Below, piece by piece: positions 1 to 33,721 of a stretch of 33,721 nucleotides of DNA. The number at the start of each line of letters is the position of its first letter. Position 1 is the stretch's first letter. The stretch spans positions 1 through 33,721 of the forward strand of contig CACOGA010000013.1 in NCBI GenBank assembly GCA_902626585.1, written 5' to 3'. A program made the translations under genes and the position numbers. The notes under the pieces are model-generated. The model was not told where the DNA came from, made no database searches, and saw only the letters and a program-made list of their open reading frames with translations. This DNA comes from an uncultured Bacteroidota bacterium. Its GTDB lineage: Bacteria > Bacteroidota > Bacteroidia > Flavobacteriales > Flavobacteriaceae.

Positions 1-1
1 G

Positions 2-268
2 ATAAAACACCTTTCTAAAAAGGAATTGTATGTTAGAGATTGTTATGCGTGTGCATCTAAAAAAAACAGGCTGAATTTAAGAACAATATGTGAATATCCA
101 TGGAGTGATATTTTTGCACATAATATGTTCTTGAGGCCTTTGAAAGATGAAAAATTTAATATTGAGTGGACCGTTATTTCAGCACCAAATTTCCAAGCAA
201 ATCCCAAACAAGATGGTATTGATAATAAGAATTTTTCAATAATAAATTTTTCAAAAAAAATTTACTAA
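2..268 (+). pseudogene. pckA: Internal fragment of ATP-dependent phosphoenolpyruvate carboxykinase, broken at its 3' side
   Basis: The frame is open from the left edge, so the true start lies outside the window (the TTG at 26 is internal). The peptide reads like the N-terminal half of PckA: a YVRDCYACA segment, then EYPWSDIFAHNMFLRP, then APNFQANPKQDG and FSIINFSKKI, in the family order. PckA converts oxaloacetate and ATP to PEP in the cytoplasm. Homologues continue from the KKI segment into a GGT..GE.KKG stretch and then the P-loop. Here the similarity stops and TAA follows at 266-268. Everything C-terminal, including the ATP-binding P-loop and metal ligands, is missing, so the product cannot be active. 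The break coincides with an A8 tract where saccharopine dehydrogenase sequence begins in another frame. Family identity is from memory of PckA sequences and is strong; whether the break is biological is not known. Confidence 0.8.
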
Positions 269-279
269 CCGCGTCATAT

Positions 280-1305
280 GTGAGCGACGAAATGAGAGAT
301 CTAAATAAAGACGTAATTGATAACAATCTCATCTTTTTGAATGAAATGGGATTAGACCCAGGAATAGACCATATGAGTGCGAAAAAAATAATTGACAATT
401 TATTAGATGATAATAATAAAATAACATCTTTCAAGTCATATACAGGTGGACTAATAGCGCCTGTGAGTGATAATAATTCTTGGAATTATAAGTTCACTTG
501 GAATCCAAGAAATGTTGTTTTAGCTGGTCAAGGTACTCCAGCAAAATATATTGAAAATCAGAAATATAAATACCTTCCATACAATCGGTTGTTTGAAAAT
601 ACTGAAAGAATTAAAATCAAAGATTATGGAGATTTTGAGGTTTATCCTAATAGAGACTCTCTAAAATATCGGGAACTTTATGGTTTAAAAGATATAGGGA
701 CAATGATTAGGGGGACAATAAGAAAAGTTGGATTTCCAAAATCGTGGAATTTATTGGTAAGACTTGGCTTAACAGACGATAGTTTTAAAATTTCAAATTC
801 AAATGGTATGACGTATAGGGATTTCCTAAATTGTTTTCTTCCTTACCATAAATCTTTATCTGTTGAGAATAAAACAAAAAATCTATTAGGAATTAACGAA
901 GAGGGCTCCGATTGGATTAAACTACAAGAAATAGAATTATTTAGTAACACAAAAAAAATTCCATTGGATAATGCAACTCCAGCCCAAATTTTAGAATATA
1001 TACTAAAGGAGCATTGGAAGTTAGAACATAATGATAAAGATATGATCGTAATGTATCACGAGTTTAAATACACAAATAGCAGTGGTACAAACAATAAAAT
1101 CATTTCTACAATGGGTTGTATTGGTGAAGACAGCATCTATACAGCTATGGCAAAAACTGTTGGTTTACCAATAGCCATTGCTTGTCTTTTGATTTTGAAT
1201 AAAAAAATAAATTTATTAGGCGTTAAAACCCCAATTGATAAAGAAATTTATAAACCAATTCTGCAAGAACTTGAAAATTTTGGAATATCCTTTAATGAGA
1301 AATGA
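280..1305 (+). CDS. Saccharopine dehydrogenase family protein, N-terminally truncated
   Basis: Members of this family act on saccharopine in lysine metabolism, using an N-terminal NAD(P)-binding Rossmann domain. The visible part matches the family from just after that fold: a VSDEMRDL segment, GLDPGIDHMSA, the YTGGLIAP segment, NYKFTWNPRNVVLAGQG, then NRDSLKYR, TYRDFLN, DMIVMYHEF and AMAKTVGLPIAIA, ending with a typical FGISFNEK tail. The start given is a GTG. The same frame is open back to 229 and encodes further family-like residues (KKNLLTASY), so the GTG is internal to the ancestral gene. About 100 residues with the GxGxxG dinucleotide site are missing. The upstream sequence is instead a piece of pckA in a different frame. 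As it stands the enzyme should not bind cofactor. It is a pseudogene if the junction is real, or an intact gene cut by a chimeric assembly. Confidence 0.85.
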   Translation: MSDEMRDLNKDVIDNNLIFLNEMGLDPGIDHMSAKKIIDNLLDDNNKITSFKSYTGGLIAPVSDNNSWNYKFTWNPRNVVLAGQGTPAKYIENQKYKYLPYNRLFENTERIKIKDYGDFEVYPNRDSLKYRELYGLKDIGTMIRGTIRKVGFPKSWNLLVRLGLTDDSFKISNSNGMTYRDFLNCFLPYHKSLSVENKTKNLLGINEEGSDWIKLQEIELFSNTKKIPLDNATPAQILEYILKEHWKLEHNDKDMIVMYHEFKYTNSSGTNNKIISTMGCIGEDSIYTAMAKTVGLPIAIACLLILNKKINLLGVKTPIDKEIYKPILQELENFGISFNEK

Positions 1306-1364
1306 TATTGAAAGTTAGAAGGCATAGTGTTGTCTGCTTTAGACAACATACACATCATATTTAA

Positions 1365-1392
1365 TTTGATTAATTTTAATTGAATATCTTTG
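1365..1392 (+). promoter_or_regulatory. Bacteroidota-type promoter for the LVIVD lipoprotein gene
   Basis: A -33-like TTTG at 1365-1368 and a -7 element TATCTTTG at 1385-1392 (consensus TAnnTTTG) are separated by 16 bases. The -7 box lies 19 bases before the ATG at 1412, which implies a very short leader. The fit is by eye; the spacer is slightly shorter than usual. Confidence 0.55.
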
Positions 1393-1411
1393 TTCCCCAT
1401 TTGATTAAATT

Positions 1412-2911
1412 ATGAATTTCGGTTTTATAAAAATATTTACAATTCTTTTTTCAACTATTTTACTGATATTTAGTATTCAAAGTTGTCAGAATGAGTCAAT
1501 AGACCAAAATTATGCTGATAATGACTCTGACGGGTTTTATGATCTAGTCGACAATTGCCCCTTAGTTTCAAACCCTGATCAAGCAGATAGTAATTCAGAT
1601 GGAATTGGAGACATTTGCTCAGATATTGATGAAGATGGAATTATTGATGCGGAAGACAATTGTCCTGAAAATTACAATCCATATCAATTTGACGAAGATG
1701 GAGATGGAATTGGTAATTCTTGTGATCTTGTTGATTTTACATCACTTCCATGCATTGATGGGCTTGCGGGAGAATACCCTTGCAATGGATATAGTTTAAT
1801 TGGTCATTTATCAATCGAAAATCTTAGTATTGATTTTGTTGAAAATACCAGGGTAAATGATTCGTGGGGGTGGAAAGATCCTGAAACCGGAAAAGAATAT
1901 GCGATTGTTGGTCTATCATCACATACGTCCTTTGTTGATATGAGTGACCCAGATAATTTATTATTAATTGGAGTTATTCCTACAGCCTCTGTGAACAGTA
2001 TCTGGAGGGATATTAAAGTTTATAATGACTACGCGTTTATAGTAAGTGAAGCATCAAATCATGGTATGCAGATATTTGATTTGACAAGATTAAGAAATGC
2101 AGAAAATATACCAATTGTTTTTTCTCCAGATGCGCATTTTACCGATTTTGGAAGAGCACATAATATTGTTATAAATGAAGAATCAGGCTATGCATACCCT
2201 GTTGGAAATCAAGACCCCGGAAGAGACTTTACAAGAGACGGTGATCATGAAGGAGGTTTATTTGACGGAGGTCCTATTTTTGTCAATATTCAAAATCCAA
2301 CATCCCCTATTATGGAGGGCGGATTTAGTGATGCTGGCTATTGCCATGATGCTCAAGCGGTAATATATAATGGACCTGACGATGAGCACGTTGGGAAGGA
2401 AATCATAATCGGAAGTAATGCGCAACATGTAGATATCATTGACGTAACGGATAAATCAAATCCTATACTAATTTCTTCAATAGTATATGAAAATACGCAC
2501 TATACACATCAGGGCTGGTTAACTGATGATCACAAATATTTTATTGTAGGTGACGAATTAGATGAAGCTGCTGATGGAATTAATACAAGAAGTATAGTTT
2601 TAGATTTAACTGACCTAGATAATCCGGAATTACATTTTGATTATTATGGTCCAACTTTGGCAATTGATCATAATGGCTACGTTGTGGGGAATAGATTTTA
2701 TTTAGCTAGTTATAAAGCAGGACTCAGAGAAATTGATATCAGTCAAATAGATGCACAACAAATGACAGAAGTAGGCTATTTTGATTCATATCCCCAGGGT
2801 GATGGCACTGGATTTAGTGGTGCTTGGAGTATTTACCCATTTCACGCTAGCAGAAACATTATAATCAGTGATATACAAAACGGCCTGTTTGTGGTGAAAA
2901 GAGAAAACTAA
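1412..2911 (+). CDS. Exported lipoprotein with thrombospondin type 3 repeats and an LVIVD (choice-of-anchor B type) propeller
   Basis: A hydrophobic signal segment ends in the lipobox IQSC, so Cys25 is probably the lipidated residue. Residues of about 35-105 form tandem thrombospondin type 3 repeats: alternating D-x-D-x-D-G loops (DNDSDGFYD, DSNSDGIGD, DIDEDGIID, DEDGDGIG) with NCP and IC/SC cysteines. These bind calcium in other proteins. The rest, about 130-499, has the recurring pattern of choice-of-anchor B / LVIVD proteins: SSHTSFVDMSDP, WRDIKVYNDYAFIVSEA, HNIVINEESGYAY, WLTDDHKYFIVGDE and FYLASYKAGLREIDIS, which is a beta-propeller-like surface domain. It is transcribed alone and converges on leuS. 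Substrate or ligand is unknown. A cell-surface adhesive or binding role is inference. No sorting signal for the type 9 secretion system is evident. Confidence 0.85.
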   Translation: MNFGFIKIFTILFSTILLIFSIQSCQNESIDQNYADNDSDGFYDLVDNCPLVSNPDQADSNSDGIGDICSDIDEDGIIDAEDNCPENYNPYQFDEDGDGIGNSCDLVDFTSLPCIDGLAGEYPCNGYSLIGHLSIENLSIDFVENTRVNDSWGWKDPETGKEYAIVGLSSHTSFVDMSDPDNLLLIGVIPTASVNSIWRDIKVYNDYAFIVSEASNHGMQIFDLTRLRNAENIPIVFSPDAHFTDFGRAHNIVINEESGYAYPVGNQDPGRDFTRDGDHEGGLFDGGPIFVNIQNPTSPIMEGGFSDAGYCHDAQAVIYNGPDDEHVGKEIIIGSNAQHVDIIDVTDKSNPILISSIVYENTHYTHQGWLTDDHKYFIVGDELDEAADGINTRSIVLDLTDLDNPELHFDYYGPTLAIDHNGYVVGNRFYLASYKAGLREIDISQIDAQQMTEVGYFDSYPQGDGTGFSGAWSIYPFHASRNIIISDIQNGLFVVKREN

Positions 2912-2929
2912 ATTTACCACACTAAAACT

Positions 2930-5614
2930 TTATATAACAAAGTTTATAATTTTTCCAGGGATTACTATGACCCTCTTAGGTTGTTTACCATCCAGTTTTT
3001 TTAGAAAATTTTTATCTGAAAGAATTGCCTTTTCTATATCTTGTTTTGATAAGGCAGTTGATAATTCAATTTTATATCTCAATTTACCATTAATAGAAAC
3101 TGGATATATTTTTGTGTTTTCTTCTAAATGGGATTCAATATAATCCGGGAAAGTTGAGAAAACTATTGATTCCGTATTTCCTATTTTCTCCCAAATTTCT
3201 TCACAAATATGAGGGGCGAAAGGAGACAATACTATCAATAGTGGTTCTAATATGTCTTTACTTTTACAATTTTGTGAAGTTAATTCATTTACCGTAATCA
3301 TTAATGAAGAAACAGCTGTGTTAAATGAAAAAGTTTCAATATCTGAGGAAACCTTTTTTATACATTTGTGTAAAGTTTTTAAGGAACCATCAGTTGGTTT
3401 TGAATTATCTATTCTTAATTCATCGGAATTAAAATAAAGTTTCCAAAACTTTTTTAAGAAATTGTGAACACCTGAAATTCCAGCGGTATTCCATGGCTTG
3501 GATTGTTCAAGTGGGCCAAGAAACATTTCATACATCCTCAGAGTGTCAGTTCCAAATTTTTCACATACTTCGTCAGGATTAACAACATTGTATTTTGATT
3601 TTGACATTTTTTCAACTTCCCTATGAACTTTAAAAACTTTATCAAACTCAAAAAACCCTTCCTTAAATTTGGGATTTTCTTTTTTCAATAAATCTATATC
3701 TAATTCGTTTTTTTCATTAACATATTTAATGTCAACTAGGATTTTTTGAGTGCTATATTTATTTTCCAATTCAGACGAAACATAACCAGTTTGATTAGTT
3801 TTTCTAAAAATATATGCGCTATTTCCTAGAATCATTCCTTGATTGACCAATTTTTTAAAAGGTTCTTTTGTATTAACATAGCCTAAGTCATATAACACCT
3901 TGTGCCAAAATCTAGAATATAATAAATGTAATACAGCATGCTCAGCTCCACCTATATATAAATCGACTGGCATCCAATATTTTATACTATCTTCCGATGC
4001 AAACTCTACATGGTTATTTGGATCCAAAAATCTTAAATAATACCAACATGATCCAGCCCATTGAGGCATTGTATTAGTTTCTCTTAGATATTCCTTCCCT
4101 TCAATTGAAATAGTCTTCCATTCATGATTTCTAGCCAAAGGAGACATACCATCATCCGTTGGAAGATATGAATCAACCTCAGGTAACTCAAGAGGTAAAT
4201 CTTTTTCGTCTACTGCTTTTGTACCAGCTTTAGAATGTAGAATTGGAATTGGCTCACCCCAATATCTTTGTCTTGTAAATATCCAATCTCTTAGCTTATA
4301 GTTTATAGTCTTTTTTCCTTCTCCATTTTTTTCTAAAATCTCTGTAACTATATCTTTAAATTTTAGACTATCGATTCCGTTGAATTCACCCGAGTTAATA
4401 ATCTGACCTGATCCTGAGTAAAACTCTTCATCACTTTTTATAACTTTTAATATTTTAAGATTAAACTTATTTGCAAACTCAAAGTCTCTTTCATCGTGAG
4501 CTGGTACTGCCATTATTGCTCCAGTTCCGTATCCATACAATACGTAGTCAGAGACCCATATGGGTATTTTATTTTTTGACATAGGGTTTATCGCATATGC
4601 CCCAGTGAATACACCTGTTTTATTTTTTTGATTCTCCTGCCTTTCGAGATCACTTTTTGACAAAGCTGTTTCTTTGTATTCATTTATTTCTTTTTTTTGA
4701 TCTTCTGTTACAATTGAGTTAAGGATTGGATGCTCAGGTGCAAGAACCAAGTAAGTTGCCCCAAAAATAGTATCAGGTCTAGTTGTGAATACTTCAATTT
4801 TTTTATCATTTTCTAATTGAAAACTTACTTCACAACCTTCTGATCTTCCAATCCAATTTCTTTGAGATGTTTTAATAGATTCAGGCCAATCTAAAGTATC
4901 TAAGTCAGTAAGGAGCCTATCAGCATAATCAGTAATTCTCATAACCCATTGTTTCATGGGTTTTCTAACTACCGGAAATCCGCCTCTTTCGCTGAGTCCG
5001 CCTATAACCTCTTCGTTAGCAAGCACAGTACCCAACTCTTCACACCAATTAACATCTATTGTATCAATGTATGCTAATCTTCTATCATCAATGAACTTAT
5101 TTTTTTCTAATTCAGTCAAACCTTCAGGAATATTTAATTCAGAAATTTTAACTGCCTTATTTTTTTCTTTATCAAAGTAAGAATTATAGAGTTTTAAAAA
5201 AATCCATTGAGTCCACTTATAATAGCGGCTGTCACTGGTCTTTATCTCTCTACTCCAATCATATGATAAACCTAGTCTGTTTAATTGTTCTTTAAACCTT
5301 AAAATATTATTCTCAGTTGTAATTTTGGGATGTTGACCCGTTTTTATTGCATATTGTTCAGCAGGCAATCCAAACGAATCAAATCCCATTGGATGTAAAA
5401 CATTAAAGCCCTTTAATCTTTTGTATCTTGATATTATGTCTGATGCAATGTATCCTAGAGGATGTCCGACGTGTAATCCCGATCCAGACGGGTATGGAAA
5501 CATATCAAGAACATAATACTTTGGTAAATCAGATTTATTGTTTGCTTTGTAAATCTTTTTTTCATGCCAATATTTTTGCCATTTTTCTTCTATACTTATA
5601 AAATTGTATTCCAT
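2930..5614 (-). CDS. leuS: Leucyl-tRNA synthetase
   Basis: This class Ia synthetase charges tRNA-Leu in the cytoplasm. From the start chosen here the HIGH-type signature HVGH is at residues 48-51, after KYYVLDMFPYPSGSG. A CP1 editing domain follows, with the threonine-rich TTRPDT and the conserved AVPAHDERD segment. The KMSKS loop lies near residue 670, followed by the anticodon-binding helical domain. Length (894 residues) is normal. The frame is open back to an ATG at 5662, but homologues begin with a segment like MEYN..SIEEKWQKYW. There are two adjacent ATG codons at 5617 and 5614, and a promoter -7 element at 5639-5646 lies inside the longer version, so 5614 or 5617 is preferred. It is convergent with the lipoprotein gene and divergent from ftsX. 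Confidence 0.97.
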   Translation of the reverse strand: MEYNFISIEEKWQKYWHEKKIYKANNKSDLPKYYVLDMFPYPSGSGLHVGHPLGYIASDIISRYKRLKGFNVLHPMGFDSFGLPAEQYAIKTGQHPKITTENNILRFKEQLNRLGLSYDWSREIKTSDSRYYKWTQWIFLKLYNSYFDKEKNKAVKISELNIPEGLTELEKNKFIDDRRLAYIDTIDVNWCEELGTVLANEEVIGGLSERGGFPVVRKPMKQWVMRITDYADRLLTDLDTLDWPESIKTSQRNWIGRSEGCEVSFQLENDKKIEVFTTRPDTIFGATYLVLAPEHPILNSIVTEDQKKEINEYKETALSKSDLERQENQKNKTGVFTGAYAINPMSKNKIPIWVSDYVLYGYGTGAIMAVPAHDERDFEFANKFNLKILKVIKSDEEFYSGSGQIINSGEFNGIDSLKFKDIVTEILEKNGEGKKTINYKLRDWIFTRQRYWGEPIPILHSKAGTKAVDEKDLPLELPEVDSYLPTDDGMSPLARNHEWKTISIEGKEYLRETNTMPQWAGSCWYYLRFLDPNNHVEFASEDSIKYWMPVDLYIGGAEHAVLHLLYSRFWHKVLYDLGYVNTKEPFKKLVNQGMILGNSAYIFRKTNQTGYVSSELENKYSTQKILVDIKYVNEKNELDIDLLKKENPKFKEGFFEFDKVFKVHREVEKMSKSKYNVVNPDEVCEKFGTDTLRMYEMFLGPLEQSKPWNTAGISGVHNFLKKFWKLYFNSDELRIDNSKPTDGSLKTLHKCIKKVSSDIETFSFNTAVSSLMITVNELTSQNCKSKDILEPLLIVLSPFAPHICEEIWEKIGNTESIVFSTFPDYIESHLEENTKIYPVSINGKLRYKIELSTALSKQDIEKAILSDKNFLKKLDGKQPKRVIVIPGKIINFVI

Positions 5615-5638
5615 CATATTTATATTGACCCAAAAAAA

Positions 5639-5646
5639 CAAATTTA
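5639..5646 (-). promoter_or_regulatory. Candidate -7 element for leuS
   Basis: The minus strand reads TAAATTTG, a full match to the Bacteroidota TAnnTTTG box, 22-25 bases before the twin ATG codons of leuS. No convincing -33 box was found at the usual spacing. The position supports the shorter leuS start. Confidence 0.45.
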
Positions 5647-5736
5647 CATTTTCTACTAACAATAGAAAATCTTTTTAATTATTGATTTCTTCATTACTTT
5701 TATGGATATAAAATTTAATAAATAGTACTCTTGTTG

Positions 5737-6597
5737 ATGAATATCAAAAACCAAAGACTTTTTACATCCTATGTTTCGATAACCGTAATAATTTCAATAG
5801 TATTATTTCTATTTGGTTTTTTTGGAATTTTCTTCATAAGCTCTAACTCAATTGCAAACTCGTTTAAGGAAAACTTTTCCATTTCTATTTTTTTTAAGGA
5901 AAATGCTAAAAATATTGAAATAATCCAATTGCAAAATGAGTTGCTAATGAGTAGTTATATTGAAAAATTAAAATATATTTCTAAGGACGATGCACTACTA
6001 ATAATGAAAGATGAATATGGTCAAGATTTTATTAAAGAATTGGGATTTAATCCACTTCTTAATTCGATTGACATTAATTTAAAAAGTGAATTTGTTGAAT
6101 CTAAATCATTGGATAGTATCTCAGCAATAATCAGCAAGAAAAAATATGTTGACGAGATCACTTATGATAAAAATTTAATCAATACGATTAATAATAACAT
6201 AAAAAGAATTTCATTTTGGCTCATACCGTCTATTGTAATATTATTACTAATTACATTTTTGATTATCAACAGTTCTATTCGTCTATCAATCTACTCAAAT
6301 AGGCAACTAATTAAAACCATGCAACTTGTTGGAGCTACTAAAAGTTTTATCAGAAAGCCATTCATTAAAACTAATATTTTTTTGAGTTTGATTTCTTCCT
6401 TAATATCAATAACTATGATTATATCACTGATTTATTATGTTGACTTAAATATTTCATTTATCGACAATATTGAAATTCAATCATTATTTTTACTATTCAT
6501 AATAATTACAGTTCTTGGAATGATTATTAGCTATATTAGTACATTCTTTGCAACACAGAATATTTTAAAAATTAAAGCTGATAATTTAGATATTTAA
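5737..6597 (+). CDS. ftsX: Cell division protein FtsX, ABC-transporter-like permease
   Basis: FtsX pairs with the ATPase FtsE at the septum and controls peptidoglycan hydrolases through its periplasmic domain. The sequence has the family layout: a transmembrane helix near residues 15-38, an extracytoplasmic domain of about 130 residues, and three more helices in the C-terminal part (about 165-188, 215-238 and 250-275). The segment before helix 3, RQLIKTMQLVGATKSFIRKPF, is the family's cytoplasmic motif. The frame is open from TTG at 5731, but ATG at 5737 gives a normal N-terminus. It is the first gene of a tight operon (2-base gap to the next gene). FtsE is not in the window; in this phylum ftsE is usually elsewhere. 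Confidence 0.93.
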   Translation: MNIKNQRLFTSYVSITVIISIVLFLFGFFGIFFISSNSIANSFKENFSISIFFKENAKNIEIIQLQNELLMSSYIEKLKYISKDDALLIMKDEYGQDFIKELGFNPLLNSIDINLKSEFVESKSLDSISAIISKKKYVDEITYDKNLINTINNNIKRISFWLIPSIVILLLITFLIINSSIRLSIYSNRQLIKTMQLVGATKSFIRKPFIKTNIFLSLISSLISITMIISLIYYVDLNISFIDNIEIQSLFLLFIIITVLGMIISYISTFFATQNILKIKADNLDI

Positions 6598-6599
6598 AT

Positions 6600-6830
6600 A
6601 TGAAAAAGAAAAAAACTTTTTTATTTGATAAATCAAATTATAAATATGTAATTATTGGCATCCTTTTCATAATATTGGGTTTTGTTTTAATGTCCGGTGG
6701 TGGGAGTGATAATCCTAATGTATTTTCTGAGGAAATATACAGCTTTAGAAGGATTAGAGTTGCACCTGCATTGATATTAATTGGCTTTGGAATCCAGGTT
6801 TACGCTATTCTAAAATCTCCAAAGAAATAA
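6600..6830 (+). CDS. DUF3098 small membrane protein
   Basis: A 76-residue protein with a basic cytoplasmic N-terminus and two predicted transmembrane helices (about 17-33 and 55-71). Between them is a short loop containing MSGGGSDNPNVFSEEIYSFRRIRVAP. The length, helix spacing and the RR.RVAP.L...G segment match DUF3098, a Bacteroidota family normally sandwiched between ftsX and uppP, as here (2-base gaps on both sides). No biochemical role is known to me. The constant gene order suggests a link to cell-wall synthesis or division, which is inference. Confidence 0.85.
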   Translation: MKKKKTFLFDKSNYKYVIIGILFIILGFVLMSGGGSDNPNVFSEEIYSFRRIRVAPALILIGFGIQVYAILKSPKK

Positions 6831-6832
6831 AG

Positions 6833-7618
6833 ATGAATGAAATCGATGCTATCGTTCTTGGCATAATTCAGGGTTTGACTGAGTTTTTGCCGGTTTCTTC
6901 GAGCGGCCATTTGGAAATTGCCAGAACACTTCTTGATACTAAACAATTAGCCTCTGATAATCTTTTAATGACCTCTATATTACATTTTGCAACTGCATTG
7001 AGTACAATTATTGTTTTTAAAGAAGATATTTTAGATATATTTTTTGGTTTATCAAAGAAAAAAAATAAAAATAGTAAATCATACGTAATTAAGATTTTGA
7101 TAGCTATCATACCAGCGGGAATTATTGGTTTTTTTATGAGTGAAGAAATAGAATTTCTTTTTTCTGGAAATATGCAACTAGTTGGAATGATGTTAGTAAT
7201 CACTGGAATACTTCTTTTTCTGACAAAGGTTATAAAATCAAAAAATTTTGAAATAAATAATAAACACGCATTTATTATTGGATTATCTCAAGCGCTAGCC
7301 GTAGTTCCAGGAATTTCTAGATCAGGTGCGACTATATGTACATCTATTTTTTTGGGAAACAATAAAAGTGAATCAGCTAAATTTTCTTTCTTAATTGTCA
7401 TACCCGTAATATTTGGCGCAATACTAAAAGATGTCATTTATGGGAATATGTTTAATAATGATGTTGAATTTAAAATTTTAATAATTGGATTTATTTCTGC
7501 ATTTATAACAGGGGTTTTAGCGTGTAGACTAATGATAAAAATTGTTGAGAAAAACAATCTGATATATTTTAGTTTTTATTGCTTTATTTTGGGGTTATCA
7601 TCAATATTTTTTCTTTAA
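6833..7618 (+). CDS. uppP: Undecaprenyl-diphosphatase (BacA/UppP family)
   Basis: This integral membrane phosphatase recycles undecaprenyl pyrophosphate to the monophosphate carrier needed for peptidoglycan and polysaccharide export. Both family signatures are present: GLTEFLPVSSSGHL near residues 15-28 (catalytic Glu and Ser-rich loop) and VPGISRSGAT near residues 157-167 (catalytic Arg). There are about seven to eight hydrophobic helices. Length of 261 residues is typical. It is the third gene of the ftsX-DUF3098-uppP-truB operon. Confidence 0.97.
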   Translation: MNEIDAIVLGIIQGLTEFLPVSSSGHLEIARTLLDTKQLASDNLLMTSILHFATALSTIIVFKEDILDIFFGLSKKKNKNSKSYVIKILIAIIPAGIIGFFMSEEIEFLFSGNMQLVGMMLVITGILLFLTKVIKSKNFEINNKHAFIIGLSQALAVVPGISRSGATICTSIFLGNNKSESAKFSFLIVIPVIFGAILKDVIYGNMFNNDVEFKILIIGFISAFITGVLACRLMIKIVEKNNLIYFSFYCFILGLSSIFFL

Positions 7619-7619
7619 T

Positions 7620-8300
7620 ATGAGCTTAGATTTCCAAAAAGGTGAAATGATTCTTATCGACAAAGAATTGAATTGGACTTCATTTGATGTTGTAAGTAAA
7701 TTAAGAAATTCTATCAAAAAGAAATTTAATATTAAAAAAATAAAAGTTGGACATGCAGGTACATTAGATCCCCTTGCATCTGGACTATTATTAATTTGCA
7801 CTGGAAAATTGACAAAAAAAATAAATGATTTTTCAGATTTAGACAAAAGCTATATTGGAACATTTACGATTGGGTCCACAACACCATCGTATGATCTCGA
7901 AACAAAACCCAATATAAACTACCCTACTGCACATATCACAGAGGATTTAATCATTGAAACCTCAAAAGAGTTTATTGGAAAAATTGAACAAAAGCCACCA
8001 GCTTTTTCTGCGGTTAAAAAAGATGGTATCAGATTGTATAAGCTAGCTAGAAAAGGAATTGAGGTTAACGTAAAAAAAAGAGGAGTTACAATTTATGAAT
8101 TTCAAATTAAGGCAATAAATTTTCCTGAAGTTGATTTTTATGTTAAATGTAGTAAGGGTACCTATGTAAGATCACTTGCTCATGATTTTGGGAAAAAATT
8201 AGATTCGGGAGCACACCTTTCCAGGCTTAGAAGAACATCTATAGGGGAATTTTCTGTTGAGAAATCAGTGAAATTGATGGATTTTATTAGACATATGTAG
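7620..8300 (+). CDS. truB: tRNA pseudouridine(55) synthase TruB
   Basis: TruB makes pseudouridine 55 in the T-loop of tRNAs. The catalytic motif GHAGTLDPLASGLL lies near residues 43-57 and holds the nucleophile Asp. Further family segments are QKPPAFSAVKKDGIRLYKLARKG and KCSKGTYVRSLAHDFG. At 226 residues it lacks the C-terminal PUA extension of the E. coli enzyme, which is normal for this phylum. It begins one base after the uppP stop and converges tail-to-tail with the PPK2 gene with a 2-base gap. Confidence 0.96.
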   Translation: MSLDFQKGEMILIDKELNWTSFDVVSKLRNSIKKKFNIKKIKVGHAGTLDPLASGLLLICTGKLTKKINDFSDLDKSYIGTFTIGSTTPSYDLETKPNINYPTAHITEDLIIETSKEFIGKIEQKPPAFSAVKKDGIRLYKLARKGIEVNVKKRGVTIYEFQIKAINFPEVDFYVKCSKGTYVRSLAHDFGKKLDSGAHLSRLRRTSIGEFSVEKSVKLMDFIRHM

Positions 8301-8302
8301 CT

Positions 8303-9922
8303 CTAAAATTTGATTTCTTTTGAGTGAATATCAGTAGCTTTATCATAAGGAATATTATCTAACACTAATTTTATAGCACTTATGCGTGCATCTGTTTTCC
8401 TGTCTGCAAGAATAATATTCCAAGGAGCAACTTTAGTATTAGTTTTTTTAAACATTTTGTCCTTATATTTTGTGTATTCATCCCAAAAATCTTGAGCTTT
8501 GCTGTCAACTTCGGTGAATTTCCATTTCTTCAATGGGCTATTTTTAATTTCATTGAATCTCTTTTTTTGGGTTTCTTTTGAAATTGAAAAGTAAAGTTTT
8601 AAAAGTATTATATTATCATCCGTTATCATTTTTTCAAAATCATTTACATAACCCATAAAATTTTCATACTGCTCTGCGGAACAAAAACCATTAACAGGCT
8701 CAACAACTGCCCTATTATACCAAGATCTATCAAAAAAAACAATATCACCATTTCTAGGAAAATGTTCAACATACCTTTGGAAATACCATTGTCCTTGCTC
8801 TGTTTTTGTTGGTTTTGGGAGCGCTACAACTTTTAATTTTCTGGGATTTAAGTTTTGTATAGCCCTTCTAATTGCCCCACCTTTTCCAGCTGAATCTCTA
8901 CCTTCAAAAACTATAATAATTTTTTTATTTTTTTCTGATATCCAATTTTGAAGCTTAATCATTTCGACTTGCAACTTTTTAAGCTCTCTTTCAAACCTAA
9001 CATATCTTAGTGTTTTGGTAAGTGTTGTATTATCCTTTGAGATCAAATCAATGAGTGCTTTATTTTTATTTAAAAGTTTTAAATCTTTTTTTGAGAAATT
9101 AATATTTTTCTCTTTTTTTATGACCGATTGTTTTTTTCTTCGAATTGATTTCTTATTGAAGTTTTTAAATTGAGAAAGTACATACTCTATTGACTCTATC
9201 CTAGCCTCAAGTTTATTATTACTGTCAATTATTTTCCATGGAGCAAAAAGTGAGTTTGTGGCCAAAAACATTTTTTCTTTGTACTGAGTATATATGTCCC
9301 ATCTTTTTTGCCCTTCCATATCAACATCACTAAATTTCCAGGTTTTCAGAGGATTAGATAATCTTTTGATAAACCTTGATTTTTGTTCATCTTTGGTTAT
9401 AGAAAACCACAACTTTATCAAAATTATTCCGTCGTCAATCAACATTTTTTCAAAATCATTAACTTGACTCATAAACAATTCGTAATCGCTTTTTTTACAA
9501 AAATTCATTACGGGTTCTACAATGGCTCTATTATACCAGCTTCTGTCAAAAAAAACAATTTCACCAGGGTTTGGTATTTCTCTTAAATATCTTTGAAAAT
9601 ACCATTGACCTTTTTCAACTTGAGTTGGTTCAGCTAGAGCAACAACACGAGAATTTCTTGGGTTTAAATGTTCAACAAACCTTTTAATTGCCCCTCCTTT
9701 TCCAGCTGCATCTCTGCCTTCAAAAATTATACAAACTCTTTTATTATTTTTACTTATCCAGTTTTGAAGATTAACCAAATCAATCTGTAGTTCAGTAATT
9801 TTTCTGTTATAATTACTTTTTTTATAGATTGTTTCAAAGCGGGTTTTAGATAACTTTTTTTTTAATAAAGACAAAAAACTATCTCGGTCGTTATGCTTAC
9901 TTAATTCATGAATTGATAACAT
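8303..9922 (-). CDS. Two-domain polyphosphate kinase 2 family protein (polyphosphate:AMP phosphotransferase type)
   Basis: PPK2 enzymes transfer phosphate between inorganic polyphosphate and nucleotides. This protein is an internal duplication of the roughly 230-residue PPK2 domain. Each half carries its own Walker A (FEGRDAAGKGGAIKRF near residue 67 and FEGRDSAGKGGAIRRA near residue 339), a lid-region segment (GQWYFQRY) and a Walker B (FFDRSWYNRAIVEPV and FFDRSWYNRAVVEPV). A lysine-rich linker lies between about residues 245 and 300. Two-domain members usually phosphorylate AMP to ADP. The upstream ATG at 9943 overlaps the DUF3127 gene; ATG at 9922, five bases beyond that gene's stop, gives the tidier start (539 residues). 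It follows the DUF3127 gene as a two-gene unit. Exact nucleotide preference cannot be read from sequence. Confidence 0.93.
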   Translation of the reverse strand: MLSIHELSKHNDRDSFLSLLKKKLSKTRFETIYKKSNYNRKITELQIDLVNLQNWISKNNKRVCIIFEGRDAAGKGGAIKRFVEHLNPRNSRVVALAEPTQVEKGQWYFQRYLREIPNPGEIVFFDRSWYNRAIVEPVMNFCKKSDYELFMSQVNDFEKMLIDDGIILIKLWFSITKDEQKSRFIKRLSNPLKTWKFSDVDMEGQKRWDIYTQYKEKMFLATNSLFAPWKIIDSNNKLEARIESIEYVLSQFKNFNKKSIRRKKQSVIKKEKNINFSKKDLKLLNKNKALIDLISKDNTTLTKTLRYVRFERELKKLQVEMIKLQNWISEKNKKIIIVFEGRDSAGKGGAIRRAIQNLNPRKLKVVALPKPTKTEQGQWYFQRYVEHFPRNGDIVFFDRSWYNRAVVEPVNGFCSAEQYENFMGYVNDFEKMITDDNIILLKLYFSISKETQKKRFNEIKNSPLKKWKFTEVDSKAQDFWDEYTKYKDKMFKKTNTKVAPWNIILADRKTDARISAIKLVLDNIPYDKATDIHSKEIKF

Positions 9923-9926
9923 ACTT

Positions 9927-10307
9927 TCAAAAGGGAAGATCATCTAAGTCTTCATCATTTGTTTCAGAGGCTGGTTCAAATGGACTTAAATTATCTAAGG
10001 GAGGTAAATCTTCATTTAAATCTGAGTTGTTATTGATTAATTCAATTCTCCAACCCTGAATTGAATTAAAATATTTTATCTCTTTGGTTTGTGGATTTTC
10101 CCATTCCCTGCCTCTGAGATTAATACTAACTTTAACATTTTGACCTATTTCAAAACCATTTAGAAGCTCAGTTTTATCCTGTACGAATTCAATCGATAAT
10201 GTTTGAGGATATTGTTCATCTGTAGTAACAACTAGTTCCCTCTTTTTAAAAGTTGCACTAATTTCTTGAACCTCTCCAATAACTTTTATTCTTCCTTGTA
10301 CGTCCAT
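9927..10307 (-). CDS. DUF3127 protein with an SSB-like acidic C-terminal tip
   Basis: The N-terminal 100 residues are beta-rich (MDVQGRIKVIGEVQEISATFKKRELVVTTD at the start, GREWENPQTKEIKYFNSI.GW later). This matches DUF3127, a small Bacteroidota family with an OB-fold-like strand pattern. The C-terminal 25 residues are acidic and end DDLPF. This is the same five-residue tip seen on the SSB protein at 26772-27212 in this window, where it docks SSB partner proteins. It precedes the PPK2 gene closely. DNA or RNA binding is inference from the fold and tail, not shown. Confidence 0.85.
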   Translation of the reverse strand: MDVQGRIKVIGEVQEISATFKKRELVVTTDEQYPQTLSIEFVQDKTELLNGFEIGQNVKVSINLRGREWENPQTKEIKYFNSIQGWRIELINNNSDLNEDLPPLDNLSPFEPASETNDEDLDDLPF

Positions 10308-10413
10308 AATATTTTTAATAGAGTTTATGAAGATAGATAATAAATAAGAATTATTGAAGTTTAATTTATATATTAACTAGCCCTATATTTATTTTCGGTA
10401 AGTTTAAATCAAA

Positions 10414-11553
10414 ATGAAAAACAATATTTTCAATAAAAATTGGCTTGTAATCTTAATATCATCGTTGATGGTTGGTGTTATTTTATGGAATACATATGTT
10501 TTCTTTCAAAACTTCAAAATCGAAGAAAGAAATAAAATGGAGTTGTGGTCATTAGCAACCCTGGAACTAATTGATATTGATGGTGAAATATCAAATTTAA
10601 CTCTTGAGGTTCTAAAGAAAAATAAAACAACACCTATGATAAAAATTGATACTGATGGGGTAGTTGAGATCAATAATATTGATGATTTAAAAAAATCAGA
10701 TTCACTTCAGTTGAAAAAATTGATTAAAAAATTTAGTTCTGAAAATGAACCCATAAAAATACTTCTTTCAGGTGAGCATATTTCAACACTATATTATGGT
10801 AATTCTGAGCTACTCAATAAATTGAAATTTTATCCCTTCGCCTTACTATTTATCGCTGTATTATTTGGTTTTGTTGCATTTTTGTTATTTAAAAGTTCAA
10901 AAATAGCAGAGATGAATATGCTATGGTCAGGAATGGCAAAAGAAACAGCCCATCAGATAGGAACCCCACTAACATCGATAATGGGTTGGCTAGAACTATT
11001 GAAAACCTCCTCAAACAAATATAAATACCTAAAAGAGGTTGAAAAAGATGTAGAAAGGCTAAATATTATTTCTGATAGGTTTAATAAAATAGGTTCTAAA
11101 CCAAAACTCTCACATGAAGACATTTGTAAAGAAATTAACAAGACCGTTAATTACCTTGAAGCAAGATTGAGTAAAAAGATTTCATTAGAATTTAAATCCT
11201 CCAAAGAACAAATAAATGCTCTTTTAAATACTCAGTTATTTAGTTGGAGTTTAGAAAATATTATCAAAAATAGTATTGATTCAATTTCAAAAACTGGAAA
11301 AGTTAAAATAAATCTTACAGAAGAGGATGATCATATAAAAATTTATATTTCTGATAATGGATCAGGCATAAAACAATCTTTAAAAAATAAAATTTTTAAT
11401 CCAGGAATCACAACTAAGGAAAGGGGTTGGGGACTTGGGTTGTCACTTTCTAAAAGAATAATTGAAGAATATCATAAAGGTGAAATAAAGTTAATATCAT
11501 CAAATGTTGGGCAGGGAACAAAAATGATGATTAAACTAAATAGAGTGAAATGA
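10414..11553 (+). CDS. Membrane sensor histidine kinase, orphan
   Basis: Two transmembrane helices (about residues 11-31 and 141-159) flank a periplasmic domain of about 110 residues. The second helix is followed almost directly by a dimerisation helix with the phospho-acceptor His near residue 180 (ETAHQIGTPLTSIMGWLELL). There is no recognisable HAMP or PAS domain. The ATPase domain has an N-box (NIIKNSIDS), a G1 box (ISDNGSGI) and a G2 box (GWGLGLSLSK). No response regulator lies beside it, so partner and signal are unknown. HQIGTPL H-boxes of this kind are common in flavobacterial kinases. Its last 18 bases overlap the convergent HIT gene. Confidence 0.92.
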   Translation: MKNNIFNKNWLVILISSLMVGVILWNTYVFFQNFKIEERNKMELWSLATLELIDIDGEISNLTLEVLKKNKTTPMIKIDTDGVVEINNIDDLKKSDSLQLKKLIKKFSSENEPIKILLSGEHISTLYYGNSELLNKLKFYPFALLFIAVLFGFVAFLLFKSSKIAEMNMLWSGMAKETAHQIGTPLTSIMGWLELLKTSSNKYKYLKEVEKDVERLNIISDRFNKIGSKPKLSHEDICKEINKTVNYLEARLSKKISLEFKSSKEQINALLNTQLFSWSLENIIKNSIDSISKTGKVKINLTEEDDHIKIYISDNGSGIKQSLKNKIFNPGITTKERGWGLGLSLSKRIIEEYHKGEIKLISSNVGQGTKMMIKLNRVK

Positions 11554-11934
11554 GTTAGAAATTAGATTTGCTACTTTGATAAAATCGGATTTTGAAATAT
11601 TAACTTTCTCTGAAAAGTTAGCATCTTTCATCTCATTTATCGGAATTAAATGAACATGAACATGTGGAACTTCAAGCCCAATAACAGAAATCGCTACCTT
11701 TTTACATTGAATAACATTTTTAATCGACTTTGCAACTTTACGTGAAAAGAGCATTAGATTTTTATATCTATCTTCCTCTAAATCAAGAATATCATCAACT
11801 TCAACCTTGGGTATACACAATGTGTGGCCAATTGTATTTGGTCTAATATCTAAAAAAGCTAAAAATTCATCATTTTCAGCTACCTTGTAACAAGGAATTT
11901 CTTCATTAATAATTTTACTGAATATAGTAGACAT
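11536..11934 (-). CDS. HIT-family nucleotide-binding protein
   Basis: HIT proteins hydrolyse or transfer nucleotides at a histidine triad. The triad HVHVHLIP is near residues 93-100, preceded by IFSKIINEEIPCYKVAENDEFLAFLDIRPNTIGHTL, the usual N-terminal block. Length (132 residues) is normal. The start abuts the greA stop with no gap, so it is co-transcribed behind greA. Specific substrate is unknown. Confidence 0.94.
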   Translation of the reverse strand: MSTIFSKIINEEIPCYKVAENDEFLAFLDIRPNTIGHTLCIPKVEVDDILDLEEDRYKNLMLFSRKVAKSIKNVIQCKKVAISVIGLEVPHVHVHLIPINEMKDANFSEKVNISKSDFIKVANLISNSFHSI

Positions 11935-12408
11935 CTATCTAGTTATTTCTAGAACTTCAAAATTAATGATACCACTTGGAACATTTATTTGAGCAATTTC
12001 TCCAACTGATTTCCCTAATAATCCCTTTCCGATAGGTGAATTGACAGAAATTTTTCCACTTGCTAAATCAGCTTCTCCGTCGGCTACAATTGTATAATCC
12101 AATATCATATCATTTAGGTGGTTTTTAATTTTTACTTTAGATAATACTAGCACCTTAGAATTATCTAGTTGTGACTCATCTATTACTCTCGCATTGGATA
12201 AAGTTTCTTCAAGCTTTGATATCCTCATCTCGAGCATTCCCTGTGCCTCCTTGGCAGCATCATACTCTGCATTTTCACTCAAATCACCTTTATCCCTTGC
12301 CTCAGCTATTGCATTTGAAGCTTTAGGCCTTTCAACGTCCTTAAGTTGATTTAATTCGTCTTTTAATTTTTTAAGTCCTTCCGCAGTATAATATGAAATC
12401 TTACTCAT
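11935..12408 (-). CDS. greA: Transcription elongation factor GreA
   Basis: GreA enters the RNA polymerase secondary channel and stimulates cleavage of backtracked transcripts. The N-terminal coiled coil holds the family's DKGDLSENAEYDAAKE segment (about residues 38-54), whose acidic tip positions the catalytic metal. The C-terminal globular part contains the SPIGKGLLGKSVGE segment. Length of 157 residues is standard. It is first in a greA-HIT unit, with its own promoter and a stem-loop at the predicted 5' end of the message. Confidence 0.97.
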   Translation of the reverse strand: MSKISYYTAEGLKKLKDELNQLKDVERPKASNAIAEARDKGDLSENAEYDAAKEAQGMLEMRISKLEETLSNARVIDESQLDNSKVLVLSKVKIKNHLNDMILDYTIVADGEADLASGKISVNSPIGKGLLGKSVGEIAQINVPSGIINFEVLEITR

Positions 12409-12445
12409 ATCAATTGTTTTTTACTTTGTGCATATAGTAAAAGAA

Positions 12446-12465
12446 AATCTCGTTTACACGAGATT
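12446..12465 (-). other. Stem-loop at the predicted 5' end of greA mRNA
   Basis: AATCTCG and CGAGATT (7 base pairs) flank a six-base loop. It sits 38 bases before the greA start and directly downstream of the -7 box, so it would be at or very near the 5' end of the transcript. It could stabilise the mRNA or serve as an operator. Neither is shown. Confidence 0.5.
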
Positions 12466-12469
12466 AAAT

Positions 12470-12477
12470 CAAATATA
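12470..12477 (-). promoter_or_regulatory. Candidate -7 element for greA
   Basis: The minus strand reads TATATTTG, a full match to TAnnTTTG. No clear -33 box is present at 19-21 bases. Confidence 0.5.
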
Positions 12478-12518
12478 CAAAATATTTAAATCATACTTAT
12501 TTATTGTATTTTTAGCAG

Positions 12519-12950
12519 ATGGGTTTTAACAAAATAAAATATTTAATTTTTTTAGGGTTAATTATTAGCTGTGTAAAAAATATTGATGACTCAAGATGTA
12601 ATTTCCTTCTTGATCTGGATATTTATTATGAAGTAAATTTAAATCTCCCACAGTATAATGAACTTAATTTTATTAGCAACTCAGTTTACATACCAAATGT
12701 TGGAAATGGTGGGGTTATAATTGTAAACTCAGGAACAGGCTACCTAGCATGGGATGCTGCCGATCCAAACCATACTAACTTGCCATGTTCAGTTCTTACA
12801 ATATCTGGTTTAGAAGCAACCTCAAGTTGTGCGGAGCAAAATACCTACAGCTTAATTACCGGTCAGTCTATAGGGGTAGCATTAACTTGCTCACTTAAAC
12901 CTTACAGGGTTGACTCAAATGGTAATATTTTGATTATTACAAGCTTTTAA
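12519..12950 (+). CDS. Rieske-fold-like lipoprotein lacking iron-sulfur ligands
   Basis: A short signal segment ends in a lipobox (LIISC, Cys18), so this is an exported lipoprotein. The body resembles a flavobacterial family related in pattern to Rieske domains: LPQYNELNF, NSVYIPN, GTGYLAWDAADPNH, then C..L.ISG..A.SSC and YSLITG..., ending LKPYRVDSNGNILII. In true Rieske proteins the two loops carry CxH and CxxH. Here the first loop has NHTNLPC and the second SSCAEQN, so a 2Fe-2S cluster is unlikely. Function is unknown. It is divergent from greA and its last 4 bases overlap the convergent TonB receptor gene. The fold assignment is from memory of related annotations. Confidence 0.7.
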   Translation: MGFNKIKYLIFLGLIISCVKNIDDSRCNFLLDLDIYYEVNLNLPQYNELNFISNSVYIPNVGNGGVIIVNSGTGYLAWDAADPNHTNLPCSVLTISGLEATSSCAEQNTYSLITGQSIGVALTCSLKPYRVDSNGNILIITSF

Positions 12951-15067
12951 AGTTTAAATGTAAATCCAATCAGGAAATTTCTTTTTGCTTGAGGGTAATA
13001 CCCAGTACCTTCAATTGTACTAACAACGTTTGGGTTTGTCCAAGTATCATCATATGTGTAATAATAACCATTAGAAACATATTCTTTATTTAAAATGTTA
13101 TTTATCATTACTGTGAAAATAACTTCTTTAAAATACTTTGATTTTTTAAAGTTGTAGACAAAATTAAGGTCAGTTGTTGAATAGGAGTCAAGCTTCGAAA
13201 CAATTGATTCGGTATTACTCATAAATTGGTCACCAACAAACTTATTTAAAAGTGAAAAATTTAAATCTTGTGTTGGACTAAAAATAACACCAATTGATGA
13301 GACTATATTTGGAGAAAATGAAATATCTGTATCACCCCAATTCAAAACTTGTCCATCAAAATTTGTCTTGTAATCAATATTTTTATTTTGGCTGTAACTT
13401 ATATTTGTTGAAATATCAAGTCTGTTTGTAGCTTTGTACATAGATTCTAGCTCGATTCCTTTTCTATAGCTTTTACCGCTATTTTCTCTAATAGGTGTTC
13501 CAACATCGTCTAGTGCACCAGTTAAAACCAATTGATTTTTATAATTCATATAATATAGATTGGAATTGAAATAAAATTTATTGTTATTGTATTTCCACCC
13601 AAGCTCATAGTCAATCAATTCCTCTGGCTGTATGTTTAAATTATTTTCAAAATCACTTCGTGTAGGCTCCCTAAAGGCTCTAGAAAGTGAAAAATAAATC
13701 TGATTATTGGTATTCATTTTATAATTAAGACCTGCTTTAGGATTAAAAAAAGAATATTTTTTATTTACAGCTAGCTCCTCAATATTTGACGTACTTCCAG
13801 ATGTCGAATAATCAATATTTCTTAATTGTAAATCTGCATAAATACCGATTTCTTCAGAAAACTGATAGATTGATTTTATAAAATTACTAAAGTCTTTCTT
13901 TAGACCATTTCCATTGTAGAAGCGATCTGTAAAATCAATATTTCCTGAATTTTGAGACCATATTGTTTCGCCATAATGATCACCATCATATTCACTGTAT
14001 GTTGAGCCAAAAATTAAATTACTTTTATTTTTAGTGTAATTAAGGTTGAAGTTGGCGACATAAAAACGATTATCCAACCATTTTCTGGTAATAAAGTCTT
14101 CACTTCCATTTTCGTTATATTGCTCATAATAACCCCTTCCATTTGTTAGGTTTAAGCCTAAATTTGATGTTAAATTTGCCGAAATTGACTGTGTCCAATG
14201 AAATTGAAAATGATCTTGTTTATAATTATCAACTTCATTTTCATGGAATCTTTCTTCACCATTCACATCATAATATAAACCAGAAGGATTATAGGTTCTA
14301 TCATTATCTAAAGTCTGAAGATCAATACCATTCCACGCTTGATAAGTTATTTCATGACCTCCAAAATTTAGAAACTTCAATAGCGTTTTATCCTTCTTAT
14401 AGGAAAGCTGAAGAAAATAAGACTTCAAATCAGATGAAGCTCTATCTATATAACCGTCAGAGTCAATTTTAGAGAGCCTGCCGGAAAATTCAAAGTTGTC
14501 ATTTAATAACCCAGTACTAAATCTGAAATTATTTTTTATAGTATTAAAACTTCCAACAGTATTGGCACTTTCGAAATATGGTTCCAAAGAGATCTTGTCA
14601 GTTAGAATGTTTATACTTGCACCAAAGGCACTAGAGCCATTTACAGATGTTCCGATTCCTCTTTGAACCTGTAAATTTTCAACGGAAGAAGAAAAATCTG
14701 GTAAATCTACCCAAAATGTACCTAATGACTCTGCATCATTATATGGAATTCCATTGATTGTTACATTTGTTGATTGTGAATTAATACCTCTAATTCTAAT
14801 CCCAGTATAACCAATTCCTGCACCCGCGTCAGAGGTAGTAACCACATTCGGTAAAAAGTTTAGTAATATGGGAATATCTTGACCTAAATTTCTTTTAGAT
14901 ATTTCTTCCTTTGATACATTATTAAATGCTATTGGAATATTTTCTTTTACCCTAATTGAGGATACAATTACTTCCTCTAAATTTTGAATTTCTAAGGAAT
15001 CAACAACAGATTCCTGAGCGTTTGCTGTAATGCAAAAAGCAAATAATGTAATAATAATATTTCTCAT
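12947..15067 (-). CDS. TonB-dependent outer-membrane receptor under TPP riboswitch control (probable thiamine receptor)
   Basis: After a signal peptide (cleavage near residue 17, ANAQES) there is a plug domain at about residues 30-160: LEEVIVSSIRVKENIP is TonB-box-like, then IRIRGINSQSTNVTINGIPYND and VQRGIGTSVNGSSAFGASINI. A 22-strand barrel follows, with FREPTRSDFENN and a C-terminal aromatic residue (IGFTFKL). Unlike many Bacteroidota receptors it has no N-terminal carboxypeptidase-regulatory domain. A TPP riboswitch occupies its leader, so it is made when thiamine pyrophosphate is scarce and most likely imports thiamine or a thiamine precursor or phosphate. It forms a single-gene unit. 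No thiamine biosynthesis gene is in the window. Confidence 0.93.
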   Translation of the reverse strand: MRNIIITLFAFCITANAQESVVDSLEIQNLEEVIVSSIRVKENIPIAFNNVSKEEISKRNLGQDIPILLNFLPNVVTTSDAGAGIGYTGIRIRGINSQSTNVTINGIPYNDAESLGTFWVDLPDFSSSVENLQVQRGIGTSVNGSSAFGASINILTDKISLEPYFESANTVGSFNTIKNNFRFSTGLLNDNFEFSGRLSKIDSDGYIDRASSDLKSYFLQLSYKKDKTLLKFLNFGGHEITYQAWNGIDLQTLDNDRTYNPSGLYYDVNGEERFHENEVDNYKQDHFQFHWTQSISANLTSNLGLNLTNGRGYYEQYNENGSEDFITRKWLDNRFYVANFNLNYTKNKSNLIFGSTYSEYDGDHYGETIWSQNSGNIDFTDRFYNGNGLKKDFSNFIKSIYQFSEEIGIYADLQLRNIDYSTSGSTSNIEELAVNKKYSFFNPKAGLNYKMNTNNQIYFSLSRAFREPTRSDFENNLNIQPEELIDYELGWKYNNNKFYFNSNLYYMNYKNQLVLTGALDDVGTPIRENSGKSYRKGIELESMYKATNRLDISTNISYSQNKNIDYKTNFDGQVLNWGDTDISFSPNIVSSIGVIFSPTQDLNFSLLNKFVGDQFMSNTESIVSKLDSYSTTDLNFVYNFKKSKYFKEVIFTVMINNILNKEYVSNGYYYTYDDTWTNPNVVSTIEGTGYYPQAKRNFLIGFTFKL

Positions 15068-15117
15068 GAGGTATATAGTTTAAGTTAAGCGGAGTGTTTA
15101 CAAAAACTATATTGAAA

Positions 15118-15192
15118 TTAGATCAAGTTCCTAAACAGCATTACCTGTTCCAGGTTCAATGGGTATAATCTCAGCCTTTAAAGCACCCCTTA
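15118..15192 (-). promoter_or_regulatory. TPP riboswitch (THI element)
   Basis: Read on the minus strand, the element shows the conserved THI-box series in order: AGGGGTGC, then GGCTGAGA, TACCC, TTGAACCTG, a short loop, CAGGTAATGCTG and TTAGGAACTTGATC. CUGAGA and the GAACCUG..CAGGUAAUGC helix are diagnostic of the pyrimidine and pyrophosphate sensing arms. It ends about 50 bases before the receptor start at 15067. No clear intrinsic terminator follows, so control is probably at translation initiation (inference). Confidence 0.93.
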
Positions 15193-15227
15193 TTATTGCT
15201 ATAAATTTACAATATTTTACTAAATAA

Positions 15228-17663
15228 TTAATAATTATAACTTACTGAAAGTAAAATATTTCTACCCATTTCGTGAGTAAAATACCTTAACCTATTTAAA
15301 TAATTCTTGTAAAGGTTATTGAATAAATTTTCTACTCTCAAATTTATTTTATAATTACCACCATTTTTGACTTTAAATCCAATAGATGATGCAAAGTTTA
15401 ATAAGTGATATGCAATAGGTGGTGTGCTAGTATCTAATAGCTGATATGTTTGTTCAGTTGGAATAAAAACCTCAAAGTTATTATTTGGATACTCGTTTTG
15501 TTTGAATACATATTCACTTTCCAATGAAACATTTAAATCATTTAGCTCTGAAAAACTATATGAAATTTGATTTTTGAGATTTACCGGAGGCATATTTATT
15601 AAAGGTTTATCGTTAGCCCTTTCATATCCTTTGATGATTGAAAATTGATGTCCAACAAAAAAATTAGTAAAATATTGACTATCATATTTTAAATCAAACC
15701 CAAATAATTTGGCGTCCTCTTGCTTATATTCCCAATATGGGAAAACTCCAGCAATGGTAGGCATTAAATCAACTGGTATCATATATATAAAATCGTCAAT
15801 AATATTAGCAAATGTATTAACGGTTAGACTTGATTTTTCACTAGAAGAATCATAGGTAATAGAAAAATTATGTCCAACTTCTGAGTTAAAGCTTAAGTCA
15901 CCGATTTCAATTCTAGCGGATGAGTGATGTAGTCCCTCGCTGAAGAGTTCAGATGGGTTTGGTTTTCTTGATGACATTGAGTAATTAATGAAAATGTTTT
16001 TACTTTCACTTATTGAATACCTTGCGCCAAGGTTAGATGAAATATTATGAAAATCAAATTTTGGATTTGTTAGTGTATTGAGGCCTAGATCTTCAACTAC
16101 AAATTCCGGGAACAGCTCATCATAATTTCTTGCTTCCCAAAGTGATGTTCTGTAATATTTATATGCATCGATATGTGAAAAATCATATCTAATTCCAGCT
16201 TCTAAAAACCAATTTTCGGAAAAGTTTGTGTCATAAACGGAGTATAAACTAAAATCATATTTTTTATAATCAGGAATAATTCTTTTGACTCCGGTTGCAG
16301 GATCTGGAAAATTCTTTTGATATCGAGCTGAAATTCCAGCTTTCAAATTTGAATTATTATCAAATTTTGATTCAAGGTCAAATGCAAGGGAATGAGTTTG
16401 AAGATTTAAGTCCAGTGCTGGTTTAGTTCTGTCTCCTCTTCTAATATCATATTCTTTTCTGTCATTTGATTGAAAATCATATCTCATGGAAAGGTTTCCA
16501 AAATCAAAATTTTTAAATCCTCTTAACTTAAGTAGGTTATGACTAATTTTTTGTCTTGGTATATTAATATCATAAGAAAAGTCTTCAATGATATAAGGCA
16601 CTTCATTTTCAATAGCATTAATAATATCGATTGCTGTATGTGCGTGCGATGACCTTAATATCCCTAGATAATTACTAAATAAGGAATAGTAAACATCAAA
16701 TCCATGATCAATTCTATTAAGACCAGCCTTTAATGATAGATTATGTTCTGAAAAACCAGTGTTAGTCATTACATAATTTGGGGTTTCAAAATCACCCATT
16801 CGTTTTAAGGTTCCTTGAAATTTATAGTACCATCCATTACTATTGGTTTTTGTATAATCAGTTGAAATTCCACCACCTCTTCCATTTGATTGAAGATTAG
16901 TGGTAATATTTCCATATATACTGTCTAGTAATTTTTCTTTTGATGTTTCGGCAATAATGACTCCACCAACTGCATCACCCACATACTTTAATGAACTAGC
17001 ACCTTTAATAATTGAAATTTTATCTATCGAATTTATATCAATACTTGGTGCATGCTCAATGCCCCATTCTTGGTCTTCAAGTCTAACTCCGTTATTTATA
17101 AGTATAACGCGACTACTGTGTAAACCATTAATTACCGGTTTTGATAGATAATTTCCGGAGTTTAAACTACTAACCCCAGTAACGGTTTTTAAGACTTCGC
17201 CTAAAGTTCTGCTGTTATAATCTTCAATTACATCTTTGGAAATTTTATTTTCGAAAAGTGTTCTAGAGTTATTTCTATTATCAGAAATAACCATGATTTC
17301 CTCGAGCTCCGTTAAATGATGCTCAAGTCTTATTTTCTTTGATGTATCCTTTTTTAAGTCTACAGTTTGGGTTATAGACTGACAATCCTCATGAGAAATT
17401 GTCAGAATATAGGTATCCTTACAAAGATTCTCAAAGACTACATTACCGTCAAAATCTGTAATACCCTGTCTATTAAAATCATTAATATCAATTTTAGCAT
17501 TGCTTAGAGGCATGCCGTCATGTAAGTCAATAACCTGTAATGATAGTTTGTTATTACAGTTCTGTGCCAATGACTCGAAACAACATATCGATAAAAATGA
17601 ATACAAGGCTAGTGCTAATTTCGACGTGAAACTAGCACCGCATTTCTTGCATTTACAATTCAT
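15228..17663 (-). CDS. TonB-dependent receptor with carboxypeptidase-regulatory-like domain (putative metal receptor)
   Basis: The protein starts with an unusual Cys-rich segment (MNCKCKKCG) before a hydrophobic signal peptide ending near SLAQN. A carboxypeptidase-regulatory-like beta-sandwich occupies about residues 38-110, with a conserved Cys pair. A plug domain spans about 125-240 (GEVLKTVTGVSS, NNGVRLEDQEWGIEHAPSID, KGASSLKYVGDAVGGVI). A long barrel ends in an aromatic residue (SVSYNY). The gene begins 4 bases after the acidic lipoprotein gene stops, so the two form an operon, with the small His/Cys-rich protein just upstream. The plug resembles the ZnuD-like group of receptors, which suggests zinc or another metal as substrate. 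That is inference from family memory and the His/Cys-rich neighbour. Confidence 0.88.
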   Translation of the reverse strand: MNCKCKKCGASFTSKLALALYSFLSICCFESLAQNCNNKLSLQVIDLHDGMPLSNAKIDINDFNRQGITDFDGNVVFENLCKDTYILTISHEDCQSITQTVDLKKDTSKKIRLEHHLTELEEIMVISDNRNNSRTLFENKISKDVIEDYNSRTLGEVLKTVTGVSSLNSGNYLSKPVINGLHSSRVILINNGVRLEDQEWGIEHAPSIDINSIDKISIIKGASSLKYVGDAVGGVIIAETSKEKLLDSIYGNITTNLQSNGRGGGISTDYTKTNSNGWYYKFQGTLKRMGDFETPNYVMTNTGFSEHNLSLKAGLNRIDHGFDVYYSLFSNYLGILRSSHAHTAIDIINAIENEVPYIIEDFSYDINIPRQKISHNLLKLRGFKNFDFGNLSMRYDFQSNDRKEYDIRRGDRTKPALDLNLQTHSLAFDLESKFDNNSNLKAGISARYQKNFPDPATGVKRIIPDYKKYDFSLYSVYDTNFSENWFLEAGIRYDFSHIDAYKYYRTSLWEARNYDELFPEFVVEDLGLNTLTNPKFDFHNISSNLGARYSISESKNIFINYSMSSRKPNPSELFSEGLHHSSARIEIGDLSFNSEVGHNFSITYDSSSEKSSLTVNTFANIIDDFIYMIPVDLMPTIAGVFPYWEYKQEDAKLFGFDLKYDSQYFTNFFVGHQFSIIKGYERANDKPLINMPPVNLKNQISYSFSELNDLNVSLESEYVFKQNEYPNNNFEVFIPTEQTYQLLDTSTPPIAYHLLNFASSIGFKVKNGGNYKINLRVENLFNNLYKNYLNRLRYFTHEMGRNILLSVSYNY

Positions 17664-17667
17664 TTTT

Positions 17668-18216
17668 TTACTCTACTGTAACTGAGAAAGTAGTTTGAAT
17701 ATCAATCGAACCACCTGCAGTACTTAAACCATCATTTGGTTTTGTAGGTTCATGCACTAAAGTAATTGTTAAAGAGCCTGAACCAGCACCAAGAGGTGCA
17801 AGTACGAACTGAGTTCCAAGAGGGTTTCCGTCTCCGTCAAAATCCATATAAACAAATTCCATTTCTACTCCAGAAGCACTAAAGAATACTTGGTGTTCAT
17901 CATCTTCTTCTTGAACTTCTTCTGTAATATCCTCAGCCGGATCTTCCATCTCATTTAAAAATTGAACAGATCCTGAGTATGATGTTCCTGCGGTTAATGG
18001 ACCTGAAACGGTTACAACTGGTGCATTAGGACCATCTCCGTCTAAGTCTTGTGTTTGCATAGTTACTACATCATTTCCGTTTTGATGATTAACTAAAGTT
18101 ACTGTCATTGTGGTAATTACTTCTTCCTCATTGATAGGTTCTGGTGCATCTTCGTCATTATCACAAGAGAAGTATAAAAAAGGTATTGCCAATAGGGCGT
18201 ATTTTAAAAGTTTCAT
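17668..18216 (-). CDS. Acidic exported lipoprotein, partner of the downstream TonB receptor
   Basis: A signal segment with lipobox YFSC (Cys18) is followed by a very acidic stretch (DNDEDAPEPINEEE) and a beta-rich domain. That domain contains DLDGDGPN and DFDGDGN, DxDxDG-type loops like those that bind calcium, a long acidic loop near residues 93-106, and a C-terminal SIDIQTTFSVTVE strand. Related flavobacterial proteins sit beside the same receptor type and are often labelled type 1 periplasmic-binding-fold proteins, though I see no independent support for that fold. It is probably surface- or periplasm-anchored, capturing substrate for the receptor (inference). Confidence 0.8.
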   Translation of the reverse strand: MKLLKYALLAIPFLYFSCDNDEDAPEPINEEEVITTMTVTLVNHQNGNDVVTMQTQDLDGDGPNAPVVTVSGPLTAGTSYSGSVQFLNEMEDPAEDITEEVQEEDDEHQVFFSASGVEMEFVYMDFDGDGNPLGTQFVLAPLGAGSGSLTITLVHEPTKPNDGLSTAGGSIDIQTTFSVTVE

Positions 18217-18291
18217 AATTTTTAATTTAAAAAGTTTAATTGATTTGTAATTTTTGGCGATTAGATTCGCTTATTGAAAGTGTGAGGTTCA

Positions 18292-18591
18292 TCAAACAAC
18301 TGGCGGAGCTCTTAAGTTAAAAGTTCTTAAGTTGTTTGACTTTAGGTATTCAATAGAATCAATGACTAATCCATCTATTAAAACCAAATTAAAATTAAAC
18401 TCAATATCATTTGTAAAACTATTATCTGTATTATTTAGTACGAAACAAAGGGTGCATTCTGATTCCAATTGATGAAAATGAATATCAGTTTCTGTACAAG
18501 CTTTATGTTCTTCAAAAATATGGTGTGTAAAGCTTATAATACTTGGTAGTACTATTAAAAGAATAAGAAAAAAACTATATAATTTTTTCAC
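18292..18591 (-). CDS. Small His/Cys-rich exported protein with an R-A-P-P C-terminus
   Basis: A 99-residue protein with an N-terminal hydrophobic segment (about 4-21) followed by a cluster of possible metal ligands: THHIFEEHKACTETDIHFHQLESECTLC. The C-terminus, FNLRAPPVV, has the RAPP/RGPP ending common in small Bacteroidota proteins encoded just upstream of metal-related TonB receptors. The ligand cluster suggests zinc or copper binding in the periplasm. It lies 17 bases beyond the kinase stop and 75 bases before the lipoprotein gene, so it could belong to either unit. Function is not established. Confidence 0.75.
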   Translation of the reverse strand: MKKLYSFFLILLIVLPSIISFTHHIFEEHKACTETDIHFHQLESECTLCFVLNNTDNSFTNDIEFNFNLVLIDGLVIDSIEYLKSNNLRTFNLRAPPVV

Positions 18592-18608
18592 AGGCCTAAA
18601 ATATAAAA

Positions 18609-19166
18609 TTAAATTATTTTATTGATATAATTAACTGCTTTTTTTAACCTTTCAATTCTGGTGCCACTAATGATTCTAAAAGGGAGATTATTTTGTATTA
18701 ACTCATTTTTGAAAATTTCAAATGACTCCTCTCTTTCATTAGGTTTATCTCTTAAATCGTCTTTTTCCCACGGAATATCTATGTCAGTCAATAGATATAA
18801 ATCATAATCATTTTTTAATGCGTATTTTTCTAATAGGGGATCACAATTTCCTCCATAATAATATTTAGAATATACCATTGTTTCAAAAAGGTTAGTGTCA
18901 CATATCAAAAGGGATTTTGATTTTATTGCTAGTTCATTTTCTAATTTCATTTGACCAATGGCTATTGGTAAAATATCTTCAGGCTCACATATTCTTTTTT
19001 CATTGTCCCAAATAGTTTGTAAATATTCACGAGCATACTCAGGCACCCAATTTGTTTTAAAATGTTTTGCTAGTTCAATTGATAAAGTTGTTTTACCTGT
19101 TGATTCAGGACCATATAAAACAACTTTTTTACAACCTGACTTTATTTGCTTAAGCTTTTCTTCCAT
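18609..19166 (-). CDS. NadR-like P-loop kinase (probable ribosylnicotinamide kinase)
   Basis: The protein has a Walker A motif GPESTGKTTLS near residues 19-29. Next come WVPEYAREYL, an ICDTNLFETMVYSKYYYG segment with a Walker B-type Asp, and DLYLLTDIDIPWEKDDLRD with a lid-like NEREESFE. This order matches the C-terminal ribosylnicotinamide kinase domain of NadR. The adenylyltransferase and repressor domains are absent. It overlaps the transporter gene upstream by 25 bases, which implies translational coupling. The likely role is to trap imported nicotinamide riboside by phosphorylation. Because the transporter family also includes thiamine importers, a thiamine kinase role is a possible alternative. 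Confidence 0.87.
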   Translation of the reverse strand: MEEKLKQIKSGCKKVVLYGPESTGKTTLSIELAKHFKTNWVPEYAREYLQTIWDNEKRICEPEDILPIAIGQMKLENELAIKSKSLLICDTNLFETMVYSKYYYGGNCDPLLEKYALKNDYDLYLLTDIDIPWEKDDLRDKPNEREESFEIFKNELIQNNLPFRIISGTRIERLKKAVNYINKII

Positions 19167-19762
19167 TGTGTGTATGCCTGAATTGCCAGAATGGTAAAAA
19201 TAACATATTGAATTGATAATATTATTTTATCACTGGATAAGTATAGAGGAATTGTAATTATATTTCCTATTATCCATAATATCCAGTTTTCTAACTTTTT
19301 ATTTGCCATTAGCCACATTGCGGTTACAAAAATTCCTGATGTAAAAATATCTAGCTCTTTAATCTGACCTTCAAAATTGGTTGCAAAATAATCATGAGCT
19401 ACATAGGCTACAGCTATAATAAAAAAGAAAATTAATAATGATTTTGGTAAATCAGCGAAAGAAAATTTTGAAACCTTAACAATTAAATCATCATTTTTTT
19501 TTCTAGACCAATTCCACCAGCCAAACAGACTTATTAAAGTGTAAAGTAAATTAACAAGAATATGACCCAATAAACTGACCTTATACATTAAATACATTGT
19601 AATAATAGTACATATAATTCCTGTTGGATAAACAAGAATATTTTGCTTTTTTGCATATATGACACTGATAATACCAAACCAAAATGCAAGAAACTCAAGA
19701 ACAATATCTAGAGTGGAATATGTTGAGTAAGAATTGACAAAAAAGTCATAAAGTTCTCCCAT
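19142..19762 (-). CDS. pnuC: PnuC-family vitamin transporter (nicotinamide riboside or related)
   Basis: A 206-residue integral membrane protein with about seven hydrophobic helices. Family hallmarks are the N-terminal LEFLAFWFGIISVIYAKKQN, the FGWWNWSRKK segment at a helix end, and the ligand-pocket helix ENWILWIIGNIITIPLYLSS. That helix carries W-x2-W-x3-N, as in nicotinamide riboside members. PnuC proteins work by facilitated diffusion coupled to a cytoplasmic kinase, and the kinase gene overlaps this one. The start codon overlaps the stop of the phosphopantetheinyl transferase gene. Substrate could instead be thiamine (PnuT subgroup), given the TPP-controlled receptor nearby. Confidence 0.88.
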   Translation of the reverse strand: MGELYDFFVNSYSTYSTLDIVLEFLAFWFGIISVIYAKKQNILVYPTGIICTIITMYLMYKVSLLGHILVNLLYTLISLFGWWNWSRKKNDDLIVKVSKFSFADLPKSLLIFFFIIAVAYVAHDYFATNFEGQIKELDIFTSGIFVTAMWLMANKKLENWILWIIGNIITIPLYLSSDKIILSIQYVIFTILAIQAYTQWKKSLSK

Positions 19763-20382
19763 CAGTTTTTAATTACAAATGCTAAGGTATAGTTTTTAGA
19801 AATTCTAAAATGAGTCTCAAATGAATAAATATCATCATTATTTACATACCAAGATTTACACTTTGTGGCATTTATATCCAATGGGAGAGCAAGGATATTT
19901 TTTTTAAAATCAATACCCGTAATTCCCACAGCTTTGTAAATACTTTCTTTAATATTCCAATAGACGAGTGATATTTGATTATTAAGTTCTTGTGGGTAAT
20001 TTAATTCTATATCTAGAAATTTATCTTTTATTTTTATGGTCTTATCACTAATTTTTTCAATGTCAATTCCAACATTATGATCACTTATAATTACTGAAGC
20101 ATAATTTCCTGAATGACTAATAGATAGTCTTTTATTTTGAGAAAAAATTGGCTTTCCTGCTTTCTCATATTTCAAGTCTTTATCGTCGAAGCATAGAAAC
20201 TTAAAGATATTTCTAATTGCCAGAAATTGTTTTTTATGAATTTCTGATTTTTTTTGATTCAGTAATTTTAGAGAATCTTCACTCAAAACAACTTTTGACT
20301 CTAAGGCATGAAGAGACTCATTAATTTCCCATATAACTACTCTCGTTACAGGAGACAAGTTTAAATCATCGATAACTGGCAT
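19762..20382 (-). CDS. 4'-phosphopantetheinyl transferase superfamily protein
   Basis: These enzymes transfer the phosphopantetheine arm from CoA onto acyl or peptidyl carrier proteins. Visible motifs are KPIFSQNKRLSISHSGNYA (the substrate-side SxSHS-like block), VGIDIEKIS near residues 106-114 (Mg-binding acidic residues) and VYWNIKESIYKAVG near residues 143-156 (catalytic W..KES..K). The 206-residue length and layout fit the Sfp/Gsp-like branch. No polyketide or non-ribosomal peptide genes are present, so its target is probably a general carrier protein. It overlaps pnuC by one base and is the first gene of that unit. Confidence 0.92.
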   Translation of the reverse strand: MPVIDDLNLSPVTRVVIWEINESLHALESKVVLSEDSLKLLNQKKSEIHKKQFLAIRNIFKFLCFDDKDLKYEKAGKPIFSQNKRLSISHSGNYASVIISDHNVGIDIEKISDKTIKIKDKFLDIELNYPQELNNQISLVYWNIKESIYKAVGITGIDFKKNILALPLDINATKCKSWYVNNDDIYSFETHFRISKNYTLAFVIKN

Positions 20383-20423
20383 GAGAATATTAATTCTTTG
20401 CTTTAAAGATACTTTAAGTGCAT

Positions 20424-20454
20424 AAAAAAACCTCTTGAATTAAAGAGGTTTTTT
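20424..20454. terminator. Bidirectional intrinsic terminator after the DUF805 gene
   Basis: CCTCTT (20431-20436) and AAGAGG (20443-20448) form a stem with a six-base loop. It is flanked by A-rich sequence on the left and T6 on the right, so it gives a T-tract on either strand. It lies 11 bases beyond the DUF805 stop and upstream of the phosphopantetheinyl transferase gene. Confidence 0.85.
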
Positions 20455-20464
20455 AGAAGTTTAT

Positions 20465-20857
20465 TTAAGCTTTTGGATTAGGACCGTATTTATTATCCTC
20501 TTTTTTACCCTCTAAACAGAATAGTACCAATAACCATGCTGCTCCAATAAACGGAATCAAAAATATTAGATAAAACCAACCTGATTTTCCAACATCGTGT
20601 AATCTTCTTACAGCAAGAGCCAATCCTGGAATAAAATGAATTAACCCACAAATAGTATATGCCCATCCATAACCCATACTAATTTCACCTAATGGTCCTG
20701 CGTCCATCATAAATACTGTTCCAAGCACATTATCAAGTACTGTACATCCAATTAAAATGATTACATATACAAGTGTGAACATCCAATATTCTTTTCTTCT
20801 AGCTCTTCCACTAAAATTTGTGTAATTATCACGCATTACTTTTAAATACCACTCCAT
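20465..20857 (-). CDS. DUF805 membrane protein
   Basis: A 130-residue protein whose N-terminus, MEWYLKVMRDNYTNFSGRARRKEYW, is the classic DUF805 opening. It is followed by hydrophobic helices (about 27-45, 67-85 and 97-114) and the conserved LAVRRLHDVGKSGW loop and family C-terminus. DUF805 proteins are inner-membrane proteins of unknown function. It has its own -7 element and a strong terminator, so it is monocistronic. Confidence 0.93.
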   Translation of the reverse strand: MEWYLKVMRDNYTNFSGRARRKEYWMFTLVYVIILIGCTVLDNVLGTVFMMDAGPLGEISMGYGWAYTICGLIHFIPGLALAVRRLHDVGKSGWFYLIFLIPFIGAAWLLVLFCLEGKKEDNKYGPNPKA

Positions 20858-20886
20858 AATTTGTTTATTAAAAATTTATTAATTAA

Positions 20887-20894
20887 CAAATCTA
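20887..20894 (-). promoter_or_regulatory. Candidate -7 element for the DUF805 gene
   Basis: The minus strand reads TAGATTTG (TAnnTTTG match), 30 bases before the ATG at 20857. No -33 box was seen at standard spacing. Confidence 0.4.
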
Positions 20895-20956
20895 AGACAG
20901 ATTCGTGAGAAATATTTAGAATTTGTATGACAAAGTAATGTCAATGAAAAGTAATG

Positions 20957-21211
20957 TTATGAAGGTACTATAGAAACAAAAGATTTATTGTCTTTCTTTT
21001 TGGTAAACTTAACTACACCGTCAACTCTAGCGTGTAGTGTATGGTCTTTACCGAGATATACATTTTCTCCCGGATTATGAACTGTTCCTCTTTGTCTAAC
21101 AATAATATTACCAGCTTTAGCAAGCTGACCACCAAAAATCTTAACTCCTAATCGTTTCGACTCTGATTCTCTACCGTTTTTAGAACTACCAACTCCTTTT
21201 TTGTGTGCCAT
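20957..21211 (-). CDS. rpmA: 50S ribosomal protein L27
   Basis: [24 protein letters not shown] is the near-invariant L27 start, with the basic N-terminal tail that reaches toward the peptidyl transferase centre. [17 protein letters not shown] and the [12 protein letters not shown] segment follow. There is no N-terminal propeptide of the kind cleaved in Firmicutes. Length of 84 residues is normal. It lies 11 bases behind rplU, the usual pair. Confidence 0.98.
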
Positions 21212-21222
21212 TTTTTATAAAA

Positions 21223-21726
21223 TTAACTTAAAGCTTTTACTAAATCTGCTTTTTTCATAGATGAAATACCAGTTATACCTTTTTTCTTTGCCATATCTTT
21301 TAATTGAGTAACGGAAAGGGATGTAAGTTCTAGCTTTTCCTTTTTGGCAGAAACTTTTTTTGTTTCAGCTTTTTTAGGCGCTTCCTTTTTCTTTGCTGGT
21401 GATTTCTTAGCCACTCCGGTTAAAATATCACTAATCTCGATTTCAGTGATAGCTTGACGATGACCATTTTTTACCTTGTAACCTTTTCTTCTTTTCTTTT
21501 TGAAGACTATAACTTTATCAGATTTTAAATGTTTTAACACTTTAGCGTCAACCTGGGCACCAGAAACTTTAGGACTACCAACTGACAATTTTGAACCGTC
21601 ATTGACCATCAAAACATTTTCAAATGATACTTTCTTTCCTTCAGCAGCTTCTAACCTATTGACAAAAAGCTTTTGCTTTTTTTCAACCTTGAATTGTTTC
21701 CCCGATATTTCGACTATTGCGTACAT
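21223..21726 (-). CDS. rplU: 50S ribosomal protein L21 with a C-terminal extension
   Basis: Residues 1-102 are standard L21: MYAIVEISGKQFKVEK at the start, then an internal KKRRKGYKVKNGHRQAITEIEI block that contacts 23S rRNA. About 65 extra residues follow: a Lys/Ala-rich linker and then a small helical module, LTSLSVTQLKDMAKKKGI..ISSMKKADLVKALS. This has the pattern of a Rho N-terminal / SAP-like (HeH) domain. E. coli L21 ends at about 103 residues. Such extended L21 proteins occur in Flavobacteriia. The tail may bind nucleic acid (inference). It is the first gene of rplU-rpmA, with a good promoter. Confidence 0.96.
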   Translation of the reverse strand: MYAIVEISGKQFKVEKKQKLFVNRLEAAEGKKVSFENVLMVNDGSKLSVGSPKVSGAQVDAKVLKHLKSDKVIVFKKKRRKGYKVKNGHRQAITEIEISDILTGVAKKSPAKKKEAPKKAETKKVSAKKEKLELTSLSVTQLKDMAKKKGITGISSMKKADLVKALS

Positions 21727-21746
21727 TTTTATCTATAAAGCGAATG

Positions 21747-21777
21747 CAAATATAAAGCTAATTGGCAAATCAGCAAA
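21747..21777 (-). promoter_or_regulatory. Bacteroidota-type promoter of rplU-rpmA
   Basis: On the minus strand a -33 TTTG (21774-21777) and a -7 TATATTTG (21747-21754) are separated by 19 bases. Both are full matches to the phylum consensus. The -7 box lies 21 bases before the rplU ATG. No autoregulatory leader fold was recognised in the short leader. Confidence 0.7.
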
Positions 21778-21856
21778 TTTTTATAAAAATTAAATTTTTA
21801 ACCCATTTTGAATGGTTTTTTAATTTTTCTTTAACAAAGATTTCTGATTAAAGACT

Positions 21857-21864
21857 TATATTTG
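21857..21864 (+). promoter_or_regulatory. Candidate -7 element for the M16 peptidase pair
   Basis: TATATTTG matches TAnnTTTG, 28 bases before the ATG at 21892. The region at -33 has only a weak TTTA. Confidence 0.45.
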
Positions 21865-21891
21865 AGCTCCTAATTTTTTAAAAAATAAATA

Positions 21892-23214
21892 ATGAATAAG
21901 TTTTTAAGTGTCTTTTTAATCTCTTTTCTTTCAATAAATGTATTATCTCAGAATATTGAATATACAGAGTACAAACTAGAAAATGGATTACATGTCATCA
22001 TTCATCAGGACAACTCCGCCCCAGTGATTGCAACCGAGGTAATGTATCACGTTGGTAGTAGAGATGAAGTTGAGGGTAAATCTGGATTCTCTCATTTTTT
22101 TGAACACATGTGTGCATCATCATCTGCAAACACGCCAAACATCGAGAAAAGGAAATGGAAGCAAATAATCGCATCCAAGGGTGGTGTGGCAAATGCTAGT
22201 ACATGGAAGGACAGAACGAATTATTTTAATTTTTTCCCTTCAAACAATTTGGAACTAGCTCTTTGGCTTCAAAGTGAAAGAATGCTCCATGCTGTGATTG
22301 ATCAAGATCAAGTTGATACACAAAACGAAGTTGTAAAGGAGGAAAAAAGAGATAGAATTGATAATTCACCATATGCCAAATTTCTTTATCGTGAAATCGA
22401 CAAGTATATGTTTACGAATCATCCTTATGGTCAATCGGTCATAGGATCATTTGAAGACCTTGATTCCGCTACCCTAGGAGAATTTCAAGAATTTTATAAA
22501 AAATGGTATAATCCAAATAATGCTGTATTGGTAATTGGTGGTGATTTAGATATGGAAAAAACTAAAGCAATGGTTCAAAGCTATTTTGGTGATATTAAGA
22601 ATAATAATGAAAAGCCTGCTAAACCAAACATAATTCAGGATCCAATCACTGAAACTATCAAGGTTACAGAGTATGATGCTAATGTTGAAATTCCTGCAAA
22701 AATTTTATCATACATAACACCTAGAAATAATAATAAAGACTCGTATGTTTTGAATTACATTGCCCAAATTTTAACGGGTGGTAAAAGCTCTAGACTATAC
22801 AAAAAAATGGTAGATGAAGATAAAATAGCGCTAGCTGTTCAAGCCGGCGGTAGATATGATCAGGCTTATGGTACATTCACTATATTCGCTTTGCCCCTAG
22901 GTGAAACTTCACTTGAAACACTGGCTGAGGAAATTGATAAAGGAATCAGAGACCTGCAAACAGAAATGATTAGTGAAAGGGAATTTGAAAAAATTAATAA
23001 TCAAATCGAGACGGCTTTTGTCCAAAAAAATACAGGAATTCTGGGGATTACAAGTAGCTTGGCCTCATATCACTTACTATATGATGATACATCTTTAATT
23101 AATGATGAAATTGAAATATACAGGTCAATTACTCGAGAAGATATTATGGAGGTTGCTAATAAATATTTAAATCCAAATCAAAGATTAGATATGGATTATG
23201 TTAAAAAACAATAA
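21892..23214 (+). CDS. M16 family zinc metallopeptidase, catalytic subunit
   Basis: A signal peptide (about residues 1-19, ending NVLSQ) indicates export to the periplasm. The inverted zinc motif HxxEH is intact as HFFEH at residues 68-72, in GFSHFFEHM. A Glu-rich segment NEVVKEEKRDR near residues 145-155 supplies the third ligand. Downstream come the YGQSVIG segment and the C-terminal M16 domain with GGKSSRLYKKMVDED. Length of 440 residues is that of a half-size M16B peptidase that works with a partner. The partner gene begins one base after this stop. Substrate is unknown; peptide degradation or processing is likely. Confidence 0.94.
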   Translation: MNKFLSVFLISFLSINVLSQNIEYTEYKLENGLHVIIHQDNSAPVIATEVMYHVGSRDEVEGKSGFSHFFEHMCASSSANTPNIEKRKWKQIIASKGGVANASTWKDRTNYFNFFPSNNLELALWLQSERMLHAVIDQDQVDTQNEVVKEEKRDRIDNSPYAKFLYREIDKYMFTNHPYGQSVIGSFEDLDSATLGEFQEFYKKWYNPNNAVLVIGGDLDMEKTKAMVQSYFGDIKNNNEKPAKPNIIQDPITETIKVTEYDANVEIPAKILSYITPRNNNKDSYVLNYIAQILTGGKSSRLYKKMVDEDKIALAVQAGGRYDQAYGTFTIFALPLGETSLETLAEEIDKGIRDLQTEMISEREFEKINNQIETAFVQKNTGILGITSSLASYHLLYDDTSLINDEIEIYRSITREDIMEVANKYLNPNQRLDMDYVKKQ

Positions 23215-23215
23215 A

Positions 23216-25285
23216 ATGAAGAAAAATATAATTATATCAATACTAATACTTTTTGTTTTTAATCTGACCTTCGGACAGATAGACAGAACGAAACAACCTG
23301 ATTCAGGGCCTGATCCTGAGATTAAATTTGGTACACCAAAAACTTTTAAACTTAAGAATGGAATACAAGTTTTGGTAGTTGAAGATGATAAACTACCTGT
23401 CGTAACTTACAGCTTAAGAATAGATAGAAATCCCATTTTTGACGGTGAGAAAGTTGGGGTTTCAAGTATTTTGAGTGCTATGCTAGGAAACGGAACAACC
23501 TCAATTCCAAAGGATGATTTTAACGAGGAAGTCGAATTCCTTGGAGCATCTATTTCTGTAACATTTGGAGGAGGATCAGCTAATACGTTGACCAAAAATA
23601 ACGATAGAGTGTTAGAGCTCTGGTCAGATGCAATTATTAATCCTTTGTTAACTGAAGAAGAATTTGATAAAGAAAAGACTAAGTTATTAGAAAGCTTAAA
23701 ATCAGACGTAAATAATATTGATGCAATTTCATCAAGGGTAAGTTCTGCTCTTTCTTACGGAAAAAATCATCCGTATGGAGAGTTTACGACAGAACAAAGC
23801 CTTAAAAATGTAGAATTTAGTGATGTAATCGAATATCACAGTAAATATAATATTCCTAATAATGCATACATTGTAGTTGTAGGTGATGTTAAGGCTAAAG
23901 ATTTAAAGGCTATACTTAAAGAAAAGTTTGAACCCTGGAAAAAAGGAAAACTTCCTGTAAATCCTGAACCAATTTATACTGATAATGTTGGTTTAACAGA
24001 AGTGAATTTTATTGATGTTCCTTCTGCAACTCAATCAACTGTCATATTTACTAATAATACACCCTTAAAGCAAACCGACGAAGATTATTTTGCCGCTTTA
24101 TTAGCAAATCAAGTCCTTGGAGGTGGAAGTGAGGGGTATTTATTTAAAAATCTGAGAGATGATAATGGTTGGACATATGGAGCATATTCTGGACTTGGAT
24201 CGAATCGCTATGGTGTTTCAAGATTCACAGCTGAGGCAAAGGTGAGAAATTCCGTGACTGACAGCACAGTTACCGAAATTGTCAAAGAGGTTTCTAGAAT
24301 TAGAACTGAAAATGTAGACCCCCAAAGACTAAAAGATGTAAAAGCTGCATATTTAGGCAATTTCATTTTTTCAACAGAAAGAGCCGCAACTGTAGCAAGT
24401 TTTGCATTGGGGCAAAAATTAAATAATCTCCCTGATGATTATTACGAAACCTTTATTGAGAATATCAATAAAGTGACTGCTCAGGATTTAAAAAAGGCAG
24501 CGAATAAATATTTCAAACTAGGAAATATGAGGATAATTATTGTCGGAAGAGGAAGTGAGGTTGTATCTGGGCTTGAGGAAATTGGATTTCCGATAAACTA
24601 TTTTGATAAGTTCGCTAACCCGGTAGCTAAACCAATTTTTAATAAAGCCATTCCAGAGGGTTTAACAGCGCTGGACGTTGTCAATAATTATGTAATTAAA
24701 GTTGGGGGCAGAGAAAATCTTGAATCTATTCAAACACTAGTCATGAAAGCTGATGTTACAATTCCAGGTGCACCTTTTGTTCCCAAGGCAACAATGAGAC
24801 AGAAATTTCCAAATAAGTATTCTCAAAAAATCGAAGCTAACATGCAGGGTCAAAAAATGACACTAACAAAAACCACATTTGACGGAGAAAGAGGTTATAC
24901 GGAAATGCAGGGCCAAAGAGTTGAATTTGATGAAACACAATTAAATGAGAGTAAAAGTGTTAAAGGACTATTTTCTGAACTATACTACACTGCTGAGCAA
25001 CTTGAACTGGTAAGTATCAACTCAGTAAATTTTGAAGACGCGTATAAAATAAAAGTCACACAAGATGGAAAAGAATCACACAGATACTATTCTGTTGAAA
25101 CTGGTTTATTATTAAGTACAGAAGTAACTGACGATAATAATAATATAGTAACTACAAACTTTGGTGATTACAGATCGGTTAATAATATTATGTTGCCGTT
25201 TTTTATGGAATATCCAGCACAAAAACTTGAGTTTAAAACGACAGAATTTGAGCTAAATAAAGAAATAAAAGATTCTAGTTTTTAG
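23216..25285 (+). CDS. M16 family non-catalytic partner with a C-terminal LolA-like domain
   Basis: A start at 23216 (after the upstream stop) gives a clean signal peptide, MKKNIIISILILFVFNLTFG; the longer ATG at 23198 only adds residues overlapping the previous gene. Residues of about 45-480 are two M16 domains, but the zinc site is absent: where HxxEH is expected the sequence reads GVSSILSAML. An R/Y-type segment NLRDDNGWTYGAYSGLG, typical of the non-catalytic subunit, is present. The last 200 residues (from about ALDVVNNYVIKVGGRENLESIQ) form an extra beta-rich domain resembling LolA/LolB-type folds. It probably assembles with the preceding catalytic subunit in the periplasm. Confidence 0.9.
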   Translation: MKKNIIISILILFVFNLTFGQIDRTKQPDSGPDPEIKFGTPKTFKLKNGIQVLVVEDDKLPVVTYSLRIDRNPIFDGEKVGVSSILSAMLGNGTTSIPKDDFNEEVEFLGASISVTFGGGSANTLTKNNDRVLELWSDAIINPLLTEEEFDKEKTKLLESLKSDVNNIDAISSRVSSALSYGKNHPYGEFTTEQSLKNVEFSDVIEYHSKYNIPNNAYIVVVGDVKAKDLKAILKEKFEPWKKGKLPVNPEPIYTDNVGLTEVNFIDVPSATQSTVIFTNNTPLKQTDEDYFAALLANQVLGGGSEGYLFKNLRDDNGWTYGAYSGLGSNRYGVSRFTAEAKVRNSVTDSTVTEIVKEVSRIRTENVDPQRLKDVKAAYLGNFIFSTERAATVASFALGQKLNNLPDDYYETFIENINKVTAQDLKKAANKYFKLGNMRIIIVGRGSEVVSGLEEIGFPINYFDKFANPVAKPIFNKAIPEGLTALDVVNNYVIKVGGRENLESIQTLVMKADVTIPGAPFVPKATMRQKFPNKYSQKIEANMQGQKMTLTKTTFDGERGYTEMQGQRVEFDETQLNESKSVKGLFSELYYTAEQLELVSINSVNFEDAYKIKVTQDGKESHRYYSVETGLLLSTEVTDDNNNIVTTNFGDYRSVNNIMLPFFMEYPAQKLEFKTTEFELNKEIKDSSF

Positions 25286-26156
25286 AAGTACCTGTTTGTT
25301 TGTTTGTTAATATTACACCAAATACGATAATCAAGGTTGCGATAACCTGATAGATGGAAAATTTTTCTCCGTCAATTAGACCCCAAAAAATAGAAACAAT
25401 TAGCATCGAGTATGTAACAGAGGATGCAAAAACGGGGCTTGCAATTTTAATAAGTTTATTAAAAATAATTTTTGCTAGAGCAGTCCCAAACAGGGCTAAT
25501 ATGAACACATAAAATATTGAAACCTGGGTGCTTTCATTCTCTAAACTTTCGTACTTAAAATCCGAAAATAAAAAAACTAATATTGCAGGAATCACAATTG
25601 CTGTAAAATGACCAACTGTAATTGTTAAAGCAGAAAGATGCTGAAGATATTTTTTTATAATATTAACATTTAACGCATAAAGGAAAGAACACAGAATAAC
25701 TAATCCAGCATAATTATAATTTTGATCAGGATTAAGCTTTAAACCTGATGTAATTAAAAGATAAGTCCCGAAAAAACCAATAAGAACACCTATTATCTGC
25801 CTTTTAGTAGATTCAATTTTAAAAATAATCATTCCTAAAATTAGTGTGTTCAAAGGAACAATCGAGTTAATAATTGATGCAACAGAACTATCTATTTCCT
25901 TTTCAGCAAAAGCAAAAAGAAAAGCGGGGAAAAAACTTCCTAAAAATGCTGAGATGGTAATCCATTTCCATTCTAATTTTTTTATTGTAAATATTTTCTT
26001 CCATGCGATAAAAAAAATAATTACTGATGAAAAGATTATTCTGAGTGAACCCAATTGCGAAGCTTCAAGACCGACTAAAGCCTTTTTGATCAGTATAAAA
26101 GAGCTTCCCCAAATCAGTGAGAGTAGGATCAAATAAAACCACTTATTATTCTTCAT
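25275..26156 (-). CDS. EamA/DMT-superfamily permease
   Basis: A 293-residue protein with about ten hydrophobic helices arranged as two EamA repeats. The first repeat has LIWGSSFILIKKALVGLEASQLGSLRI near the N-terminus. The second has a similar FGTALAKIIFNKLIKIASPVFASSVTY stretch and the GLIDGEKFSIYQVIATLIIVFGVIL ending. These proteins export metabolites; the substrate cannot be told. It overlaps the gldD stop by 4 bases at its start and the M16 partner by 11 bases at its end. Confidence 0.92.
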   Translation of the reverse strand: MKNNKWFYLILLSLIWGSSFILIKKALVGLEASQLGSLRIIFSSVIIFFIAWKKIFTIKKLEWKWITISAFLGSFFPAFLFAFAEKEIDSSVASIINSIVPLNTLILGMIIFKIESTKRQIIGVLIGFFGTYLLITSGLKLNPDQNYNYAGLVILCSFLYALNVNIIKKYLQHLSALTITVGHFTAIVIPAILVFLFSDFKYESLENESTQVSIFYVFILALFGTALAKIIFNKLIKIASPVFASSVTYSMLIVSIFWGLIDGEKFSIYQVIATLIIVFGVILTNKQTGTSKN

Positions 26157-26725
26157 TTAGATCTCCAATTTAGGGATTCAACTAAGATAAAAATATCATT
26201 TTTTACATATTGAATCGAGGGAAAAATCGAATCATAATTGGATTTAAATTTTAAATTTAACGAGCCTTTAATAAAATTAGAAGTACTATCTGTTATATAA
26301 AATTGAATAGGTGAGGCAACACCTCCACTTATCTCATAAATTTTTGAAAATACCATGTTATTTAAATCTTCATATTCTCTCATAAGTACACCGTTTGATT
26401 TTTTTGAATGAGTATCTAATAAAAGAGAAAAGTCACTAAAATTATCATCAAAATCTTGAGAGTTATTTAATTTTTGAATAGATAAATCAACAGAGAAATT
26501 AATTTTTGGATATGTTAAAGAGAGTTGATTAGAATTCTCTGTTTTTATTTCTACGGCACTTGCATTATAATAAAAGTCGATGGGGTGAGCTGTATCTTTA
26601 AAAGCAAAATACTTTGGTTCTGGGAACTCGATTCTTAAAAATGCTGTTTGTTTTGGTAAATTTGAATCAGAACACGTACAAAGCAAAATAGAAAAAACAA
26701 CTAGCAAACTAATTATTTTATTCAT
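26153..26725 (-). CDS. gldD: Gliding motility lipoprotein GldD
   Basis: A 190-residue lipoprotein with a signal segment and lipobox LLCTC. The conserved opening of the mature part, FLRIEFPEPKYFAFKD, followed by YPKINFSVDLSIQKL, GGVASPIQFYITDST..F..GSLNLKF and the YVKNDIFILVESLNWR end, matches GldD. GldD is required for gliding in Flavobacterium johnsoniae and is also kept in many non-gliding relatives. The position behind mutY and ssb is the conserved flavobacterial location. The gene that normally lies between ssb and gldD, gldE, is missing. Confidence 0.88.
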   Translation of the reverse strand: MNKIISLLVVFSILLCTCSDSNLPKQTAFLRIEFPEPKYFAFKDTAHPIDFYYNASAVEIKTENSNQLSLTYPKINFSVDLSIQKLNNSQDFDDNFSDFSLLLDTHSKKSNGVLMREYEDLNNMVFSKIYEISGGVASPIQFYITDSTSNFIKGSLNLKFKSNYDSIFPSIQYVKNDIFILVESLNWRSK

Positions 26726-26771
26726 TATTAAGTTAAGTATTTAGTGAGACATAGGAGATTAATTTACTTAC

Positions 26772-27212
26772 CTAAAATGGCAAGTCATCTGATTCATTAA
26801 CCGAATCAGTAATATTTTCCTCAACTTTGGATTCCGGAACCGACTTTGAGTTTTCTTGCTGATTTGGAATATCATTTTTATTAGATAAAAAGGTGAATTC
26901 AGTACAATTAATTTCAGTAGAATATCGATCATTTCCTTTATCATCCTGCCATTTTCTTGTTTTAATTCTTCCCTCGATATATACTTTATCTCCTTTTGAA
27001 AGATATTTCTCGCAAATCTCAGCCGCTTTATTCCTTAATACTACATTATGCCACTCAGTATTTGAAACTTTTTCGTTTGTTTGTTTGTTCAAATATGTTT
27101 CGTTTGTGGCTAGTGGGAACCTACCAACACAACCTCCATCTTCAAAACGATGAATTTTTACCTCATCTCCGAGGTGACCTATTAACATAACTTTATTTAG
27201 AGTACCAGACAT
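26772..27212 (-). CDS. ssb: Single-stranded DNA-binding protein
   Basis: Residues 1-105 form the SSB OB-fold: MSGTLNKVMLIGHLGDEVKIHRFEDG, then NTEWHNVVLRNKAAEICEKYLSKGDKVYIEGRIKTRKWQD and YSTEINCTEFTFL. A disordered Gln/Ser/Glu linker leads to the acidic tip DDLPF, the docking site for replication and repair partners. It follows mutY by 14 bases, a conserved pair in Flavobacteriia. Confidence 0.97.
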   Translation of the reverse strand: MSGTLNKVMLIGHLGDEVKIHRFEDGGCVGRFPLATNETYLNKQTNEKVSNTEWHNVVLRNKAAEICEKYLSKGDKVYIEGRIKTRKWQDDKGNDRYSTEINCTEFTFLSNKNDIPNQQENSKSVPESKVEENITDSVNESDDLPF

Positions 27213-27226
27213 AATATTATTTTTAT

Positions 27227-28288
27227 CTAATTTACCATTTTAACTTCAGATGAAACAAATATACTTCTATATTTTTCGGTAAACTTATGCATTAATTTTG
27301 ACATTGGATAATCCTCAAGTATTGTAGTAAATTGACCCTCTTTGGTATCAATTTTTTCAGTTGTAAACCAAAAAGTAGATTTAATCAAAATGTGAGATAA
27401 CTTATGTTGGATATATTCGCTGTTTATCATTTTAAGATTTAAAGATTCTAAATTATATTTATCCTTAAAGAATTTTGTTATTTCTCTTTTATTCTTTTTA
27501 GTGCTTGAAACATTAACCGGAAATTGATATAAATTTTTCCAAAGACCTTCATCTATTCTTTCAATCAATAAGTGATCATTATTGTTGACAACCAAATATT
27601 CAAAATACAATGTCTTAATCTTGATCTTATTTGCCTTCACTGGTAGCAAATCTACCATCTCATTTTTGAAAGCAATACATTTTTTTGAAATCATACAACT
27701 TGAGCAAGATGGATTTTTAGGCTTACAGACCATAGAGCCAAAGTCCATTAAACCCTGATTATAGTCCCCATATCTGTTACTGGGCATTAACTCAGATGCT
27801 TTTTCTCTGAAAACTTTTCTAGAATTATTTACATCAATTGGGTCTTTAATTTCAAAAATTCGAGAAATAATTCTAAAAACATTTCCATCTAATACGGGAT
27901 TCTTTTTTTCAAAACATATTGATGAAATAGCACTTGCTGTGTAGTCTCCAATTCCTTTTAGTTTGATAAGCCCATGATAGGATTCAGGGAATTTAGAATC
28001 TAACTCATAAAATATATGTTTAGCTGTGTGATGTAAGTTCCTAGCTCTTGAATAATAGCCAAGGCCCTGCCATAATAATAAAACTTCTTTTTCTTCAGAG
28101 GTAGCTAGGGATTTTAAATTTGGAAATTTGGAAATAAACCTGTTGTAATAGTAAATCCCTTGTTCCATTCTGGTTTGCTGAAGTATAATTTCAGAAATCC
28201 ATATGTTATATGGGTTTTTTGTTTTTCTCCACGGTAGATCTCTTTTATTTATGTCATACCATTTTAAAATTGACTTGTGAAGTTTCAT
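27227..28288 (-). CDS. mutY: A/G-specific adenine glycosylase
   Basis: MutY removes adenine mispaired with 8-oxoguanine. The catalytic block ISEIILQQTRMEQGIYYYNRF (about residues 31-51) holds the active Glu. The helix-hairpin-helix LKGIGDYTASAI is followed by VLDGNVFRI, holding the catalytic Asp. A 4Fe-4S loop has the spacing C-x6-C-x2-C-x5-C (CKPKNPSCSSCMISKKC). The C-terminal NUDIX-like domain that recognises 8-oxoG follows, with QHKLSHILI. Length of 353 residues is normal. First gene of mutY-ssb-gldD-permease. Confidence 0.97.
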   Translation of the reverse strand: MKLHKSILKWYDINKRDLPWRKTKNPYNIWISEIILQQTRMEQGIYYYNRFISKFPNLKSLATSEEKEVLLLWQGLGYYSRARNLHHTAKHIFYELDSKFPESYHGLIKLKGIGDYTASAISSICFEKKNPVLDGNVFRIISRIFEIKDPIDVNNSRKVFREKASELMPSNRYGDYNQGLMDFGSMVCKPKNPSCSSCMISKKCIAFKNEMVDLLPVKANKIKIKTLYFEYLVVNNNDHLLIERIDEGLWKNLYQFPVNVSSTKKNKREITKFFKDKYNLESLNLKMINSEYIQHKLSHILIKSTFWFTTEKIDTKEGQFTTILEDYPMSKLMHKFTEKYRSIFVSSEVKMVN

Positions 28289-28372
28289 ACAAATAATTAT
28301 GATTAGTAAAGTTAATCTTTAGAACTAATAAATTAAATTATAAAGCAATTAAATATTGAAGTAAAAAATATA

Positions 28373-28380
28373 TATATTTG
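28373..28380 (+). promoter_or_regulatory. Candidate -7 element for the HU gene
   Basis: TATATTTG, a full TAnnTTTG match, 40 bases before the ATG at 28420. A TTG 14 bases upstream is closer than the usual 19-21 spacing. Confidence 0.45.
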
Positions 28381-28419
28381 CAGCCATTGTTGAATTATTA
28401 ATGATAAAAAAATTGATTT

Positions 28420-28710
28420 ATGACAAAGGCTGAAATTGTTGCTAATATTTCTGATAAATTAGGAATTGAAAAAGTAGATGTTCAACTTACAGTTGAATCA
28501 CTTATGAAAGAAATTATTGATTCATTAGAAAATGGTGAAAATGTATATCTAAGGGGTTTTGGAAGTTTTATCGTAAAGAAAAGAGCTGAAAAGACAGCCA
28601 GAAACATAAAAAAAAATACAACCATAAAGATACCTGCACACAATATTCCAGCTTTCAAACCATCAAAGTTTTTTGTTGATGGTGTCAAAACAAAATTAAA
28701 AATTAACTAA
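28420..28710 (+). CDS. HU-family DNA-binding protein
   Basis: A 96-residue protein of the HU/IHF family: MTKAEIVANISDKLGIEKVDVQ opens the helical dimerisation half, and ENVYLRGFGSFIVKKRAEKTARN is the family signature leading into the DNA-wrapping arm. The arm has the Ile-Pro-Ala tip (KIPAHNIPAFKPSKFF). It compacts and bends DNA as a dimer. It is divergent from mutY and followed 10 bases later by the 30-residue basic ORF. Confidence 0.96.
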   Translation: MTKAEIVANISDKLGIEKVDVQLTVESLMKEIIDSLENGENVYLRGFGSFIVKKRAEKTARNIKKNTTIKIPAHNIPAFKPSKFFVDGVKTKLKIN

Positions 28711-28720
28711 AATATTACTT

Positions 28721-28813
28721 ATGCCTAGCGGAAAAAAACGTAAAAGACACAAAGTAGCTACTCATAAGAGAAAGAAAAGACGTAGAGCTAATCGTCACAA
28801 GAAGAAAGATTAA
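28721..28813 (+). CDS. 30-residue strongly basic protein (COX24/AURKAIP1-like, probable ribosome-associated)
   Basis: ATG at 28721 opens a 30-codon frame ending in TAA at 28811-28813. The product starts MPSGKKRKRHKVATHKRKKR and ends NRHKKKD: about two thirds of its residues are Lys, Arg or His. The pattern GKKRKRHK.ATHKRKKRRR matches short proteins annotated in Flavobacteriia as AURKAIP1/COX24-domain (DUF1713) proteins, the family of mitochondrial small-subunit protein mS38. A ribosomal role is therefore inferred. Its fixed place between HU and RNase E/G supports a real gene. It is short enough to be missed by gene callers. Confidence 0.82.
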   Translation: MPSGKKRKRHKVATHKRKKRRRANRHKKKD

Positions 28814-28956
28814 ATTCAAATCTATTTCTTGATTATTACTAATATCAACTTAAGTTCTTTGAAATATATTCATTAGTACGTTGTAATAATTGCTTTTACA
28901 ATAGATGAATAATCGAAAACAAATATTAATCAGCATTAATGCAAAAAATTAATAAA

Positions 28957-30498
28957 ATGAATAAAGAATTGCTTATTCGTTCAAGTTCAAACAATGTTGA
29001 TTTTGCCTTACTCAAAGACGGAAAACTTATAGAATTTCATAAAGATAACGACAATACAAAATTTTTAGTTGGTGATATCTATCTTGCAAAAATTAGAAAA
29101 ACAATGCCTGCGCTTAATGCAGCTTTTGTTAATGTAGGATATAAAAAAGATGCGTTCTTGCATTATCACGACTTAGGTCCTAAGGTTTCTACCTTACAAA
29201 AGTTTATTAAAGGGATAAGCACAGGACGAATCAAAAATTTCTCTTTAAATAATTACAAGTTTGAGGAAGAGATAGATAAAAATGGTGCAATTGCAGATGT
29301 TCTGAGCCCAAATCAATCTGTTTTAATTCAAATTGTAAAAGAGCCTATTTCCACTAAAGGACCAAGAGTAACTTCTGAGCTGTCAATAGCCGGAAGATTT
29401 TTAGTTCTTGTTCCATTTTCTACAAGAATTTCTATATCTCAGAAAATTGAAGATCAAAAGGAAAAAGACAGATTAAGGAGGTTGGTCAAAAGTATTACAC
29501 CTAAAGGATTTGGTGTTATTGTTAGAACCGTAGCAAAAGGCAAAAAAGTTGCTGAACTTGACAGAGATTTACAAAATCTTTATGGCAGATGGATTGCAAT
29601 GTGCAAAAAAATTAGGAACGCAAATGTACCGAGTAAAGTTATGGATGAAATGAATGTTTCATCTAAAATTTTAAGAGATTTATTCGATGAAACTTTTACG
29701 TCAATCCTAGTTAATGATGAAGCATTACAAATCCAGATTAAAGATTACGTACAAAAAATCGCACCAAAAAAGGAGTCGATTGTAAAGCTATATAATTCAA
29801 AAGTCCCGATTTTTGAAAAATTTGGGATTGAAAGACAAATTAAAACCTCATTTGGTAAAAATGTTTCAATGACAAAAGGATCTTATCTCGTTATTGAGCA
29901 TACTGAGGCTTTACATGTCATAGATGTAAATAGTGGAAACAGATCATCTTCTGCCAAAAATCAAGAAGAATCAGCATTAGAGGTTAACCTAATTGCTGCC
30001 ACCGAGATTGCAAGACAACTTCGTCTAAGAGATATGGGTGGTATCATTGTAGTTGATTTTATTGATCAAAATAAGGCAGATAACAGAAGAAAGCTTTTTA
30101 ATCATCTCAAGACTGAGATGAAAGAAGATCGAGCTAAACATAAAATTCTTCCACCTAGTAAATTTGGGTTAATTCAAATTACTAGACAAAGGGTTAGACC
30201 CGAAATGAATATTAAAACTAGAGAAGAAAACCCTAGTGGTAATGAAGGTAATGAAGTTGAAGCTCCTATTGTACTAATTGATAAGATATCTGAAGAAATC
30301 GATAGGCTTGTAAACAAAGGTGATAATAGTATAAATTTAAATATACACCCCTTTATTGCAGCTTATTTAGAAAAAGGATATCCTTCAGTGCGACTTAAAT
30401 GGTACTTTAAGCACAAAAAATGGATAAAAATTATTCCAAGAGATGCTTACAAATATCTTGAATACCGATTTTTAGATGAAAACGGTAATTCTATTTAA
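28957..30498 (+). CDS. rng: Ribonuclease E/G family endoribonuclease
   Basis: Single-strand endoribonuclease for mRNA decay and rRNA maturation. MNKELLIRSSSNNVDFALLKDGKLIEFH is followed by an S1 RNA-binding domain (GDIYLAKIRKTMPALNAAFVNVGYKKDAFLHYHDL). Catalytic Asp residues are in VIDVNSG (near residue 323) and VVDFID (near 367). The Zn-link CPxCxGxG that joins E. coli RNase E dimers is absent: after QITRQRVRPEMN the sequence reads EENPSGNEGNEVE, with no cysteine. ATG at 28957 is chosen because homologues begin MNKEL; an in-frame ATG at 28939 adds six residues. A strong terminator follows the stop. Confidence 0.95.
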   Translation: MNKELLIRSSSNNVDFALLKDGKLIEFHKDNDNTKFLVGDIYLAKIRKTMPALNAAFVNVGYKKDAFLHYHDLGPKVSTLQKFIKGISTGRIKNFSLNNYKFEEEIDKNGAIADVLSPNQSVLIQIVKEPISTKGPRVTSELSIAGRFLVLVPFSTRISISQKIEDQKEKDRLRRLVKSITPKGFGVIVRTVAKGKKVAELDRDLQNLYGRWIAMCKKIRNANVPSKVMDEMNVSSKILRDLFDETFTSILVNDEALQIQIKDYVQKIAPKKESIVKLYNSKVPIFEKFGIERQIKTSFGKNVSMTKGSYLVIEHTEALHVIDVNSGNRSSSAKNQEESALEVNLIAATEIARQLRLRDMGGIIVVDFIDQNKADNRRKLFNHLKTEMKEDRAKHKILPPSKFGLIQITRQRVRPEMNIKTREENPSGNEGNEVEAPIVLIDKISEEIDRLVNKGDNSINLNIHPFIAAYLEKGYPSVRLKWYFKHKKWIKIIPRDAYKYLEYRFLDENGNSI

Positions 30499-30532
30499 AA
30501 AAAACCCCATCAAATTGATGGGGTTTTTTTTT
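30497..30532. terminator. Bidirectional terminator between RNase E/G and xth
   Basis: CCCCATCAA (30505-30513) and TTGATGGGG (30515-30523) pair perfectly. A run of A on the left and T9 on the right give a T-tract in both directions. It serves two convergent genes; the xth stop codon at 30531-30533 lies inside its edge. Confidence 0.95.
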
Positions 30533-31295
30533 AAATTTTTAAATCTATTGAAATTGGACAGTGATCACTGTGAACAATGTCTTTAAGGATTTTTGCATCT
30601 TTTAATTTTTCTTTTGTATTAGAGGAAATCATTATATAATCAATTCTCCAACCCTTATTATTTGCTCTTGCATTGGCTCGATATGTCCACCAACTATACT
30701 GATGTGGACTAGAATTATATTCTCTAAATGAATCGATAAACCCTGAATCAATGAATTTTTGTAACCACTCTCTTTCAACAGGTAAAAATCCTGAAACATT
30801 TTTATTTCTAATCGGGTCATGAATATCAATCTCTTTATGACATATATTATAATCCCCAGCGATTATTAAATTTTTAATCCTGCCATTTAAATCTTTAATG
30901 TAAGTCAAAAAATCATCCATATAATTTAGCTTAAATTCTAACCTGTCTAGATTTGTTCCAGACGGAAGATATAAGCTCATGACAGAGAATTCTTCAAAAT
31001 CTAATCTGAGATTTCTTCCCTCAAAGTCCATATACGAAATACCAGTTCCATATTCAACATGTTTAGGCTCATGTTTTGATAAAATAGCTACACCGCTATA
31101 ACCTTTTTTTTGAGCACTGAACCAATAGTTGTACTTGAACCCAATTGATTCAAATTCAGAAATATTTATTTGTTCTTCAAGAGCTTTAATTTCCTGAAAA
31201 CATATTATATCTGGGTTCTCTTTAATTAACCAATTAATTAAACCCTTGTTCATTGCTGCTCTGATACCATTTACATTATATGAAATAACTTTCAT
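30531..31295 (-). CDS. xth: Exodeoxyribonuclease III / AP endonuclease
   Basis: Base-excision repair enzyme of the exonuclease-endonuclease-phosphatase fold. Motifs in order are SYNVNGIRAA near the N-terminus, CFQEIKA with the metal-binding Glu (about residues 32-38), the segment GYSGVAILSK, SLYLPSG, GDYNICHKEIDIHDP with catalytic Asp and Asn, WRIDYIMIS and the C-terminal HSDHCPI with the catalytic His. Length of 254 residues is typical. It is divergent from the large exported protein. Confidence 0.96.
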   Translation of the reverse strand: MKVISYNVNGIRAAMNKGLINWLIKENPDIICFQEIKALEEQINISEFESIGFKYNYWFSAQKKGYSGVAILSKHEPKHVEYGTGISYMDFEGRNLRLDFEEFSVMSLYLPSGTNLDRLEFKLNYMDDFLTYIKDLNGRIKNLIIAGDYNICHKEIDIHDPIRNKNVSGFLPVEREWLQKFIDSGFIDSFREYNSSPHQYSWWTYRANARANNKGWRIDYIMISSNTKEKLKDAKILKDIVHSDHCPISIDLKI

Positions 31296-31361
31296 ACCTC
31301 AGAAAATTTATATCATAAAGATGATAAAATATTTTCTATTATTTTTAGTTTATTCTATAAT

Positions 31362-33721
31362 ATGCGATTAGTACTTAGCTTATTAATTTTTTTATTCTTC
31401 TGTAATTCACATACTCAAGAAATAAAAAAGGATTCAACCTTGACTAAAAATTTTCAAATGGTTGATTATCAAAAAGAATTGAAAAAGTTTAAAGATTCGA
31501 TTACTGAAAAAATTTATCCAGTTGTTCTTTCTGAAAAATACTCAAAATTAGACAGCAACCTAATTATTGAAAATACGGATAACATTGACAAATTATATCA
31601 GCTTTCAAAAAGCAGTTTTGTCAAAAAAAGAAATTTCAACAATAGAATTGAGACTAATGGAAGTATTTCAAGAGGTGTAACAATTGGTAGTAATCAAAAC
31701 TCAGTTCTAAACAGTGAGCTTGATTTGCAAATTTCAGGTGAATTAAGTAAGGGAGTAAAAATAAAAGCATCCATTCAAGACTCTAATATTCCTTTACAAA
31801 ATAATGGGTATTCTCAGCAGATTGATGAATTTGATCAAATTTTTATCGAAGTTTCATCAGATGACTGGAACGTAAGAGGAGGAGATATCGATGTAAGTCA
31901 AGAAAATACTTTCTTTGCAAATTTTGATAAAAGAATTCAAGGTTTAGCGATAAATTCAATAATAAGTAATTCACTTAATATCGAAGTCGCTGGAGCTATT
32001 GTAAAAGGAAAGTATAAAGAAACTAAAATAACCACACAAGATGGAAATCAAGGGCCATACAAACTCGTTGGTCAAAATGGTGAGCTTTATGTACTGGTGG
32101 TTTCAGGGAGTGAATCAGTATATGTAAACGGAAAAAAAATTGAAAGAGGTATCGATAAAGACTACACTATAAATTATAATGCTGGAGAAATAATATTTAA
32201 TTCTACATTTCCGATTATGTCAGACATGAGAGTTCAGGTTGAATATCAGGTTAGTGAAAAAAACTTTAATAGTTTCTTTGGATTTACCAAAATAGGACTC
32301 CAAAAAAATAGAGCATCACATAATATTTCTTTCTATAATGAAAATGACATTAAAGACCAGCCATTACTTCAAAATATATCAGAAAATCAAATTGAGTTCT
32401 TATCAAATGCAGGAGATGATAGCAGTCTTATGAATGCCCCTACAGGAGCTTTGACAACTTACAATGAGAATAGAATTTTATATAAAAAAGAAATAATTAA
32501 CGGTGTTGAGGTATTTGTTTATTCAAATAATGCTGAAGATGAACTTTATGATGTAAACTTTACTAATGTTGGCCAAAATCAGGGAGATTATATTTTATTG
32601 TCAAATAATGCAATTGACAATATTTACGAATATGTACCGCCTCTAAATGGAGAGAGTCAGGGTAATTATGCTGCTATTATAAAATTAATAGCTCCTGAAA
32701 AATTGCAACTGTTTACTTACACTTCAACTTATGATATAAATAAGAATTCAAAGTTAAATATTGAATTAGCTGGTAGTAAAAAAGATAAAAATTTATTTTC
32801 CGCTTTAGATGATTCAGACAATAGTGGTTTAGCATCAAAACTAAATTATAGATTTGAAAATGAACTAAACGAAACAAAAATTTTAACTGAAATAGATGTT
32901 AACTATATTGAAAATAATTTTCGTTCGGTTGAAAGAATCTATAATACCGAGTTTGATAGAGATTGGGATCTAAATGAAAATATTTCAAATAATTACAATC
33001 AACTTTTTACCAAAGCTGCAATTCAGATAAATAATGAAAAAAGGGGATCAATTGATTATAACTTTGAAAACTTAAACTATAAAAATCATTTTAATGGTGT
33101 AAGAAATACTTTAAATTTAATTTCAAACCAAAATAAGGATCTGAGAATAAGCTCTACCAACAGTATTATGAACTCAGATCAAAATGACTACTCAAGTGAT
33201 TTTATTAACTCAAATAATAAAATTGAATTAGATCATAAAATTGGATGGGCTGAAATCACTTATAATTTTGAAAGAAAAAGTAGTAATGGGATTCAAAATT
33301 TATTTAACACTGATTTTGGTCAGAAAGGATATGAAATTAAGAAGGGTTTCGGGAAAAAAGACAAATCATTTATAGAAATCGGATATTTAAAAAGAAGCAA
33401 CGATAGTTTAAATAATGGAAGTCTAAAAACAGTAAACTCTTACAACAGTTATTTTATCAACTCACAAATAATAAATGATAAAAAAACAAAATTCAATTTA
33501 TATATTAACCAAAATAATTTAAGCTCGATTAATGAAGAAAGAAGTGAAGATTTCTTAAATACAAAACTTATTTATAATCAGAAGCTTTTTAAAAATTTCA
33601 TTGATTCAAATTTATTTTTTGAAACAAATTCTGGAAATCTACCCCAACAAGAATTTACTTTTTTAGAAGTTGAACCTGGGCTAGGTACTTATAAATGGAT
33701 TGATATAAACAATAATAATAT
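31362..33721 (+). CDS. Very large exported protein of unknown function, partial at the right edge
   Basis: ATG at 31362 opens a frame that stays open to the window edge, giving 786 visible residues. A signal peptide occupies about residues 1-19 (MRLVLSLLIFLFFCNSHTQ). Next is a charged stretch, then a beta-rich region whose NGSISRGVTIGSNQNSVLNS, ELDLQISGELSKGVKIKASI and DEFDQIFIEVSS segments are strongly patterned. After that, a module with GPYKLVGQNGELYVLVVSGS, VYVNGKKIERG and DYTINYNAGEIIF looks like an Ig-like/beta-sandwich repeat. The rest is long Asn/Ser-rich alternating strands, as in outer-membrane barrels. I recall unnamed flavobacterial homologues with the same segments but know no function. 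An outer-membrane or secreted location is inference. Confidence 0.85.
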   Translation, partial: MRLVLSLLIFLFFCNSHTQEIKKDSTLTKNFQMVDYQKELKKFKDSITEKIYPVVLSEKYSKLDSNLIIENTDNIDKLYQLSKSSFVKKRNFNNRIETNGSISRGVTIGSNQNSVLNSELDLQISGELSKGVKIKASIQDSNIPLQNNGYSQQIDEFDQIFIEVSSDDWNVRGGDIDVSQENTFFANFDKRIQGLAINSIISNSLNIEVAGAIVKGKYKETKITTQDGNQGPYKLVGQNGELYVLVVSGSESVYVNGKKIERGIDKDYTINYNAGEIIFNSTFPIMSDMRVQVEYQVSEKNFNSFFGFTKIGLQKNRASHNISFYNENDIKDQPLLQNISENQIEFLSNAGDDSSLMNAPTGALTTYNENRILYKKEIINGVEVFVYSNNAEDELYDVNFTNVGQNQGDYILLSNNAIDNIYEYVPPLNGESQGNYAAIIKLIAPEKLQLFTYTSTYDINKNSKLNIELAGSKKDKNLFSALDDSDNSGLASKLNYRFENELNETKILTEIDVNYIENNFRSVERIYNTEFDRDWDLNENISNNYNQLFTKAAIQINNEKRGSIDYNFENLNYKNHFNGVRNTLNLISNQNKDLRISSTNSIMNSDQNDYSSDFINSNNKIELDHKIGWAEITYNFERKSSNGIQNLFNTDFGQKGYEIKKGFGKKDKSFIEIGYLKRSNDSLNNGSLKTVNSYNSYFINSQIINDKKTKFNLYINQNNLSSINEERSEDFLNTKLIYNQKLFKNFIDSNLFFETNSGNLPQQEFTFLEVEPGLGTYKWIDINNNN

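Follow-up and report, generated by a model that had tools for sequence, protein, structure and literature searches.

Chimeric joins made during MDA are the closest described counterpart of the locus reported here. In the portion of the study of Lasken and Stockwell (2007; PMC1855051) used here, 475 of the 495 chimeras obtained from a single MDA-amplified E. coli cell were analysed. Inverted joins accounted for 406 of the 475, of which 337 linked segments separated by less than 10 kb; direct joins below 10 kb numbered 11. Of the close inverted chimeras, 93.5% showed complementary bases, which reached up to 21 bp overall. In the model given there, a 3' end that has been displaced re-anneals to another displaced strand close by, which has the opposite polarity. 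The parts of other reports considered here describe contig-end trimming of 100 and 200 bp in two single-cell studies (PMC5519541, PMC7490370), and the discarding of contigs shorter than 2,000 bp from single-cell assemblies (PMC10224968). The genes concerned here belong to the ATP-dependent phosphoenolpyruvate carboxykinase family (PF01293) and the saccharopine dehydrogenase family (PF03435 and PF16653).

We analysed a window of 33,721 nucleotides, which is the entire contig C13 in the + orientation, window base 1 being contig base 1. The window has a GC content of 30% and contains no N. It belongs to a draft genome (G000) of 35 contigs and 1.49 Mb, with a completeness of 86.61% and a contamination of 0. 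Approximately 253 bases from the contig terminus, a piece of pckA is joined to a piece of a saccharopine dehydrogenase family gene.

Window 2–268 forms a single open frame and matches positions 80–167 of the 465 positions of the PEPCK_ATP profile (PF01293, E 1.2e-21), whereas a whole relative covers positions 2–464. The piece corresponds to residues 101–188 of the 536-aa PckA of G015, with 85% identity. It thus encodes a stretch of the family protein as the relatives do, but it is a fragment only, short of the complete domain of a working PEP carboxykinase. The second piece matches the full Sacchrp_dh_C profile (PF16653, 1–265 of 265, E 5.7e-75), and this C-terminal domain with its stop is shared with the family. 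It aligns to residues 92–442 of the 442-aa protein of G016 (81% identical). The first 91 residues, in contrast, are absent from the window contig, and most of the NADP-binding domain PF03435, which spans residues 4–116 in the G016 protein, is missing. A working saccharopine dehydrogenase has both domains, as the relative does, whereas the window piece has the C-terminal one only. The preliminary description had reported a pckA fragment meeting a headless dehydrogenase that starts some 100 residues into the protein, and the profile and protein comparisons bear this out, the head lacking here being close to that estimate.

Table 1. Coordinates of the features at the join
Feature	Window position	Strand	Basis
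pckA piece, inverted; residues ~101–187 of 536; start, catalytic P-loop part and end absent	2..262	+	Pfam PF01293; comparison with G015; orientation in relatives
Junction AAAAAAAATT, microhomology	253..262	+	Comparison with 13 relatives
Saccharopine dehydrogenase family gene lacking residues 1–91, with intact C-terminal domain and stop	253..1305	+	PF16653; comparison with G016

The break point was delimited by blastn against 14 loci of 13 relatives. Similarity to pckA stops at window 259–262, and similarity to the dehydrogenase begins at 243–283, mostly at 250–253. Both similarities therefore overlap in ten bases of an A/T tract, AAAAAAAATT, which are compatible with either source gene; the length of this overlap is judged from the relatives, as the unbroken sequences of the strain itself are absent from the assembly. 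Past the break point, PckA of the relatives goes on as SKKIIIIGGTGYTGEIKKG, in agreement with the continuation that had been predicted for its homologues. It had also been proposed that both genes encode consecutive lysines at the tract. By our reading, Lys-Lys occurs there in pckA of 13/13 relatives and in the dehydrogenase of 8/13.

The A8 tract was considered as a statistically special site, and this idea was rejected. When the dehydrogenase gene (1,329 nt) was compared with the flipped 1,750 nt on the pckA side in four relatives, each locus contained 124–149 exact inverted matches of at least 8 nt. Complementarity at the junction is thus weak evidence by itself, because such matches are common in this locus.

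Each piece was searched in 40 genomes, comprising G000, 20 other genomes of the same genus and 19 from outside it. Both genes were found in 16 of the 20 same-genus genomes, and in all 16 they lie on a single contig, adjacent and divergent. The remaining four (G003, G004, G017 and G019) gave no pckA match. Among these, G004 carries, at the start of a contig, the C-terminal part of the dehydrogenase; the dehydrogenase search gave only weak matches (27–28% identity) in G003 and G017, and none in G019. Outside the genus, both pieces were matched in 12 of the 19 genomes; the genes are divergent within ~3 kb in nine (G021, G023, G025, G027, G029, G030, G031, G034 and G037) and non-adjacent in three (G026, G036 and G038). 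A DNA search of the 21 genus genomes, including G000, recovered the same 16 with both genes and found the joined order in no other genome. One of the 16, G006, is a metagenome bin (MED649), and the divergent order is thus not confined to single-cell data. In another relative, G008, the dehydrogenase match (C17, 17400–18449) contains one TAA.

Since both pieces lie on the + strand in the window and the genes are divergent in relatives, the pckA piece is inverted; this source order is inferred from the relatives and not from the strain itself. The positions corresponding to the two break points are 944–946 bp apart in 12 of the 13 relatives measured among the 16, and 982 bp apart in G001.

These features resemble the inverted MDA chimera with an intervening deletion, as far as it is described in the portion of PMC1855051 used here. 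One segment is inverted in the window as well, with the co-oriented pieces set against the divergent order of all 16 same-genus genomes. The segments are also separated by less than 10 kb in the source order, as in most of the published inverted cases. The junction, too, falls at a short sequence that both sides share, and its ~10 nt, as judged from relatives, lie within the 2–21 nt of the known chimeras. The published chimeras were seen in reads, whereas the join in the window is seen in an assembled contig.

We conclude that the join, near a contig end, is most likely an inverted (fold-back) chimera formed in vitro, as phi29 polymerase makes in MDA. The genome was presumably amplified from a single cell, and the true genome most likely carries intact, divergent pckA and dehydrogenase genes like those of the relatives. 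The preliminary description had left a choice between a deletion and a chimeric assembly or amplified DNA. Our comparison favours the chimera, specifically a local inverted one, over the deletion, which would need an inversion in addition. Sites picked at random in a 1.5-Mb genome would seldom be ~945 bp apart, so the event was local. The closeness of the sites points to an event within one molecule and argues against contamination. Moreover, the k-mers usual in assembly are longer than an overlap of ~10 nt, which suggests that the chimeric molecule preceded assembly.

The proposed course is as follows. The nascent strand, extending leftward across the dehydrogenase gene, would be displaced on reaching the A/T tract around codon 92. 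Re-annealing of its 3' end would follow ~945 bp off, where the matching tract lies around pckA codon 187, on the opposite strand, itself displaced. Synthesis would then run back the opposite way, joining the flipped pckA codons 101–187 to the dehydrogenase gene. The contig stops ~250 bp further on, probably since only the chimera reaches into a poorly amplified region.

With regard to the origin of the DNA, two same-genus genomes, G008 and G013, carry the isolate names AG-337-I16 and AG-470-C08, which we take to be single-cell names. AG-337-I16 is recorded as a MAG, as is G006, and a single-cell origin is therefore not a given for the genus. Metagenome bins are often without a full-length 16S gene. 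A full-length 16S match is present inside contig C3, which we regard as a hint of single-cell origin; the same search was also positive in 9/14 control genomes. When the contig ends were compared with themselves, no exact inverted match of at least 20 nt was found in the 62 readable ends out of 70, the other eight being read as N; the lack of a second fold-back counts against the chimera. This comparison is blind to the join in the window, since the contig ends short of the sequence expected twice.

Other contig ends of the assembly were observed in the same analysis. The starts of C1 and C24 (1–99) and those of C15 and C22 (1–92) are near-identical over their first 92–99 bases (96–98%) and then diverge, resembling unresolved repeats or assembly branch points. 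In addition, positions 2614–2939 of the 3.2-kb contig C31 and the last 611 bases of C6 have 326 bp in common with 97% identity, possibly a repeat that broke the assembly.

The main rival is a real local inversion, which we consider unlikely and clearly less probable than the chimera. In this case, a segment of ~945 bp between the A/T tracts, containing pckA codons 1–187, the intergenic region and dehydrogenase codons 1–91, would have been turned round by way of a short inverted repeat, with a break in each gene. The junction in the window has the form expected at one end of this inversion, and short inverted matches abound between the two genes in relatives. However, none of the 16 other genomes of the genus in which both genes occur shows the inversion, two conserved genes would have to be broken at once through a repeat of ~10 nt, and the inversion would have to lie, by chance, ~253 bp from the end of a contig. 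A related idea, that the ~945-bp segment spanning the shared pckA/dehydrogenase promoter region is naturally invertible through the A/T-tract repeats, is scarcely plausible; if true, part of the population would have both genes switched off by the inversion.

An artefact of another kind than MDA, such as a library-preparation fold-back, an erroneous join by the assembler or strains mixed in a metagenome bin, is very improbable. The status of G006 as a metagenome bin speaks for it. On the other hand, 10 nt of overlap seems little for a join based on k-mers, most MDA chimeras in the portion of PMC1855051 considered have this geometry, and the 16S match inside C3, with the control result given above, also speaks against it.

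A simple deletion, by which both genes were fused and destroyed, was the biological reading offered at first. Although the pieces are co-oriented in the window, a deletion cannot flip a piece, and the divergent order in 16/16 same-genus genomes with both genes therefore contradicts this reading, which we hold to be barely credible. The absence of intact copies from the assembly would be in its favour. Beyond the window piece, the genome contains no second pckA match and no second copy of the dehydrogenase, contig C11 holding only a 25%-identical relative. Intact copies elsewhere had been named as a sign of a chimera. That none was found nevertheless says little, given that the flank is missing as well.

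The missing flank was sought with the DNA and the neighbours found on the pckA side in relatives. When 9.3 kb of this DNA was used as the query, the window piece was the sole match among the 40 of 226 candidates scored. The neighbouring HemD (family assigned by Pfam HEM4) gave no match in the genome, in a search that had no positive control. In two relatives that were read, tyrS lies ~4 kb past pckA; it was assigned in G016 by TIGR00234 (392 bits). It was found in 14/14 control genomes. In the present genome no tyrS match exceeded the cut-off, one match reaching 25.9 bits against a cut-off of 113.8 bits. These absences hold for the readable part of the assembly; four small contigs of ~11 kb in total are read as N.

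A cell without tyrosyl-tRNA synthetase is implausible, so the contig end most likely marks an assembly gap. The locus probably enters this gap, and the destruction of genes is therefore not inferable from it. The claim that two metabolic genes had been destroyed thus falls away, since the rest of pckA is absent together with its neighbours, tyrS included, as at a gap, and the same absence weighs against a simple deletion. A 73% match to G015 (C1, ~100.2–100.8 kb) extends to the last base of contig C10, among the 40 of 185 candidates scored. The assembly may resume at C10, after a gap of ~27 kb in G015 coordinates. We regard this placement as tentative, because the stretch is self-similar, and C6 (65%) and C1 (80% over 141 bp) of the present assembly also match parts of this query.

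Taken at face value, the join would falsely suggest the loss of pckA and of a saccharopine dehydrogenase family gene. As a probable artefact, it is most likely uninformative on gene loss in the organism. Short inverted tails at the ends of draft contigs can mimic gene fusions or double gene losses and call for caution, and a comparison of gene orientation with relatives exposes them.

On the other side of the dehydrogenase, the window differs from its relatives in a further respect. In the relatives, the dehydrogenase is followed by a regulator of the Lrp/AsnC type (Pfam PF01037 and PF13404). In the window (1295–1411), the flanks of this position are separated by 37–108 bp, compared with 433–505 bp in the relatives, as measured at the 9 of 14 loci where both flanks were matched. 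The best match to the regulator elsewhere in the genome is 37% identical and located on C8. Short remnants of the start and the end of the regulator gene, recognised by eye, are left in the window, and the site looks like a genuine, decayed internal deletion.
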